A stretch of 64,000 bases of DNA from Ruminiclostridium cellulolyticum H10 (GTDB taxonomy: Bacteria > Bacillota > Clostridia > Acetivibrionales > DSM-1351), in contig NC_011898.1 in the NCBI RefSeq assembly GCF_000022065.1, positions 1,448,001 to 1,512,000 on the forward strand, written 5' to 3'. Every line of letters begins with the position of its first letter. The first letter of the stretch is position 1. Below are positions 1-64,000 of this stretch, piece by piece. The notes under the pieces are model-generated. The model worked only from the letters and a program-made list of their open reading frames with translations. It made no database searches and was not told where the DNA came from. Made by a program: the position numbers and the translations under genes.

Positions 1-465
1 TGGCTGACATTAATTGCACTAATAATAAAAAGTACACTAATGGTTTCAGCTGGTTTTTTGCTTATTGCAACTACGGGAATTGACGATATAGCAGGAGCAA
101 TGAGGATGGTAAGGATACCATCCATATTTGTCCTGATGTTTTTGCTGACATACAGATATATTTTTGTACTTATAGATGAAGCGGAAAGACTTTATAAAGG
201 TTATTCACTTAGAGCACCCGGACAAAGAGGCGTAAAAATCAAGGTCTGGGGCTCAATGCTAGGACAGCTGCTTATAAGGAGCTTTAACCGGGCACAGGTC
301 ATATACCAATCCATGGTACTAAAGGGGTATAATGGGAGATACGATGTTTCCGGACATAAGGGCTTCAAGTATACCGATGGTCTTTACCTGCTGATATGGG
401 GTGTTTTTTTACTTACGGCACGATTAATAAATATACCGATGTTTATAGCAGGAATCTTTTATTAA
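1..465 (+). CDS. ECF transporter transmembrane (T) component, CbiQ/EcfT family, 5' end outside window
   Basis: The reading frame is open from the first base, so the N-terminus lies upstream; 154 residues remain of a family usually near 260. It is the membrane coupling subunit of an energy-coupling-factor importer, joining substrate-binding S proteins to the paired ATPases. The visible part has hydrophobic helices and the basic cytoplasmic stretch around ERLYKGYSLRAPGQRG and QSMVLKGYNGRY, which resembles the Ala-Arg-Gly coupling-helix regions of CbiQ proteins. The ATPase gene follows 19 bp downstream, so the two are co-transcribed. Substrate (cobalt, nickel or a vitamin) cannot be told without the upstream S/CbiM gene. 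Confidence 0.85.
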   Translation, partial: WLTLIALIIKSTLMVSAGFLLIATTGIDDIAGAMRMVRIPSIFVLMFLLTYRYIFVLIDEAERLYKGYSLRAPGQRGVKIKVWGSMLGQLLIRSFNRAQVIYQSMVLKGYNGRYDVSGHKGFKYTDGLYLLIWGVFLLTARLINIPMFIAGIFY

Positions 466-484
466 AAATTTCTATGGAGGTCTT

Positions 485-1249
485 ATGAGTCATCACAAAA
501 TAGAATTGGAAGAAGTCAGCTTCAGTTATCCTGACGGGCATCAGGCACTTGATGATATCACTTTTTTGCTTGGTCACGGGGAATCGGTGGGTGTTGTTGG
601 GGCTAACGGAGCAGGGAAATCCACACTGCTTTCAATATTATCCGGAATACTGTTTCCCCAGAAAGGAAATGTAAGAATAGGTGATATCCCCGTTACAAAG
701 AAAACCCTTGCAGAAGTAAGGCGCAGCATAGGTCTTGTGTTTCAGGAACCTGATGACCAGCTGTTTATGACATCGGTATATGATGATGTGGCTTTTGGAC
801 CAAGAAACTACCAACTGGATGAAAAAGAGGTTGAGGAAAGAGTAAACCATGCCTTGGAGGAGGTTGGAATCCCTCATCTCAAGGACCGTCCTCCATACAA
901 GCTTTCAGGCGGTGAAAAGAAGCTGGCGGCTATAGCTGCTGTTATTTCCATGGAGCCGGACATACTGATAATGGATGAACCTACAGCTTCATTGGATCCA
1001 AAGGCAAGACGCAAGATAATGAATATTCTCAAAGGTTTTAGACATACAAAAATTATAACAAGTCACGACTTGGACATGATAATGGATATGTGTGAGAGGA
1101 CAATAGTTCTGAAAAATGGCAAAATAGCGGCTGACGGGCCCACAACTGATATTTTGGGAGATAGCGGACTTATGGAGCGTTGCGGGCTTGAATTACCTCT
1201 TGCAATGCAGAACTGTCCTGTATGTGGAAAAACTAAACCCTTTGAATAA
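485..1249 (+). CDS. ECF/cobalt-type ABC transporter ATP-binding protein (CbiO/EcfA family)
   Basis: This 254-residue ATPase powers the ECF importer whose T subunit is encoded just upstream. It shows Walker A GANGAGKST (about residue 37), a Q-loop in VFQEPDDQLF, the signature LSGGEKKLAAIA, Walker B ILIMDEP and an H-loop in TSHDLDM. The VFQ.PDDQLF pattern is typical of CbiO/EcfA proteins. The start ATG is preceded by TGGAGG at about 474-479. The C-terminus carries CPVCGKTKP, a CxxC knuckle beyond the usual ATPase fold that could bind a metal. No second ATPase gene is adjacent, so the complex is probably a CbiMNQO-like homodimer type. Family assignment is firm; substrate is unknown. Confidence 0.9.
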   Translation: MSHHKIELEEVSFSYPDGHQALDDITFLLGHGESVGVVGANGAGKSTLLSILSGILFPQKGNVRIGDIPVTKKTLAEVRRSIGLVFQEPDDQLFMTSVYDDVAFGPRNYQLDEKEVEERVNHALEEVGIPHLKDRPPYKLSGGEKKLAAIAAVISMEPDILIMDEPTASLDPKARRKIMNILKGFRHTKIITSHDLDMIMDMCERTIVLKNGKIAADGPTTDILGDSGLMERCGLELPLAMQNCPVCGKTKPFE

Positions 1250-1494
1250 TTATGATTTTGAGTTTAAAATTAACTTATACGTATGAAATCTGAAAGGTAT
1301 TTAACAAGTTTAACTTTATAAAAATACGTTCAGCACTTTACAGATTATATTTATTTCTTATAATGGTAATAGGATGTTCGTTCAGACAATAACAAAGGGA
1401 GGGTCAGCACTAAATGGCCCGATGAACAGTTTAAAGCTACCTTGAAGGAACTTTTTGACATAACACTGCATGTTAAGATTTGGTGGGAGGATAT

Positions 1495-1926
1495 ATGCGG
1501 ATTGCAGTTATAGATGGTCAGGGCGGGGGCATAGGAAAGCTTATAATAGAAAAGCTCCGTTCTGCATTTGGCAATGAAATTGACTTGCTTGCATTGGGCA
1601 CAAATGCACTGGCTGCATCGTTAATGCTTAAGGCGGGTGCAAATGAGGGTGCCTCCGGGGAAAATGCAATTTTATTTAATGCACCAAAGGTGGACATAAT
1701 AATTGGTACAATAGGGATTGTATGTGCAAATTCCATGTTGGGAGAGCTTACGCCCGTAATGGCAGCGGCTATTGCACAAAGTGCAGCAATAAAAATATTG
1801 ATTCCGCTGAACAGATGTAATATCATAGTAACCGGGACGAAGGACGAGCCGCTTCCTCATCATTTGGATGATGCCATAGCTCTAGTCGGAAACGTAATAA
1901 GGAGTGATAAAAGTGTGCGAGGCTAA
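1495..1926 (+). CDS. DUF3842 family protein
   Basis: This 143-residue protein begins MRIAVIDGQGGGIGK, a Gly-rich strand-loop-helix like a Rossmann-type nucleotide-binding start, and ends with a strand and helix near IPLNRCNIIVTGTKDEPLP. This matches what I recall of the DUF3842 family, whose function is not established. ATG 1495 is chosen because GGGAGG lies at 1485-1490; an in-frame ATG 15 bp upstream has no such site. The end overlaps the following CooT-like gene by 14 bp, so the two are translationally coupled. The pairing with a nickel-related protein hints at metal or cofactor work, but that is inference. Confidence 0.75.
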   Translation: MRIAVIDGQGGGIGKLIIEKLRSAFGNEIDLLALGTNALAASLMLKAGANEGASGENAILFNAPKVDIIIGTIGIVCANSMLGELTPVMAAAIAQSAAIKILIPLNRCNIIVTGTKDEPLPHHLDDAIALVGNVIRSDKSVRG

Positions 1927-2107
1927 TGTATACCTTGTAGATAAGAACGGCAGGGAGACTCTTGTACTTGATTCTGTAGACAAGGTAATTCCTGGTAAAA
2001 ATGAGATAATATTGGAAAATATCTATAATGAACGAAAAGCAGTAAGGGCAAGAATAAAAGAAATGGAACTTGTTGAACATAGAATTGTTTTGGAAAGTAT
2101 AGATTAA
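1913..2107 (+). CDS. CooT-family small putative nickel-binding protein
   Basis: This 64-residue protein starts with GTG 1913 to give (M)CEANVYLVDKNGRE, the conserved N-terminal Cys-Glu-Ala context of CooT-like proteins. CooT of Rhodospirillum binds nickel through the Cys next to the start Met. The ribosome site AAGGAG ends near 1904, eight bases before GTG 1913; the alternative GTG at 1904 lies inside that site and would bury the key Cys at position 5. The gene overlaps the DUF3842 gene in another frame. No carbon-monoxide dehydrogenase genes are nearby, so a role in Ni delivery here is inferred only from the family. Confidence 0.75.
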   Translation: MCEANVYLVDKNGRETLVLDSVDKVIPGKNEIILENIYNERKAVRARIKEMELVEHRIVLESID

Positions 2108-2140
2108 TTTTTATATAACATAAATTTAGTATACGGGACA

Positions 2141-3076
2141 GTGATAATATTGTATTTATTTTGTTATAAAACTCTTTGCTTATGCGGAGGATTGGTGATT
2201 AATAAAGCTCCGAGACTCTCCTTGTATTTTTATAACAAAGCTCTCAACATTTGTTTAAAAAATGGTTTGGAAGTTGACTTTATAGATTTGGTGCTGAACA
2301 TTGCGGTAACCCTAGATACGCTGGGAAAGCAGGAAGATGCAGTAAAAACATATAACAAAGTTTTGGAAATGGATTCAAATGAGGCCAGAGCATATTACGG
2401 CTTGGCAATAATATATGACGAACGGAAGGAATTTGACAAAGCCATAGAAATGTACAAAAAGGCTATTGAAATAAATCCTGACTATTCAAAAGCATATTTT
2501 TTTCTTGCCAATTCATGTGATGAGAGTGGGCGAAAAGATGAAGCTGCAGAGTACTATGAAAAGGCCGCAGAGCTTGAGCCATACCACTTCTGGGCATATA
2601 ATAATCTGGCTGCCGTTTACGAAGAAATCGGAAAGTACGATAAAGCCCTGATTGCTATAAGAAAAGGCCTGGAACTGGAACCCAACCATTTCAAGGCACT
2701 TTTTAATGCAGGTGTAATTATGAACAGGCTTGGATATACCCAGAAGTCTATAGCGTATTATGATACATCTATAGAAAAAAACCCAAGGTATGCATACAGC
2801 TATTTGAATCTTTCTCTTATCTATATGGAGGAAAACGACATAGAAAAAGCCATTGAGGTTATATCTAAGGGGGTAAGATTTAATCCCGAGGCTTCGTTTC
2901 TGTACTATAACAGAGCATGTTTCTATGTTCACACCGGGAATCTCAACCATGCTTTAGATGATTTAATTACTGCAACAGATTTAAGCAGTGAGTTGGAAGA
3001 GTATATGAAAACAGATAATGAAATTGACCCGCTAAGAGAGATGGAGTTGTACAAAAAAAGATTCGCATATATATAA
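2141..3076 (+). CDS. Tetratricopeptide-repeat protein
   Basis: The protein (311 residues from the most upstream GTG) is almost entirely TPR repeats of 34 residues: for example AYYGLAIIYDERKEFDKAIE, then AYFFLANSCDESGRKDEAAE, then AYNNLAAVYEEIGKYDKALI, each with the small-residue/aromatic pattern of TPR helices A and B. About seven repeats can be seen. There is no signal peptide, transmembrane segment or catalytic domain, so it is probably a cytoplasmic scaffold. The true start may be GTG 2195, which has GGAGG at 2186-2190, though the spacing of 4 bases is short. It lies between the CooT-like gene and the glycine riboswitch, and its partner cannot be inferred. Confidence 0.8.
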   Translation: MIILYLFCYKTLCLCGGLVINKAPRLSLYFYNKALNICLKNGLEVDFIDLVLNIAVTLDTLGKQEDAVKTYNKVLEMDSNEARAYYGLAIIYDERKEFDKAIEMYKKAIEINPDYSKAYFFLANSCDESGRKDEAAEYYEKAAELEPYHFWAYNNLAAVYEEIGKYDKALIAIRKGLELEPNHFKALFNAGVIMNRLGYTQKSIAYYDTSIEKNPRYAYSYLNLSLIYMEENDIEKAIEVISKGVRFNPEASFLYYNRACFYVHTGNLNHALDDLITATDLSSELEEYMKTDNEIDPLREMELYKKRFAYI

Positions 3077-3121
3077 GCGTAATTAAATATATTCAATTTA
3101 GTACTTTAGCATGGTATTTTC

Positions 3122-3150
3122 TTGACATACTTTGTTGATTTAACTATAAT
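3122..3150 (+). promoter_or_regulatory. Sigma-A promoter of the serine-biosynthesis transcript
   Basis: A perfect TTGACA (3122-3127) and TATAAT (3145-3150) are separated by exactly 17 bp. Transcription would start near 3157, about 30 bases before the first glycine aptamer. Confidence 0.85.
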
Positions 3151-3187
3151 AATAACAATAAATAAATATAAGTCGGATGATTGTTGT

Positions 3188-3343
3188 GGGAGAGATGTTT
3201 TAGAATTCTAAAACTCACCGAAGGAGTAGCACTCTCAGGTAAAAAGACTACAACAGGACGGACCTCTGGAGAGACCAATGACGGCGCCGAAGGGGCAAAG
3301 GCTAGTTAAATTTAGCTTAATCTCTCAGGCAAAAGGACAGAGT
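3188..3343 (+). promoter_or_regulatory. Tandem glycine riboswitch
   Basis: Two consecutive glycine aptamers are recognisable. The first runs from GGGAGAGA at about 3188 through CACCGAAGGAGTAGC and CTCTCAGGTAAAAAGACTAC to the GGACGGAC linker. The second runs from CTCTG (3264-3268) through GCGCCGAAGGGGCAAAGG and CTCTCAGGCAAAAGGACAG to CAGAG (3338-3342). These are the conserved core strings of the class. The 5' strand of the second P1 (3262-3268) can pair instead with 3385-3391, the foot of the downstream terminator, giving mutually exclusive folds. The controlled genes are the class V aminotransferase and serA that follow. Confidence 0.95.
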
Positions 3344-3388
3344 ATCTAAAAGATGCATTACATCTATTTGTTTTTGGTGCATTTCAGA

Positions 3389-3420
3389 GGTCAAATAATT
3401 TTTTTATTTGACCTTTTATT
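3389..3420 (+). terminator. Riboswitch expression-platform terminator
   Basis: GGTCAAATAA (3389-3398) pairs with TTATTTGACC (3404-3413) around a short T loop and is followed by TTTTATT. It lies between the glycine aptamers and the start of the aminotransferase gene, so it is the likely attenuator. Its first three bases also belong to the 7-bp alternative pairing with aptamer 2. Confidence 0.85.
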
Positions 3421-3500
3421 ATACTACATTTCAGGTGTCGGGGATACCGTAAATAATTGTTTAATAATGAAATCTAATAAATATACTGGAGGGCTTAGCC

Positions 3501-4652
3501 GTGGAAAAAGAAAAATTACTTATGACTCCAGGACCTACAATGGTTCCACCAAGGGTTTTAGAAGTTATGAGAAGACAAATTATTCATCATAGGACAAAGG
3601 AATTTGAAACTATTTATGATGAACTGGAAGAAGATTTAAAATTTGTTTTTCAAACAAAAAATATGGTACTTATGTTTTCATCTTCCGGAACAGGTGCAAT
3701 GGAATCTGCCATCGTCAATCTATTTTCACAGGGAGATAAGGTGCTGGCAATAAGCATAGGAGCTTTTGGAGATAGATTTGCAGATATAGCTTCGACCTAT
3801 GGTCTTAACGTTCAAAAACTGGCTGTTAATTGGAGTGAAGCGGTAAATGTTTCAGAAGTAAAAAAAATATTGGATGCAGACGTTAATAATGAAATTAAGG
3901 CAATCCTTGTTACGCATAATGAAACATCAACCGGTGTTACAAACGATATTGAAGCACTTGGAAAACTCACGAAAGATACTGAAAGACTTTTGGTGGTTGA
4001 TGCCATAAGCTCTCTTGGAGGCTTGGACCTTCAGATGGATAACTGGGGAATAGACTTGGTTGTAACAGGCTCACAGAAGGCGTTGATGGCACCTCCGGGA
4101 CTGGCATATGCAGCATTAAGTGATAAGGCATGGGAAGCAGTTGGCAAATCCAAACTTCCTAAATTTTATTGGGACTACAAAAAGTATAGAAAAGGGTTGT
4201 TGAAGGAATCAGAGAATCCGCCATATACTCCAGCTATTTCTTTATTAATAGCTCAGGCAGAGGCCTTGAAGATGATGAAGGAAGAAGGCCTTGAAAATGT
4301 ATATGCAAGACACAAAAAACTTGCATTGGCAACTCAGGCAGGAGTAAAGGCACTTGGTCTTGAACTGTTCCCTGATGAGAAGGTATCTTCATACATAATA
4401 ACTGCTGTTAAAGCACCAGAGGATATCGATATTGCAAAAGTTATAAAAACTATGAACCTTAAGTATGACATAATGATCACAGGCGGTCAGAAGCATCTCA
4501 AGGGGAAAATATTCAGAATAGGGCACTGCGGATATACAGATGGTCTCGATCTTATTAAAACATTTGCAGCTTTAGAGTACTCTTTGAGTGAAGCAGGCTA
4601 TAAAGTTGAAATGGGAGCATCGGTTGGAGCAGTTCAGAAAGCACTACTATAG
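3501..4652 (+). CDS. PLP-dependent class V aminotransferase (alanine-glyoxylate / phosphoserine type)
   Basis: This 383-residue enzyme belongs to the alanine-glyoxylate/serine-pyruvate aminotransferase group (fold type I). It begins LLMTPGPTMVPPRVLEVM, carries SSSGTGAMESAIVNLF near residue 55, the acidic VVDAISSLGG near residue 165, and the PLP lysine in TGSQKALMAPPG near residue 193. GTG 3501 is the start, with TGGAGGG at 3487-3493. Next to serA, such enzymes are thought to serve as the phosphohydroxypyruvate (phosphoserine) aminotransferase replacing SerC in many clostridia and archaea. Use of glyoxylate to make glycine is the alternative. The glycine riboswitch upstream fits either role. 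Confidence 0.88.
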   Translation: MEKEKLLMTPGPTMVPPRVLEVMRRQIIHHRTKEFETIYDELEEDLKFVFQTKNMVLMFSSSGTGAMESAIVNLFSQGDKVLAISIGAFGDRFADIASTYGLNVQKLAVNWSEAVNVSEVKKILDADVNNEIKAILVTHNETSTGVTNDIEALGKLTKDTERLLVVDAISSLGGLDLQMDNWGIDLVVTGSQKALMAPPGLAYAALSDKAWEAVGKSKLPKFYWDYKKYRKGLLKESENPPYTPAISLLIAQAEALKMMKEEGLENVYARHKKLALATQAGVKALGLELFPDEKVSSYIITAVKAPEDIDIAKVIKTMNLKYDIMITGGQKHLKGKIFRIGHCGYTDGLDLIKTFAALEYSLSEAGYKVEMGASVGAVQKALL

Positions 4653-4693
4653 GGTATATTTCTTAATAAATAAAACAGGAGGTAAGTAATAAT

Positions 4694-6301
4694 ATGAAAA
4701 TAATTGTAACGGAGCGAATTGCAGAAGATGGCATTAACTATCTTAAGGAAAACGGTCATGAAGTAGATACAAGGTATGGAATTTCTCATGAGGAATTACT
4801 TGAGACTATAGAAGATTACGATGCAATAATAGTAAGAAGTGTTACAAAAGTAAATGAAGAACTTTTGCAAAGGGCCAGCAAATTAAAGGTTGCAGGACGT
4901 GCAGGAAACGGCATTGACAATATTGAAGTTCCCGCATGTACCAAGAGAGGTATTATTGTAGTTAATACACCTGAAAGTAATATCATGGCTGCTGCTGAGC
5001 TGGCAGTCGGACATGCATATGCGATATTCAGAAACATACCGCAGGCACATTGGGCAGGTAAAGCTCAGAATGATTTCAGAAGAAGCAGGTTCAATGGCAA
5101 CGAGCTTGATGAAAAGACAGCCGGAATAATCGGTCTGGGTAGAATTGGTTCTATAGTAGCCACAAAACTCAAGGGATCCAATATGAAGGTAATTGCATAC
5201 GACCCGTATATAACTGATGAAAAGTTTAAAAAGCTTGGCGTAGAAAGATGTGATACTCTTGAAGAACTTTTGAAACAGAGTGATCTTATTTCTCTGCATA
5301 CACCTAAGACATCGGAAACCTACGGAATGATAGGCGAAGAACAACTAAAGCTCTGTAAAAAGGACGTAAGAATAGTAAATGCCGCAAGAGGCGGACTTGT
5401 AAATGAAGAGGCCTTATATAATGCAATCAAAGAAGGCCATGTAGCAGCTGCTGCACTGGATGTTCTTGATCCTGAGCCGAACTATGACAAAAAACCCGAA
5501 GATCAGGATTATCAAAACAAGCTTTTTGAACTTGACAATGTGATAATTACTCCTCACCTTGGAGCTTCCACTGCTGAAGCAAACTACAATGTAGGTACTG
5601 CAGTTTCAAAGCTTGTTTCAGACGCACTGAAAGGTGAAATGGTTGCAGCTGTTAACATGCCTCCTATGAAAAATAAGGATTTGAATGAGATGAAACCCTA
5701 TCTTGATTTGGCTGAAATACTTGGTAAAATTTATTACCAGGCTGAAAAAGAAACAGTTAATAAGATTGAGATAGTTTACAGCGGAGAACTTGCAGAACAG
5801 GAAACAAAAATATTGTCACTTTCAGTTTTAAAGGGCTTCCTTGATATAGTAATTAAAGAAAAGGTAAATTATGTAAATGCAGAGTTTATTGCAAAAAACA
5901 TGGGAATATCCATTGTAGAAAGCAAAACCTCACAGCTAGAAAAATACACTAACCTGATTACTGTTAAATTCTTTACAAAGAGTAAGGTATTATCTGTTTC
6001 CGGTACTGTATTTGCAATACAGGAAATACGTGTTGTAGACTTCTTCGGCTACAAACTCGACTTTGAACCTACTCCTTATGTTTTAGCAATTCAGAATGTA
6101 GACGTTCCGGGTATTATCGGTCAGATAGGAACTATACTCGGTGCCAGTGATATCAATATTGCTGCCATGCAGTGGAGCAGAAATCACAAAGGTGAAAAGG
6201 CGGTTGCATTTGTAAGCGTTGACTGCGAAGTTCCGGCAAATGTCCTTGAACTTCTTAAAAAGATAAACGGTGTATTAAAGGTAACATTACTTAAATTCTA
6301 A
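4694..6301 (+). CDS. serA: D-3-phosphoglycerate dehydrogenase with ACT domain
   Basis: This 535-residue enzyme oxidises 3-phosphoglycerate to phosphohydroxypyruvate, the first step of serine synthesis. The NAD-binding motif GIIGLGRIGSIVATKLKG lies near residue 145. Catalytic regions include NAARGGLVNEEAL (Arg), DVLDPEP (Glu) and ITPHLGASTAEA (His). After the intervening domain, the C-terminus (about residues 460-535) is an ACT domain beginning YVLAIQNVDVPGIIGQIG, the usual serine-sensing module, so the enzyme is probably feedback-inhibited. It lies 41 bp behind the aminotransferase with AGGAGG before ATG 4694, and shares the riboswitch-controlled transcript. Length is normal for the long type of SerA. 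Confidence 0.95.
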   Translation: MKIIVTERIAEDGINYLKENGHEVDTRYGISHEELLETIEDYDAIIVRSVTKVNEELLQRASKLKVAGRAGNGIDNIEVPACTKRGIIVVNTPESNIMAAAELAVGHAYAIFRNIPQAHWAGKAQNDFRRSRFNGNELDEKTAGIIGLGRIGSIVATKLKGSNMKVIAYDPYITDEKFKKLGVERCDTLEELLKQSDLISLHTPKTSETYGMIGEEQLKLCKKDVRIVNAARGGLVNEEALYNAIKEGHVAAAALDVLDPEPNYDKKPEDQDYQNKLFELDNVIITPHLGASTAEANYNVGTAVSKLVSDALKGEMVAAVNMPPMKNKDLNEMKPYLDLAEILGKIYYQAEKETVNKIEIVYSGELAEQETKILSLSVLKGFLDIVIKEKVNYVNAEFIAKNMGISIVESKTSQLEKYTNLITVKFFTKSKVLSVSGTVFAIQEIRVVDFFGYKLDFEPTPYVLAIQNVDVPGIIGQIGTILGASDINIAAMQWSRNHKGEKAVAFVSVDCEVPANVLELLKKINGVLKVTLLKF

Positions 6302-6312
6302 AAGATAAAATG

Positions 6313-6345
6313 AAACAGGCTGGGAATCGTTCCCGGCCTGTTTTT
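6313..6345 (+). terminator. Rho-independent terminator after serA
   Basis: A GC-rich stem (ACAGGCTGGGA pairing with TCCCGGCCTGT) with a short loop is followed by TTTTT. It closes the serine operon. Confidence 0.9.
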
Positions 6346-6358
6346 AGCAGATAATATA

Positions 6359-6805
6359 TTATTTAATCTTTAAAACAATATTATTTAATTCAGGGATAAT
6401 ATTTTTAAGATTTAATAAATCCTTTTCATCAAGAGCTGATAGCTTTTCTACAAATAAACTTTTAGCTTTTTGTTCGATGCTATGAAGTAAAGTATGTGCT
6501 TTTTCCGTTAATCTAACCATTATTATCCTTCGATCGTTTGGAGCGTCATATCTGTCGGCATAACCTTCGGCAATAAGCTTGTCAATAATCGGTGTCATAT
6601 TAGGCCTGGAAATTATCAAGTCATTTGCCAGGTGTGATACCGGGCAGGGACCGAGCTTTGCCAGCCTGAACAGAACTTTAGTATGTGACGGCGGAATGGG
6701 CAGACCTTTAAACATAGTTGATGGATTAAATATCCTGCCACTCAGATGAAGTACAAGCAAAAACAAATCATTTGAGATACTATTCATATCTTCTTTGGCT
6801 AACAT
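6359..6805 (-). CDS. MarR-family transcriptional regulator
   Basis: This 148-residue winged-helix protein has the MarR core: KVLFRLAKLGPCPVSHLAND, LIISRPNMTPIIDKLIAEGY as recognition helix, and the wing DAPNDRRIIMVRLTEKAH with the family's D-x-R-R signature. AAAGGAG precedes the ATG. It is transcribed away from the ABC exporter pair that starts at 7106, the usual layout of a MarR repressor with the drug exporter it controls. The shared intergenic region holds a perfect inverted repeat over the exporter's -35 box, the obvious operator. The ligand is unknown. Confidence 0.9.
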   Translation of the reverse strand: MLAKEDMNSISNDLFLLVLHLSGRIFNPSTMFKGLPIPPSHTKVLFRLAKLGPCPVSHLANDLIISRPNMTPIIDKLIAEGYADRYDAPNDRRIIMVRLTEKAHTLLHSIEQKAKSLFVEKLSALDEKDLLNLKNIIPELNNIVLKIK

Positions 6806-6957
6806 TTTTATTAACTCCTTTAAAGTAAATAAACTACTATATTTCCAATAAACAAGACATAAAACAAATATTTGCGTATATTTATTTGTTATGCGAGTAG
6901 TATTACTGACTTATTGCTTATTGTAATTATAAACTATTTAAATTAGTAATACAATCA

Positions 6958-6994
6958 AACTATTATTGACATATAATAGTTATATAAATATAAT
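6958..6994 (+). promoter_or_regulatory. Exporter promoter with overlapping inverted-repeat operator
   Basis: TTGACA (6966-6971) and TATAAT (6989-6994) are spaced 17 bp. A perfect inverted repeat, AACTATTAT (6958-6966) and ATAATAGTT (6973-6981), overlaps the -35 box, as expected for a MarR repressor site. Two weaker AT-rich palindromes lie at 6933-6947 and 7011-7025. The rest of the 300-bp gap contains the divergent marR start and a long exporter leader. Confidence 0.75.
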
Positions 6995-7105
6995 TTAAAA
7001 AGTGAGCTATTAATTTAGTAAATTATAAAAGGAAAACTGGATATTGTCTTGAATATAAATTTGTCATACGGCAAGACTTTACCCTACTGCAGAAAGGAGT
7101 AATAC

Positions 7106-9373
7106 ATGGGGAAATTAATGAAACATCTTAAACCTCATATAATATCAATTATTGGCATAGTATTGTTTTTATTCATTCAGGCCTATTGTGATTTGTCTCT
7201 GCCTGACTATATGTCCCATATCGTTAATGTAGGCATACAGCAGGGAGGTATTGAAAATGCTGTTCCTGACATAATCAGAAAAACTGAGATGGACAAAATA
7301 ACTTTTCTAATGAACGATGATGATAAAAAAAATGTTTTGGATAATTACGTCTTAATTGAAAAGGGTAAAGCATCTCAGGAGGATATGGATAAGTACTTAA
7401 AAAAGTATCCGGAAATTAAAAATAATGATGTATATAAGCTGAACACAAGTGACAATGCAGTTATTGACAAGATTAACACAGCAGTAGGTAAGCCGATGAT
7501 ATTTGTCGGGGCTATTGAAGGTTCAATCAAAATGCCGGATACTTCGTCGGAAAAAAACAGTAATACGACCGGTGACAGCCAGATGAAAAAATTATTTGCC
7601 AATGTACCCAAGGGAACTGATCCTTTTACTGTTATAGCAAAGCTTCCAAAAGAACAGTTGGAAGAAATAATGAAAACGGTAAATGAGAAATTTGAGGGTA
7701 TGCCCGACAGTATAATTACACAGAGTGCAACTACTTATGTAAAAGCTGAGTATAACACTCTTGGAAGAGATACGGGAAGTCTTCAATCCAACTATATACT
7801 TATTGCAGGTTTAAAGATGCTTTTTATATCCCTTATCAGTATGGTTGCTACTGTTATAGTTGGTTTGATTGCAGCAAGGGTATCTGCTGGTGTGGGTAGA
7901 AGTATGAGAAAGAATGTATTTGAAAATGTTGTAGGCTTTTCAAATGCCGAATTTGATAAATTTTCAACTTCATCGCTTATTACAAGAAGTACCAACGATA
8001 TACAGCAGGTACAGATTTTTCTGGTTATGTTGCTAAGAATTGTATTCTATGCTCCTATATTGGGTATAGGCGGTGTATTAAAGGTATTAAAAACGGATAC
8101 ATCCATGACTTGGGTTATAGGAGTTGGGGTTTTAGCCATAATGATTTTAGTAGCGATTTTATTCGCTGTAGCAATGCCTAAATTTAAAAGTATGCAGAAG
8201 CTGGTTGACAGGCTTAACCTTGTAACACGTGAATCCTTGACAGGTATGCTTGTAATCAGAGCTTTTGGTACGCAGAAGACAGAGGAACAGAAATTTGAAC
8301 AGGCAAATACCAATTTTACCAGGAACAATCTGTTTGTAGGAAGAGTCATGTCAGCTATGTTCCCTGCAATGATGCTTCTGATGAATGGTGTTATGATATT
8401 AATAGTATGGGTTGGTGCACACCAGATAGATATGGGAAATATGCAGGTTGGTAATATGATGGCATTTATTCAATATGCTATGCTGATTATTATGGCCTTC
8501 CTTATGATATCAATGGTTTCCATAATTCTGCCGCGTGCATCAGTATCAATAACACGTATAGGTGAGGTTATTGATACAAAAGGCTCTATTAAGGACCCTG
8601 CTGCATCCGGAAATTTTGTAAAAGAAATGAAGGGGAATGTAGAATTTAAGAATGTATCATTTAGATATCCTGGTGCAGAGGATGACGTTATATCTAATGT
8701 AAGCTTTACAGCAAAGCCAGGTCAGACTACTGCGTTTATAGGAAGTACGGGAAGCGGAAAATCAACCCTTATCAACCTTATACCAAGGTTTTATGATGTG
8801 ACTGAAGGACAGATTCTTATTGGCGGAGTTGATATAAGGGATGTTTCACAGCATGATTTGAGACAAAAAATAGGATATGTTCCGCAAAAAGGTATTTTAT
8901 TCTCAGGTACAATTGAAAGCAACCTTAAATACGGTTATGAGTCAGCTAGCGAGGAAGATATCCGAACTGCTGCTGAGATAGCACAGGCTGCGGATTTTAT
9001 AAACGAGAAGGAAGAGGGCTTTAAGACTGATATTTCACAAGGCGGTACAAATGTATCAGGCGGACAGAAACAAAGGCTTTCAATTGCCCGTGCTCTTGTT
9101 AAAAAACCTGAAATATTTATATTTGATGATAGCTTTTCTGCATTGGACTTTAAAACAGACGCAGCGTTAAGAAGGGCACTTAAAGAAAAGATAAAAGGTG
9201 CAACAATACTTGTTGTAGCACAGAGAATAAGCACGGTAATGACTGCGGACCAGATACTTGTTCTGGATGAAGGTCAGGTTGTAGGCATTGGAACTCATAG
9301 GGAACTTATGGAAACCTGCGATGTTTATAAACAGATTGCCTTATCTCAGTTATCAAAGGAGGAATTGGCATGA
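7106..9373 (+). CDS. Heterodimeric ABC exporter subunit with degenerate ATP site
   Basis: This 755-residue membrane-ATPase fusion is one half of a multidrug-type ABC exporter. A six-helix transmembrane domain has an insertion of roughly 170 residues (about residues 55-225) between helices 1 and 2, facing outside and rich in charged residues. The nucleotide domain has Walker A GSTGSGKST and signature VSGGQKQRLSIARAL. Walker B reads IFIFDDSFSALD, with Asp where the catalytic Glu normally stands: a degenerate site typical of heterodimeric exporters such as TM287/288. The stop overlaps the partner gene's start by 4 bp (ATGA). MarR control is inferred from the divergent gene. Substrate unknown. 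Confidence 0.9.
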   Translation: MGKLMKHLKPHIISIIGIVLFLFIQAYCDLSLPDYMSHIVNVGIQQGGIENAVPDIIRKTEMDKITFLMNDDDKKNVLDNYVLIEKGKASQEDMDKYLKKYPEIKNNDVYKLNTSDNAVIDKINTAVGKPMIFVGAIEGSIKMPDTSSEKNSNTTGDSQMKKLFANVPKGTDPFTVIAKLPKEQLEEIMKTVNEKFEGMPDSIITQSATTYVKAEYNTLGRDTGSLQSNYILIAGLKMLFISLISMVATVIVGLIAARVSAGVGRSMRKNVFENVVGFSNAEFDKFSTSSLITRSTNDIQQVQIFLVMLLRIVFYAPILGIGGVLKVLKTDTSMTWVIGVGVLAIMILVAILFAVAMPKFKSMQKLVDRLNLVTRESLTGMLVIRAFGTQKTEEQKFEQANTNFTRNNLFVGRVMSAMFPAMMLLMNGVMILIVWVGAHQIDMGNMQVGNMMAFIQYAMLIIMAFLMISMVSIILPRASVSITRIGEVIDTKGSIKDPAASGNFVKEMKGNVEFKNVSFRYPGAEDDVISNVSFTAKPGQTTAFIGSTGSGKSTLINLIPRFYDVTEGQILIGGVDIRDVSQHDLRQKIGYVPQKGILFSGTIESNLKYGYESASEEDIRTAAEIAQAADFINEKEEGFKTDISQGGTNVSGGQKQRLSIARALVKKPEIFIFDDSFSALDFKTDAALRRALKEKIKGATILVVAQRISTVMTADQILVLDEGQVVGIGTHRELMETCDVYKQIALSQLSKEELA

Positions 9374-11247
9374 GTGACAGAACAATAAACCGTGAAAAAT
9401 CCGGAAAACGAGACCATATGGGCGGAGGTCCAATGGGCGGCGGGCCAATGGGGATGAAAACAGAAAAAGCCAAGGACTTTAAGGGCACAATCAAAAAATT
9501 GCTTGCCTATATGAAACCCTACAAATTATCAATGATAATAGTACTTATATTTGCTATAGGCAGTGCTGGATTTTCCATTGTAGGACCAAAAATAATGGGA
9601 AAAGCGGTTACAAAGATTTATCTCGGTTTGGTCGAGAAGGTTAGCGGAACAGGTAAGGGTATTAACTTTGAATATATAGGAAAAACTTTATTATTTCTCA
9701 TAGGTTTATATGTTATAAGTGCCATATTCTCATTCATACAGGGTTATGTAATGTCAGGAGTTGCACAGAAGGTTTCATACAGGATGAGGAAAGAGCTTTC
9801 TCAAAAAATAAACCGTATGCCGTTGAAGTTTTTTGATAAAGTTACCCATGGAGAAGTTTTGTCAAGGGTTACAAATGATATTGATACCGTCAGCCAGACC
9901 TTGAACCAAAGCTTATCACAAATATTTTCTTCTTTTACAATACTTATCGGTGTATTGATAATGATGCTGTCAATAAGCTGGCTTATGACTTTGGCTTCAG
10001 TGCTTATTATACCGTTTTCTGTTATCTTTATATCGCTGATAGTTAAAAAGTCACAGAAGTACTTTAAATCACAACAGGAATATCTTGGTCATGTCAATGG
10101 CCACGTTGAAGAAATATTCAGTGGACACAACATAATGAAAGCCTTTAACGGTGAGAAAAAAGCAATTGAACAGTTTGACAGTATGAATAACACACTGTAT
10201 AAATCAGCATGGAAATCACAATTCCTGTCTGGTATGATGTTCCCAATAATGGGATTTATAGGTAATATTGGATATGTTTTAGTAACTATTCTTGGCGGTT
10301 GGCTTACAATTAAGAACAAGATTGAGGTTGGGGATATCGTTTCATTCATACAATATGTCCGTACATTCCAACAGCCAATAGGTCAGGCGGCACAAATAGC
10401 AAATGTGCTGCAGTCAACAGCGGCGGCAGCAGAAAGAGTTTTTGCTTTCCTAGAAGAAGAGGAAGAGACAAAGGATGTTTCAAACCCAGTAGATACAGAA
10501 AATGTTAAAGGCGGAGTTGAATTTAGAAATGTTCAATTCGGGTACAATCCTGAAAACATCATTATAAATGACTTCTCAGCCAAGGTGAAACCGGGTCAGA
10601 GAGTGGCTATAGTTGGTCCCACCGGTGCGGGTAAGACTACAATGGTAAAGCTTTTGATGCGTTTCTATGACTTGAACAGCGGTGATATATTCATTGATGG
10701 TATTAATATTAATGATTTTAAACGAAATGATTTACGTGACTTGTTCGGAATGGTTCTACAGGATACATGGTTGTTCAATGGAAGTATTATGGAAAATATC
10801 CGCTACGGAAGACTGGATGCAACTGATGAAGAGGTTAAGGAAGCTGCCAAGGCAGCACATGCCCACCACTTTATTAAGACCCTTCCGGAAGGTTACAACA
10901 TGATTTTGAATGAAGAGGCCAGCAATGTATCACAAGGTCAGAAACAGCTGCTGACAATAGCCAGAGCTATTCTGTCCGATCCTAAGATTCTTATTCTGGA
11001 TGAAGCAACAAGCTCGGTTGACACCCGTACAGAAGTATTGATACAAAGGGCAATGGAAAACCTGATGAAGGACAGAACAAGTTTTATCATTGCTCACAGA
11101 CTTTCTACAATCCGAGATGCTGATTTGATTATGGTTATGAAGGACGGAGATATCGTAGAACAGGGTAACCATGAGGAACTCCTCACAGCCAATGGATTCT
11201 ATGCTTCATTATATAACAGCCAGTTTGAAATCTCAGAGGTATCTTAA
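9370..11247 (+). CDS. Heterodimeric ABC exporter subunit with consensus Walker B
   Basis: This 625-residue partner has six transmembrane helices (about residues 50-340) and an ATPase domain with Walker A GPTGAGKTT, Walker B ILILDEATSSVD with the catalytic Glu, and H-loop IAHRLSTI. Its signature reads VSQGQKQLLTIARAI, with Gln for the first Gly, so the two signatures in the heterodimer differ, as expected when one site is degenerate. The N-terminus has an odd Met/Gly-rich tail (HMGGGPMGGGPMGM) before the first helix. It is translationally coupled to the upstream subunit. Confidence 0.92.
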   Translation: MSDRTINREKSGKRDHMGGGPMGGGPMGMKTEKAKDFKGTIKKLLAYMKPYKLSMIIVLIFAIGSAGFSIVGPKIMGKAVTKIYLGLVEKVSGTGKGINFEYIGKTLLFLIGLYVISAIFSFIQGYVMSGVAQKVSYRMRKELSQKINRMPLKFFDKVTHGEVLSRVTNDIDTVSQTLNQSLSQIFSSFTILIGVLIMMLSISWLMTLASVLIIPFSVIFISLIVKKSQKYFKSQQEYLGHVNGHVEEIFSGHNIMKAFNGEKKAIEQFDSMNNTLYKSAWKSQFLSGMMFPIMGFIGNIGYVLVTILGGWLTIKNKIEVGDIVSFIQYVRTFQQPIGQAAQIANVLQSTAAAAERVFAFLEEEEETKDVSNPVDTENVKGGVEFRNVQFGYNPENIIINDFSAKVKPGQRVAIVGPTGAGKTTMVKLLMRFYDLNSGDIFIDGININDFKRNDLRDLFGMVLQDTWLFNGSIMENIRYGRLDATDEEVKEAAKAAHAHHFIKTLPEGYNMILNEEASNVSQGQKQLLTIARAILSDPKILILDEATSSVDTRTEVLIQRAMENLMKDRTSFIIAHRLSTIRDADLIMVMKDGDIVEQGNHEELLTANGFYASLYNSQFEISEVS

Positions 11248-11260
11248 TTAGCATAAAATA

Positions 11261-11311
11261 GGGGTTGTCGCAAAACAGAAAAACTTTCTGTTTTGTAACA
11301 GCCCCTTTTTA
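11261..11311 (+). terminator. Rho-independent terminator after ABC exporter operon
   Basis: GGGGTTGT...CAAAACAGA pairs with TCTGTTTTG...ACAGCCCC in a long stem, followed by TTTTT at 11306. It ends the exporter operon just before the convergent DUF1015 gene. Confidence 0.9.
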
Positions 11312-11324
11312 TCTATTAAATGGG

Positions 11325-12629
11325 TTATTTTATCTTTCTGCACTCCAGATAAAAACGCTTTTCTTCTGCTTCTCCCATGGAGAAAGTTTTCCTTGGCAAA
11401 GCACCGTCTAAAATAACAGTTTTGAAAAGTTCAGTTTTATTCATTGACGGCAAATAAATGCCCATGTTTCCCGGTTGTGCCCCGAGTTTTGTTACAACAT
11501 CCTCACCGTGAATATAATCAATTTTTACTTGAGGGTGTTCTTTTATGTAGTAATCCAAAAAGGCTTGCAGTGTACCTACTTCCAGATTGCTTACAGGATT
11601 ATCAATCTGGATTTCTCCCGAGCCATCTGAAGTAATATATTTAAAGGTATGTTCCTTTGATGCTTTATTCTTTGAATTGGCCTTATAGTATAGGGCAAAT
11701 TCTTTTAGTAAATTTTTGGAATCAACATTAAATAAGACTCTGTGAATAGGTTCAAACACGAGGCCTTCATCATGTACATTTACAAGCTCTACTAATGCGT
11801 ATCTGGCAGGGTGGTTTTGCTGCTCTTCGTAGGAAAGGCACAACTTGACATTTTCCCAGTGGCCTTTTGCCGAGGCAAGGGAATGGTTTCCATCGCCTAC
11901 TGCAAATAACAGTACATCGTTTTGGTTTTCCAGACCGTATTTGTTACGGTAACTTTCCAAATCGGAAAGCTGACGAAGGGCATCTGCAACTGCGGAAATA
12001 TCCTTCTTATCAGACACATGGTAGCCTTTGATATGTCCGCCGTTCATCATAAGCTCAAAATCATACAGCTTTTCCAGAGTATCTGCTTTTTGGGCAAGCG
12101 GTTCAATGACTTTCTTATCCGGATCATCTATCAGAACCATTATATGCGGAAGCTCGATAGGGGCATTTTGACGAATTTTTATACGGGGTGGAAGCCTTTC
12201 AATAACGGTACCTTCAGTAGCTCTTATTAGTGTGCTGGAACCCTTTGTATAGTCATAATGTTCAAGATCAAGTGCAACCATTAACCCCTTTCTGGACTGG
12301 GTATGGGAGGTTTTCCTGTCAACAAGGATAAAACATTCATCAAGCTCATTAATTATACCTGATTGTATATAGTTTTCCATATTGTTGTTTATTGTATTAA
12401 TCCTTGTATCATTGTCACCATCCTCCAGATACACCTCAGGAAAAATTATATTGTAAGTAGAGGGATTACCCTTAGTAAGTTCTGCAACTTTTTCCCAATA
12501 ACTGCGTTCGGATGTGTATTGATCACATGCGACAACAGCCCATTTTTCAAGCTGATACTTTGAATCAGGCAGCATTATTTTAGGCACAAATAATCCTAAT
12601 TCAGATAGAGTTTTTTTGTAATTATCCAT
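11325..12629 (-). CDS. DUF1015 family protein
   Basis: This 434-residue protein matches the DUF1015 family, widespread in anaerobes and without a settled function. Visible family features are FVPKIMLPDSKYQLEKWAVV near the N-terminus, YTSERSYWEKV, and the central LLFAVGDGNHSLASAKGHWE, a conserved Gly-Asp-Gly-Asn-His block that looks like an active-site loop. Members are often found near serine/glycine genes; here the riboswitch-controlled serA is about 5 kb away on the other strand. ATG 12629 is chosen because GTGAGG lies seven bases upstream; that same GTG is a possible earlier start four codons out. It is a single-gene transcript convergent with the exporter operon. Confidence 0.85.
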   Translation of the reverse strand: MDNYKKTLSELGLFVPKIMLPDSKYQLEKWAVVACDQYTSERSYWEKVAELTKGNPSTYNIIFPEVYLEDGDNDTRINTINNNMENYIQSGIINELDECFILVDRKTSHTQSRKGLMVALDLEHYDYTKGSSTLIRATEGTVIERLPPRIKIRQNAPIELPHIMVLIDDPDKKVIEPLAQKADTLEKLYDFELMMNGGHIKGYHVSDKKDISAVADALRQLSDLESYRNKYGLENQNDVLLFAVGDGNHSLASAKGHWENVKLCLSYEEQQNHPARYALVELVNVHDEGLVFEPIHRVLFNVDSKNLLKEFALYYKANSKNKASKEHTFKYITSDGSGEIQIDNPVSNLEVGTLQAFLDYYIKEHPQVKIDYIHGEDVVTKLGAQPGNMGIYLPSMNKTELFKTVILDGALPRKTFSMGEAEEKRFYLECRKIK

Positions 12630-12821
12630 TTTATACCTCACAATTTAGCGAATTAAAGTGTTACGTAAATTCTACATTAATTGCACTTTTTAGTCAATTT
12701 ACCAAACGAATTTCAATAATAAATTTTGGGATTTATAATATTTAAGTTTATCTGAATGATTTAAAAAATAAAACAAATAATAATGTATGTACAAATTTGA
12801 AAATAACAGATTCTATCAAAA

Positions 12822-13382
12822 GTGCAGGTGAACAGAATTTTGAATATGTACAGCCATGTTTTAGGACTGCCGGTAATAAGTGCAAGCAATGGATTGAAAA
12901 TAGGAAATCTGAAAGATGTAGTATTTTCCAAAGAGAACAAAGGTGTAATAGCTTTTGTAATGGAAAAAGGAGGTAATCCTGTAAAAGGTAACGTGGTAAT
13001 GCTGCACGACGTTCTTAGTCTAGGTAATGATGCATTAATAGTTAGTAATTCTAACTGTTTGCTTAATTACAGGAAGTTTAAGAAATCTATTGAAATAAGT
13101 GAAAAAATTAAGCTTCTCGGATTGAAAATATATACTCGGCAAGGTGAGGATATAGGAGTTGTACAAGATATACTTTTTGACTACAGGACTGGAAAGGTTG
13201 AGGGAGTAAAGGTTTCAGACGGTCTGGTTCAGGATATCCTCGGAGGAAGAAATATTCTGCCCTTTATTGGTAAGGTTGAGATAAGTAACAGCAATATTCT
13301 TATTGAAAGCGGAGCAGTTGAAGAAATGGTTAGTACAGGCGGAGGTTTACGAAGCCGGCTTGGAAACAATACTTTATTGTAA
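12822..13382 (+). CDS. PRC-barrel domain protein
   Basis: This protein of about 186 residues has two PRC-barrel repeats: one in VISASNGLKIGNLKDVVFSK and another in GLKIYTRQGEDIGVVQDILF followed by YRTGKVEGVKVSDG. PRC barrels occur in RimM and in small sporulation or photosystem assembly proteins; in Firmicutes this two-repeat type is of unknown function. The start is uncertain: GTG 12822, GTG 12828, TTG 12840 (AGGTG nine bases upstream) and ATG 12846 are all in frame. It sits directly before a small membrane protein gene and an AI-2E-type permease gene, an arrangement I recall from other clostridia. Confidence 0.8.
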   Translation: MQVNRILNMYSHVLGLPVISASNGLKIGNLKDVVFSKENKGVIAFVMEKGGNPVKGNVVMLHDVLSLGNDALIVSNSNCLLNYRKFKKSIEISEKIKLLGLKIYTRQGEDIGVVQDILFDYRTGKVEGVKVSDGLVQDILGGRNILPFIGKVEISNSNILIESGAVEEMVSTGGGLRSRLGNNTLL

Positions 13383-13399
13383 AACAGGAGGAGTGAGCT

Positions 13400-13579
13400 A
13401 TGTTGAGAAATTTTACAAAAGGTTTGGTAATCGGAGGCTTAATCGGTGCATCTATTAGTGTTTTAACGAATCCTGAGGTGGTTGACCCCAGAATGAGAAG
13501 ACGAATGATGAAATCGGGAAGAAAAATTTTACACAGATCGAATAATATGCTGGGTGAAATGATTCAAATGTTCAGATGA
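13400..13579 (+). CDS. Small membrane-associated protein (59 residues)
   Basis: A 59-residue frame starts at ATG 13400 behind AGGAGGAG at 13387-13394. The N-terminus GLVIGGLIGASISVLT is a Gly-rich single hydrophobic segment like the start of YtxH-type proteins, followed by a strongly basic tail with RMRRRMMKSGRKILHR. It lies 17 bp behind the PRC-barrel gene, so the two are likely co-expressed. Function unknown; the YtxH resemblance rests on the glycine-rich helix and size only. Confidence 0.7.
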   Translation: MLRNFTKGLVIGGLIGASISVLTNPEVVDPRMRRRMMKSGRKILHRSNNMLGEMIQMFR

Positions 13580-13606
13580 ACAAAGATATTAACAAACCGA
13601 TAAGTC

Positions 13607-13641
13607 AGGGGGGGCTGCTGCATAAATAAGCAGCAGACCCG
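13607..13641 (+). promoter_or_regulatory. GC-rich hairpin upstream of AI-2E-type permease gene
   Basis: GGGCTGCTGC and GCAGCAGACCC form a strong stem around an 8-base A/T loop. No T-run follows, so it is less likely to be a terminator than an mRNA-stabilising or translation-modulating leader hairpin. Confidence 0.5.
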
Positions 13642-13664
13642 TAAACCCCAAAATGGAGTATGCT

Positions 13665-14714
13665 ATGATAAACACGAGAAAAATTATATTTTACATAATA
13701 CTAGTACTTTTATTGATTGGCACAGCAGTATTTGTCTATTATTATATTGATAAACTTATTAAGATTCTTCTTCCATTTTTTATAGCGGCCTTAATTGCAT
13801 ATATAATTTACCCTCTGGTCATAAGGTTTGAACGAAAAGGGATAAAAAGAAGTGTTTCCATAATTTTAGTTTACTTTTTTATTGCGCTTACACTGATTTT
13901 TTTCGGTGTTTACATTATGCCTGAGGTTTTAAACAATGGAAAGGAACTTTTTAAAACTCTTCCCAGTATAACAAGCAGTTACCGGGAATACTTCAATAAC
14001 TGTATTTCCAGAATAAAGGCAAGCAAATGGCCACCGGAAGTAAAAAATCTGATTTTCAATGAGATTAACTATGGTTCTGGCTTCCTGCAGGTATATGCTG
14101 CCAGGATAATAAAGAAAACACTTTCTGTACTTGCTTCTTCATTAGTAATCATGCTTAATATAATACTATCCATGATAATTGCATATTATTTTTTAAAGGA
14201 CGCTGAAACTCTAAAAAACTCGGCCCTTATGCTAGTGCCTAAAAAAATGAGAAATGATATCATTAATACTGGCAGAGAATTAAATGCAATTGCAACCCAT
14301 TTCATACAGGGCCAGCTTATGACGGCACTTATAGTTGGCACTATGGAGACTATGGGACTTTATCTTGTAAGGGTAAAATATCCTTTTGCACTTGGACTTC
14401 TTGGAGGCGTGGCAAATATTATTCCATATTTCGGCCCATTTCTGGGAGCCATACCTGCGATAGCAGTAGCATTGCTGCAATCTCCTTATAAAGCAGCTCT
14501 GGCGGCACTTGTTTTTATAGTAGTTCAACAAATTGACAATGCATTTATTTCTCCAAAAATCATTGAAGGTAAGCTGGGTCTGCATCCTGTGACAACTATC
14601 ATTGCGGTGCTGATAGGGGGAGAATTTTTTGGTATCATAGGTATGTTGATAGGAGTGCCTGTGACGGCAATGCTGAAGGTTATACTTAAAAAAGTCGTGG
14701 ATTTGATAGTATAG
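13665..14714 (+). CDS. AI-2E family (PerM-type) membrane transporter
   Basis: This 349-residue membrane protein has about eight hydrophobic segments and family landmarks such as FFIAALIAYIIYPLV near the N-terminus and LLGGVANIIPYFGPFLGAIP near residue 250, the conserved N-x-I-P-Y-x-G-P motif. Members include TqsA-like exporters, sporulation permeases and Na+/H+ antiporters, so the substrate is open. ATG 13665 is preferred because TGGAG ends six bases before it; ATG 13653 overlaps that site. In clostridia this gene often lies near alaS. Confidence 0.85.
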   Translation: MINTRKIIFYIILVLLLIGTAVFVYYYIDKLIKILLPFFIAALIAYIIYPLVIRFERKGIKRSVSIILVYFFIALTLIFFGVYIMPEVLNNGKELFKTLPSITSSYREYFNNCISRIKASKWPPEVKNLIFNEINYGSGFLQVYAARIIKKTLSVLASSLVIMLNIILSMIIAYYFLKDAETLKNSALMLVPKKMRNDIINTGRELNAIATHFIQGQLMTALIVGTMETMGLYLVRVKYPFALGLLGGVANIIPYFGPFLGAIPAIAVALLQSPYKAALAALVFIVVQQIDNAFISPKIIEGKLGLHPVTTIIAVLIGGEFFGIIGMLIGVPVTAMLKVILKKVVDLIV

Positions 14715-14780
14715 ATTCTATTGCTTTAATACACAAGATTATTTATTATATAAATAAAAGGTTATGGGAACGGAGAGAAT

Positions 14781-15017
14781 ATGAAGCTTGCAAGGAAGAC
14801 CAAATTAACTATTATTGTTGTAATTGCCGGGATATTGATTTTGTATGGTATACTTGACAGGATTTTTTCCTTCAATTTGAACCCAAAAAAAGTAAATGAC
14901 GTGGGTATGGTTTTAATGATAGTGGCTTTTGTACTGCTTTTCAGTGATAACAAAAGAAAAAACTATTCATCAACTGATGAAACAAACAGTGACAAAGACA
15001 AAGAAAATCACACTTGA
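14781..15017 (+). CDS. Small two-helix membrane protein, hypothetical
   Basis: This 78-residue protein starts at ATG 14781 behind CGGAGAG. It has two hydrophobic segments (LTIIVVIAGILILYGIL and VGMVLMIVAFVLLFS) joined by a short basic loop, and a polar acidic/basic C-terminal tail. I do not recognise a family. Its last codons overlap the promoter of the following T-box transcript. Confidence 0.6.
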   Translation: MKLARKTKLTIIVVIAGILILYGILDRIFSFNLNPKKVNDVGMVLMIVAFVLLFSDNKRKNYSSTDETNSDKDKENHT

Positions 15018-15042
15018 CAGTCAAGCTCATATTATATATCAT
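15014..15042 (+). promoter_or_regulatory. Promoter of the valS T-box transcript
   Basis: TTGACA (15014-15019) is followed after 17 bp by TATCAT (15037-15042). It overlaps the stop codon of the preceding small gene and lies about 20 bp before the T-box leader. Confidence 0.7.
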
Positions 15043-15061
15043 AAATTTAATATATTTTTTG

Positions 15062-15336
15062 AAATATGACATGGAATAAAGGCTGTGAATAAGAGGAGTA
15101 TACAGTTAGCTGATACCCAAAGAGAGAAGTGGTTGGTGAAAAGCTTCGGATCGGGACTGTAGAAGGTAGCTTGGGAGCTCTGCACCGAAGTAACAGTAGG
15201 CTGCAGCGGGGTTGCGAACGTTAACTCGTCAGAGATCATCAATAGATTTATAGGATTTGACCTGTAACATTTATTCGTGAATTTTGGTGGTACCGCGAAA
15301 CATGACTTCGTCCAAATACTGGACGGAGTTTTTTTA
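15062..15336 (+). promoter_or_regulatory. T-box leader (valine-responsive) with terminator
   Basis: The leader shows the Stem I K-turn/loop region (AAGAGGAGTA), the distal AGAGAGAA...GGTTGGTGAAAA motif, a TACAGT/ACTGTA stem above the specifier loop, the T-box core GGTGGTACCGCG (15286-15297), and a terminator of ACTTCGTCC and GGACGGAGT (15305-15330) followed by T7. The specifier loop reads GAAG then GTA (15166-15168), a valine codon, which fits valS downstream. Uncharged tRNA-Val would pair with GTA and the UGGU bulge and favour antitermination. Confidence 0.93.
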
Positions 15337-15359
15337 ATTCTTAAGAAAGGAGAAAATAT

Positions 15360-15599
15360 ATGAAACCTATTGAAATATTGTCTCTGGTTATAATGGCTAT
15401 TGGATTTATTAGTGTTTATATGGCAAAAACAATAGTGAGAAAGTTTGATCTTGCGAAAAAACAGAATTGTGAGCACGAATCAGAAATGACAGAACAGGAA
15501 GTAGAGGAATACAAGTTTAACAAGGCTGTTTTTAATATAAAAATAATAGGATTTATTGTGTCAACACTGGGAATTGCTTTATTAATTATTTTCAGATAG
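15360..15599 (+). CDS. Small two-helix membrane protein between T-box and valS
   Basis: This 79-residue protein starts at ATG 15360 behind AAAGGAG. It has an N-terminal hydrophobic segment ([18 protein letters not shown]), a charged middle with [16 protein letters not shown], and a second hydrophobic segment ([17 protein letters not shown]). It lies inside the valine-controlled transcript 32 bp before valS, so its expression should follow valine starvation. No family recognised. Confidence 0.65.
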
Positions 15600-15631
15600 T
15601 TTTATTTAAGAATAAACAGGAGGTAGTTTTT

Positions 15632-18283
15632 ATGGATGAACAGCAAAACATAGCTAAACAATACGATCCAGGACAGGTTGAGGATCGGCTATATAAAAAA
15701 TGGATGGATGAAGGTTACTTCCATGCAGTACCTGACAAGAACAAAAAACCATTTACAATTGTGATTCCCCCACCCAACATAACAGGGCAGCTTCATATGG
15801 GTCATGCTCTGGATAATACTCTACAGGACATTCTCATAAGAACAAAGAGAATGCAGGGTTACAGTGCATTGTGGCTACCCGGAACCGACCATGCCAGTAT
15901 TGCAACAGAAGCAAAGATTGTTGATGCAATGGCAAAAGAGGGTATATCCAAGGATATGCTGGGACGTGAAAAATTTCTTGAAAAGGCTTGGGAATGGAAA
16001 AAAGTTTATGGTGGCAGGATAGTTGAGCAGCTTAAAAAACTTGGAAGCTCCTGTGACTGGGAACGTGAACGCTTTACAATGGACGAGGGACTTTCCAGGG
16101 CAGTTCAGGAAGTTTTCCTGAAGCTTTATGATAAAGGCCTTATATACAAGGGAGAAAGAATTACAAACTGGTGTCCTAAGTGCAACACCTCAATATCTGA
16201 TATAGAAGTTGAGTACGAGGAACAGGCAGGCAACTTCTGGCATATCAAGTATCCCGTAAAGGACTCTGACGAATTTGTAATTATTGCAACTACCCGCCCG
16301 GAAACTCTTTTGGGTGATACTGCTGTTGCAGTAAATCCTGAGGACGAGAGATATACCCATCTGGTAGGGAAAACCTTGATCCTGCCTTTGGTAAATAAGG
16401 AAATTCCCGTAATAGCCGACTCTTACGTTGACAAGGAATTCGGTACAGGTTGTGTTAAAATAACACCTGCTCATGACCCGAATGACTATGAAGTTGGGCT
16501 TCGTCACAATCTTCCTCAGATAAGGATAATGGACGACAATGCCATAATGAATGACAACGCTGGACAGTACAAGGGTATGGACCGATACGAAGCCAGAAAG
16601 AAGATGGTAGAAGATCTAGAGAAACTGGGACTTCTGGTTAAGATTGAACCTCATTCACACAATGTAGGCACTTGTCAGAGATGTAGGACGGTTGTTGAAC
16701 CTCTTATTTCTAAACAATGGTATGTTCGCATGAAGCCATTGGCTGAGCCTGCGATAGATGTTGTAAGGAACGGAACAATTAAATTTGTACCTGAGAGATT
16801 TTCTAAAATATACTTTAACTGGATGGAGAACATTCAGGATTGGTGTATTTCAAGACAGCTTTGGTGGGGACACAGAATTCCTGCATACTACTGTCAGGAA
16901 TGTGGGCACATGATGGTTCAGGGAACTGCTCCTGATACCTGTTCAAAATGCGGTAGCAATAGAATAGAACAGGACCCGGACACACTGGATACATGGTTCA
17001 GTTCAGCATTGTGGCCTTTCTCAACACTAGGCTGGCCTGAAAAAACAGAGGACCTGGAATATTTTTATCCGACGGATGTACTGGTAACAGGTTATGATAT
17101 CATATTTTTCTGGGTTGCAAGAATGATATTCTCTGGTGTGGAGCATATGAAGCAGGAGCCGTTCAAGTACGTATTCATACATGGTATTGTGAGAGATTCA
17201 CAGGGTAGAAAAATGAGTAAGTCCCTTGGAAACGGAATAGACCCTCTGGAGGTAATAGCTCAGTACGGTACCGATGCTTTGAGATTCGCTCTTACAATAG
17301 GGAACTCACCGGGAAATGACTTGCGATTCTCACCAGAAAAGGTTGAATCTGCAAGAAACTTTGCAAACAAGGTATGGAATGCGTCAAGATTCGTTCTGAT
17401 GAACTTTGATGAAAACCTTGATTTCAGCAAGGTAGACAAGAAGAAGTTCTCTATTGCCGACAAATGGATTATGAGCAGGATAAACACCGTAACCAAAGAG
17501 GTTAGTGAAAATATAGAAAAGTTCGAGCTTGGTCTTGGTTTGCAGAAGGTATATGACTTTATATGGGAAGAGTTCTGCGACTGGTACATCGAGATGGTTA
17601 AACCTAAGCTGTACGACAGAGAAAGCGAAGGAAGGCTGGAAGCCCAGTATGTTCTCAACTTTGTTCTCAGAAACGCTATGAAGTTGCTGCATCCGTATAT
17701 GCCTTTCGTAACTGAGGAAATCTATACACACCTGATTAATGACGGAAGGAGCATAATGATTTCCCAATGGCCGGAGTACAGCGAAGAACTGAACTTCGCC
17801 GAAGATGAAGCAAAAATGACCATTATCATGGATGCTATCAGAAGCATAAGAAATACTCGTGCCGAAATGAATGTTCCGCCTTCAAGAAAAGCAAAGATTA
17901 TATTTGTTGCAGCCGGTGAAGAAGAAAAGGCTACTTTGGCAGAAGGAACTTCTTTCTTCCAGAGACTTGCAAGTGCTTCTGACGTGACAGTTCAACTGAA
18001 CAAGGATGGAATTCTTTCCGATGCGGTAGGGGGAGTTGTACACGGTGCAGAAATATTCATTCCTCTTGATGAGCTCATAGACATTGAGAAGGAAATAGAA
18101 AGACTGGAAAAGGAAAAGAAAAACCTTGAGGGAGAACTAAAAAGAGTAAAAGGGAAGCTCAGCAACGAGGGCTTTGTTGCAAAAGCTCCACAGAAGGTTA
18201 TAGATGAAGAAAAGGCAAAGCAGGCCAAGTACCAGGATATGTATGACAAGGTAGCTGAAAGACTGGAAAGTTTAAAAAAGTAG
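15632..18283 (+). CDS. valS: Valyl-tRNA synthetase
   Basis: This 883-residue class I synthetase charges tRNA-Val. The HIGH-type motif appears in [17 protein letters not shown] (about residues 46-62) and the KMSKS motif in [16 protein letters not shown] (about residue 525). The editing domain lies between ([20 protein letters not shown]). Zinc-ligand-like CxxC pairs occur in CPKCNTS and CQECGHM. The C-terminus is the coiled-coil arm typical of bacterial ValRS (about residues 815-880). AGGAGG precedes ATG 15632. The T-box with a GTA specifier upstream agrees with the identity. Confidence 0.97.
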
Positions 18284-18323
18284 TATATAAAATATTAAAC
18301 ATATAATTTTTAGCATTAAGATT

Positions 18324-18360
18324 AAACTACGGAAAATACTTATAACCTTCCGTAGTTTTT
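18324..18360 (+). terminator. Rho-independent terminator after valS
   Basis: AAACTACGGAA and TTCCGTAGTTT pair around a 13-base loop and are followed by a T-run. Confidence 0.88.
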
Positions 18361-18484
18361 CTTGTTTTCTATATTATACAAATATGATAAACTAAATAAA
18401 ACCGTAGTATTACCCGTAGCGGGAAACAAGTATTGCCTGTGGTAAAAATGGAAAAAATAATAAAAATACGTTTAGGTGATAAAA

Positions 18485-20413
18485 ATGGATTATGGATTTG
18501 TTAGAGTTGCAGCTGCAGTACCTGAATTAAAAGTAGCTAATTGTGATTTTAATGCCGGGGAAATAATTAAGGCGGTCAGAACAGCTGACAGTCAGGGTGC
18601 ACAATTTGTTGTATTCCCTGAATTGTCTGTTACATCCTATACTTGCGGTGATTTGTTCTTACAAACAACACTGCAAAAAGGGGCATTAAGCTCTCTGGAG
18701 GTAATTATTTCTGAAACGTCTTCTCTGGAATGTGTTATAATATTAGGGATGCCGTTGACCTTGGACAGCAGGCTGTACAACTGTGCTGTAATTATAAAAA
18801 ATGGAAGTATTCTGGGGGTTGTCCCCAAGTGCTACATACCCAATTACAGTGAATTTTATGAAGCCAGATGGTTTTCTTCAGGGATGGACAGACCGCCGGA
18901 AACAATAGATATGCTCGGAAAGACCGTACCTTTCGGAATTGACATATTATTTGAAGCTGTAAACATGGATGGTTTGTGTTTTGGAATGGAAATATGCGAA
19001 GACTTGTGGGTTCCAATACCTCCAAGCAGTAATCAGGCTCTGAATGGAGCAACACTGTTGTTTAATTTGTCTGCGAGCAATGATATCGTAGGCAAGCATG
19101 AATACAGAGAAGAGCTTATAAAGCTGCAGTCGGCTAAATGCTCCGCTGCATATGTATATGTATCATCAGGCCCCAATGAATCAACTACAGACCTGGTTTT
19201 TGGAGGACATTCACTTATTTGTGAATACGGGTCGGTGCTTGCACAGTCGGAGAGATTTTCTTTTGATAAAAAAATGATTATGTCAGACATTGACATACAG
19301 CGACTGGTTAATGAAAGATTTAAGAATTCCGCTTTTAAGCACAAGACCAATAATACAGTTTTTAGAAAAATACCATTTTATGTAAAAGAGCAAAAAGACG
19401 ATAAACTTCTAAGGTTGATAGATCCGCATCCTTTTGTTCCGTCAGATCCAAATGCAAGGAATAAAAGGTGTGAAGAGATATTCAACATCCAGACCTCAGG
19501 TTTGGGAAAAAGACTCAGGCATACGGGGCTGAATAAATGTGTCATAGGAATTTCCGGAGGGCTTGATTCTACTTTAGCACTTTTGGTTATTGTAAAAACC
19601 TACGACAAGCTGGGGCTGGACAGAAAGAACATTCATGCAGTTACAATGCCCGGGTTCGGAACGTCGTCAAATACCCTAGGGAATTCCCTGGAACTGATGA
19701 GACTGATGAATGTTACAAGTCACCGTATTGATATCAAGGAAGCCTGTTTAAAACACTTTGAGGATATTGGGCATGATCCTTTAAATTATGACGTCACATA
19801 CGAAAATGTTCAGGCGAGAGAAAGAACCCAAATATTGATGGATATGGCAAACAAAATCGGTGGACTTGTTATTGGAACGGGTGATTTATCGGAGCTTGCA
19901 TTGGGATGGGCAACTTATAATGGCGATCATATGTCAATGTATGCAGTTAACTCGGGAGTTCCGAAAACATTGGTAAAATATCTTGTACAATGGTGTGCAG
20001 ATTATTTGTTCGACAATGACACCAGAAATGTACTCTTGAGTGTTCTGGATACCCCTATAAGTCCTGAGCTTCTTCCTACAGACAAGGAAGGCTGTATACA
20101 GCAAAAGACCGAGGATATTGTGGGTCCTTATGAGCTTCACGATTTCTACCTTTACCATATGGTAAGATACGGAGCTGAGCCTGATAAGGTATACAAGCTT
20201 GCTGAGCGGGCTTTTGAAGGGAAATATGATAAAGCTACTATAAAAAAGTGGCTGGAAACTTTTTTAAAAAGATTTTTCAGCCAGCAGTTCAAGCGTTCAT
20301 GCCTGCCAGATGGTCCGAAGGTGGGTTCAATAAGTCTCTCGCCGAGGGGTGACTGGAGAATGCCCAGTGATGCCGACGTTGGTATATGGTTAAAAAGATT
20401 ATCGGAACTATAG
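18485..20413 (+). CDS. nadE: Glutamine-dependent NAD+ synthetase
   Basis: This 642-residue enzyme amidates nicotinic acid adenine dinucleotide to NAD+. The N-terminal nitrilase-type glutaminase domain (about residues 1-290) shows FPELSVTSYTCGDLF (Glu) , GVVPKCYIPNYSEFYEARWF (Lys) and MEICEDLWVP (nucleophile Cys). The C-terminal synthetase domain has the PP-loop GISGGLDSTLALLV near residue 355 and GTGDLSELALGW. ATG 18485 follows TAGGTG with six bases between; GTG 18476 is inside that site. A 34-residue membrane protein gene follows within 20 bp. Confidence 0.95.
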   Translation: MDYGFVRVAAAVPELKVANCDFNAGEIIKAVRTADSQGAQFVVFPELSVTSYTCGDLFLQTTLQKGALSSLEVIISETSSLECVIILGMPLTLDSRLYNCAVIIKNGSILGVVPKCYIPNYSEFYEARWFSSGMDRPPETIDMLGKTVPFGIDILFEAVNMDGLCFGMEICEDLWVPIPPSSNQALNGATLLFNLSASNDIVGKHEYREELIKLQSAKCSAAYVYVSSGPNESTTDLVFGGHSLICEYGSVLAQSERFSFDKKMIMSDIDIQRLVNERFKNSAFKHKTNNTVFRKIPFYVKEQKDDKLLRLIDPHPFVPSDPNARNKRCEEIFNIQTSGLGKRLRHTGLNKCVIGISGGLDSTLALLVIVKTYDKLGLDRKNIHAVTMPGFGTSSNTLGNSLELMRLMNVTSHRIDIKEACLKHFEDIGHDPLNYDVTYENVQARERTQILMDMANKIGGLVIGTGDLSELALGWATYNGDHMSMYAVNSGVPKTLVKYLVQWCADYLFDNDTRNVLLSVLDTPISPELLPTDKEGCIQQKTEDIVGPYELHDFYLYHMVRYGAEPDKVYKLAERAFEGKYDKATIKKWLETFLKRFFSQQFKRSCLPDGPKVGSISLSPRGDWRMPSDADVGIWLKRLSEL

Positions 20414-20430
20414 TTTTTTAGGAGGTCAAT

Positions 20431-20535
20431 ATGCGAAAAAAATGGGTTAAAATGGTTGCTTTAATACTTGCTATTGTATTTTTGATAACCACCTTAGGTA
20501 TGGCAGGATTTTCAATTATTACGGCTGGTCAGTAA
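20431..20535 (+). CDS. Very small single-pass membrane protein (34 residues)
   Basis: A frame of 34 residues starts at ATG 20431 with a perfect AGGAGGT at 20420-20426. It reads MRKKWVKMVALILAIVFLIT and continues with a short Gly/Ser-rich end: a basic N-terminus then one hydrophobic helix. It recalls the tiny Firmicute membrane proteins such as Prli42/DUF4044, but that is an impression from size and shape. It is 17 bp from nadE and before the cdaA operon. Confidence 0.6.
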   Translation: MRKKWVKMVALILAIVFLITTLGMAGFSIITAGQ

Positions 20536-20618
20536 TATTATAAAAATAGCTTTAAAAATGGGTAAAAATTAGTCAGTTTTACCCATTTTATGAATGTGGT
20601 AAATATAATAAAATTATT

Positions 20619-21548
20619 ATGAGATTTTATATTTTCTGCGAAAGTATTGTATTTTACAAGGGTGTGAATTGTTTGCTTGACGCTGTAGCTGTTTATTTAA
20701 AAAACATATTGGATTTTTTATCGGTATATGTCCCATTTACCCAGCCGTTGGAAATACTGCGGTCATTAGTTGACGTAAGTATTGTTTCGTATCTTACTTA
20801 CAAGCTGATACAGCTTGTAAAGGAAACAAGAGCATGGCAGCTGGTAAAGGGTATTGTTGTAATTCTCATTGTAGCAATGTTAAGTGACTGGCTTAAATTA
20901 CGCACACTGGCTTATATACTGAACAGAACAATAGAACTTGCAGGGTTCGCACTGGTAGTTGTATTTCAGCCTGAGTTGAGACGTGGACTTGAACAGATCG
21001 GAAGAAGTAACTTTAAAGGCTTTTTTAGCTTTGATGAAAAGGATACCACCATACATACGACTTTTACAATAGAGGAAATAGTAAAAGCATGTACCGAGCT
21101 GTCTAAAACAAAGACCGGAGCACTTATTGTAGTTGAACGTGAGACAAAACTCGGCGAAATTATAAATACTGGAACACGGCTTGATTCCAGTGTCAGTGCC
21201 GAGTTGATAATAAATATATTTACACCGAATACACCGCTGCATGACGGAGCCTTAATTTTACGTAACAATAAATTAAAATCAGCAGCTTGCTTTCTTCCCC
21301 TTACCGACAACCCTAATCTGAGCAAGGAGCTTGGTACCAGACATAGGGCCGCTCTGGGGATCACAGAGGTGTCGGACTGTATAGCGTTAGTTGTATCGGA
21401 GGAAACAGGAAAAATATCATATGCATTAAACGGTGGTTTGACTAGAAACCTTACGTCTGATATTTTACGAAAAGCATTAAATAAAAACTTACTGGAAAAG
21501 AAGTCTGTAAACAAGAAGCTGGCGATTTGGAAGGGGAAATCAAAGTGA
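20619..21548 (+). CDS. cdaA: Diadenylate cyclase CdaA (c-di-AMP synthase)
   Basis: This membrane enzyme makes c-di-AMP from two ATP. Three hydrophobic segments (about residues 45-120 of the longest frame) precede the DisA_N catalytic domain, which shows the DGA motif in NTPLHDGALILRNN and the RHR motif in GTRHRAALGITE, plus FQPELRRGLEQIGR. The start is uncertain: ATG 20619 gives 309 residues, while TTG 20673 (about 291 residues, AAGGG eight bases upstream) gives a more usual length and an N-terminus like other CdaA proteins. Its stop overlaps the cdaR start by 4 bp. The order cdaA-cdaR-glmM is conserved in Firmicutes. Confidence 0.95.
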   Translation: MRFYIFCESIVFYKGVNCLLDAVAVYLKNILDFLSVYVPFTQPLEILRSLVDVSIVSYLTYKLIQLVKETRAWQLVKGIVVILIVAMLSDWLKLRTLAYILNRTIELAGFALVVVFQPELRRGLEQIGRSNFKGFFSFDEKDTTIHTTFTIEEIVKACTELSKTKTGALIVVERETKLGEIINTGTRLDSSVSAELIINIFTPNTPLHDGALILRNNKLKSAACFLPLTDNPNLSKELGTRHRAALGITEVSDCIALVVSEETGKISYALNGGLTRNLTSDILRKALNKNLLEKKSVNKKLAIWKGKSK

Positions 21549-22789
21549 AGGAATTCCTCAAAAAGGATTTAACATTAAAAATATTTTCAATATTATTTGC
21601 TATATTTCTATGGTTTGCAATTAACCCTGTACAGACCGAGCATTATACTGTTCCGTTAAATGTTATAAATGAAGAGAGCCTTAAATCACAAGGACTTGTT
21701 TTGAACAGTAAAAACTTCAACAAATATGTTGTTGTAATTGTAAGGGACAAGGGTGATGTTCTTAATGACATAAAGGACTCTGATTTTGAAGTAACCCTTG
21801 ACTTGTCTAAAGTTAAAAGTGTGAATGATAAGGTTATTGCATTAGAACCTCCTGTTTATCTGGGCAGGGAGAGAATTAATCCCAAAAATATAGAACTCAA
21901 GCAGAAAACGATTACTCTTGATTTGGCACGTATAGAGGAAAATCCATTTATAGTTCAGGTAGAAACCTTCGGCAAACTTCCCGCAGGTTACGAAATAATT
22001 TCTAAAACTGCTCAGCCAAACACAGTCTCAATACAGGATATTGACACTGTATTGGATTCGGTTGGTTCTGTAAAGGCTTTTGTTGATGTAACCGGGCTGG
22101 ACAGAAACCTAGAAATTAGGAAGGAATGTAAGGTGTATGACAAAAAAGGTGTAGAGATGCCTGGACTTGGGAAAAAACTAAGCGTTGACATAAAGATAGA
22201 GGTTGGGAAAAGGGTTCCGGTCATTCCAATTACGCAGGGTGCCCCGGCGGAAAGTTTTCTGGAGGGCGAATATTCTGTAAAGCCTAACAGCATACTAATT
22301 ACAGGCGATCCGGATATTATGGAGGGAGTAAACGACGTTAAGACTGTTCCAATAAATCTTGAAAATGCCAATAAAACTTTAAATACACAGGTTTTATTGC
22401 AGATTCCGGATGGTCTCAAGCTTGTAAGTTCTACTCGTGAAGTCAATGTTACAGTACAGATTATTCCATTGGATGTAAAAACCTATGAATTTGAACCTAG
22501 GGATATAACTCTCGAAGACACTAGAAATGACAATACGCTCGCTTATGAGATTATAGGGCCTGTAACCGTAACGTTAAAGGGGAAAAAGGAGGATATGGCT
22601 AATGTAACGGTCAATAGCCTGCTGGCTAAAGTAAATGTAGACGGGCTGAAGGATGGAGAACACCGTATTCCGTTGCAGGTTACATTACCGCCAAACATTA
22701 CTCAGTCAGGCGAGGCTAAAGTACTTGTAAAAATAACAAAAGTACCTGCCGAAGAAAATCAGAATATGCAGCAGGACACAAATAAATAG
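21545..22789 (+). CDS. cdaR: YbbR-domain regulator of CdaA (CdaR)
   Basis: This 414-residue protein has one N-terminal hydrophobic helix (LKIFSILFAIFLWFAINP) anchoring it to the membrane and about four extracytoplasmic YbbR repeats, seen in recurring patterns such as YTVPLNVINEESLKSQGLVL and QVETFGKLPAGYEII. CdaR binds CdaA and modulates c-di-AMP synthesis. GTG 21545 is chosen because it overlaps the cdaA stop (GTGA) and AAGGGG lies before it. The C-terminus is polar (EENQNMQQD). Known role is from B. subtilis and Listeria; the repeats support it here. Confidence 0.9.
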   Translation: MKEFLKKDLTLKIFSILFAIFLWFAINPVQTEHYTVPLNVINEESLKSQGLVLNSKNFNKYVVVIVRDKGDVLNDIKDSDFEVTLDLSKVKSVNDKVIALEPPVYLGRERINPKNIELKQKTITLDLARIEENPFIVQVETFGKLPAGYEIISKTAQPNTVSIQDIDTVLDSVGSVKAFVDVTGLDRNLEIRKECKVYDKKGVEMPGLGKKLSVDIKIEVGKRVPVIPITQGAPAESFLEGEYSVKPNSILITGDPDIMEGVNDVKTVPINLENANKTLNTQVLLQIPDGLKLVSSTREVNVTVQIIPLDVKTYEFEPRDITLEDTRNDNTLAYEIIGPVTVTLKGKKEDMANVTVNSLLAKVNVDGLKDGEHRIPLQVTLPPNITQSGEAKVLVKITKVPAEENQNMQQDTNK

Positions 22790-22828
22790 ACATACTTTTT
22801 TTGATAAATGTTAATGCAAAGGTGAAAA

Positions 22829-24409
22829 ATGAAGATTTTAATATCAAATCTGGTAACAACACTTGATGGAGGACAAGAGGAACTTGAACATCAGGTGCTT
22901 CAAAAGCTAAGAATTAACAGTAATTCAGTTAAATATATAAAAGTTGTTAAGCAATCAACAGATGCCAGGAAAAAACTACGTTTTGTTTACTCGGTTACAT
23001 GTGAGCTTATTGATGGTGTCAGAATACCTGCAGATAAGGACATTCGGGTTATTGAGGAATTGCCGGAGGAAAAATTGCTTCCTGGAAATAAACCAATGGG
23101 CGGAAGACCACTTGTGATAGGAGTTGGCCCTTCAGGTCTTTTCTGTGCACTTGTGCTTGCCCAGAACGGTTACAAGCCAGTTGTAATTGAAAGAGGAGGA
23201 AATATCAACGAACGTATCGAAAAGGTTGATAACTATTGGAAATTTGGAAATCTTGATACAGAAACTAATGTTCAGTTCGGAGAAGGGGGAGCAGGTACTT
23301 TTTCCGATGGGAAGCTTACAACGAGAATAAATGATGCAAGGTGCGAAAAGGTTCTTAGTGAATTTCATAGGTTTGGTGCACCTGACGAAATATTATACAA
23401 AGCAAAACCCCATATTGGTACAGATATTCTAAAGAATGTTGTAGTGCAAATGAGAATGGAGATTGAACGTCTTGGGGGAACTGTTCTTTTTAATACGAAG
23501 ATGGTAGATATTAAATCCCACAATGGAGAAATCAGCAGGGTTTATACTAATACAAACTCTTTTATAGACACAAACGCTGTAGTTCTGGCAATAGGCCACA
23601 GTGCAAGGGATACCTTTGAAATGCTGTATAGGAAGGGAATTACCTTTGTACAGAAGCCATTTTCAATTGGTGTAAGAATTGAACATCCTCAAGAGGTGAT
23701 TAATACGGCTCAATATGGTGATGCAGCAGGACATCCCGCAATAGGACCGGCAGATTATCAGCTTTTCTGCAAATTTCTCCAACGTACTGCATATTCCTTT
23801 TGTATGTGTCCCGGAGGTATAGTTGTTGCATCAGCTTCCGAAAAAGATACTATCGTTACCAATGGTATGAGCGAGTTCAAAAGGGACAGGGATAATGCAA
23901 ACAGTGCACTGGTGGTTTCTGTAGGACCGGGGGATTTCGGAAGTCAGCACCCCCTTGCAGGTATAGAATTTCAAAGAAAATGGGAGAGGCTTGCTTTTAA
24001 TACCGGGGGAAGCCGTAATGGTGCACCTGTACAGAGGCTTGAGGATTTTTTGGAGGGAAGAGTAGGAGGTCTTGGCAGTGTAAAGCCTAGCTATACCGGC
24101 GAAACCCGTTGTGCGGATATTAATAATTGTCTGCCGGATTACGTTACGGATAGTATGAAGCAATCAATAAGCTATTTTGACAGAAGGTTAAAAGGGTTTG
24201 GTATGAAAGATGCTCTGTTGACTGGTGTTGAAACAAGAACCTCATCGCCAGTGAGGATTCCAAGAAACGACAAGCTCGAATGTATTGATTTGCAGGGACT
24301 TTATCCTGCAGGCGAGGGAGCAGGTTATGCAGGAGGAATAGTAAGTGCGGCTGTAGACGGAATACGTATAGCCGAACAGATTATTAAAACTTATTCCACT
24401 CCAAAATAG
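22829..24409 (+). CDS. FAD-dependent oxidoreductase-like protein
   Basis: This 526-residue protein has an N-terminal domain of about 90 residues, then a dinucleotide-binding motif VIGVGPSGLFCALVLAQNGY and VVIERGGN near residue 95. Further on come NVQFGEGGAGTFSDGKLTTR and a C-terminal GLYPAGEGAGYAGGIVSAAVDG typical of flavoproteins of the HI0933/uncharacterised FAD-dependent group. Its substrate is not known. It is inserted between cdaR and glmM, a placement I recall in other clostridia, which suggests a cell-envelope or housekeeping link, though co-transcription is the only evidence here. Confidence 0.85.
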   Translation: MKILISNLVTTLDGGQEELEHQVLQKLRINSNSVKYIKVVKQSTDARKKLRFVYSVTCELIDGVRIPADKDIRVIEELPEEKLLPGNKPMGGRPLVIGVGPSGLFCALVLAQNGYKPVVIERGGNINERIEKVDNYWKFGNLDTETNVQFGEGGAGTFSDGKLTTRINDARCEKVLSEFHRFGAPDEILYKAKPHIGTDILKNVVVQMRMEIERLGGTVLFNTKMVDIKSHNGEISRVYTNTNSFIDTNAVVLAIGHSARDTFEMLYRKGITFVQKPFSIGVRIEHPQEVINTAQYGDAAGHPAIGPADYQLFCKFLQRTAYSFCMCPGGIVVASASEKDTIVTNGMSEFKRDRDNANSALVVSVGPGDFGSQHPLAGIEFQRKWERLAFNTGGSRNGAPVQRLEDFLEGRVGGLGSVKPSYTGETRCADINNCLPDYVTDSMKQSISYFDRRLKGFGMKDALLTGVETRTSSPVRIPRNDKLECIDLQGLYPAGEGAGYAGGIVSAAVDGIRIAEQIIKTYSTPK

Positions 24410-24492
24410 AACTATTAATAAAGGCTTAAAAGATGATATATTATATATAATGAAAGTAAATAATTCGAAATAAATGGGACTTGGAGGATAAA

Positions 24493-25842
24493 ATGGGAAG
24501 ATTATTTGGAACTGACGGGGTCAGAGGTGTTGCAAATCTTGAATTGACTCCTAAGCTTGCATATCAGCTTGGCCAGGCAGGTGCTTATGTACTTACCGGA
24601 GAAACCAAGCATACACCAAAAATACTGGTTGGTATGGATACAAGAATATCAGGAGATATGCTGGAAGCTGCTCTTATTTCTGGAATTTGTTCTGTAGGAG
24701 CACAGGTTGTCAGCCTTGGTGTAATTCCAACTCCTGCAATTGCGTACCTTACAAGGCAGTATGATGCGGATGCGGGTGTTGTTATTTCAGCTTCACATAA
24801 CCCTTTTGAATATAATGGGATTAAGTTTTTTAATTCAAACGGGTATAAGTTGCCTGATGCTATCGAAGATAAAATTGAAGAGATAATACAAAATGGTGGC
24901 GAAGATCTGCCTAAACCTGTTGGTCAGAATATTGGATTTAAATGTTATCAGGAAAATGCACTAGAAGATTATGTAAACTTTGTAAAGGGTACTATTACAG
25001 GGGATTTTGAAGGGATTAAGGTGGCTATTGATTGTGCAAATGGGGCATCCTTTCAAGCGGCTCCGATGGCATTGTTTGATTTAAAGGCGGATGTAAGTGT
25101 TATAAATAATGAACCTGACGGAACAAATATAAACAGCGGCTGCGGTTCAACTCATATGCGGCAGCTTCAGGCATATGTAAAGGAGATAAAGGCTGACATA
25201 GGTTTTGCTTTTGATGGTGACGCTGACAGAGTTCTTGCTGTTGACGAAAACGGCAATATTGTAGACGGCGACCAGATAATGGCTATTATCGGCCTGTATC
25301 TGAAGGATAAGGGGATACTGTCTCAAAATACAATCGTGGCAACAGTTATGAGCAACATGGGACTAGATATTATGGCTAAAAATAAAGGCCTTACTATTGA
25401 GAAAACAAAGGTTGGAGACAGATACGTTCTGGAAGAAATGCTCAATAAAGGATATATGCTCGGCGGTGAGCAGTCGGGCCATATTATATTCCTGGATCAT
25501 AATACTACGGGAGACGGTCTTTTAACTGCTGTTCAGCTGCTGAAGGTTTTAAAGGATTCGGGTAAAAAGCTTTCAGAGCTTGCGGGAGTAATGGAGATAT
25601 TGCCACAGGTATTGATAAATGCTAAGGTAACCAATGAAAAGAAGTATAAGTATCTTGACGACGAAGTAATCAAGAAGATGTGTAAGGAGCTTGAGGACGA
25701 GTTCAAGGGTGAAGGAAGAGTTCTTATAAGACCGTCGGGAACTGAACCATTGGTTAGGGTAATGATTGAAGGTAAGGACAAGGATATTATTACCAGACGT
25801 GCTAAGGAACTTGTAAGGGTTATTGAAGGAAGATTGTCCTAG
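24493..25842 (+). CDS. glmM: Phosphoglucosamine mutase
   Basis: This 449-residue enzyme interconverts glucosamine-6-phosphate and glucosamine-1-phosphate for UDP-GlcNAc synthesis. It begins [19 protein letters not shown]. The phosphorylated serine sits in [18 protein letters not shown] (about residue 100), the metal-binding loop is [15 protein letters not shown] (about residues 240-255), the sugar loop [10 protein letters not shown], and the phosphate loop [15 protein letters not shown] 24493 follows GGAGG with five bases between. It ends the cdaA-cdaR operon; glmS, the preceding step, lies just downstream. Confidence 0.96.
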
Positions 25843-25855
25843 CAGGGTACATAAT

Positions 25856-25899
25856 AGGAGGAGTGGAAATAAATTTTTCCGCCCTTCTATTTTTTTTGA
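25856..25899 (+). terminator. Rho-independent terminator after glmM
   Basis: AGGAGGAGTGGAAA pairs imperfectly with TTTTCCGCCCTTCT around a short A/T loop, followed by a run of T. Confidence 0.8.
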
Positions 25900-25986
25900 A
25901 AAGGTAAATTGACAGGTAGAATAAGGCTATATTTCAGATAAGTCCTAGTGGAATTTTCCACAAAAGTTAAAAAACTGTGAATAGAG

Positions 25987-26016
25987 TTGACAATTTTATA
26001 GTATCTATAATATATT
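25987..26016 (+). promoter_or_regulatory. glmS promoter candidate
   Basis: TTGACA (25987-25992) and TATATT (26011-26016) are 18 bp apart, about 80 bp before the ribozyme. Confidence 0.55.
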
Positions 26017-26098
26017 GTATTATAGATGTCTGTTGGTATAAGAAATAACTGGGATACTAAGGGGGTGGAAAAAGTCAGGGTTAATATGAATTAAAAAG

Positions 26099-26270
26099 GC
26101 GCCAGGACAGATTTTTATAAGTCTGTTGACGAGGAGAAGGAAGCGATGCACTAATTAACGTGTGTCGTATCGAAAGATTCGGCGGATACCTTCCGGCTGT
26201 TACGGTCGAGAGAGACAAAACAAAACTTGCAGGCGACTGCAAGAACAAAATGGTCTCATGTAGCTAATCC
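26099..26270 (+). promoter_or_regulatory. glmS ribozyme/riboswitch
   Basis: The conserved core is clear: GCGCCAGGACAGA (from 26099), GTTGACGAGGAGAAGG, ATCGAAAGATTCGGCGGATACC and TTCCGGCTGTTACGG. Further 3' a stem of GAGAC with GTCTC encloses a hairpin, ending near 26270. Binding of glucosamine-6-phosphate should trigger self-cleavage just before 26099. The base at the -1 position is G (26098), where A is more common. About 250 A/T-rich bases separate the ribozyme from the glmS start, in which I see no further element. Confidence 0.95.
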
Positions 26271-26519
26271 TGAATTAAATCTTATAATTTTTCATATATA
26301 AAACTTAATATTGTTGACTTTTGGTATTATCGAGGTTTTTTTGTTTTGCACTTTTTACGGTACTTTCATGTTATTTATGGAATAAGTGTATCTTTTTTTG
26401 ATGGCCAAAAGTAGGCTAAACAAAAGTATATTGTGCACCAATACCATTGGACACAGATTGATTTTGGATAGTTGGTTGTTGTTATATAAACTAATATATA
26501 TATAAAAGGAGATATAAAT

Positions 26520-28346
26520 ATGTGTGGAATAGTTGGATATATTGGAAATAGAAAAGCAGTGCCTGTTCTTATAAATGGATTGTCAAAGCTTGAATACAGA
26601 GGGTATGATTCAGCGGGTGTCTCTGTTAATGAGGGCGGGTTATTAAAGGTTATTAAATGCAAGGGCAGACTTGCATGTCTTGAAGAAAAGCTTGAGACCG
26701 AGAAACTAAGCGGATGTATGGGAATTGGTCATACCAGATGGGCTACTCATGGTGAACCTAACGATGTGAATTCACATCCCCACATAAGCCAGTCCGGTGA
26801 GATAGCTGTTGTCCATAACGGGATTATTGAAAATTATATGCAGATAAAGGAGTTTTTAAAGGATCAGGGATATGTTTTTAAATCTGAGACCGATACCGAA
26901 GTTATAGCACACCTCGTAGAATATTATTACGAAGGTGACCTTGTAGATGCAGTAATGAAGGTAATCGATGAAATCGAGGGCTCCTACGCACTTGGAGTTC
27001 TTTGTAAGGACGATGAGAATATGTTTGTTTGTGCGAGAAAAGACAGCCCATTGATCATAGGTCTTGGGGAAGGTGAGAACTTTATAGCGTCGGATATTCC
27101 TGCAATTCTTGAATATACCAGAGATATTTATATTCTTGAAGACAAGGAAGTTGCCATTTTGACAAGGGACAGCGTACAGGTATTTAATAGCCTTGGTGCT
27201 GCTGTTGACAAAGAGATTTTTAAGGTAAACTGGGATGTTAAGGCGGCTGAGAAGGACGGATACGAGCATTTTATGATGAAGGAAATGTATGAAGAGCCAA
27301 AGGTTATAAGAGATACTATAAATCCTCGTATAAAGGATGGAGAACTGGTTCTTGATAATGTCACCATAACCGAGGAAGATATAAGTAAGCTTGAAAAAAT
27401 ATATATCGTTGCCTGCGGAACAGCATACCATGCAGGTGTTATAGGAAAATACATTATTGAAAAGCTTTGCAGAATCCCGGTAGAAGTGGATGTTGCATCG
27501 GAATTCCGTTACCGTGATCCTCTTGTTTCAGATAAGAATATGACAATAATAATAAGTCAATCGGGAGAAACTTTGGATACTCTATTTGCACTTCGTGAAT
27601 CAAAGAAAAGAGGGGCAAGAATTCTGTCTATAGTTAATGTTGTAGGCAGCTCTATTGCACGTGATTCAGATGATGTTCTATACACATGGGCAGGGCCTGA
27701 GATTGCAGTTGCATCAACAAAAGCGTACAATACCCAGCTGACGGCTCTTTATATGGTGGCCCTTGAGCTTGGACTAAAAAAGGGTACAATCACAAAAGAG
27801 GAAGCTGATGCTATTCTGGGGCAGCTGAAACAGATTCCAAACGATATTGAAAAGATTCTGGAAAACAAGGAAGATATACAGAAGTTTGCTCATCAGCATT
27901 ACAATGCTAAGAGTATATTCTTTATTGGAAGAGGACTTGACTATGCTCTCTCGCTGGAGGGCTCGTTGAAGCTGAAGGAAATCTCATATATTCACTCGGA
28001 GGCGTACGCAGGCGGTGAGTTAAAGCACGGAACTATAGCACTTATTGAAAAAGGTACTCTTGTTGTTTGTCCAATGACTCAGGATAATCTGTTTGACAAA
28101 ATGGTAAGCAATATCCGTGAAGTTAAAGCCAGAGGGGCTGTGGTTCTTGCTATTACACAGGAAAAACATGCAGAGGAACTAAAAAAGACAGCGGACACAG
28201 TAATTACAATACCTGACGTTGATTCCCTCGTTGCCCCAATTTCAGCAGTTACCCCTCTTCAGCTCTTCGCCTACTATATGGCGTTAGAAAAGGGCTGCGA
28301 TGTTGACAAGCCGAGGAATCTTGCTAAGAGTGTAACGGTGGAGTAA
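26520..28346 (+). CDS. glmS: Glutamine-fructose-6-phosphate aminotransferase (isomerising)
   Basis: This 608-residue enzyme makes glucosamine-6-phosphate. The N-terminal class II glutamine amidotransferase domain starts MCGIVGYIGNRKAVPVL, with Cys2 as nucleophile, and has GHTRWATHGEPND. Two SIS isomerase domains follow, seen in IISQSGETLDTLFALRE and GRGLDYALSLEGSLKLKEI; the C-terminus ends DKPRNLAKSVTVE, the standard end of GlmS. AAAGGAG precedes ATG 26520. The product controls its own mRNA through the upstream ribozyme. The gene is downstream of glmM, making an amino-sugar group. Confidence 0.97.
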   Translation: MCGIVGYIGNRKAVPVLINGLSKLEYRGYDSAGVSVNEGGLLKVIKCKGRLACLEEKLETEKLSGCMGIGHTRWATHGEPNDVNSHPHISQSGEIAVVHNGIIENYMQIKEFLKDQGYVFKSETDTEVIAHLVEYYYEGDLVDAVMKVIDEIEGSYALGVLCKDDENMFVCARKDSPLIIGLGEGENFIASDIPAILEYTRDIYILEDKEVAILTRDSVQVFNSLGAAVDKEIFKVNWDVKAAEKDGYEHFMMKEMYEEPKVIRDTINPRIKDGELVLDNVTITEEDISKLEKIYIVACGTAYHAGVIGKYIIEKLCRIPVEVDVASEFRYRDPLVSDKNMTIIISQSGETLDTLFALRESKKRGARILSIVNVVGSSIARDSDDVLYTWAGPEIAVASTKAYNTQLTALYMVALELGLKKGTITKEEADAILGQLKQIPNDIEKILENKEDIQKFAHQHYNAKSIFFIGRGLDYALSLEGSLKLKEISYIHSEAYAGGELKHGTIALIEKGTLVVCPMTQDNLFDKMVSNIREVKARGAVVLAITQEKHAEELKKTADTVITIPDVDSLVAPISAVTPLQLFAYYMALEKGCDVDKPRNLAKSVTVE

Positions 28347-28432
28347 GTGGAATAGGGAAAAAAGTTTGTTGTGAGGAATCATAAAAAAGTTTTGGAATTA
28401 ATAAAAAAGATGTGAAATTAATAAAAAATATT

Positions 28433-28487
28433 TAAAATAACAACTGATAGGGCTGAGAAAAACAGTCCTACCAGTTGTTATTTTTAG
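28433..28487 (+). terminator. Rho-independent terminator after glmS
   Basis: AATAACAACTG...TAGG and CCTA...CAGTTGTTATT pair in a long stem followed by TTTT. Confidence 0.85.
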
Positions 28488-28569
28488 ATTGAGTAAAAAA
28501 TAAATTATATTTAATAAAATGTAGAATCATAAAAAAGTTTTATAATTAGTAAAAAATTAATGAAATTCA

Positions 28570-28626
28570 CAAAGAGATATAAGGACTGATTAAAAAAGGC
28601 AGGTCTTATATCTCTTTTAATTTTTA
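28570..28626 (+). terminator. Second hairpin terminator in tandem
   Basis: AAAGAGATATAAGGAC and GTCTTATATCTCTTTT form a long stem followed by an A/T run. It lies 85 bp after the first terminator and is preceded by a diverged copy of the same A/T-rich lead-in (28372-28400 versus 28522-28550). Confidence 0.75.
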
Positions 28627-28965
28627 GTGCGCCCAGCGAAGCTGTAGTGCACTTGCCAGTGTAAGAATGGCACGGGTAATTACCAAGAAGCCCGGTAGCC
28701 AATCCCGGTGCATACTAGTAATGCTATGTGCTGAACGGGAGGATAAAGTACTTGTCTAAACAACAGGGCGAGCGAAAATGCAGACCGTAACAAAAAGTGA
28801 ATTCTGCCGTATCGTCAAAAAAGGTCTCTGGTATTTATTACAGACAACAGAACTGTAATTAGGGAAGGAACTCTGCTCTATTCAAGAATTCTGGAGGAGG
28901 TAAGAGCGAGTGAATGCCTAAAAGGGTATGTTAATTCTTATTGAACCGCCGTGTACCGACCACTC
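28627..28965 (+). mobile_element. Truncated, ORF-less group II intron remnant
   Basis: The segment opens with GTGCGCCCAGC, the GUGYG-type 5' end of a bacterial group II intron, and continues with structured, GC-richer domain-I-like sequence (CACTTGCCAGTGTAAGAATG, GGTAATTACCAAGAAGCCC) unlike the surrounding A/T-rich DNA. Near the end, GAACCGCCGTGTACCGA (about 28943-28959) resembles the 5' half of intron domain V, but the 3' half and domain VI are absent. No reverse transcriptase frame is present. It is therefore a deleted, immobile relic. The assignment rests on motif memory, not on folding. Confidence 0.6.
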
Positions 28966-29086
28966 GATTGTATAATTTCCGGGTCAAATAATGGTATTTA
29001 CCCGTGTATCACATACATTGAATATTGCTTTAAATACTCTGAATTTCAACGGGCTATTGTAGAGAAATATAGGAATAGACCATAGA

Positions 29087-29326
29087 ATGTCCGAAAGTAT
29101 GACATATAAACTTCTCTTATTTATTGATTTTAAACAAGAGAAGTTTTATGTGGGAAATGATCTCACAAATGATTTTGAATTTCATTTAAATCCCGATGAG
29201 CATAAAATGATACCTATAAAATTATTTCCACTAGAAAAGGGTTTGCATGACGTATTTTTTGTAATTGTTGTAGCTCCAAACATTAAGTCCTTGAACAAAG
29301 ACTTCAGACGAAGCACTCGGGTATAA
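29087..29326 (+). pseudogene. Orphan gene fragment, function unknown
   Basis: A 79-codon frame has protein-like sequence, for example FEFHLNPDEHKMIPIKLFPL and KGLHDVFFVIVVAPN, but no ribosome site before ATG 29087 and no recognisable domain. Its first third overlaps an 11-bp perfect stem (29108-29118 with 29136-29146). It is best read as a surviving piece of a decayed gene; a real short protein cannot be excluded. Confidence 0.35.
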
Positions 29327-29370
29327 ATTCTATGAATATCTACCTATAATTTTTAATATTGTAAGTTTAA

Positions 29371-29574
29371 TATCTATATTGTATATTTATAGTAATTAAG
29401 TATTATAAGGGAATTATACGGAAACGGTATTCAACCGATATGTCATCTCATTATGCGGATAGTGTTAAAGTTGCATTTAAAGAAATAAATAGCATAATAG
29501 AGCTAGACGGATCCCAAATTAATGCAACATGCTTTTCCGTTAAAGAATCCAATTTTAATACCTACTGGAGATGA
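29371..29574 (+). pseudogene. Decayed reading frame without start
   Basis: The frame is open for 67 codons, with a hydrophobic start (CIFIVIKYY) then soluble sequence such as SSHYADSVKVAFKEINSIIE, but no start codon with a ribosome site. It reads like the remains of a membrane-anchored protein. A further start-less frame in similar style (KKWSASLKDIDKQETNRGST) lies at about 29634-29783, perhaps from the same gene after frameshifts. Confidence 0.3.
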
Positions 29575-29935
29575 ATAGTGAATCAGATATTTTAAGGAGC
29601 AATGTGCATTTTATGTGGGGGTGATAATAATTTGATTTTCTAAAAAAGTGGTCTGCAAGTCTAAAAGATATAGATAAGCAGGAAACAAACAGAGGAAGTA
29701 CATTTGTAAAATCTGAAATCAAACTAAAGAATACGATTTTACAAAGTACTAGCTACCTAAGTGTCGTACAACGCGAGCCTTGAAAATGTAATATATTGGG
29801 CACCATAATATAAGAAAGTCAAAACCTTATTTATTATGAATTTGTTAAGCACTAACAAAACAATAGTAAGGGGAACGTTTCACCTATAAAAAGTATAACC
29901 TTTACCCACAGGTGAGTTTAAAGGGGAAAATTTCC

Positions 29936-30016
29936 TTATTGCTTGCCTGATACATCAAATTTCTCATCAGAAACCTTAGAACCAGAAAGTTTAGTGGTCT
30001 CTATGCCTTTATTCAT
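29936..30016 (-). CDS. Possible 26-residue peptide gene
   Basis: On the minus strand, ATG at 30016 has AGGTGTG six bases upstream and opens a 26-codon frame (MNKGIETTKLSGSKVSDEKF, then DVSGKQ). The product is polar and charged with no signal sequence. It is the only frame with a good ribosome site in this gap. It may be a small peptide, or the preserved N-terminus of a deleted gene. Confidence 0.3.
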   Translation of the reverse strand: MNKGIETTKLSGSKVSDEKFDVSGKQ

Positions 30017-30348
30017 TACTCACACCTGCTATCCTAGTTTATAATTATCGCAAATTACAATGTTCCCAACACCCTAGCTGGAATTAAGTGTTATATTATG
30101 GTGTTCTCAAGGACCGATACAGACTATGGCTGTAAATGTTTACCAATATTAACAAGTAAACATGTAGGCATATTTTTACAGTGAACTATAGCTATTATGT
30201 TGCTGGTAAACATCTTACAAATGTTGCGTAAGTCATTTGTACAATACACAGGTAGCTAAATATATTACATTCAAAAGAAAGGAGGCTAAGTTTTTTTGTA
30301 TATTAGTTTTATGATTCAAAAGAATAAAAAATTTAGGAGGTAAATATT
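30017..30348 (+). other. Leader of the GH74 gene, no further gene seen
   Basis: The 330-bp gap before the xyloglucanase holds a perfect inverted repeat, ATGTTTAC (30136-30143) and GTAAACAT (30156-30163), a candidate operator or leader hairpin, and two AGGAGG-like sites, one at about 30282 without a gene and one directly before the GH74 start. No clear sigma-A promoter was found. Confidence 0.4.
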
Positions 30349-32970
30349 ATGAAGATTAGAAATATCAAAAAAATTATTATTTTATGTTTACTTATTGCCT
30401 TTACGTGTACTTCTCTATTAGTACCACCTGTATCTGCAAATGGACCCGTAAGTGCCCCGTATAATTGGAATAATGTTAAAATCGGCGGAGGGGGAGGATA
30501 TGTTTGCGGAATTGTTTATAACCCAACGGAGAAAGGCCTTGTTTATGCTCGTACCGACATGGGTGGAGCATATATAAGAAATAAGCAAACATTAGAATGG
30601 GAGCCTATTACCGACTGGGTATCGCCGGATGAATGGAACCTTTTAGGGTGTGAAAGTATAGCTACCGACCCAGTTGATACAAATAGAGTTTATATAGCAG
30701 CTGGTACATATACAAACAGTTGGACACAAATGAACGGATATATTCTTCGTTCTGAAGACTACGGTAAAACGTGGGAAAGGACTGAGCTGCCTTTCAAATT
30801 CGGAGGAAACATGCCGGGGCGTTCAGTCGGTGAACGTTTGATGATTGATCCCAACAGCAATAACATATTATATTTTGCGGCAAGAAGCGGTAACGGACTT
30901 TGGAAAAGTACAGACTATGGTAAAACATGGGCAAAGGTCAGCAGCTTCACAAATGTAGGAAACTATGTTGAAGATCCCAAATTTGAATATTCATCGGATA
31001 ATCTGGGATTGTGTTTTGTAACTTTTGATTCATATAAGGGTACTAAAGGTACACCGACTAAGGACATTTATGTCGGTGTTGCTGATAAAAAGAATCCGCT
31101 GTATGTCAGTCATGATGCAGGAGAAACATGGAACCCGGTTGAAGGTCAGCCGACAGAAAGTACCTTTACACAGCATAACAGTAAAGCCTTGAAAATCGGT
31201 ATCCCCCAACATGCAGTTGTAAGCAGCAAAGGAATTTTATATGTTACATATTGTGATAGGGGAGGTCCTTATCAGTGTGATGACGGTGCAGTTTATAAAT
31301 ATGATACAAATACAGGTGTTTGGACAGATATAACACCTCCTTCTGGTAAAAACTGGGATGGTTCACCAAAGTATGAAAACTACTACGGATTTTCAGGTTT
31401 AAGTGTTGATGCACAAAATCCTGATACACTTATAATATCGTCACTTCAATCATGGTGGCCCGATAACTTTATTTTCCGTTCAAGGGATGCTGGTGAAACT
31501 TGGGATGCTATTTGGGAACATGGTGAGTCATATCCGTCAAGAAACCTTAAATATACAATGGATATTTCAAAAGCACCCTGGCTTACATTTGGAAATAAGA
31601 TAAACGCAGCAAGCGGCGGTTTGATAAAAGGCGACGAAATAATGAATTATCCTGCACCAAAGCTTGGCTGGATGATGAGTGCTCTTGCAATCAATCCTTT
31701 TGATTCCGATGAAATGATGTATGGTACAGGTGCTACTATTTATGGTTCAAAAAATCTGACAGATTGGGATAGCGGTAAATTAGTAAATATCGAAGTTATG
31801 GGAATGGGAGTTGAAGAAACTGCTGTTTTAAGTCTGATATGTCCGCCAATTAGCGGCGTAGAACTGATAAGCGGGGTTGGAGATATCTGTGGATTCATAC
31901 ATAAAGACTTAAAAGTAGGTCCGGACATGATGATGCTAACTCCTAGATTTACGAGCACTACAGGTTTGGATTATGCAGAGCTCAATCCGAAAACTATAGT
32001 AAGAGTGGGTAATACTGATAAAGAACAATATGAAATGATCAAAAAAAGCGTTGCCATTTCTAAAGATGGAGGTGCTACCTGGGCTGAAGTTCAGCCAAAT
32101 ATAAGTTATACATTCCCTGCAAGTACTGAAGATGACATTATACAGGGTGGTACTGTTGCAGTGTCTGCCGACGGTTCAACATTTGTCTGGTCAACAGGCA
32201 CAAGTCAGGGAGTTGTATGCTTCTTAAATGGCGGCTGGAAAGCAGTCAGCACACTTCCGGCAGGTGCAAATGTTTGTTCGGACAGAGTTAACCCGAAAGT
32301 ATTCTATGCATATGCAGAAAATACTTTCTATTCAAGTAACGATGGAGGTCAAACATTCACAGCTGTAAAAACAGATCTTGAGTCTTCTACTTCCAAAATC
32401 AAAGCAGTTCCTAATAAAGAAGGGCATGTTTGGATTCCTGGTTCAACGACAGGTCTTTCCTATACAACTGATGGAGGTAAAACAATTAATAAAGTTAATG
32501 ACATTACCAGATCTGATGTAGTTGGATTCGGTAAAGCCAAGGATGGTGAAGACTACCTGGCAATCTATATGTGTGGCGAAAAAGACGGTCTATATGCAGT
32601 CTATCGTTCCGATGATATGGCTAAAAGCTGGGTCAGAGTGAATGACGACCAGCACCAGTATGGTTCTATAAACTACTCAATTACGGGAGATTTAAGAGTT
32701 TATGGCCGTGTATTTGTTGCAACCAATGGAAGAGGTATTGTGTATGGTGAGCCAAACTCCGATTCACCAACTCCTACTATTGGAGACATTAATGAAGACG
32801 GTCTCGTTGATGCTCTCGATTTTGCAGCGTTAAAAAGGTATCTTCTCAGTTCAACGACACTTACTGATAAACAATTGATTGCCGCTGATGTTAATCGTGA
32901 TGGTTCAGTAAATGCTATTGACTTGGCAGTGTTTAAAAGTTATTTATTGGGAATAATTACCTCATTTTAA
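30349..32970 (+). CDS. Cellulosomal xyloglucanase, GH74 with dockerin
   Basis: This 873-residue secreted enzyme starts with a signal peptide (IKKIIILCLLIAFTC, cleavage near residue 31). The GH74 domain of twin seven-bladed propellers fills about residues 35-800, with sialidase-type repeats such as SEDYGKTWERTE and SRDAGETWDAIW. Likely catalytic Asp residues lie in YARTDMGGAYIR and in GVGDICGFIHKDL, by analogy with characterised GH74 enzymes. A type I dockerin (about residues 808-870) has two calcium loops, GDINEDGLVDALDFAALKRY and ADVNRDGSVNAIDLAVFKSY, with the Ala-Leu/Ala-Ile recognition residues of R. cellulolyticum dockerins. GGAGG precedes ATG 30349. It is a stand-alone gene; R. cellulolyticum has a similar cellulosomal Xgh74A. 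Confidence 0.95.
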   Translation: MKIRNIKKIIILCLLIAFTCTSLLVPPVSANGPVSAPYNWNNVKIGGGGGYVCGIVYNPTEKGLVYARTDMGGAYIRNKQTLEWEPITDWVSPDEWNLLGCESIATDPVDTNRVYIAAGTYTNSWTQMNGYILRSEDYGKTWERTELPFKFGGNMPGRSVGERLMIDPNSNNILYFAARSGNGLWKSTDYGKTWAKVSSFTNVGNYVEDPKFEYSSDNLGLCFVTFDSYKGTKGTPTKDIYVGVADKKNPLYVSHDAGETWNPVEGQPTESTFTQHNSKALKIGIPQHAVVSSKGILYVTYCDRGGPYQCDDGAVYKYDTNTGVWTDITPPSGKNWDGSPKYENYYGFSGLSVDAQNPDTLIISSLQSWWPDNFIFRSRDAGETWDAIWEHGESYPSRNLKYTMDISKAPWLTFGNKINAASGGLIKGDEIMNYPAPKLGWMMSALAINPFDSDEMMYGTGATIYGSKNLTDWDSGKLVNIEVMGMGVEETAVLSLICPPISGVELISGVGDICGFIHKDLKVGPDMMMLTPRFTSTTGLDYAELNPKTIVRVGNTDKEQYEMIKKSVAISKDGGATWAEVQPNISYTFPASTEDDIIQGGTVAVSADGSTFVWSTGTSQGVVCFLNGGWKAVSTLPAGANVCSDRVNPKVFYAYAENTFYSSNDGGQTFTAVKTDLESSTSKIKAVPNKEGHVWIPGSTTGLSYTTDGGKTINKVNDITRSDVVGFGKAKDGEDYLAIYMCGEKDGLYAVYRSDDMAKSWVRVNDDQHQYGSINYSITGDLRVYGRVFVATNGRGIVYGEPNSDSPTPTIGDINEDGLVDALDFAALKRYLLSSTTLTDKQLIAADVNRDGSVNAIDLAVFKSYLLGIITSF

Positions 32971-33023
32971 GGTTTCGGTTTAGTTTTTTAGTTAAGAACC
33001 ACAGGTTAGTGAAGTTGTAAAAT

Positions 33024-33031
33024 AAAAGTAG
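33024..33031 (+). terminator. Left half of the split GH74 terminator
   Basis: AAAAGTAG (33024-33031) is the reverse complement of CTACTTTT (34583-34590), which lies just beyond the IS3-family element and is followed by further T. Without the element the two would form an 8-bp stem with a 12-base loop and a T-run, a normal terminator for the GH74 gene. Confidence 0.5.
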
Positions 33032-33093
33032 ACAAGGATGTACCGACCCCCAAAAGTTAGACCATAATCTAACGATTGGAGGTCGGTATTTTT

Positions 33094-33672
33094 ATGGCTA
33101 AATATTCTTTTGAATTTAAGAAACAAATTGTAAAAGCCTATCTAAATGGAGAAGGAGGATACGAGTATCTTGCAAAGCAGTATGATATCCCCTCGTTTAA
33201 CAACATTAAGAAATGGGTCCTTAATTATAATGCTTTTGGCGACGAAGGTTTGGTGCGTTCTCGCAAACAAAAAAAATACTCTTTCGAATATAAACTTCAT
33301 GTTGTAGAATTATATTTAACAAGTGAGGTTTCATATCAAGAGTTAGCTATTCAAGAAGGAATTCGTAATCCTGCACTGATTGTTAAGTGGGTGAACGATT
33401 TTCGGATTGCTGGTCCGGATGCTTTGAGACCTAAGAAGAAAGGTCGGAAGAAACCATTGAGCCTAAAAAGAAAAGTAACAGATACCAATGCAACTGAATC
33501 AATTATTGTTGATACTAGTGCTGAATATGTTAAACAGCTTGAAGATGAACTTTTAAAGTTACGTATAGAGAATGCCTATTTAAAAGAACTGAGGAGGCTG
33601 CGTTTAGAGGAGGAAACTCTTCTGAAAAAGCAGCGAGAATCGTCTACAGCCTCCGAGGAGATTTCAAACTAA
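33094..33672 (+). CDS. IS3-family transposase OrfA (helix-turn-helix)
   Basis: This 192-residue protein has two tandem helix-turn-helix units of the InsC/IS150 kind, in EFKKQIVKAYLNGEGGYEYL and in EYKLHVVELYLTSEVSYQEL, each followed by a W-V-N recognition segment. The C-terminal part (EYVKQLEDELLKLRIENAYL) is a leucine-zipper-like coil used for multimerisation. ATG 33094 follows GGAGGT by about ten bases. A short A-rich shift site at 33624-33630 lets ribosomes move to frame -1 into orfB. Confidence 0.9.
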   Translation: MAKYSFEFKKQIVKAYLNGEGGYEYLAKQYDIPSFNNIKKWVLNYNAFGDEGLVRSRKQKKYSFEYKLHVVELYLTSEVSYQELAIQEGIRNPALIVKWVNDFRIAGPDALRPKKKGRKKPLSLKRKVTDTNATESIIVDTSAEYVKQLEDELLKLRIENAYLKELRRLRLEEETLLKKQRESSTASEEISN

Positions 33673-34514
33673 AAGACATTCTCGCAGTAGTAGGCTTTCC
33701 TAAAGCAACATATATGTATTGGCAGAAAAGATTTGATAGAGAGAATCCAGACAAAGAACTGGAAGATAAGATATTGGAGATTCATGAGAATAATAAGAAT
33801 TATGGATATCGTCGTATGTATGGTGAACTCAGGAATCAAGAATTTATAGTAAACAAGAAGAAAGTACAGCGAATTATGCAAAAGCTTAGTCTTCAAGTTA
33901 CTTCTTTTACCAGAAAAAGTCGCAAGTACAGTTCTTATAAGGGAAAAGTTGGAACAGTTGCACCTAACAGAATCCGTAGACGTTTCAATACTCATATTCC
34001 ACACCAGAAGATTACAACTGATACAACAGAGTTTAAATACTACGAAGTTGATTCCAAGGGACATATGACAATGCATAAGCTTTACCTGGATCCTTTTATG
34101 GATATGTACAATAGTGAAATAGTAAGTTTCGGTATTGATAAACATCCATCTGCAGTAAATATTATGAGTGCACTTAATAAAGCTATTGAAATCACATCTG
34201 ATTGTCCTTATAGAAGAACATTCCATTCAGATCAAGGTTGGGCTTATCAGATGAAAGTATACTCACATCGTCTCAAAGAAGAACGGATTTTTCAAAGTAT
34301 GTCTAGAAAAGGTAACTGCCATGATAATTCAGTAATGGAAAACTTCTTTGGTCTGCTAAAACAAGAGATATACTATGGAGTTGTGTACTACAGCTACGAG
34401 GACTTAAAAAATGCAATAGAACGATACATAAAGTATTATAACGAGCAAAGAATTAAAGAGAAACTAGGATGGCTGAGTCCTGCTCAATACAGACTTAGGC
34501 TCTTGGCTGCATAA
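33624..34514 (+). CDS. IS3-family transposase OrfB (DDE integrase domain), via -1 frameshift
   Basis: The catalytic half has a frame open through the end of orfA; coding sense begins around EKAARIVYSLRGDFKLKDIL, just after the GAAAAAG shift site at 33624-33630. An internal ATG at 33714 could give a 266-residue product. The rve-type DDE residues are in TTDTTEFKYY (Asp), TFHSDQGWAYQ (Asp) and CHDNSVMENFFGLLKQE (Glu). The HTH_21 segment YGYRRMYGELRNQEF is also present. All are intact, so OrfAB should be functional. Confidence 0.9.
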   Translation, partial: EKAARIVYSLRGDFKLKDILAVVGFPKATYMYWQKRFDRENPDKELEDKILEIHENNKNYGYRRMYGELRNQEFIVNKKKVQRIMQKLSLQVTSFTRKSRKYSSYKGKVGTVAPNRIRRRFNTHIPHQKITTDTTEFKYYEVDSKGHMTMHKLYLDPFMDMYNSEIVSFGIDKHPSAVNIMSALNKAIEITSDCPYRRTFHSDQGWAYQMKVYSHRLKEERIFQSMSRKGNCHDNSVMENFFGLLKQEIYYGVVYYSYEDLKNAIERYIKYYNEQRIKEKLGWLSPAQYRLRLLAA

Positions 34515-34726
34515 AAAATGCGTAACAAATATCAAAATCTGTTACGCAATAAAGTCTAACTTTTTGGGGTCACATCATCGCCCTACTTTTTTCTATAAGT
34601 TTTTCTTTATTGAAGTTGTTAGTTTTTTTATTTGTTTAGAACTCTTGCCGAATTGACATAAATACTAATATGCAACATTTATGTGTAAGGTTCATATAAT
34701 GCTATTAAAGTAGAAATACCATCACT

Positions 34727-34766
34727 ACAAGGAATTATGTTTGCTTGATTCCTTAATTTGTAGTAG
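34727..34766 (+). promoter_or_regulatory. Hairpin upstream of first acyltransferase gene
   Basis: CTACAAGGAAT and ATTCCTT...TTTGTAG pair imperfectly over 40 bases, 28 bp before ATG 34794. It is likely a leader hairpin. The rest of the 216-bp gap after the IS contains only A/T-rich DNA. Confidence 0.35.
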
Positions 34767-34793
34767 AAATACGAGTGTTAGGGGTGAACAATT

Positions 34794-36335
34794 ATGACAT
34801 CAGAATTTGAATCTTGTGATAAAACAAAAAAAATATTAAAAAGCTATAAAAGGATGATATATCCTGAAGGTATGCTTTCTAAATGCAATTCAGATATTTT
34901 TAGTAAATTTTACAGAAATATATCCCGAAACAGGATGAATTATTATAAAAATCATTCTTGTAAATTGAAGAAAACCACTAATACAAATGAATATTACAGT
35001 GAAGATAAGCAGGCCAGAGAGGATATTCTACCGGCCAGTGAGCGTGAAATACATAACTATCTATCACGTTGTAGAATGGCAACTTTCCAGATTCAAGCCA
35101 TAATGAAGCTTAATGGAAGGTTAGACTTTGACAGATTAAAACGGGCGGTAAGACTGTCTGTTGATGCAGAACCCGTTTTGGCATCCCGGTTTGTTGAAGA
35201 TGAAAATCCTTATTGGAAGCGTTTGGATAATATTGACGGAATCACTTTTTGTTCTTTGGAAGAGACGAATAATGCAGATGAAACTGTTATGCAGTTTTTA
35301 CAGAGTCCCTTTGACACCGATAATGGGCCGCAGGTAAAAGTTAAAATAATACGTTTGAAGCATTATGACATATTAGGTGTGAAGCTCAATTATGTATGTT
35401 GTGATGGAACAGCTGCAAAGGAGTATATCCAGCTATTATCACACATATACTCCTGTATAGATCAAAGTAATGGAAACTTCATACCTGAATCCAAAATAGG
35501 CAGTAGAAAGGATCAGGATGGATTATTTAAAGAATTAGGTATAAAATACCCGGAACTAAGCTGGAATCCACTGCGGGATCCCCCCAAGACTAAGTGGATA
35601 TTCCCGTGGGCACAGAGGCGAGAAGATTCAATACTTTTTGAAGTATGTAGGATTCCAAAGGGTAATTTAAATACAATATACCAATATGGAGAGTCGAGAG
35701 GGGCGACGGTTAATGATTTAATTCTTACGGCATTTTATAGGACTATGTTTAAAATATCTAAGCCCAAACAAGGTGTTCCTATGGATATTACTTCAACTAT
35801 CGATCTGCGACGCTATCTTCCTGATAATAAGTCTCAGGCTATAAGAAATTTATCCGGTGGGATTATAACAAGAATAGCCAGAATAATGAATGAAACCTTT
35901 GATGGCACTTTATCAAGGGTCTTGAGTGCCACGACAAAAATTAAAGAATCGCATTCGGATGTGAATAGAAATATGGGTGAAGAAAATAATGAAAAAAGTA
36001 GTCTCACATATTTTCGAGATTATTTTGAACATATGTCTCAGACCTTAGAGACTTCAACAAAAAGTCCTTCTTATACAGGTAATGAATGTTTCCCTGGATT
36101 TTGTAATTTAGGAAATATCTCAAAATCCTTAATTGGCTTCGGACAGAACGTTGTTACAGATGCATACGTTATACCGCCTGTTATATATGCACCCGGGCTT
36201 CTACTACTTGTAAGCTTCTATGATGATATATTAACTATGTCATTAGGCTATTGCAAAGCTTCAATTGATCAGAGAGATATGAAAGCATTTCTAAATTCAT
36301 TTAAGGATGAACTTATCAAAGGATGCAAAGTGTAA
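34794..36335 (+). CDS. Condensation-like (CAT-fold) acyltransferase paralog 1, altered active site
   Basis: This 513-residue protein resembles the condensation/alcohol-acetyltransferase superfamily (chloramphenicol acetyltransferase fold, two half-domains). Characteristic stretches are FQIQAIMKLNGRLDFDRLKR, AVRLSVDAEPVLASRFV, and the C-terminal AYVIPPVIYAPGLLLLVSFY. The active-site HHxxxDG position reads LNYVCCDGTAAKEY: Tyr stands where the two paralogs in this island have His, while Asp-Gly remain. It may thus be catalytically weak or structural. The N-terminus is a basic, poorly conserved region of about 75 residues. AGGGGTG precedes ATG 34794. It is first in a plus-strand set with the thioesterase, kinase and paralog 2. 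Confidence 0.8.
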   Translation: MTSEFESCDKTKKILKSYKRMIYPEGMLSKCNSDIFSKFYRNISRNRMNYYKNHSCKLKKTTNTNEYYSEDKQAREDILPASEREIHNYLSRCRMATFQIQAIMKLNGRLDFDRLKRAVRLSVDAEPVLASRFVEDENPYWKRLDNIDGITFCSLEETNNADETVMQFLQSPFDTDNGPQVKVKIIRLKHYDILGVKLNYVCCDGTAAKEYIQLLSHIYSCIDQSNGNFIPESKIGSRKDQDGLFKELGIKYPELSWNPLRDPPKTKWIFPWAQRREDSILFEVCRIPKGNLNTIYQYGESRGATVNDLILTAFYRTMFKISKPKQGVPMDITSTIDLRRYLPDNKSQAIRNLSGGIITRIARIMNETFDGTLSRVLSATTKIKESHSDVNRNMGEENNEKSSLTYFRDYFEHMSQTLETSTKSPSYTGNECFPGFCNLGNISKSLIGFGQNVVTDAYVIPPVIYAPGLLLLVSFYDDILTMSLGYCKASIDQRDMKAFLNSFKDELIKGCKV

Positions 36336-36504
36336 ACTGACTCAAATAATTTAGTAATTTTTGTAGCAGATTTGAAGGTTTCTACTAAGGTATATTATAA
36401 AGAATTACTTTTACTCACATTAAGTTCTTCACGCCTGAGAAAAGCCACAAGTGCCTTTTCATTAATATTTGTGTCGCCATAATAGTGGTGGAATGGAGAT
36501 TATA

Positions 36505-36966
36505 ATGATAACCAGAACTTCGTTTCCTGTCAGTTATTCTGAAATAGATAAAATGGGTATAGTACATCATTCTTATTACCCTAAATGGTTTGAAATCGGC
36601 AGAAGAGATTATATGAACAAAGCAGGAATTCCTGATTCAAGTATATATAGTCAGGGATTTTATCTTCCTCTTTGTGAGTTGGAATGTAAATTTAAAAGTC
36701 CTGCAAAATATGGTGATGAAATAATAGTTATTACAGTAATTACATTTTTATCCTGCGTAAAGGTAAGGTTTGAATACAAAGTACTAAACAATAGGAGAGA
36801 AGAGCCTATAGCGGTAGGAAATACTGTTCATGCGTGGACAGATAAAGATATCAAACCGCTAAATATAGAAAAGGCAGCACCACAAATATATACATCATTT
36901 AAGGGACTAGTGGAAACAGGCGGTATTAACCAATACAAAGGCACTATCTTTATTCATAAGAAATAA
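36505..36966 (+). CDS. Hotdog-fold acyl-CoA/acyl-ACP thioesterase (4HBT, YbgC/FadM type)
   Basis: This 153-residue protein has the single-hotdog 4-hydroxybenzoyl-CoA thioesterase layout: FPVSYSEIDKMGIVHHSYYPKW holds the active-site Asp and the helix start, followed by FEIGRRDYMNKAGI, and the strand pattern CELECKFKSPAKYGDEI. It would release an acyl chain from CoA or ACP. ATG 36505 is preferred, with TGGAG six bases before; longer TTG/ATG starts lack such a site. It lies 169 bp after paralog 1 and 38 bp before the kinase gene, suggesting a role in the same acyl pathway. Confidence 0.85.
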   Translation: MITRTSFPVSYSEIDKMGIVHHSYYPKWFEIGRRDYMNKAGIPDSSIYSQGFYLPLCELECKFKSPAKYGDEIIVITVITFLSCVKVRFEYKVLNNRREEPIAVGNTVHAWTDKDIKPLNIEKAAPQIYTSFKGLVETGGINQYKGTIFIHKK

Positions 36967-37004
36967 ATCAAGGTTTGCTATAGCCTGACAAAAAGGAGTT
37001 TTCT

Positions 37005-37811
37005 ATGAAAAAAGGAAAATTGCTTGGCAGTGGTGTAACTGCCGAGGTATATGAATGGGGAGAGGATAAGGTTTTAAAGCTATATTTCAATAAGTATAGT
37101 AACGACGACTGGGTAGATCATGAGGCGAAAGTTGGATATTTAGTGCATGAATCGGGTATAATGTCGCCAGCTGTATTTGATAAGGTTGAAATTAATGGAC
37201 GTAAAGGAATAGTATTCGAAAGAATATTTGGTAATTCAATAATAGAGCGTCTCATAATAGAACCTTGGGAATTATATAATTATGTGCAGCAGCTGGCAGT
37301 CTTACAATATAATATTCATAAATTTTCGTCAAATGGGTTACCAACCCAGAAGGAAAGATTCACATCTAAAATAAGGGCCTCATCTTCTATACTTCGAGGA
37401 AGGCTGAAAAGAATATTAGACTATATGGAAAGTTTACCGGATGGTGAAAGTATTTGTCATGGCGACCTCTATTTTAATAATGTCATACTTTCAGGCAATA
37501 AATTAGTACCTATTGACTGGAATAGTGCCTATACAGGGAACCCATTAGGGGACGTTGCCCGGACATGCTTGATTATCCGTCCACCGAATCTTTCCGGAGT
37601 ACCTGATCCAATGAATATGCTGACCTATTACCCCAGATTGCTGGCACATCAGGTTTACGTAAATGAGTATATAAAGCTTGCCAAGGTTAAGTATGAGGAT
37701 ATTGACGCATGGATGCTTCCAGTGGCTGCCTCAAGACTTAAAGACAATATACCGGGAGAGAAAAAGTGGCTAATGAAGTTAATCGATAAACGCTTGGCTC
37801 AATTAAGGTAA
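37005..37811 (+). CDS. Aminoglycoside-phosphotransferase-fold small-molecule kinase
   Basis: This 268-residue protein has the APH/choline-kinase fold. The nucleotide loop is LGSGVTAEVYEWGEDKVLKL with its Lys, and the catalytic loop CHGDLYFNNVILSGNKLVPI gives His-Gly-Asp and Asn, followed by the metal-binding Asp in IDWNSAYTGNPLGDVART. Substrates in this family range from aminoglycosides to choline, sugars and homoserine. Within the island it could phosphorylate a pathway intermediate or protect the producer; neither can be decided. AAAGGAG precedes ATG 37005. Confidence 0.85.
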   Translation: MKKGKLLGSGVTAEVYEWGEDKVLKLYFNKYSNDDWVDHEAKVGYLVHESGIMSPAVFDKVEINGRKGIVFERIFGNSIIERLIIEPWELYNYVQQLAVLQYNIHKFSSNGLPTQKERFTSKIRASSSILRGRLKRILDYMESLPDGESICHGDLYFNNVILSGNKLVPIDWNSAYTGNPLGDVARTCLIIRPPNLSGVPDPMNMLTYYPRLLAHQVYVNEYIKLAKVKYEDIDAWMLPVAASRLKDNIPGEKKWLMKLIDKRLAQLR

Positions 37812-37893
37812 GAGGGACTAATTACGTAGAAAATATTTACTTTATATAAAGTAAGGTTAAGCAGAAATTCTGATTTATTGGAGTGAATTTAAT

Positions 37894-39342
37894 ATGAAAG
37901 GTATATATAAATATAATAAGAATAGTTACAACAAAATGATACGAAGTGTAACACGCTATTATAATGATTATGCTAAACTATTAGAAAAAAAGTTCACGGA
38001 TCCGCAATATTTATATAATCAGGAAGATAGAACAGGAACTTTTCCAGCTAATGGGCATGATATTTACAATTATGTAGCACGATACAATATGGCAAATCTC
38101 CAGATTCAAGCCATAATGAAGCTGAATGGAAGGTTGGACTTCGATAAATTAAAACAGGCCGTAAGATTGTCAATAATTGAAGAGCCTGTTTTAGGATGCC
38201 GGTTTATTGAAGATAGGAAGCCTTATTGGAAACCATTGGATAACATTGACATGATCAATTTCTGTACTTTAGAAGAGGCTGAAGATATGGAGCAAGCAAT
38301 TCATAATTTTATACGAGGTTCTATAGACCTTGATAAGGATCCAATGGTGAATGTAAGTCTCATACGCTCAAGTCGAACTGATGTTTTAGCTATAAAAATG
38401 AATCACGCTTGTTGTGATGGAATAGGAACACAGGAATATATAAAGCTTCTGGCAGACAAATATTCTAATCTTGATCTGAAGAATGATACCTTTATATCTG
38501 AGCCCAGAATAGCCGGGAGAAAGGACCAGGATAGGATGTTTGCGGAATTGGGTATAACAAATCAAGATTCAATATTTATACCCGGATCGGATATTTCTGT
38601 GCCTACATGGCCATTTCCCTGGGAGCAAAGCGGGTCTAATACTACCCTTATGTCAGTTTCCAGACTTCCTGCCGAGCATTTGGAGTCAATAAGTAAGTAT
38701 GCCAAAAGCAAGGGTGCTACAGTTAATGATTATATCCTTACTGCTTATTATAGAGCAATGCTCCGAATGGGGCGGCCTATATACGGTATGCCCATGGAAA
38801 TTCCAGTTACAGTTGATTTGCGTCGTTATCTTCCTGATCATAAAACCCTGGCAATAAGAAACTTTTCAGGTTCGGTAAACACCAGGCTTATAATGCTGAT
38901 AAACGAACCCTTTGATAGAACTTTGAAAAGAGTTTCCAATATGATGAAAAAAATAAAAAGGGGGTATCCTGGTTTGCAAAGTGCTATTGGTCTGGAGCGC
39001 CTAGAAAAGATAAGCTTTAAAGATACACTTGCCTATTACCAGGCTGATACTAGGAAGACACAATGTACTTGTCCCCTTTATTTTGGTGATAAGTGCGTAC
39101 CTACTTTATCCAATCTAGGCATTTTGTCAAAAACTTTAATAAAGTTTGGTAATAACACTGTAATTGACGCTTTTATTTTACCGCCCGTTGTGCGTGCACC
39201 AGGACTTTTACTAATGACAAGCACATACAACTCCGTTTTAACCCTTGCAGTCGGTTATTACAAGAGTACAGTCAGCAAGGAGAATATAATTAAGCTCCTT
39301 AGTATAATTAAAAATGAGCTTATTCAAGGATATAAAAGTTAA
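37894..39342 (+). CDS. Condensation-like (CAT-fold) acyltransferase paralog 2
   Basis: This 482-residue paralog shares blocks with the others: LQIQAIMKLNGRLDFDKLKQ, AVRLSIIEEPVLGCRFIEDR, VDLRRYLPDHKTLAIRNFSG and VVRAPGLLLMTSTYNSVLTL. The active-site motif is intact as NHACCDGIGTQEY, with the second His, Asp and Gly of HHxxxDG present. It probably transfers an acyl group from a thioester to an alcohol or amine. Within a stand-alone cluster without NRPS modules, a PapA/AtfA-like role is more likely than peptide-bond formation. It ends the plus-strand group before a bidirectional terminator. Confidence 0.82.
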   Translation: MKGIYKYNKNSYNKMIRSVTRYYNDYAKLLEKKFTDPQYLYNQEDRTGTFPANGHDIYNYVARYNMANLQIQAIMKLNGRLDFDKLKQAVRLSIIEEPVLGCRFIEDRKPYWKPLDNIDMINFCTLEEAEDMEQAIHNFIRGSIDLDKDPMVNVSLIRSSRTDVLAIKMNHACCDGIGTQEYIKLLADKYSNLDLKNDTFISEPRIAGRKDQDRMFAELGITNQDSIFIPGSDISVPTWPFPWEQSGSNTTLMSVSRLPAEHLESISKYAKSKGATVNDYILTAYYRAMLRMGRPIYGMPMEIPVTVDLRRYLPDHKTLAIRNFSGSVNTRLIMLINEPFDRTLKRVSNMMKKIKRGYPGLQSAIGLERLEKISFKDTLAYYQADTRKTQCTCPLYFGDKCVPTLSNLGILSKTLIKFGNNTVIDAFILPPVVRAPGLLLMTSTYNSVLTLAVGYYKSTVSKENIIKLLSIIKNELIQGYKS

Positions 39343-39348
39343 AATAAG

Positions 39349-39374
39349 AAAAGCGCCCCGTGTCGGGCGCTTTT
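39349..39374. terminator. Bidirectional rho-independent terminator
   Basis: AAAAGCGCCC (39349-39358) and GGGCGCTTTT (39365-39374) form a perfect 10-bp stem with A-run and T-run on both sides. It serves the convergent plus- and minus-strand halves of the island. Confidence 0.92.
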
Positions 39375-39384
39375 AAATTTGAGT

Positions 39385-40146
39385 CTAGTGTGCCAAATAG
39401 CCTCCATCAACTATAATAGATGTGCCGGTAATAAACTTAGATGCATCACTTAAAAGGAATGCGGCTGCGGAAGCGACATCCTCGGGTTTTCCCAGCCCCA
39501 TGATTTGCCGCTTTTTCAGATCGGTTTCAAAATTATTATTGTTGACAAGCTCAATCAAACCATCATATATTTGGGATTTAATCATTCCGGGTGCAATAGA
39601 GTTAATTCGAATATTTTTTGCTGCAAGTTCCAGTGCAATTGGTCTGATTGAACTGTCAAGGGCACCTTTGCTTGCACAGTAAGCAGCCAAGCCCCTGGCA
39701 CCTACTTTACTTGAAATAGATGATATTGCTACGATACTGCCCCCATTGTCATTATACTTCCTTTTGGAAAAATGTTTTACAAGCTCTATAAAGGAATAAA
39801 AATTTATAGACATAATACTTTTTAAATTATCAAGTTTTATATATTGTATAGGAATTGTGCTAGAGATACCGGCAGAGTGTACAATGCCGTTAAGTTTTCT
39901 CCCATCACTACATATATTATCTATCATGCCTTCTATTTCATCCAGATTGTTTAAATCAATTAGGTAATAGGAATGGTTACCGGGTTCCAACTCGTTGTAT
40001 GTTTCTTTCAACTTCTCTTCATTTCTGGCAGCCATAATGATGTTTGCACCGACTTTACTTAAATATATGGCAATACCTTTTCCGATTCCAGAGGAAGCTC
40101 CGGTAACCAATATATTTTTACCACTCAAATCTATTGGATTTATCAC
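39385..40146 (-). CDS. Short-chain dehydrogenase/reductase (3-oxoacyl-ACP reductase-like)
   Basis: This 253-residue SDR has the cofactor motif VTGASSGIGKGIAIYLSK near residue 15, NAG-region SAGISSTIPI (His-Ser-Ala-Gly in place of Asn-Asn-Ala-Gly), catalytic Ser in IVAISSISSK and Tyr/Lys in LAAYCASKGALD, and the C-terminal GTSIIVDGGYLAH. The arginine in AARNEEKL suggests NADPH. The GTG start overlaps the stop of the KAS III gene (GTGA), so translation is coupled. It most likely reduces the beta-keto product of the KAS III, as FabG does, though other SDR substrates are possible. Confidence 0.88.
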   Translation of the reverse strand: MINPIDLSGKNILVTGASSGIGKGIAIYLSKVGANIIMAARNEEKLKETYNELEPGNHSYYLIDLNNLDEIEGMIDNICSDGRKLNGIVHSAGISSTIPIQYIKLDNLKSIMSINFYSFIELVKHFSKRKYNDNGGSIVAISSISSKVGARGLAAYCASKGALDSSIRPIALELAAKNIRINSIAPGMIKSQIYDGLIELVNNNNFETDLKKRQIMGLGKPEDVASAAAFLLSDASKFITGTSIIVDGGYLAH

Positions 40147-41198
40147 TTTTTATCAACCCCATCAAAATAATAATCAGTGTATATCATAGGCATACAAGCG
40201 GACTTTTTCATTTCCAGATAAATTGCTCCATAAGATAAGCCAACGCCAAAACCGCATAGTAGCAGTTTTATAGTATCATCCGATTGTTCTGAACCCAAAG
40301 CATCAACCAAAGTCAGAGGAATAGATTCACCGCTTGTATTTCCGAATCTGTCAATAGATATGGGCACCTTTTCCGTAGGAATACCCAGTTTCTTCACCAA
40401 ATGCTTAATAATAAATAGATTAGCTTGGTGAAACACATACATATCTACATCATTTTTACCGATAGAGTAATCTGCCATAAAGTCGGCCAAAGACTTCTGT
40501 ACATCAGTTATAGTAAAATTAAAAACATCAGCTCCATTCATGGACAATTCACACTCAGATTTATCCATTATGGTTTTATTTCTATTTCTTGCATGGCCTG
40601 CTGGTACCATAATGTACTTATAGCCACTGCCTTTGGTTTTCAAAAAGTATGTAATATCTTTACCTTCTGTTTTTTCCAAAGCAGTTGCTGTTCCACCATC
40701 ACCAAATATCATTGCAGTTGCACTGTCATTTGGATTTATTCCGAAATTACTGGTATCTCCAACAAGCAGAAGAACCCTATTTATGTTCTGTGTTGATATC
40801 ATTGTAGCGGCTTGCCACAGCCCATAGACATAAGCAGAACATCCTAGGTTTATGTCAAAGGCTATACATTCTTCACTTAGCCCAAGTCTATATTGCAGAA
40901 CACATGCGGTTGCCGGTACTGCATAATCAGGTGTCTGGGAAATGAAAATCAAAGCGTCAATAGTAGAAGCCTCCCAGTTCAACCTCTCCATGAGGTTTTT
41001 AGCAGCAATGTAGCATAAATCAGAAGCACATTGTTCGTCAAAAGCTACATGCCTTGTTTTAACACCTGTCATATTTATAAACTTTTGTACGCTTTCCTCT
41101 CCGAATACTCCGAAAAACTCTTTGTTATCCACTATACGCTCAGGTACTGCACACGCTATACCCTTAATTTCTACATTTTTCAATATACCGTTAGCCAA
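40143..41198 (-). CDS. 3-oxoacyl-ACP synthase III (KAS III) family condensing enzyme
   Basis: This 351-residue FabH-like enzyme has the nucleophile Cys in DINLGCSAYVYGLWQA (about residue 117), catalytic His in YVFHQANLFIIKHLVKK and Asn in RFGNTSGESIPLTL: the Cys-His-Asn triad of decarboxylating KAS III. It would start chain assembly by joining an acyl-CoA starter to a malonyl-type extender on ACP. TTG 41198 is the likely start, with GAGGTG eight bases upstream. The ACP gene lies 11 bp before it and the SDR overlaps its end, so ACP-KAS III-SDR is one operon. It lies away from any fabHDGF set, suggesting a dedicated pathway. Confidence 0.92.
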   Translation of the reverse strand: MANGILKNVEIKGIACAVPERIVDNKEFFGVFGEESVQKFINMTGVKTRHVAFDEQCASDLCYIAAKNLMERLNWEASTIDALIFISQTPDYAVPATACVLQYRLGLSEECIAFDINLGCSAYVYGLWQAATMISTQNINRVLLLVGDTSNFGINPNDSATAMIFGDGGTATALEKTEGKDITYFLKTKGSGYKYIMVPAGHARNRNKTIMDKSECELSMNGADVFNFTITDVQKSLADFMADYSIGKNDVDMYVFHQANLFIIKHLVKKLGIPTEKVPISIDRFGNTSGESIPLTLVDALGSEQSDDTIKLLLCGFGVGLSYGAIYLEMKKSACMPMIYTDYYFDGVDKK

Positions 41199-41209
41199 TT
41201 AACCGCACC

Positions 41210-41428
41210 TCACTCCATTTTATCAATGATATCTTTTACGGTTTTAAATTTTTTTATTTCCTCTGATTTGATGTCCATGCTATAAACGCTATCAAACATA
41301 GCGATTGTAGATATTACAGCCATGGAATCCCATTCACTGATACTGTCCAGTTCTGTGGCTTCATCCAGTGTATCTTTCTCGAGGAGTAGCAATTCTTCAA
41401 GAAGATTAAGCTTTTCTTTATAAGTCAT
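41210..41428 (-). CDS. Acyl carrier protein
   Basis: This 72-residue acidic helical protein has the phosphopantetheine serine in ISEWDSMAVISTIAMF (DSM instead of the usual DSL) and otherwise fits an ACP. AAAGGA precedes the ATG at 41428. It is first in the minus-strand operon with KAS III and SDR, so it is probably the dedicated carrier for the island's acyl chain. No phosphopantetheinyl transferase gene is within the island, so a housekeeping one must activate it. Confidence 0.88.
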   Translation of the reverse strand: MTYKEKLNLLEELLLLEKDTLDEATELDSISEWDSMAVISTIAMFDSVYSMDIKSEEIKKFKTVKDIIDKME

Positions 41429-41526
41429 ATCAAATTATCCTTTCTGCAGATGCAAATGTAATGTTTACCGTATTAATATATGCTGCTTAAGGATGATATG
41501 TGAAATGTTTTATGAAACGCCTATAC

Positions 41527-42996
41527 TTATGGCTGTTGCCTGCATCCTTCCACCAGCTCATCTTTAATTTTATTAAGAAGCCCTTCCATAGTACTCTTGC
41601 GGACTGAAGGTTTGTAATAACCGACTGCCAAAGTAATGATACCGTTATAGGTACTGGCTACAAGGAGTATTCCGGGAGCACGTACAACAGGCGGGATGAT
41701 ATATGCATCAGTTACAACATTCTTACCGAATCTAATTAAAGACTTTGAAATTAAGCCCATATTTGATAATACAGGAGAGCACACGTCGACAAAAGAAAAA
41801 GGACTTAGTGACTCTAGTTCATTAACATGAGATAGGGCCTTGAAGTATGAGCAAATTTGGCGGAAACTCATCTTTTCAATATAGTCTGCCATTCTGGTGC
41901 TTGCTACGCTCGGATGTTTGTTTTTAAAGTATTTTGTTAAGGACACTATTCTTGATAAGGTTCCTTCAAAGGGTTCATGAGGTTTTCTGCCTATTTTTAT
42001 TACAACACCGCCTGAGAGATTTCTTATTGCTTGAGCCTTATGATCAGGGAGGTACTTTCGCAAATCAATAGTAATAGGAATATCCATTGGTACACCGTAT
42101 GGAGGCTTGGATATTTTAAACATAGCCCTAAAAATTGCGGTTAGAATCAAGTCGTTGATTGTAGCATTTCTGCTTTTAGCATAATTTTTCAGTATATCTA
42201 TATGCCCGTAAGGGAGTTTGCATACCACAAAACGAGTATCACCCATTCGTTTATTCTTCCAGTGAAACCTCCATGTAGGTAGTGCTACTTGCTCATGGAG
42301 ATTCCAAGAAGTATCCAGACTTTCCTTGCCAAGTGCACATAATAGATTCTTATGATCCTCCCTATTGCGTACACTCGGGTTTGGAGTATATTCCATATCT
42401 CCATCATCTATACGTGAATAAATATCCGAAAGAAGTTGTATATATTCTTTTGCACCAGCACCATCGCTGCATACATGGTTGATTTTCACACCCAAAGTAT
42501 CATGTGTCCCGGAACGTATGAGTTTGACCATAAACATGGGGGCATTATCCATATGCAGAGGACTTTCTAGGAAGTGTTGAACAGCTTCTTCCGTATTATC
42601 TGTCTCAACTATGGAACAAAAATTTATATTATCAATATCATCAAAGCGTTTCCAATATGGTGAACATTTCTTAATAAATCCGCATCCCATGACTGGTTCT
42701 GCATCAACTGACAATCTTACTGCTTTTACAAGCTTGTCAAAGTCTAATCTTCCATCTAGTTTCATAATGGCCTGGATTTGAAAATTTGCCGTTTTATATT
42801 TTGCAACGTAATTACATATATCATATGCGTTGGCCGGTATAATTTCTGAACTGTTTACTGTATTGCTGAAGTTCAGCTTATTAATACCTGAGTATTTCGC
42901 TAATGACTTTTTAAGTTTTCTAAAATAGCTTCCTGTCGTTGGAGGCAATTTGGACATGTTAATTTTATTATTACATGGCTTTAATTTAAATTTCAT
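41527..42996 (-). CDS. Condensation-like (CAT-fold) acyltransferase paralog 3
   Basis: This 489-residue paralog shares the blocks FQIQAIMKLDGRLDFDKLVK, AVRLSVDAEPVMGCGFI, TIDLRKYLPDHKAQAIRNLS and AYIIPPVVRAPGILLVASTY. The active-site motif is NHVCSDGAGAKEY with His, Asp and Gly intact. Like the others it has a basic, variable N-terminal extension of about 50 residues. It is upstream of the ACP gene on the same strand, 98 bp away, and may share the transcript. The expected reaction is acyl transfer from a thioester carrier. Confidence 0.82.
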   Translation of the reverse strand: MKFKLKPCNNKINMSKLPPTTGSYFRKLKKSLAKYSGINKLNFSNTVNSSEIIPANAYDICNYVAKYKTANFQIQAIMKLDGRLDFDKLVKAVRLSVDAEPVMGCGFIKKCSPYWKRFDDIDNINFCSIVETDNTEEAVQHFLESPLHMDNAPMFMVKLIRSGTHDTLGVKINHVCSDGAGAKEYIQLLSDIYSRIDDGDMEYTPNPSVRNREDHKNLLCALGKESLDTSWNLHEQVALPTWRFHWKNKRMGDTRFVVCKLPYGHIDILKNYAKSRNATINDLILTAIFRAMFKISKPPYGVPMDIPITIDLRKYLPDHKAQAIRNLSGGVVIKIGRKPHEPFEGTLSRIVSLTKYFKNKHPSVASTRMADYIEKMSFRQICSYFKALSHVNELESLSPFSFVDVCSPVLSNMGLISKSLIRFGKNVVTDAYIIPPVVRAPGILLVASTYNGIITLAVGYYKPSVRKSTMEGLLNKIKDELVEGCRQQP

Positions 42997-42999
42997 ATT

Positions 43000-43371
43000 T
43001 CACTCTCTCCATATAAATCATATTTTTAAAATGTATTATTACTTTATGGAACGATATTTACATAACTCAGTGATTTAAGTAATATAATCTTGCAATGTTA
43101 TATTATGTATTGTTTTATACAACTGTTACAGTTATATGGATACGTTAATTACCCAAAAAACCGGAAATTATTATTTATTTTATATAAGTTGGCACATTTG
43201 ACTTATTATGTAAATATATTGCAATTAAGAGTATTAATCTTAATATACCTACTAAAAAATATAGTCATAGAGTTAACTGACTGTTGATTTGTAAAACGGT
43301 TACTATATGAAGCTAAGAAGCTATTTCAGTAGATGTAGTGAGCTTGTAGAAATAATTTAGGAGGTAAAAGA
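43000..43371. promoter_or_regulatory. Divergent intergenic region of the acyl island
   Basis: This 370-bp A/T-rich gap separates the minus-strand acyltransferase gene from the plus-strand CoA ligase gene and must hold both promoters. I find a 19-bp palindrome, TTAAGA (43225-43230) and TCTTAA (43238-43243), that could be an operator, but no clear sigma-A boxes. AGGAGGTAAAAG sits directly before the ligase start. Confidence 0.4.
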
Positions 43372-44682
43372 ATGCAATACTGGAACTCAACATACGAGTG
43401 CATGTCGCGGGATAAAATGACCGAAGTTCAAACAAAAAGACTTATAGACACAGTTAAGAAGGTTTATCACAATGTACCCTTTTACCGGAGCAAAATGCAA
43501 AAAGCCGGTATTGAACCCGGAGACATAAAATCATTGGAGGACTTGAAAAAACTGCCATTTACCAAAAAACAGGATTTAAGGGATACTTATCCGTACGGGA
43601 TGTTTGCCGTGCCGATGAATGAGATTGTAAGAATACATGCATCTTCTGGAACAACAGGGAAGCAAACGGTTGTAGGTTATACACGCGGGGATTTGGATAT
43701 CTGGGCTGAGGTGGTTGCAAGGTCACTATATTGTGCAGGTGCCAATAAGGAATCTATAGTTCAAGTAGCATATGGTTATGGTTTGTTTACCGGAGGGCTT
43801 GGAGTCCATTACGGTGTTGAGAAAATAGGTGCATCGGTTATACCTGCCTCAGGAGGCAATACTAAACGCCAGTTACAAATAATGAAGGACTTCGGAACGA
43901 CTATTCTGGCATGTACTCCATCATATGCACTTTATCTGGCAGAAGAAATGGAGGAAATGGGAATAGACCGCAGTGAATTAAGGCTCAAGGCCGGTATTTT
44001 CGGAGCGGAGCCTTGGTCGGGTAACATGAGAAAGAAAATAGAGACGAACTTGGGAATCATGGCAATGGACATATATGGACTTAGTGAAATAATGGGGCCT
44101 GGTGTGTCGATTGACTGCCCTTGCATGTGTGGTTTACATGTACAGGAAGACCATTTTATACCTGAAATAATAAATCCTGAGACAGAGGAAATTCTGCCTC
44201 CGGGAACATATGGAGAGCTTGTTTTCACAACCATTACCAAAGAAGGACTCCCATTGGTCAGATACAGGACACACGATATATCCTCGTTGAATTATGAGAA
44301 ATGCCAGTGCGGGAGAACACTTGTCAGAATGAGCAAAGTTACAGGAAGAAGCGACGACATGCTTATAATAAGGGGTGTAAATGTGTTCCCGTCGCAAATT
44401 GAGCACGTACTTTTAGAGGTAGGTGAAACGGCACCCTATTATCTATTAATAGTGGACAGGGTTGATAATCTGGATATACTTGAGATATGTGTTGAAATGT
44501 CACAGAATATGTTTTCGGATGAAGTTAAGAAAGTTGAGGACCTTGAAAAGAAAATAAAGAAAGAAGTAGAAAGTACATTGGGAATTAATGCAAATGTCAG
44601 GCTTGTAGAACCAAAGACTATAGAAAGAAGCGAAGGTAAAGCGAATAGAGTGATAGATAAACGGAAAATTCAGTACAGTTAA
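43372..44682 (+). CDS. Phenylacetate-CoA ligase-like adenylate-forming enzyme
   Basis: This 436-residue enzyme has the PaaK-type ANL layout: [20 protein letters not shown] (phosphate loop), [48 protein letters not shown] and the C-terminal lysine region [14 protein letters not shown]. It activates an aryl or acyl acid as its CoA thioester. Paired CxxC near SIDCPCMCG and YEKCQCGRT resemble the zinc site seen in many PaaK proteins. In the island it could supply the starter for KAS III or the donor for the acyltransferases; an independent role in aromatic acid use is the alternative. Confidence 0.88.
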
Positions 44683-44719
44683 ATACATTAATTTTTAAAC
44701 AAGTAAACTCCAATATACT

Positions 44720-45025
44720 AAAACTTCTTTCGACTTCACTGTATATGATGTAACTGATTCAAATGGAAAATAAAGTAAAAAGGTTATATTTTTCACAAGT
44801 ACAGCAGTCTTTACTGGCAATGGAATGAAAGCAGTAGCAGGGTAATAGGAATAATTTTCGAAGAGGGCTCTCCCTTTGACCACGTGGGGATAATTGCAAG
44901 AGAAATGGGTATTCCTGCACTACGGGGTTACAGGTACTTTTGATTTAATACGGAATGATGACGAAATAGAATTAGATGGCATTAATAATAATGTAACCCT
45001 TATATCAAGAGGACAGACAATCTGA
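44720..45025 (+). pseudogene. Decayed fragments, including a PEP-utilising (phosphohistidine) mobile domain
   Basis: The piece at about 44827-45025 encodes FEEGSPFDHVGIIAREMGIP, then after a +1 shift VTGTFDLIRNDDEIELDG and a stop. This is the swivelling phosphohistidine domain end of a PEP synthase/rifampicin phosphotransferase-like protein (usual form GGxxSHAAIVARExGIP), with Asp in place of Ser. Upstream, coherent but broken pieces such as FDFTVYDVTDSNG and IFFTSTAVFTGNGM suggest a second lost gene. The IS481-type element begins 25 bp further on. Nothing functional is expected. Confidence 0.6.
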
Positions 45026-45050
45026 CGGTATAAATTGTCCTGAACGGTAC

Positions 45051-46288
45051 TTGGGTTGACACTCCTCTGGGAAATATTAAGTTTTGTTTATTCGGCACTT
45101 CCAATATGGAGGTGCCTTTCTATGTCAAACCGGCGCCTGGTCTGATATCTTTTTTGCCCTCATCGCCGGGCGGGCTAGACCCTACAAATTAACTCGCAGG
45201 ATCATTCAGGAGCTTCTCTCGGGCAAGAGGCAAGCTGTCAAGAAATGTCTGCATCGGCGTCTTGCCTTTACACCTTTTCCCCTGATGTGTTCGCTCTTCG
45301 TTGTATTCCAGCATATAAAAATCCAAATCCTCCTGCATTTGTTCAACTGATTTATACATTGTCCTTCGGAATGCGGGTTTATAAAATTCATTCAGAATTG
45401 TTTGGTTAAAACGCTCGCATATACCGTTTGTTTGAGGGCTTTTAGCCTTTGTCATTGTGTGCTCAATGTCGTTCATCTGCAGAAATAACTCATACAAGTG
45501 TTTCTCAGGTGCTCCACAGTACTCCGTTCCTCTGTCTGTGAGTACTCTCATTATCGGTATCATATGATTCTCAAAGAACGGTAAGACTCTGTCATTTAAT
45601 ATATCTGCTGCTGTTACTGGTACCTTGGCTGTATATAATTTTGCGAATCCCACTGCCGAATAAGTATCTATGGCAGTTTGCTGATATATACGTCCAACAC
45701 CTTTGATATAGCCCACATAGAAAGTGTCCTGTGCCAGCAAATATCCCGGGTGCTGGGTATCTATCTCGTCTATGGATATATTCTTTTCCTGCTGTGCCTT
45801 TTCCAGAGCAGCGAGCTGATCTTCAGTGTAAAGTATGCCTTCCTTGGCAGCCTTTTCTTCAAGCTTTTTGAGTCTCTTGTCAAAGGTTTCTATATTATAT
45901 CTCTGCCAGATTGATCTTACCCCTCCGGCTGATACAAGAACTCCTTGTTTTCTCAGTTCGTTACTTGCCCTGAGCTGCCCGTATGCCGGCTTTTCATATG
46001 CTATTCTTAATACGGCTTCCTCAGTTTCTGGAGCAACCCTGTTTTTCATACAAGGCTTTCTTCTGGTCTTGTCCTTTAATCCTTCCAGACCATTTTCCTC
46101 GTAAGCTTTCTTAATATCATAGAAGTGCTGTCTGCTGACTCCATGAATTTTACATGCTTCACTTACGTTTTGAAGATATTCGGCCAACTCAATCAGGCTC
46201 ATTTTGTTTTTAACTATACGATCTTGTGCTGTCATAATTGAAATCTCCTCCTACAATTTAATTATTGTCCAGAGGAGATATTGCCCAA
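45051..46288 (-). mobile_element. IS481-type insertion sequence
   Basis: Imperfect terminal repeats flank the transposase: TTGGGTTGACACTCCTCTGG at 45051 and, on the other strand, TTGGGCAATATCTCCTCTGG ending at 46288. The length of about 1.24 kb and a single long transposase frame agree with the IS481 group. Exact ends and target duplication could not be fixed by eye. Confidence 0.75.
45189..46235 (-). CDS. IS481-type transposase
   Basis: This 348-residue DDE transposase has an N-terminal helix-turn-helix (NVSEACKIHGVSRQHFYDIK), an HTH_32-like linker (KPAYGQLRASNELRKQGVLV), and an rve integrase core with Asp in LLAQDTFYVGYIKGVG, Asp in MRVLTDRGTEYCGAPE and Glu in SPQTNGICERFNQTILNEFY. The frame is full length with no stops. 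AGGAGG lies before the ATG. Confidence 0.9.
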   Translation of the reverse strand: MTAQDRIVKNKMSLIELAEYLQNVSEACKIHGVSRQHFYDIKKAYEENGLEGLKDKTRRKPCMKNRVAPETEEAVLRIAYEKPAYGQLRASNELRKQGVLVSAGGVRSIWQRYNIETFDKRLKKLEEKAAKEGILYTEDQLAALEKAQQEKNISIDEIDTQHPGYLLAQDTFYVGYIKGVGRIYQQTAIDTYSAVGFAKLYTAKVPVTAADILNDRVLPFFENHMIPIMRVLTDRGTEYCGAPEKHLYELFLQMNDIEHTMTKAKSPQTNGICERFNQTILNEFYKPAFRRTMYKSVEQMQEDLDFYMLEYNEERTHQGKRCKGKTPMQTFLDSLPLAREKLLNDPAS

Positions 46289-46339
46289 CATTATTCAGAT
46301 ACTGTCAAGTGAAGTCAATTCTCTAGCATATAAATCACG

Positions 46340-46372
46340 AAGAACCATCCGGTCAAAATCCGGATGGTTCTT
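46340..46372 (-). terminator. Hairpin terminator after GH51 gene
   Basis: AAGAACCATCCGG and CCGGATGGTTCTT form a perfect 13-bp stem around TCAAAAT, 19 bp after the GH51 stop. The following T-run is weak on the minus strand. Confidence 0.7.
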
Positions 46373-46390
46373 GATAAAAGGTCATTAATT

Positions 46391-47926
<1,536 letters not shown>

Positions 47927-47930
47927 TTAT

Positions 47931-47974
47931 GTTATTAATAAAAACATTAATCACACAATTGTTATATTAATAAC
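47931..47974. promoter_or_regulatory. Inverted repeat between GH51 and its regulator
   Basis: GTTATTAATA (47931-47940) and TATTAATAAC (47965-47974) are perfect inverted 10-mers 24 bp apart, in the divergent 209-bp region. It is a candidate operator; A/T richness lowers certainty. Confidence 0.5.
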
Positions 47975-48108
47975 TATATACTATATTCCATTTACCCGTA
48001 TGTCAATATAAATATTAGGATTTACAAGAAGTCATATTAATATTTTATTTACAAATTATAGCGAGTAATTTATACTTGTATTAATTTGAATGTAGGAGCG
48101 GAATAAAG

Positions 48109-49011
48109 ATGAAAACAGATATATCTGAAAAGTGGCTGCCTGTATATGAAGCTTTAAGTAGCCGCGTACGTATTAAAATAATAAATATACTCGCACAGAA
48201 TTCCTTAAATATAAAGCAGATTGCTGAAGAGTTGGGTTTAAGCAGTGCAATAGTTACAATGCACGTAAAAAAGCTTGAAGCAGCAGGAATAGTTCATTCA
48301 GAGAGGAAAAGTATTAAAGGAGCAGTACAGAAGATTTGTTTTCTTGACGTAGATTCATTGGAAATCCAATTTCCGAGCAGAAAGGCGAAAGTTAGAAGTT
48401 ATCATGAATTTTCAATGCCTATAGGTCATTACTCGGATTTTTCCGTTACTCCAACCTGTGGAATAGCTACACCCGAAAAAGTTATCGGACAGTTTGATGA
48501 CCCAAGGTATTTTTTGGACCCGGATAGAGTGAACGCGGGAATACTCTGGTTTACAGAAGGCTTTGTGGAATATAGGATTCCCAATTTTTTACTTTCGGTA
48601 CAACAGCCTGAAGAATTGGAGATATCAATGGAGCTGGGTTCGGAAGCACCGGGGATAAACAGTAACTGGCCATCGGATATATCCTTTTTTCTGAATGAGA
48701 GAATAATCGGACAATGGACCAGTCCCGGAGATTATGGGAATAGCCGTGGCAAGTATACTCCGCGATGGTGGAGTCTGCAAGTAGGGCAATACGGACTATA
48801 CAAAGCTATACGTATAGCACAGGATGGCTCTTATATCGATGGAATAAAGGTTTCAGATACTACTCTATCTTCCTTGGATATCCGCCAGAAATATTGGTCT
48901 TTCAGAATAGCAGTACTGCCCGAATCACAAAATGTAGGTGGCGTAACAATATTTGGAAAGGGATTTGGAAATTATAGCCGTGATATAATGTTTAAATTAT
49001 ATTATAAATAA
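48109..49011 (+). CDS. ArsR-like winged-helix regulator with large C-terminal domain
   Basis: This 300-residue protein starts with an ArsR-type winged helix (EALSSRVRIKIINILAQ, then IKQIAEELGLSSAIVTMHVK as recognition helix, residues about 12-75). The remaining 220 residues are not part of ordinary ArsR proteins (about 100 residues); they look beta-rich, with FWFTEG-like and SWSFR-like aromatic patterns, such as FFLNERIIGQWTSPGDYG and GKYTPRWWSLQVGQYG, and could bind a carbohydrate. It is divergent from the GH51 gene and next to a sugar transporter, so an arabinoside-responsive regulator is a reasonable inference. Start ATG 48109 with TAGGAG upstream. Confidence 0.75.
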   Translation: MKTDISEKWLPVYEALSSRVRIKIINILAQNSLNIKQIAEELGLSSAIVTMHVKKLEAAGIVHSERKSIKGAVQKICFLDVDSLEIQFPSRKAKVRSYHEFSMPIGHYSDFSVTPTCGIATPEKVIGQFDDPRYFLDPDRVNAGILWFTEGFVEYRIPNFLLSVQQPEELEISMELGSEAPGINSNWPSDISFFLNERIIGQWTSPGDYGNSRGKYTPRWWSLQVGQYGLYKAIRIAQDGSYIDGIKVSDTTLSSLDIRQKYWSFRIAVLPESQNVGGVTIFGKGFGNYSRDIMFKLYYK

Positions 49012-49151
49012 TGCAACTGAATAAAAAATCCAACATTTTTCAAAAAAAAGTCACCTTTTTAATTGCGTCCGCAAAAATAACGTTTTACTCAATAAATTAT
49101 TATAAAAAACTCTTAATATATTCTGTTTCGATAAATTTACAGCTTTGTTAA

Positions 49152-49188
49152 AATAAACTTGCCGGTGGAAATAATCGGCAAGTTTATT
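49152..49188 (+). promoter_or_regulatory. Hairpin directly before the sugar-binding protein gene
   Basis: AATAAACTTGCCG (49152-49164) and CGGCAAGTTTATT (49176-49188) form a perfect 13-bp stem a few bases before the AGGGGG ribosome site of the binding-protein gene. It may be a terminator of read-through or an mRNA 5' stabiliser. Confidence 0.6.
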
Positions 49189-49205
49189 ATAGGGGGAATT
49201 TTATA

Positions 49206-50234
49206 ATGAAAAAGAAGTTAATTGCACTTCTGATGTGTTTTTCATTGGTAATAGCGGCAGGATGTGGAGCTTCCGATACCAATTCATCAGATTCCGAATC
49301 GTCTGAGTCTGCCCAATCCACATCAGCTAATGATTCAGGCAGCAACAAGTTGATTACAATAGGCTTCTCACAGGTTGGTGCTGAAAGTGACTGGCGGGTA
49401 GCTAACACTGCATCAATGAAATCCGCATTATCCGAAAAAAATGGCTTCAAATTGATTTTTGCTGATGCTCAGCAGAAGCAGGAGAACCAGATTAAAGCAG
49501 TAAGGGATTTTATATCACAGGATGTTGACGTTATAGCTATAGCACCTGTTACAGAAACGGGCTGGGAAACGGTATTGGGTGAAGCAAAGGATGCAGATAT
49601 ACCGGTAATTATTGTTGATAGAATGATAAAGGTTTCGGATGATTCACTCTTTAGCTGCTGGGTTGGTTCAGACTTCCAGAAGGAAGGTGTTAACGCAGCT
49701 GAATGGTTAGTTAACTATATGAAAGAGAAAGGCAAGACCGATAAACAAAATGTTGTAGTTCTTCAGGGAACAATAGGATCATCTGCTGAAATAGGCCGTA
49801 CAAAGGGTTTTGGTGATACTATAAAGAAATATGATAACTTTAATATACTGGCACAACAGACTGGAGAGTTTACTCAGGCAAAAGGCCAGGAAGTAATGGA
49901 ATCCTTCTTAAAACAGTACAATGACATCGATGTAGTTATAGCACAGAACGATAATATGGCCTTCGGAGCTATTGATGCTTTAAAAGCAGCAGGTAAGGCT
50001 CCTGGAAAAGATGTAACAATTGTATCCTTTGACGCAGTTAAGGCTGCATTCAAATCAATGATAGCAGGGGATATGAATGTATCGGTAGAATGTAATCCTT
50101 TACACGGGCCTAGAGTAGCTGAACTGGCTAAAAAACTCATGAACGATGAAAAAGTTGAAAAGATACAGTATGTTGATGAAAAAGTATATCCGGCTGAAAT
50201 AGCTGAAAAAGAACTCCCGAATCGCCAATATTAA
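49206..50234 (+). CDS. Sugar ABC transporter substrate-binding lipoprotein (YtfQ-like)
   Basis: This 342-residue lipoprotein has a signal ending in a lipobox (VIAAGCGAS), a Ser-rich linker, then a ribose/galactose-type periplasmic binding fold (Peripla_BP_4). ITIGFSQVGAESDWRVANTA and FADAQQKQENQIKAVRDFIS closely match the YtfQ (galactofuranose-binding) pattern, with IAPVTETGWETVLGEAKDAD following. It captures a monosaccharide, perhaps arabinofuranose or another pentose, and hands it to the permeases encoded downstream. A strong terminator follows the gene, which would give the binding protein a higher level than the membrane parts. Confidence 0.92.
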   Translation: MKKKLIALLMCFSLVIAAGCGASDTNSSDSESSESAQSTSANDSGSNKLITIGFSQVGAESDWRVANTASMKSALSEKNGFKLIFADAQQKQENQIKAVRDFISQDVDVIAIAPVTETGWETVLGEAKDADIPVIIVDRMIKVSDDSLFSCWVGSDFQKEGVNAAEWLVNYMKEKGKTDKQNVVVLQGTIGSSAEIGRTKGFGDTIKKYDNFNILAQQTGEFTQAKGQEVMESFLKQYNDIDVVIAQNDNMAFGAIDALKAAGKAPGKDVTIVSFDAVKAAFKSMIAGDMNVSVECNPLHGPRVAELAKKLMNDEKVEKIQYVDEKVYPAEIAEKELPNRQY

Positions 50235-50261
50235 TTATACTCCTTACTTTGTAATCAAATA

Positions 50262-50306
50262 AAAAACAGGTGTGAAACAGCATAGCCATTCACACCTGTT
50301 TTTTTA
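50262..50306 (+). terminator. Terminator between binding protein and ATPase genes
   Basis: AAAACAGGTGTGAA and TTCACACCTGTTTT pair around a 12-base loop, followed by a T-run. Partial read-through probably sets the ratio of binding protein to transporter. Confidence 0.9.
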
Positions 50307-50347
50307 AAATAACTGCAGTAAATTTAGCAGGAAAGGATGGGAAATAC

Positions 50348-51880
50348 GTGGAGAATGGAAATCGTGAAGTTCTTAAAATGAAAAATATTTGCAAGACTTT
50401 TCCGGGAGTTACAGCATTATCAAATGTGGATTTTACATTGCGTTCAGGTGAGATTCATGCTCTGATGGGTGAGAATGGTGCCGGGAAAAGTACCTTGATA
50501 AAAGTTTTAACGGGTGTTGAAGAGTTTGAATCAGGTCAAATAATTATAGATGGATTAAATTATCCTGTTATAAATAAATCTCCTCAGGAAGCCCAAGTAA
50601 ATGGAATAAGTACAGTATACCAGGAGATAAATTTATGTCCGAATCTTTCTGTAGCCGAGAATATTTTTATAGGAAGAGAGCTTAAAAAGGCAGGACGTAT
50701 TGATTGGAAGGCAATAAATAAAAGAGCAAAAGAGATTTTATTGAATTTCAATATGGATATTGATGTTACAAAATCTTTGGACAATTATTCGGTGGCTATG
50801 CAGCAGATGGTTGCAATTGCCAGAGCAATTGACATTTCCTCTAAAGTACTTATATTGGATGAACCCACATCTAGCTTAGATGAAAATGAGGTTGAAAAGC
50901 TGTTTGAGGTAATGAGAAAATTAAAATCTCAGGGAACAGGTATTGTATTTGTAACCCACTTTCTTGAACAGGTATATGCAGTATGTGACAGGATTACTGT
51001 ATTGAGAAACGGTAGTTTGGTAGGCGAATATGAGGTTGAAAAGCTGCCAAGAGTTCAATTGGTTGCTAAAATGATGGGTAAGGAATTTGATGATTTAGCC
51101 CTTATAAAAAAAGCAGCAAAAGAACAAGAAATAAAAGAAACAAAAGAAACCATTATTTGTGCAAAAGAATTGGGACATACCGGGACTATCAAACCATTTA
51201 ATCTGGAAATAAGAAAAGGCGAAGTAATAGGTCTTGCAGGCCTTTTAGGCTCTGGCCGCTCCGAGCTGGCAAGAGTAATATACGGTGCTGATAAGGCAGA
51301 TTGCGGAGAACTTGAAGTTAACGGACAAGAACGCAGCTTTAAATCACCTATAGATTCAATGAAAGCAGGAATGGCTTTTTGTCCTGAAAACAGGAAGGAA
51401 GAAGGAATTATAGCCGATTTATCTGTAAGAGAAAATATGATTCTTGCTCTCCAAGCAAAGAGAGGTATGTTTAAGCTGATAAGTAAAAAGGAACAGGAGG
51501 AGCTGACAGACAAATTTATTAACATGCTTCAGATTAAAACAGCGGATCGTGAAACTCCCATAAAGCAGCTCAGCGGCGGTAACCAGCAAAAGGTAATACT
51601 TGGCAGATGGCTTATGACTGAACCAGATTTTTTGATTCTTGACGAACCCACCAGAGGTATTGATGTAGGTACCAAAACAGAGATACAGAAGCTTGTTGTT
51701 GACTTTGCGGGCAAAGGAATGACAGTGATGTTTATTTCTTCGGAAATAGAGGAGATGCTGCGTACAGTTAATAGAATGGCAGTTCTCCGCGATGGTAAAA
51801 AAGTAGGGGAGCTTGACGAAAATGAGCTGTCTCAGGAATTGGTTATGAAGGTTATCGCAGGGGGTGATGCTAATGTATAG
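50348..51880 (+). CDS. Sugar ABC transporter ATP-binding protein, double ATPase (YtfR/RbsA/MglA type)
   Basis: This 510-residue protein has two fused ATPase domains. The first has Walker A GENGAGKST, a loop VYQEINLCPNLSVAENIFIG, a divergent signature NYSVAMQQMVAIARAI and Walker B ILDEPTSSLD. The second has a degenerate Walker A (GLAGLLGSGRSELAR), a signature LSGGNQQKVILGRWL and Walker B ILDEPTRGID. This asymmetry is normal in the CUT2 class for monosaccharides. GTG 50348 is the start. It overlaps the first permease gene. Confidence 0.93.
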   Translation: MENGNREVLKMKNICKTFPGVTALSNVDFTLRSGEIHALMGENGAGKSTLIKVLTGVEEFESGQIIIDGLNYPVINKSPQEAQVNGISTVYQEINLCPNLSVAENIFIGRELKKAGRIDWKAINKRAKEILLNFNMDIDVTKSLDNYSVAMQQMVAIARAIDISSKVLILDEPTSSLDENEVEKLFEVMRKLKSQGTGIVFVTHFLEQVYAVCDRITVLRNGSLVGEYEVEKLPRVQLVAKMMGKEFDDLALIKKAAKEQEIKETKETIICAKELGHTGTIKPFNLEIRKGEVIGLAGLLGSGRSELARVIYGADKADCGELEVNGQERSFKSPIDSMKAGMAFCPENRKEEGIIADLSVRENMILALQAKRGMFKLISKKEQEELTDKFINMLQIKTADRETPIKQLSGGNQQKVILGRWLMTEPDFLILDEPTRGIDVGTKTEIQKLVVDFAGKGMTVMFISSEIEEMLRTVNRMAVLRDGKKVGELDENELSQELVMKVIAGGDANV

Positions 51881-52925
51881 TCAAATAATAAAAAAAATAG
51901 CAAAGTATCGGCTGTTCTGGCCTTTGGTATGCCTCTTTGTTGTATTGGGTGTAAATCTTATCAGAACTCCTGACTTTTTCAATATATCCATTAACAGCAA
52001 GGGTGTATTATACGGTTATTTGATTGACATAATTAACCGTTCAAGTGAACTAATCATTCTTGCAGCAGGTATGACAGTGTGTGTGGCATCCTCGGCAGGA
52101 ACAGATATTTCAGTTGGATCAGTTATGGCAGTAGCAGGTGCGGTAACATGTTTCTTATTGGGTACGGGTGATGCTTACAATATACCTTATGTTCTTGCGG
52201 TATTAGCCGGAATTTTAGCTGCAACAGCTTGCGGTGCATGGAATGGGTTCCTTGTGGCAAAATTAAAAATCCAGCCGATGGTGGCAACATTGATTCTGTT
52301 TACTGCAGGTAGGGGGATTGCACAGCTGATTACAGGAGGAAACATACTCTACATAAAAGTAAAAAATTTTAAATATCTGGGTTCTGTACTGCCAGGTGTT
52401 CCATTACCAACACCTGTTTTTGTGGCTGCGGCAGTAGTTATACTGACTTCCATTCTTTTAAGGAAATCAGCACTTGGAATGTATATACAAAGTGTGGGTA
52501 TAAATTCAAAAGCAAGTAAATTAATAGGCTTGAACTCAACATTAATCATATTTATAACCTATGCATTTTGTGGCCTGTGTGCAGGAATTGCCGGTTCGAT
52601 AGCAACCTCCAGAATTTACTCCATTGATGCAAATAACGTCGGTTTAAATATGGAAATGGATGCAATTCTTGCAGTTGCACTGGGTGGTAACAGCCTGGCA
52701 GGGGGAAAATTTTCGTTGGCAGGAAGTGTGATAGGTGCTATTACTATACAAGCATTATCAACATCACTTTATTCAATGGGGGTATCAGCCGACCAGCTGC
52801 CTGTTTATAAAGCTATAGTCGTAATTATAATTGTCTCCCTACAATCGCAACAAACTAAAAAGTTCTTTAAAAATTTCAGTCAAAAGATAAAAATCGATAA
52901 GGCTGGAGAGAAGGTGGCACAATGA
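51873..52925 (+). CDS. Sugar ABC transporter permease 1 (YtfT-like, CUT2)
   Basis: This 350-residue permease of the ribose/galactofuranose type has about nine hydrophobic segments and the family landmark AGTDISVGSVMAVAGAVTCF, plus VALGGNSLAGGKFSLAGSVIGA near the C-terminus (the EAA-like region of BPD_transp_2). ATG 51873 lies eight bases after AGGGGG, inside the end of the ATPase gene. The next gene begins at its stop (ATGA). Together with permease 2 it would form a heterodimeric pore. Confidence 0.9.
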   Translation: MYSQIIKKIAKYRLFWPLVCLFVVLGVNLIRTPDFFNISINSKGVLYGYLIDIINRSSELIILAAGMTVCVASSAGTDISVGSVMAVAGAVTCFLLGTGDAYNIPYVLAVLAGILAATACGAWNGFLVAKLKIQPMVATLILFTAGRGIAQLITGGNILYIKVKNFKYLGSVLPGVPLPTPVFVAAAVVILTSILLRKSALGMYIQSVGINSKASKLIGLNSTLIIFITYAFCGLCAGIAGSIATSRIYSIDANNVGLNMEMDAILAVALGGNSLAGGKFSLAGSVIGAITIQALSTSLYSMGVSADQLPVYKAIVVIIIVSLQSQQTKKFFKNFSQKIKIDKAGEKVAQ

Positions 52926-53947
52926 TAAAAAGTATACGGGGCAAATTTAGCGGCAATAACTTTTTGCTGTTCATAACAATAATATTATTCTTTGTGTTAT
53001 ACATATCCGGTATGGTTATATTCGCAGACAAGGGCTTTGGAAAGCCACAGGTTTTTCTAAACCTGTTTATAAGTAACGCCGGACTGATTATTGCAGCGGT
53101 GGGTATGACAATAGTATTGATTACAGCGGGTATAGATATATCCATAGGATCGGTAATAGCTATGACGTGTATGTTGCTGGCATGGATGATGGAGAAAAAA
53201 AGCATGGATGCCTGGGCGAGCATAGTAATAGTTTTGGTTGTCGGTGTTGTGTTTGGTCTGGTACAGGGATTTTTAGTATCGTACCTAAACATTCAGCCGT
53301 TTATTGTTACACTTGCAGGTCTGTTTTTTGCCAGAGGAATGACTGCAATAATAAGCGACGAGATGATAACAATTACAAATAAGGCATTTCTTGGCATAGC
53401 GAATGCAAAAATATATATCCCTTTTATTTCAACGGTAACAAAGAAGGGAAAAGTAATTCATCCATACATATATCCCAGCGTAATTCTGGCGATTGTAGTC
53501 TTGATAATTGCTTTCATTGTTATGAAATACACAAAATTCGGCCGTTCAATTTATGCTGTGGGTGGAAATGAGCAATCTGCCTTACTAATGGGCTTAAACG
53601 TCAGAAGAATAAAACTGAAAGTATATGCTCTGAACGGGTTTCTAGCAGCTTTAGCAGGTTTTGCGTTTGCCCTTAACTCCTGCGGAGGCTTTGTTGAACA
53701 GGCCAGAGGGTTTGAAATGGATGCTATTGCTTCGGCTGTAATCGGAGGGACACTTCTTACAGGCGGAGTAGGTAATGTGGTTGGAAGCTTGTTTGGAGTA
53801 ATGATAAAGGGTACAATAGAATCAATAATAACATTTCAGGGTACATTGTCCTCATGGTGGACAAAAATTGCAATAGCGGCCCTCCTTTGCATATTTATTA
53901 TACTCCAGAGTATATTCGCAGCATTAAAGAGAAAGAGGCAGTTTTAA
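52922..53947 (+). CDS. Sugar ABC transporter permease 2 (YjfF-like, CUT2)
   Basis: This 341-residue second permease has AGIDISIGSVIAMTCMLLAW and VIGGTLLTGGVGNVVGSLFG, again the CUT2 pattern. The presence of two different permease genes after one double ATPase matches the YtfQRT-YjfF galactofuranose system, not the single-permease ribose or xylose systems. ATGA overlap couples it to permease 1. The two-component genes begin 55 bp after it, probably in the same transcript. Confidence 0.9.
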   Translation: MIKSIRGKFSGNNFLLFITIILFFVLYISGMVIFADKGFGKPQVFLNLFISNAGLIIAAVGMTIVLITAGIDISIGSVIAMTCMLLAWMMEKKSMDAWASIVIVLVVGVVFGLVQGFLVSYLNIQPFIVTLAGLFFARGMTAIISDEMITITNKAFLGIANAKIYIPFISTVTKKGKVIHPYIYPSVILAIVVLIIAFIVMKYTKFGRSIYAVGGNEQSALLMGLNVRRIKLKVYALNGFLAALAGFAFALNSCGGFVEQARGFEMDAIASAVIGGTLLTGGVGNVVGSLFGVMIKGTIESIITFQGTLSSWWTKIAIAALLCIFIILQSIFAALKRKRQF

Positions 53948-54002
53948 CACTGTCTCTTTCAGTGCCCTCTTGCTTGAAGTACAAATGAGAGGAGAAATGT
54001 TA

Positions 54003-55469
54003 ATGAAAATAAAAAAATATTTAGGTGTATCATTAAAATCAAAGATGAGAGCTTTAATGTTTATTGCCATTATTCCGCTTCTTGTATTTGTTTTTTATCT
54101 TATTTTCCAAGTAGGAACATACTCCGATTACTACAATGCAATATATAAAAGTATATCTGTTGCCAATGATTTCTCCCAAAAATTTAAATATGATTATGAT
54201 TACAGTATGTACCAGATTGTAATAGGGTCAAGCAATTTCCAGAAGGAAGGTATATCAAAAAAACTGGAAGATGCGAATAACAAAATTAAATATCTAAGAA
54301 ATTCAGCTTTAATGGCTGAGAACAAAAGTACTACAAAATATATGAAGGATTATATTGACAGTCTGAAACGCAGTACGGAAATTATAAAAAAAAATATGGA
54401 GGCTGATGGCCCCAAGTACGATAAGAATTTAATGATTCTTGATAATGATATCAGAACTACTACCACAATGATTACTGATGCTTTACAAAAGTATGTGTAT
54501 ATAGAAACATTTGAAATGAACAAGGTCCATAATAAAATTGAAGTAGAGAGAAAAAGAAATGTTACATTTACATGTATAATTTTTGCAGTATTATTAGTGG
54601 TAACCCTTATTTTGGCAGAAATAATTTCACATAGCATTACAAAGCCCATAAAAAACCTCTGTATATCTACCAAGTTGGTTGGAAATGGTGATTTTACTAC
54701 ACGTGTTCCTGATTCCGAAAGTGACGAAATAGCTATGCTAACAACCAGTTTTAACACTATGATTGAAAAAATAGGCAGTCTGGTTGAGGATGTGAAGTTG
54801 GAACAAATTAACTTAAGAAAGACAGAGTTAAAGCTAATGCAGGCGCAGATAAATCCTCATTTTCTTTATAATACTCTGGATACTATTATATGGCTGGCAG
54901 AGGGTAACAAAACCAAGGATGTTGTAAGCATGGTAAGTGCATTGTCCAGATTTTTTAGGATTGCATTAAGCAAAGGGTACGATTACATAAGTATTAAAGA
55001 AGAAGAGATGCTTATCAGAAGCTATCTACAGATTCAACAGTATCGGTATCAGGATATTCTGGAATATGAAATAAATATTCCAGAGCATATGGAGCAATGC
55101 AGTATTCTAAAGCTTACACTTCAGCCTGTTGTTGAAAATGCACTTTATCATGGAATAAAAAACAAGAGGGGAATGGGGAAAATAGTTGTAGAGGGTTATT
55201 GCGAAGAGGACACTATTTGGTTTAAGGTAAAGGATAACGGAATAGGAATGAATCAGCAAAAAGTTGAGCAAATTAAAAAGCTTTTTAACAGACCTAAAGA
55301 GAAAGATGCCCCGGAGCAGAATGGTTTTGGGTTATTCAATGTAAATGAAAGAATTAAGCTCAATTTTGGGGCTGAATACGGATTGGATGTAAAAAGTGAA
55401 TACGGTATCGGAAGTGAATTTACTATTTGTATCCCCAAAATCACCGAAACCCGTTATTATAATATTTAA
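54003..55469 (+). CDS. xydS: Sensor histidine kinase, YesM/LytS type (XydS-like)
   Basis: This 488-residue membrane kinase has two hydrophobic helices (about residues 16-38 and 185-205) enclosing an extracytoplasmic sensor region of about 145 residues, then a HAMP segment (SITKPIKNLCISTKLVGNGD), the His_kinase phosphoacceptor in QAQINPHFLYNTLDTIIWLA, and a HATPase domain with LQPVVENALYHGIKNK and NGFGLFNVNERIKLNFG. ATG 54003 is eight bases after GAGAGGAG. Position upstream of a matched AraC-type response regulator and the dockerin cluster agrees with XydS of R. cellulolyticum, reported to control xyl-doc in response to straw. The ligand is presumably a hemicellulose oligosaccharide or pentose. 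Confidence 0.9.
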   Translation: MKIKKYLGVSLKSKMRALMFIAIIPLLVFVFYLIFQVGTYSDYYNAIYKSISVANDFSQKFKYDYDYSMYQIVIGSSNFQKEGISKKLEDANNKIKYLRNSALMAENKSTTKYMKDYIDSLKRSTEIIKKNMEADGPKYDKNLMILDNDIRTTTTMITDALQKYVYIETFEMNKVHNKIEVERKRNVTFTCIIFAVLLVVTLILAEIISHSITKPIKNLCISTKLVGNGDFTTRVPDSESDEIAMLTTSFNTMIEKIGSLVEDVKLEQINLRKTELKLMQAQINPHFLYNTLDTIIWLAEGNKTKDVVSMVSALSRFFRIALSKGYDYISIKEEEMLIRSYLQIQQYRYQDILEYEINIPEHMEQCSILKLTLQPVVENALYHGIKNKRGMGKIVVEGYCEEDTIWFKVKDNGIGMNQQKVEQIKKLFNRPKEKDAPEQNGFGLFNVNERIKLNFGAEYGLDVKSEYGIGSEFTICIPKITETRYYNI

Positions 55470-55490
55470 TATAAAAAGGAGGTGAGACAG

Positions 55491-57089
55491 GTGTATAAAA
55501 TATTTCTTGTTGATGACGAAGTCGTAGTACGTCATGGTATCAGGGATTGCATTAACTGGGAGCAAACTGATTTTGTATTCTCCGGAGAAGCACCGGACGG
55601 CGAGTTTGCACTGCCGCTTATTCTGGAAATAAAGCCTGATATATTAATTACAGATATAAAAATGCCGTTTATGGATGGTTTGGAACTAAGTCAGATTATC
55701 AGGAAGAATATGCCATGGGTCAAAATTATTATTTTGAGCGGACATGACGAGTTTGGTTTTGCCAGGGAGGCCATGCGTATAGGAGTAACAGAATACTTGC
55801 TGAAGCCTGTGACTGCCGATGACCTGCTTAAATCTCTGGAAAAGGTAAAAGCTTTAATAATCGATGAAAAAAAAGAAAGAGAAAATGCTGAAAAAATTAA
55901 AAAACAACTGGCAGATAATGCTCCTTTGTTCAAGGATAAATTTTTGAGTGAACTATTGTTAGGATTGGTTCCTCCTGTTGAAGTTATTGATAATTGTGAA
56001 AAACTAAATATAAATATCATTTCAAAATTTTATATTGTAGAGATTATAGAACTGGAGAGGACGAAAAAAGATGTACCTGATGGAGAGTACACGGAAGTAT
56101 TGCAAGCAGAGACATTGATAGATAACATAGTTGTAAAAAACAGCGAGATTATTAAATTTAGAAGGATACTGGGAGAAATAATTCTGATAATAAAAGGTGA
56201 TAATGCCAAAAGTATGGAAGAAACTGCTTACAGCCTGGCCCAATCTCTTAAATATGAGGTTGAAAGGAAAACCTCATGTATTTTAGGAATCAATATTGGC
56301 GGTGTAAGAGAAAGAATACAGGGAATTATGCAATCATATAAGGAAGCTGAGGAAATAAAAAACTACCGCTATCTTTACGGAAAACGGAAGATTCTTGGTA
56401 TTAACGATATAAAGTCTGACATGGGAAGTAAAAAGGATTTCATCAAGATTTACATGAATAGTCCATATGATTTTTTGAAATGCGGACTGAAGTCTGATGT
56501 GCGATATTTCGTTAATGATTACATTGATAATCTTAATGATATTGAAATGAAGTCGCCCATATATATTCATTATTTATTTATGGATGTAGTGATAAATGCG
56601 GTCAGGTTCATTGATGAACTTGGGGGTGAAATTGAAAAACTAATACCGTGGGTAGCAAATTTAGAAAGTTTCGTTGCAGGAATAGACTCTATAGAAAAAT
56701 TCGGAGAGTTAACTGAATTAACTTTGAACAAAATATTGGAATTCAGGGATACAAGAGTGGAGAAAAAATATGACAGTATTATTAATAAGGCAAAGGAGTA
56801 TATACAAAGTAATTTTTCAAACTCGGCCATTTCCCTTAATTCAGTTTCATCATATGTTAATGTAAGCCCAAGTCATTTTAGTACCATATTCAGTCAGGAA
56901 GCAGGAGAAAATTTTATCGAATACCTTACAAAGGTAAGAGTAAAAAAGGCTATGGAGCTGTTGAAAACCACCTCTCTTAAATCATCAGAAATTGCATATA
57001 GTGTCGGATATAACGATCCCCATTATTTCTGCTATATCTTTAAAAAAGCCATAGGAGTTACTCCAAAGGAGTATAGGAGTGAAGCATAG
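55491..57089 (+). CDS. xydR: AraC-type response regulator (XydR-like)
   Basis: This 532-residue regulator has a receiver domain with the phospho-Asp in DILITDIKMPFMDGLEL (about residue 55) and the Lys in EYLLKPVTADDLL, a middle region of about 280 residues with a degenerate GGDEF-like or coil part, and a C-terminal AraC double helix-turn-helix (SFSNSAIS-like entry, VSPSHFSTIFSQEAGENFIE, SSEIAYSVGYNDPHYFCYIF). GTG 55491 follows AAGGAGG by eight bases. It most likely binds ahead of the xyl-doc cluster that starts 0.6 kb downstream. By position it corresponds to XydR of R. cellulolyticum. Confidence 0.92.
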   Translation: MYKIFLVDDEVVVRHGIRDCINWEQTDFVFSGEAPDGEFALPLILEIKPDILITDIKMPFMDGLELSQIIRKNMPWVKIIILSGHDEFGFAREAMRIGVTEYLLKPVTADDLLKSLEKVKALIIDEKKERENAEKIKKQLADNAPLFKDKFLSELLLGLVPPVEVIDNCEKLNINIISKFYIVEIIELERTKKDVPDGEYTEVLQAETLIDNIVVKNSEIIKFRRILGEIILIIKGDNAKSMEETAYSLAQSLKYEVERKTSCILGINIGGVRERIQGIMQSYKEAEEIKNYRYLYGKRKILGINDIKSDMGSKKDFIKIYMNSPYDFLKCGLKSDVRYFVNDYIDNLNDIEMKSPIYIHYLFMDVVINAVRFIDELGGEIEKLIPWVANLESFVAGIDSIEKFGELTELTLNKILEFRDTRVEKKYDSIINKAKEYIQSNFSNSAISLNSVSSYVNVSPSHFSTIFSQEAGENFIEYLTKVRVKKAMELLKTTSLKSSEIAYSVGYNDPHYFCYIFKKAIGVTPKEYRSEA

Positions 57090-57216
57090 CAAAATATATC
57101 TTAACAAATTTAAAAAAATATATACAAAAGTGTAAAATAAAATAAATAATTTACTAATTTTTCAAAATATGATAAAATGAATTCAAAAATTTATACCAAT
57201 ACCAAAAAGATTTATA

Positions 57217-57246
57217 TTGAAATGGAAACCATTTACATTCTATAAT
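57217..57246 (+). promoter_or_regulatory. Candidate xyl-doc promoter with palindromic operator
   Basis: TTGAAA (57217-57222) and TATAAT (57241-57246) are 18 bp apart. Between and over them lies the 15-bp palindrome AAATGG-AAA-CCATTT (57220-57234), a likely activator or repressor site. Transcription would start near 57253 and give a leader of about 400 bases before the first gene. Confidence 0.55.
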
Positions 57247-57655
57247 ATTTTTAACATAGTTAATATGTACTAATCGTTCTTTTCATTTTACTCCTATTCT
57301 TACATCTGCCAAAGAAAGTCAATACCTTATATACAATATTAGAAGAAGTACTATATATAGTTGAATGGTATTGGCTTATCTTTTGGCCAAGTGCTAAAAG
57401 ATATCATCACAGAACTATTAAGAAGGGAGGTCGAAAAGTCTAGATACATAGCCTGTTTTCCTATCATTTATTGAACCAACATGTATGCACTTGCATACAA
57501 ATCTTTAAAATCTTATCAGCTATACACCTTTCAAAAAATTATATCTTCATCAAATCAATGTAAATAGATTCAACAAGAAATCTGGCTAATTTGTCTTATA
57601 AAGGTAGGTAATATAGGCTTGGGTTTATATTGACTAAATACAAGTTTTAAGGAGG
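57247..57655 (+). other. Long untranslated leader of the xyl-doc transcript
   Basis: No gene is visible over about 400 bp. GGTATTGG (57369-57376) is the reverse complement of CCAATACC (57196-57203), which lies just before the promoter. AGGGAGGT at 57424-57431 looks like a ribosome site but opens no good frame. The leader may fold or be a target for regulation. Confidence 0.4.
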
Positions 57656-57661
57656 TTGATT

Positions 57662-59269
57662 GTGTTTAAAAAAATTAAAAAGTTTTCAGTTTTTATGGTA
57701 GCTCTTTTATTTTTGTCTGTTTATAGTTTTAACTTAGTATTTGCAGACTATCCCATATTTTACCAGAGGTATACGGCCGATCCTTCAGGTTTAGAAGCCA
57801 ATGGGAGACTTTATCTGTATTCTTCTCATGATGTATATGACCCTAACAAACCGGGTTATATAATGAATGACATTACATGTATATCTACCGATGACTTGAA
57901 GAATTGGACAGACCATGGAGAGGTTTTTAAAGCTTCTGGCTGGGCATCATTATCTTGGGCACCGGTAGTTGTTGCAAAAAACAATAAATATTATATGTAT
58001 TTTGGAAACGGTGCTGGAGGTATAGGTGTTTCGGTAAGCGACAGTCCTACAGGTCCTTTCAAGGATGCACTGGGAAAAGCTTTGATAAATGGGAGCACAC
58101 CCGGGGTAAATCCCCCCAGCGGATTTTGGTGCTTTGATCCGGGAGCCTTTGTGGACGATAACGGTCAGGCATATTTGTATTTCGGAGGAAACGGGGAAGG
58201 TAATACACGCGTTATAAAGCTCAACAGCGACATGATAAGTCTTAATGGTTCTGCATCTGGTATTACAGCTCCAATCTTTTTTGAGGATTCGTGGATACAC
58301 AAGTATAACGGCAAGTACTATTATTCCTATTCAACAAATTTCTCAAAGGGTGCTGCTACCATAGATTATATGATGAGCGACAATCCAATAACCGGATTTC
58401 AGTACAAGGGCACCGTTCTGGCAAATCCCCCTTTAAACGAAGGCAACAATAATCACCATACTATATTTCCATTCAAAGGGGATTGGTATATTGCTTATCA
58501 CAACAGGGCTCTTGCAATAGCCAATGGTGCTGCCAGCGGTGATGCACGGACGTATCAAAGAAGTGTATGTATAGATAAACTCAATTACAATGCAGATGGA
58601 ACCATGCAGAAGGTTACAATTACGACAGATGGTCTTAAACAGCTTAAGTATGTAAATCCTTATGTAACAAACGAGGCCGAAACCATGGCACAGGGAAGCG
58701 GGATCAACACGGAAGAATGTACCGAAGGAGGCCGTGATGTTGCCTTTATTGAAAACGGAGACTGGATCAAGGTGAGAGGTGTTGATTTTGGTACTGCTGG
58801 AGCAGCCTCCTTTGACGCAAGGGTAGCATCATCAACCAGCGGAGGAAATATTGAAATCCGTCTCGACAGCCTTACAGGAAAGCTTGTAGGGACTTGTGTT
58901 GTTGAGAATACAAGTGGTTGGCAGAATTGGACTACAAAGACCTGTTCTGTAAGCGGTACTACAGGTGTCCACGATCTGTACCTGAAGTTTACCGGCGACA
59001 GCGGGTATCTGTTTAATCTAAACTCATGGAGATTCAATACTTCAGGAGCAAAAACAGTATATGGCGATCTTGATGGCAGCGGTGATATTAATGCTATTGA
59101 CTTCTCACTTATGAAGCAATATCTGCTTGGTTCAATAACCAAATTTCCTATAGAAGATGGGATAATTGCTGCGGATTTGGATGCCAGCGGTACAATTGAT
59201 GCGATCGACTATGTACTTCTCAAAGAATATTTACTTGGTAAGAGGACCCAATTTCCTGCTGAATTATAA
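57662..59269 (+). CDS. Cellulosomal GH43-CBM6-dockerin enzyme (xyl-doc gene 1)
   Basis: This 535-residue secreted protein has a signal peptide (SVFMVALLFLSVYSFNLVFA), a GH43 five-bladed propeller (about residues 25-320) with Asp base in YTADPSGLEANGRLYLYSSH, Asp modulator in CFDPGAFVDDNGQAYLYFGG and acid Glu in FFEDSWIHKYNGKYY, then a CBM6 (about residues 325-455) and a type I dockerin with YGDLDGSGDINAIDFSLMKQ and ADLDASGTIDAIDYVLLKEY. GH43 members act on arabinosyl or xylosyl side chains and xylo-oligosaccharides; specificity is open. GTG 57662 is preferred, six bases after AAGGAGG. First gene of the cluster controlled by XydS/XydR in R. cellulolyticum. Confidence 0.93.
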   Translation: MFKKIKKFSVFMVALLFLSVYSFNLVFADYPIFYQRYTADPSGLEANGRLYLYSSHDVYDPNKPGYIMNDITCISTDDLKNWTDHGEVFKASGWASLSWAPVVVAKNNKYYMYFGNGAGGIGVSVSDSPTGPFKDALGKALINGSTPGVNPPSGFWCFDPGAFVDDNGQAYLYFGGNGEGNTRVIKLNSDMISLNGSASGITAPIFFEDSWIHKYNGKYYYSYSTNFSKGAATIDYMMSDNPITGFQYKGTVLANPPLNEGNNNHHTIFPFKGDWYIAYHNRALAIANGAASGDARTYQRSVCIDKLNYNADGTMQKVTITTDGLKQLKYVNPYVTNEAETMAQGSGINTEECTEGGRDVAFIENGDWIKVRGVDFGTAGAASFDARVASSTSGGNIEIRLDSLTGKLVGTCVVENTSGWQNWTTKTCSVSGTTGVHDLYLKFTGDSGYLFNLNSWRFNTSGAKTVYGDLDGSGDINAIDFSLMKQYLLGSITKFPIEDGIIAADLDASGTIDAIDYVLLKEYLLGKRTQFPAEL

Positions 59270-59270
59270 C

Positions 59271-59290
59271 AAAGAAAATAGATTTTCTTT
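59271..59290 (+). promoter_or_regulatory. Intercistronic hairpin between xyl-doc 1 and 2
   Basis: AAAGAAAA and TTTTCTTT pair around TAGA directly after the first stop codon. No T-run beyond the stem, so it is more likely an RNA-stability or processing element than a full terminator. Confidence 0.45.
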
Positions 59291-59374
59291 ACCGATGAAA
59301 ATCAGCAACAGAAATTAGGCCGAAAAAAACGCATTTAGTTAAAAAAACAAAAATTTAAACGGAGGTTAATAAGT

Positions 59375-61000
59375 ATGTTAAGTAAGAGAAAAACCCGGAA
59401 ATTCAGAATATTCAGTACCTTGTTTGTAGCACTTTTGTGTGCAACGATAATTACTAGCAGTTTTCCACTGACAGCAGATGCTGCAATGGCCACAGGAAAG
59501 GCTAAATTTGTTGGAAATATATGGTATGATGGTAATGCACCAAGTAAGTATGCAGACTACTGGAACCAGATAACACCTGAAAATGCTACCAAGTGGGGTC
59601 CCTGTGAACCACAGCAGGGTGTATACAATTTCAGCCAGGCTAAAGCAATGTACAATTACTGTAAAACAAACAAGATTCCTTTTAAATTCCATACACTTAT
59701 ATGGGGTTCACAATATCCAAACTGGTTAAATAATCTTTCCGGTACAGCAAGAAAAACAGCCATCGAAAACTGGTACAAAGCGGCTGCACAGAACTTCCCG
59801 GATGCAGAATACATTGATGTTGTTAATGAAGCTATGCCTGGACATGCTCCATTCCCATTTAAAAATGATATCGGTGGTGACAATGGCCTCTATGGTACAG
59901 GATGGGATTGGATAGTATGGTCCTTTGAAATGGCTCGCAAATACTTTCCAAATTCCAAGCTGCTGATTAATGACTATAATGTTTTGAATGAGTGGTCTTG
60001 CCTCGATCAATACATACCGGTTGTAAAAATATTGAAGGCCAGAAACCTGATTGATGGTGTCGGCTGCCAATCACACGGCCTTGAAAAGACAAGTGCTGCG
60101 AATCTAAAGTCAAGACTGGACAGACTTGCCGCAACAGGAGTACCTATATATATTTCTGAATTAGATTTAGATATTGCAGATGATAACACACAGAAAAACA
60201 AGATGCAGGAGCTTTTCCCTGTAATGTATGAACATTCTGCAGTAAAAGGTATTACTATTTGGGGATATTTACAAGGACGTACATGGATTCCAAATTCTCA
60301 CCTTCTACGCAGCGATGGATCTGAAAGACCTGCAATGACTTGGTTAAAGCAATATATGGCAAAAGTTCCAGGTGAAGATGTACCTGTAGAAACAAGAAGT
60401 GCATTTTCAAAATTGGAAGCTGAAAGCTATAACGACCAATCCGGAATACAGAACGTTACATGTTACGAAGGAACAGAGGCTGTGGGATATACCGAAAACG
60501 GAGATTATACAGTTTACAAGAATATTGATTTCTCAAACGGTGCTACCAGCTTCCAAGCAAGAGTATCAAGTGCAACAACCGGAGGTAACATCGAAATCAG
60601 ACTTGACAGTGCTACGGGCACATTGATAGGAACTTGTCCGGTTGCCGGAACAGGCGATTGGCAGAAATTTTTGGATGCTAAGTGTACTGTCAGCGGTGTA
60701 AGCGGAAAGCACGACTTATATCTGAAATTCACAGGCGGCAGCGGTTACTTAATTAATCTTAATTGGTTCATGTTTAGCAACACTCCTGTTTCTACAGACA
60801 AAATAGGCGATTTAAATTCAGACGGACAAATAGATGCACTAGACTTCCAAGTCTTGAAAAAGTGTATTTTAGGCACAGGAACAATTGAAAATACAAAACT
60901 TGCAGACTTGGATGCCAACGGTACAATCGATGCCTTGGATTTTGTACTTATGAAACAATACCTTCTTGGACAAATAACAAAATTTCCTGCTGACAAATAA
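59375..61000 (+). CDS. Cellulosomal GH10 endo-xylanase with CBM6 and dockerin (xyl-doc gene 2)
   Basis: This 541-residue secreted xylanase has a signal peptide (ending near the Ala-Asp-Ala-Ala of residue 37), a GH10 barrel (about residues 40-335) with acid/base Glu in YIDVVNEAMPGHAPFPFKND, nucleophile Glu in GVPIYISELDLDIADDNT, and substrate-site motifs FKFHTLIWGSQYPNWL and GITIWGYLQGRTWI. A CBM6 (about residues 345-465) and a dockerin (GDLNSDGQIDALDFQVLKKC and ADLDANGTIDALDFVLMKQY) follow. It cuts the xylan backbone. GGAGG precedes ATG 59375. Confidence 0.96.
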   Translation: MLSKRKTRKFRIFSTLFVALLCATIITSSFPLTADAAMATGKAKFVGNIWYDGNAPSKYADYWNQITPENATKWGPCEPQQGVYNFSQAKAMYNYCKTNKIPFKFHTLIWGSQYPNWLNNLSGTARKTAIENWYKAAAQNFPDAEYIDVVNEAMPGHAPFPFKNDIGGDNGLYGTGWDWIVWSFEMARKYFPNSKLLINDYNVLNEWSCLDQYIPVVKILKARNLIDGVGCQSHGLEKTSAANLKSRLDRLAATGVPIYISELDLDIADDNTQKNKMQELFPVMYEHSAVKGITIWGYLQGRTWIPNSHLLRSDGSERPAMTWLKQYMAKVPGEDVPVETRSAFSKLEAESYNDQSGIQNVTCYEGTEAVGYTENGDYTVYKNIDFSNGATSFQARVSSATTGGNIEIRLDSATGTLIGTCPVAGTGDWQKFLDAKCTVSGVSGKHDLYLKFTGGSGYLINLNWFMFSNTPVSTDKIGDLNSDGQIDALDFQVLKKCILGTGTIENTKLADLDANGTIDALDFVLMKQYLLGQITKFPADK

Positions 61001-61011
61001 TTATTAATTGG

Positions 61012-61036
61012 AAAAGGGGTATTTAATACCCTTTTT
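61012..61036 (+). terminator. Hairpin after the GH10 gene
   Basis: AAAAGGGGTATT pairs with AATACCCTTTTT with one bulged G. It resembles a rho-independent terminator with an imperfect stem and probably acts as a partial terminator or 3'-end stabiliser inside the operon. Confidence 0.6.
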
Positions 61037-61067
61037 CTAAAATAATACGATTTTAAAGAGGTAAAAA

Positions 61068-62642
61068 ATGAAAAAAGTAAGCAAAATTGCAGCTCTCTTA
61101 TTAGTACTTACTTTGTTTATTCCAACAGTAGGCTATGCAGACAATCCAATAGTGCAGACTTTATATACTGCTGACCCTGCCCCTATGATATATAACGATA
61201 CATGCTACGTGTACACGGGACATGACGAGGATACACTGGTAAATGATTTCTTTACTATGAATGACTGGAGATGTTACTCCTCAACTGATATGGTGAATTG
61301 GACAGATAACGGTTCGCCACTGTCATACTCTTCGTTCAGTTGGGCAAAAGGGGATGCATGGGCAGGCCAATGTATTCAAAGAAATGGAAAGTTTTATTAT
61401 TATGTTCCTTTGACCCCGAAAACCGGAGGGACGGCAATCGGTGTTGCAGTATCAGATAGCCCTACAGGCCCATTTAAAGATCCCCTTGGAAAACCATTAG
61501 TTAGTACTGGCAGCGGCGACATTGACCCGACAGTATATATCGATGATGACGGACAGGCTTATCTGTACTGGGGCAATCCAAACCTTTACTATGTAAAGTT
61601 GAATCAGGATATGGTTTCCTACTCAGGCAGTATTGTAAAGGTACCTTTGACAACTGCAAGTTTCGGAACAAGAAGTAAAACCGACAGACCAACTACATAC
61701 GAGGAGGGACCATGGTTTTACAAGCGTAACAGTTTGTACTATATGGTATTTGCAGGCGGCCCCATATCAGAGCATATAGGTTATTCCACCAGTACCGGGC
61801 CTACAGGGCCTTGGACTTATCGTGGTAAAATCATGCCTACCCAGGGCAGCAGCTTTACAAATCATCCGGGGGTAGCCGATTTTAAAGGTAATTCCTATTT
61901 CTTCTATCACAATGGTGCTTTGCAGGGTGGAGGAGGGTTTCACCGTTCGGTGTGTGTAGAACAATTTAAATATAATGCTGACGGTACTTTTCCAACCATA
62001 AATATGACTACAACCGGCTCTACCCAAATCGGCAATCTTAATCCATTTATTAAAACTGAGGCGGAAACAATCTGCTGGGAATCAGGTATTGAAACGGAAA
62101 AGTGCAGTGAAGGCGGAATGAATGTAGCCTTTATAGAAAATGGGGACTATATAAAGGTAAAAGGTGTTGATTTTGGTACGGGTGCAGCAGCCTTTACTGC
62201 CAGAGTTGCTTCTGCAACCGACGGCGGGAATCTAGAACTTCGGCTTGACAGCCCAACAGGTAAACTTGTGGGGACTTGTGCAGTTACAAGCACAGGAGGA
62301 TGGCAGACATGGGTCGATAAGACCTGTACGGTAAGCGGTGCCGAGGGGATACATGACTTGTACCTGAAATTTACAGGTGGAAGCGGTTATCTGTTCAATT
62401 TTAACTGGTGGAAGTTTATCAAAGCTGGGAATACCTCTGTTATTGGAGATCTCAATGGAGACAAAAGCGTGGATGCGGCAGATTATGCCATGATGAAGAA
62501 ATATCTTTTGGGATTAATTGAAGATTTTCCGGCAGAAAACGATATTGAAGCCGGAGACTTAAATAAAGACAGCGTCATTGACGCACTTGATTTTGCAGTT
62601 TTTAAAAAATATCTGCTTGGTACAATTCCAAGTTTACCATGA
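61068..62642 (+). CDS. Cellulosomal GH43-CBM6-dockerin enzyme (xyl-doc gene 3)
   Basis: This 524-residue secreted protein has a signal peptide (IAALLLVLTLFIPTVGYA), a GH43 domain (about residues 25-325) with Asp in LYTADPAPMIYNDTCYVYTG, Asp in GDIDPTVYIDDDGQAYLYWG and acid Glu in YEEGPWFYKRNSLYY, then a CBM6 (about residues 330-450) and a dockerin. It differs clearly from gene 1 in the catalytic part, so the two GH43 enzymes probably cut different linkages, while their CBM6 modules are near copies. In the dockerin the first segment has Ala-Ala (VDAADYAMM) where the second has Ala-Leu (IDALDFAVF). Ribosome site AGAGG before ATG 61068. Confidence 0.93.
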   Translation: MKKVSKIAALLLVLTLFIPTVGYADNPIVQTLYTADPAPMIYNDTCYVYTGHDEDTLVNDFFTMNDWRCYSSTDMVNWTDNGSPLSYSSFSWAKGDAWAGQCIQRNGKFYYYVPLTPKTGGTAIGVAVSDSPTGPFKDPLGKPLVSTGSGDIDPTVYIDDDGQAYLYWGNPNLYYVKLNQDMVSYSGSIVKVPLTTASFGTRSKTDRPTTYEEGPWFYKRNSLYYMVFAGGPISEHIGYSTSTGPTGPWTYRGKIMPTQGSSFTNHPGVADFKGNSYFFYHNGALQGGGGFHRSVCVEQFKYNADGTFPTINMTTTGSTQIGNLNPFIKTEAETICWESGIETEKCSEGGMNVAFIENGDYIKVKGVDFGTGAAAFTARVASATDGGNLELRLDSPTGKLVGTCAVTSTGGWQTWVDKTCTVSGAEGIHDLYLKFTGGSGYLFNFNWWKFIKAGNTSVIGDLNGDKSVDAADYAMMKKYLLGLIEDFPAENDIEAGDLNKDSVIDALDFAVFKKYLLGTIPSLP

Positions 62643-62664
62643 TTAAATGAAAGGGGTTAAATAA

Positions 62665-64000
<1,336 letters not shown>

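Follow-up and report, generated by a model that had tools for sequence, protein, structure and literature searches.

Would a glycine riboswitch placed before genes of serine synthesis open or shut these genes when glycine is bound? This question is raised by a leader of Ruminiclostridium cellulolyticum H10, found in the 64,000-nucleotide stretch of contig NC_011898.1 analysed here (hereafter the window; positions are counted from its first base, and all features of the leader and of its genes lie on the forward strand). An earlier note on this DNA had predicted an OFF switch, in which the 5' strand of the P1 helix of aptamer 2 either completes the aptamer or enters a rival pairing that keeps a terminator from forming. 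Its premise, that ON switches prevail among the glycine riboswitches described, is fair, yet OFF examples are known (PMC5829553) or predicted (PMC9481103). Our data support the mutual exclusion of aptamer 2 P1 and antiterminator, since the free and P1-forced folds reverse and the relatives keep the arrangement. On the basis of this modelling, the leader is very probably a tandem glycine riboswitch acting as an OFF switch on the transcription of serine-synthesis genes, its response to glycine being predicted.

A sigma-70-type promoter, TTGACA-17-TATAAT (3122-3150), is predicted purely from its match to the consensus (12 of 12 positions). Aptamer 1 (3177-3260) and aptamer 2 (3264-3342) are both assigned to RF00504 by covariance-model score, with 55.2 and 51.3 bits respectively for a gathering threshold of 32; the two matches are 3 bases apart and a single terminator is located after the second aptamer. 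They are the sole glycine aptamers found in the whole genome (4,068,724 bases). In the Rfam scan of the window, only RF00504 reaches gathering in the leader and no T-box was found there.

The first gene (3501-4652) encodes a class-V aminotransferase (PF00266, 111.2 bits), a probable phosphoserine aminotransferase in place of SerC, and it is followed by serA (4694-6301), the phosphoglycerate dehydrogenase gene, whose product exceeds the curated cut-off (TIGR01327, 630.2 bits for a cut-off of 454). The first gene misses the SerC cut-off (TIGR01364, 45.7 versus 443.6 bits), and neither a SerC over cut-off nor a gcvT match was found anywhere in this genome. Within the order, the riboswitch precedes a class-V gene in 16 genomes, and a SerC over cut-off is present in only one of them (G006), some of these genomes being incomplete; in the nine genomes with the riboswitch directly before serC, that serC is the SerC over cut-off. 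The simplest reading of these sequences, and the one from which we infer phosphoserine production, is that the class-V enzyme makes this compound. That two distantly related aminotransferases replace one another behind the same leader suggests the class-V enzyme as the phosphoserine aminotransferase of these species, and the earlier description of the genes as serine-synthesis genes is upheld by SerA and by the rarity of SerC in the genomes with a riboswitch before a class-V gene, the substrate of the class-V enzyme being predicted. It is rather unlikely that the first enzyme would make glycine directly from glyoxylate, a reading of the gene that is compatible with the OFF switch. The best NCBIfam match is indeed aspartate-glyoxylate aminotransferase BhcA, below its cut-off (339 versus 650 bits), and the closest proteins of solved structure bear the names of serine- or alanine-glyoxylate aminotransferases, but serA follows the gene, canonical SerC occupies the same position in sister species and the near-absence of SerC from the 16 genomes, with the same reserve on their completeness, argues in the same direction. 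Feedback repression by glycine, as supposed at the outset, makes sense whether the first enzyme yields phosphoserine or glycine. In Thermosyntropha, a homologue sharing 49% identity with the class-V aminotransferase is preceded by a T-box of 138.1 bits (L132, 672-877), and no glycine aptamer over gathering was found before it. Under the counting rule that we assume, a Ser specifier is possible for this T-box: UCC (Ser) fits if the count starts on one side, CCA if it starts on the opposite one.

The P1 helix of aptamer 2 is formed by CUCUG (3264-3268) and CAGAG (3338-3342), as seen in the sequence and in the RF00504 match. The coordinates were read back, and the three strands on which the earlier prediction was built, ACCTCTG (3262-3268), the CAGAG just mentioned and CAGAGGT (3385-3391), are exactly where it had placed them. 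Folding and duplex energy define a rival helix between GACCUCUGGAG (3261-3271), which overlaps both the 5' strand of P1 and the conserved GGAG that follows P1, and UUUCAGAGGUC (3382-3392), which contains a copy of the P1 3' strand followed by GUC and is found at the same place in relatives. The rival pairing announced earlier is thus real on these grounds, but it is longer than the 7 bp proposed: it comprises 11 bp, G-U pairs included, with a duplex energy of -18.0 kcal/mol when one extra isolated pair is counted. When the P1 5' strand was shuffled 20,000 times, 21 of the products reached this energy; 5,000 dinucleotide shuffles of the segment downstream gave 1. The heptamer CAGAGGT is not uncommon in the window (6 occurrences on the forward strand and 3 on the reverse strand), and CAGAGGTC has one occurrence per strand.

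The predicted intrinsic terminator is a stem-loop at 3388-3414 with a 10-bp core (3388-3397/3405-3414), covering 3386-3416 if extended, and followed by the U-rich tail UUUAUUAU (3415-3422). Five bases of the antiterminator 3' strand (3388-3392) belong to this core; the overlap of CAGAGGT with the terminator stem stands, with four of its bases in the core and not its last three as had been stated. The core begins 46 bases past P1 and has no base in common with the P1 3' strand, so the layout is not the gcvT-type ON layout. As judged from folding and duplex energy, P1 and the antiterminator share a strand and the terminator is compatible with a closed P1, as is expected of an OFF switch.

Folding with and without a constrained P1 had been proposed as a check of the model. 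When 3157-3422 was folded freely, the antiterminator pairs reached 0.92-1.0, P1 was at 0 and the terminator at 0.03-0.09, for an ensemble of -79.0 kcal/mol; when aptamer 2 P1 was forced, the terminator rose to 0.93-1.0 and the antiterminator fell to 0, for an ensemble of -74.2 kcal/mol. The ensemble cost of forcing P1 on this stretch is 4.8 kcal/mol, which would need to be paid by the ligand and by tertiary contacts, neither being included in the model. In the P1-forced fold, a linker hairpin is predicted at 3351-3384, and its last bases are common to the antiterminator. In folds of the growing chain, P1 was at 0.78-0.90 for 3' ends between 3342 and 3354 and at 0.15 at 3358, as the linker emerges, and the antiterminator was at 0.93-1.0 for ends between 3390 and 3406, ahead of the complete terminator 3' arm. 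Since P1 drops before the antiterminator exists, the ligand would have to hold P1.

When only the sequence from aptamer 2 onward was folded, the terminator was at 0.75 with P1 barred and at 0.99 with P1 formed. The coexistence of terminator and free aptamer, which had been named beforehand as the state contrary to the model, is therefore not favoured on 3157-3422 but is present in the shorter fold. As the terminator reaches 0.75 despite a barred P1, the switch would have to rest partly on the order of folding during transcription. A terminator favoured either way at equilibrium would also agree with a degenerate leader that no longer switches, either because the aptamers have ceased to bind or because the terminator is too weak; this terminator is A-U rich, with just three G-C pairs in its core and an imperfect U tail, and a simple terminator scan of 2800-3800 reported none. 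In our own reading, the scan may have missed 3388-3414 because extension of the stem to 3386/3416 consumes part of the U tract. Degeneration is in any case very doubtful, given that both aptamers are well above gathering and that the layout is kept before aminotransferase genes in 8 of the 11 genomes of the genus (four class-V and four serC). A search at the level of the family yielded these 11 genomes again.

The leader could also be supposed to set the access to the ribosome site, the hairpin 3388-3414 being incidental. The ribosome site of the first gene, GGAGG (3488-3492), lies within the same leader, and a passage of PMC6944388 states that translational control is preferred by the riboswitches of Proteobacteria and Actinobacteria. 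However, the predicted pairing of 3488-3492 is nearly equal across the free, P1-forced and antiterminator-forced folds, its main partners being local (3473-3475 and 3500), and permissive rules placed a hairpin with a U-rich tail downstream of the aptamer in 73 of the 74 elements scanned. Translational control is accordingly given very little weight here, and termination is retained as the probable point of control.

The mechanism that we propose for this OFF switch draws on the results computed here, namely the two aptamers, the pairings that exclude one another and recur in relatives, and the reversed layout found before gcvT; glycine binding and its effect on termination are what we infer from them. 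The polymerase would transcribe both aptamers before the rest of the leader. With glycine bound, aptamer 2 P1 would stay closed, its 5' strand would be unavailable, and the terminator would form ahead of the aminotransferase gene and serA. With scarce glycine, the P1 5' strand would be captured by UUUCAGAGGUC once the latter is clear of the polymerase, and the resulting antiterminator would open aptamer 2 and occupy half of the terminator stem, so that transcription would continue.

For comparison with related leaders, 58 genomes of the order were searched with RF00504; 42 of them have it, and the 125 matches were merged into 75 elements. All the loci except the window's own were fetched (74), and L093, at a contig end, was excluded from the loose-rule and terminator scans. 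Downstream gene families were assigned by searching five representative proteins, the others being named by similarity to these. The first downstream gene encodes a class-V aminotransferase in 16 cases, and is serC in 9, serA in 7, glyA in 22 (one of them, L088, read across a masked stretch), an AGCS gene in 10 and gcvT in 9, with none readable in 2. Under a loose rule, 62 of the 64 serine-gene, glyA and AGCS elements are OFF-like. Under a strict rule combined with a shuffle test, the same 64 give 45 OFF-like elements, 19 without call and none ON-like. The nine gcvT elements give 7 ON-like, 1 without call, 1 without terminator and none OFF-like. Among the elements left without call, the script had picked another hairpin in L066, and no convincing antiterminator was found in others, for instance L073, L092, L104 and L121. 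The glyA-first elements (for example L070-L072, L114 and L121) divide into 14 OFF-like and 8 without call; in L121, glyA is followed by serC and serA. As far as sequence comparison can tell, the survey supports an OFF logic before serine-synthesis, glyA and AGCS genes across the order.

This comparison also bears on the converse possibility, that bound glycine would block termination in the window as it would before gcvT. The ON layout does exist in the order: in the seven ON-like gcvT elements the P1 3' strand also serves in the 5' arm of the terminator, and binding should prevent termination, whereas in the window the arm carries a downstream copy of this strand. The window terminator is free of any overlap with P1 and is favoured by a forced P1, and not one of the 64 elements before serine genes, glyA or AGCS genes is ON-like; an ON switch is therefore judged highly improbable for this leader, and the OFF switch is retained. 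Genomes G001, G010, G045, G046, G051 and G052 possess an ON-like gcvT element together with elements of the serine-gene, glyA or AGCS group; for the latter elements the strict rule gives no call in G045 and G052, nor for one of the two in G051. ON-like and OFF-like versions are found together in one genome, for example in G001 and G010, and such pairs constitute a natural set for studying the inversion of riboswitch logic. In G046, two serA leaders approximately 12.5 kb apart (L109 and L110, C4:29313-29484 and 41853-42024) have equal scores and the same downstream layout, and represent either a local duplication or an assembly repeat.

The anti-P1 site that matches best along the leader sits at the foot of the terminator's 5' arm in 27 of 32 serine-gene, 18 of 22 glyA and 8 of 10 AGCS elements, for 5.9, 4.6 and 2.5 expected from position alone; in two of the misses, L066 and L085, the script had picked another hairpin. 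The count for gcvT (0 of 8, for 0.1 expected) says little, because the arms are mostly outside the scanned stretch. The five inner P1 pairs are possible in all 64 elements, window included, and the bases 5' of them are mostly unpaired in P1. In the register set by these five pairs, complementarity to the terminator arm is seen at the second and third of eight positions (55 and 56 of 64 elements) and, less often, at the first (29 of 64).

Covariation is less general. An apparent covariation of positions 2 and 3 with the terminator arm, in which own pairing beat all 2,000 swaps, was discarded as biased, because the script had selected each arm for its pairing with the 5' strand of the same element. 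When the register was taken from positions 4-8 alone, none of 5,000 swaps reached the own pairing of the 64 elements. This signal is gone without the AGCS elements (1,851 of 5,000 swaps reach it) and for the serine genes alone (4,479 of 5,000), and own pairing barely beats swaps when identical pairs are counted once (358 of 5,000). Complementarity thus appears widely kept among these sequences, and the hint of compensatory change is weak, amounting to one contrast between AGCS elements and the rest. A further helix, between the leader GUC (3172-3174) and GAC (3261-3263), is seen in the P1-forced fold of the window. It was rejected as a general feature: of 26 serine-gene elements readable in the order, just 12 form all three pairs, and in a set of 54 elements before serine genes or glyA, where the glyA register may be off by one, its own pairing is no better than swaps (1,605 of 2,000 reach it).

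The relatives were also folded. When the RNA ends just past the terminator 5' arm, five or more pairs joining this arm to the P1 5' strand are predicted in 24 of 32 serine-gene, 18 of 22 glyA and 8 of 10 AGCS elements. Four of the eight gcvT elements also reach five pairs at this decision point, yet P1 itself is there at 0.78-0.99, because the arm and the P1 3' strand overlap. In equilibrium folds, the terminator gains more than 0.3 upon P1 formation in 10 of 32 serine-gene, 7 of 22 glyA and 1 of 10 AGCS elements; the change stays within 0.3 in 22, 15 and 9 of them respectively, and none of the 64 moves by more than 0.3 in the opposite direction. Of eight gcvT elements, one moves in the opposite direction and seven stay within 0.3. 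These models suggest that at equilibrium the terminator would often win even when P1 is barred.

Beyond the order, 291 genomes of the class were searched; the matches listed outside the order merge into at least 122 elements, of which 100 were fetched. The 12 serA elements among them are called OFF in 7 cases, ON in 1 and without call in 4, and the 36 AGCS elements OFF in 17 cases and ON in 1, with 15 without call and 3 without terminator. The 12 gcvT elements comprise 1 ON, 9 without call and 2 without terminator. For the 21 elements before genes that we take, from our own reading of the sequences, to be of grd/thioredoxin type, the figures are 4 ON, 16 without call and 1 without terminator. 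The single glyA element received no call, and the 18 elements with another or no gene comprise 3 OFF, 4 ON, 6 without call and 5 without terminator. We think that the hairpin was wrongly chosen in the one serA element called ON (L240), where an AGAGGUC hairpin can be seen by eye further down, and we suspect that many of the gcvT and grd elements without call stem from the location of just one aptamer. In three serA leaders of family f23 (L238, L270 and L278), the U tract after the hairpin abuts the Shine-Dalgarno sequence (UUUUUUUAGGAGG), and termination and ribosome access may thus be linked in these leaders.

OFF control of serine genes by glycine was already predicted in 2022, and the window is not its first case. 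According to passages of PMC9481103 (RNA Biol 2022), the glycine riboswitch of two glycine/T-box-Ser tandems, upstream of serC, serA and serS, is predicted to be OFF, and so are the ZTP/glycine tandems that Bacillus and Oceanobacillus have ahead of a serine-synthesis gene. The glycine/T-box-Ser tandems described there resemble the window by their two full glycine aptamers, their serine-synthesis genes and their predicted OFF logic, but they are joined to a Ser T-box, whereas none was found in the window leader. In Streptococcus pyogenes, a passage of PMC5829553 reports that glycine lowers expression through the riboswitch of a Na+/alanine symporter, with premature termination seen on Northern blots; this riboswitch is also OFF, but it controls a transporter gene and not a biosynthetic one. 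The gcvT-type ON riboswitches, represented by the gcv leader of C. difficile (in the part of PMC11477304 consulted) and by the gcvT elements of the order, share with the window the aptamer family, the tandem layout and a transcription terminator. The association of serC and serA with a glycine riboswitch was noted in a single Clostridium species (PMC3766115, BMC Genomics 2013), and that of serC in metagenomes (PMC2211319, BMC Genomics 2007). It is the same gene association as in the window, and the passages concerned assign neither ON nor OFF. Contiguous glycine riboswitches governing glyA are listed in a passage of PMC12452182 for gcvT-gcvH-glyA-sdhA operons of Actinomycetota, and our search of the open-licence literature found neither a report of an OFF-type glycine riboswitch ahead of glyA in Clostridia nor one on the window leader.

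What the present data contribute is the distribution of the arrangement across the order, the members with glyA as first gene, the contrast with gcvT and the presence of both logics in one genome. They add comparative support to a published prediction based on few examples, that glycine riboswitches can repress serine synthesis, and they extend the arrangement, reported for a single Clostridium species in the passage of PMC3766115 cited above, to many genomes within one order. The case of the window itself is a well-supported and fairly ordinary feedback control. We lean slightly towards a broader view, in which one aptamer family would run the whole glycine circuit of the order with opposite signs, shutting serine synthesis (serC or its class-V stand-in, and serA), glyA and AGCS uptake and opening the glycine cleavage genes. 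The sign would be set only by the terminator arm, which reuses the P1 3' strand in the ON version and a downstream copy of it in the OFF version, and a short duplication could consequently invert the riboswitch.

The Rfam scan of the window returned further RNA elements away from this leader. A T-box leader (RF00230, 111.4 bits), the only T-box match in the window, is located at 15076-15318; the next long ORF (15632-18283) appears by eye to encode a valyl-tRNA synthetase, and GUA fits as the specifier. A glmS ribozyme/riboswitch is matched at 26087-26267 (84.9 bits) and a Group II intron D1-D4 at 28653-28795 (72.0 bits).
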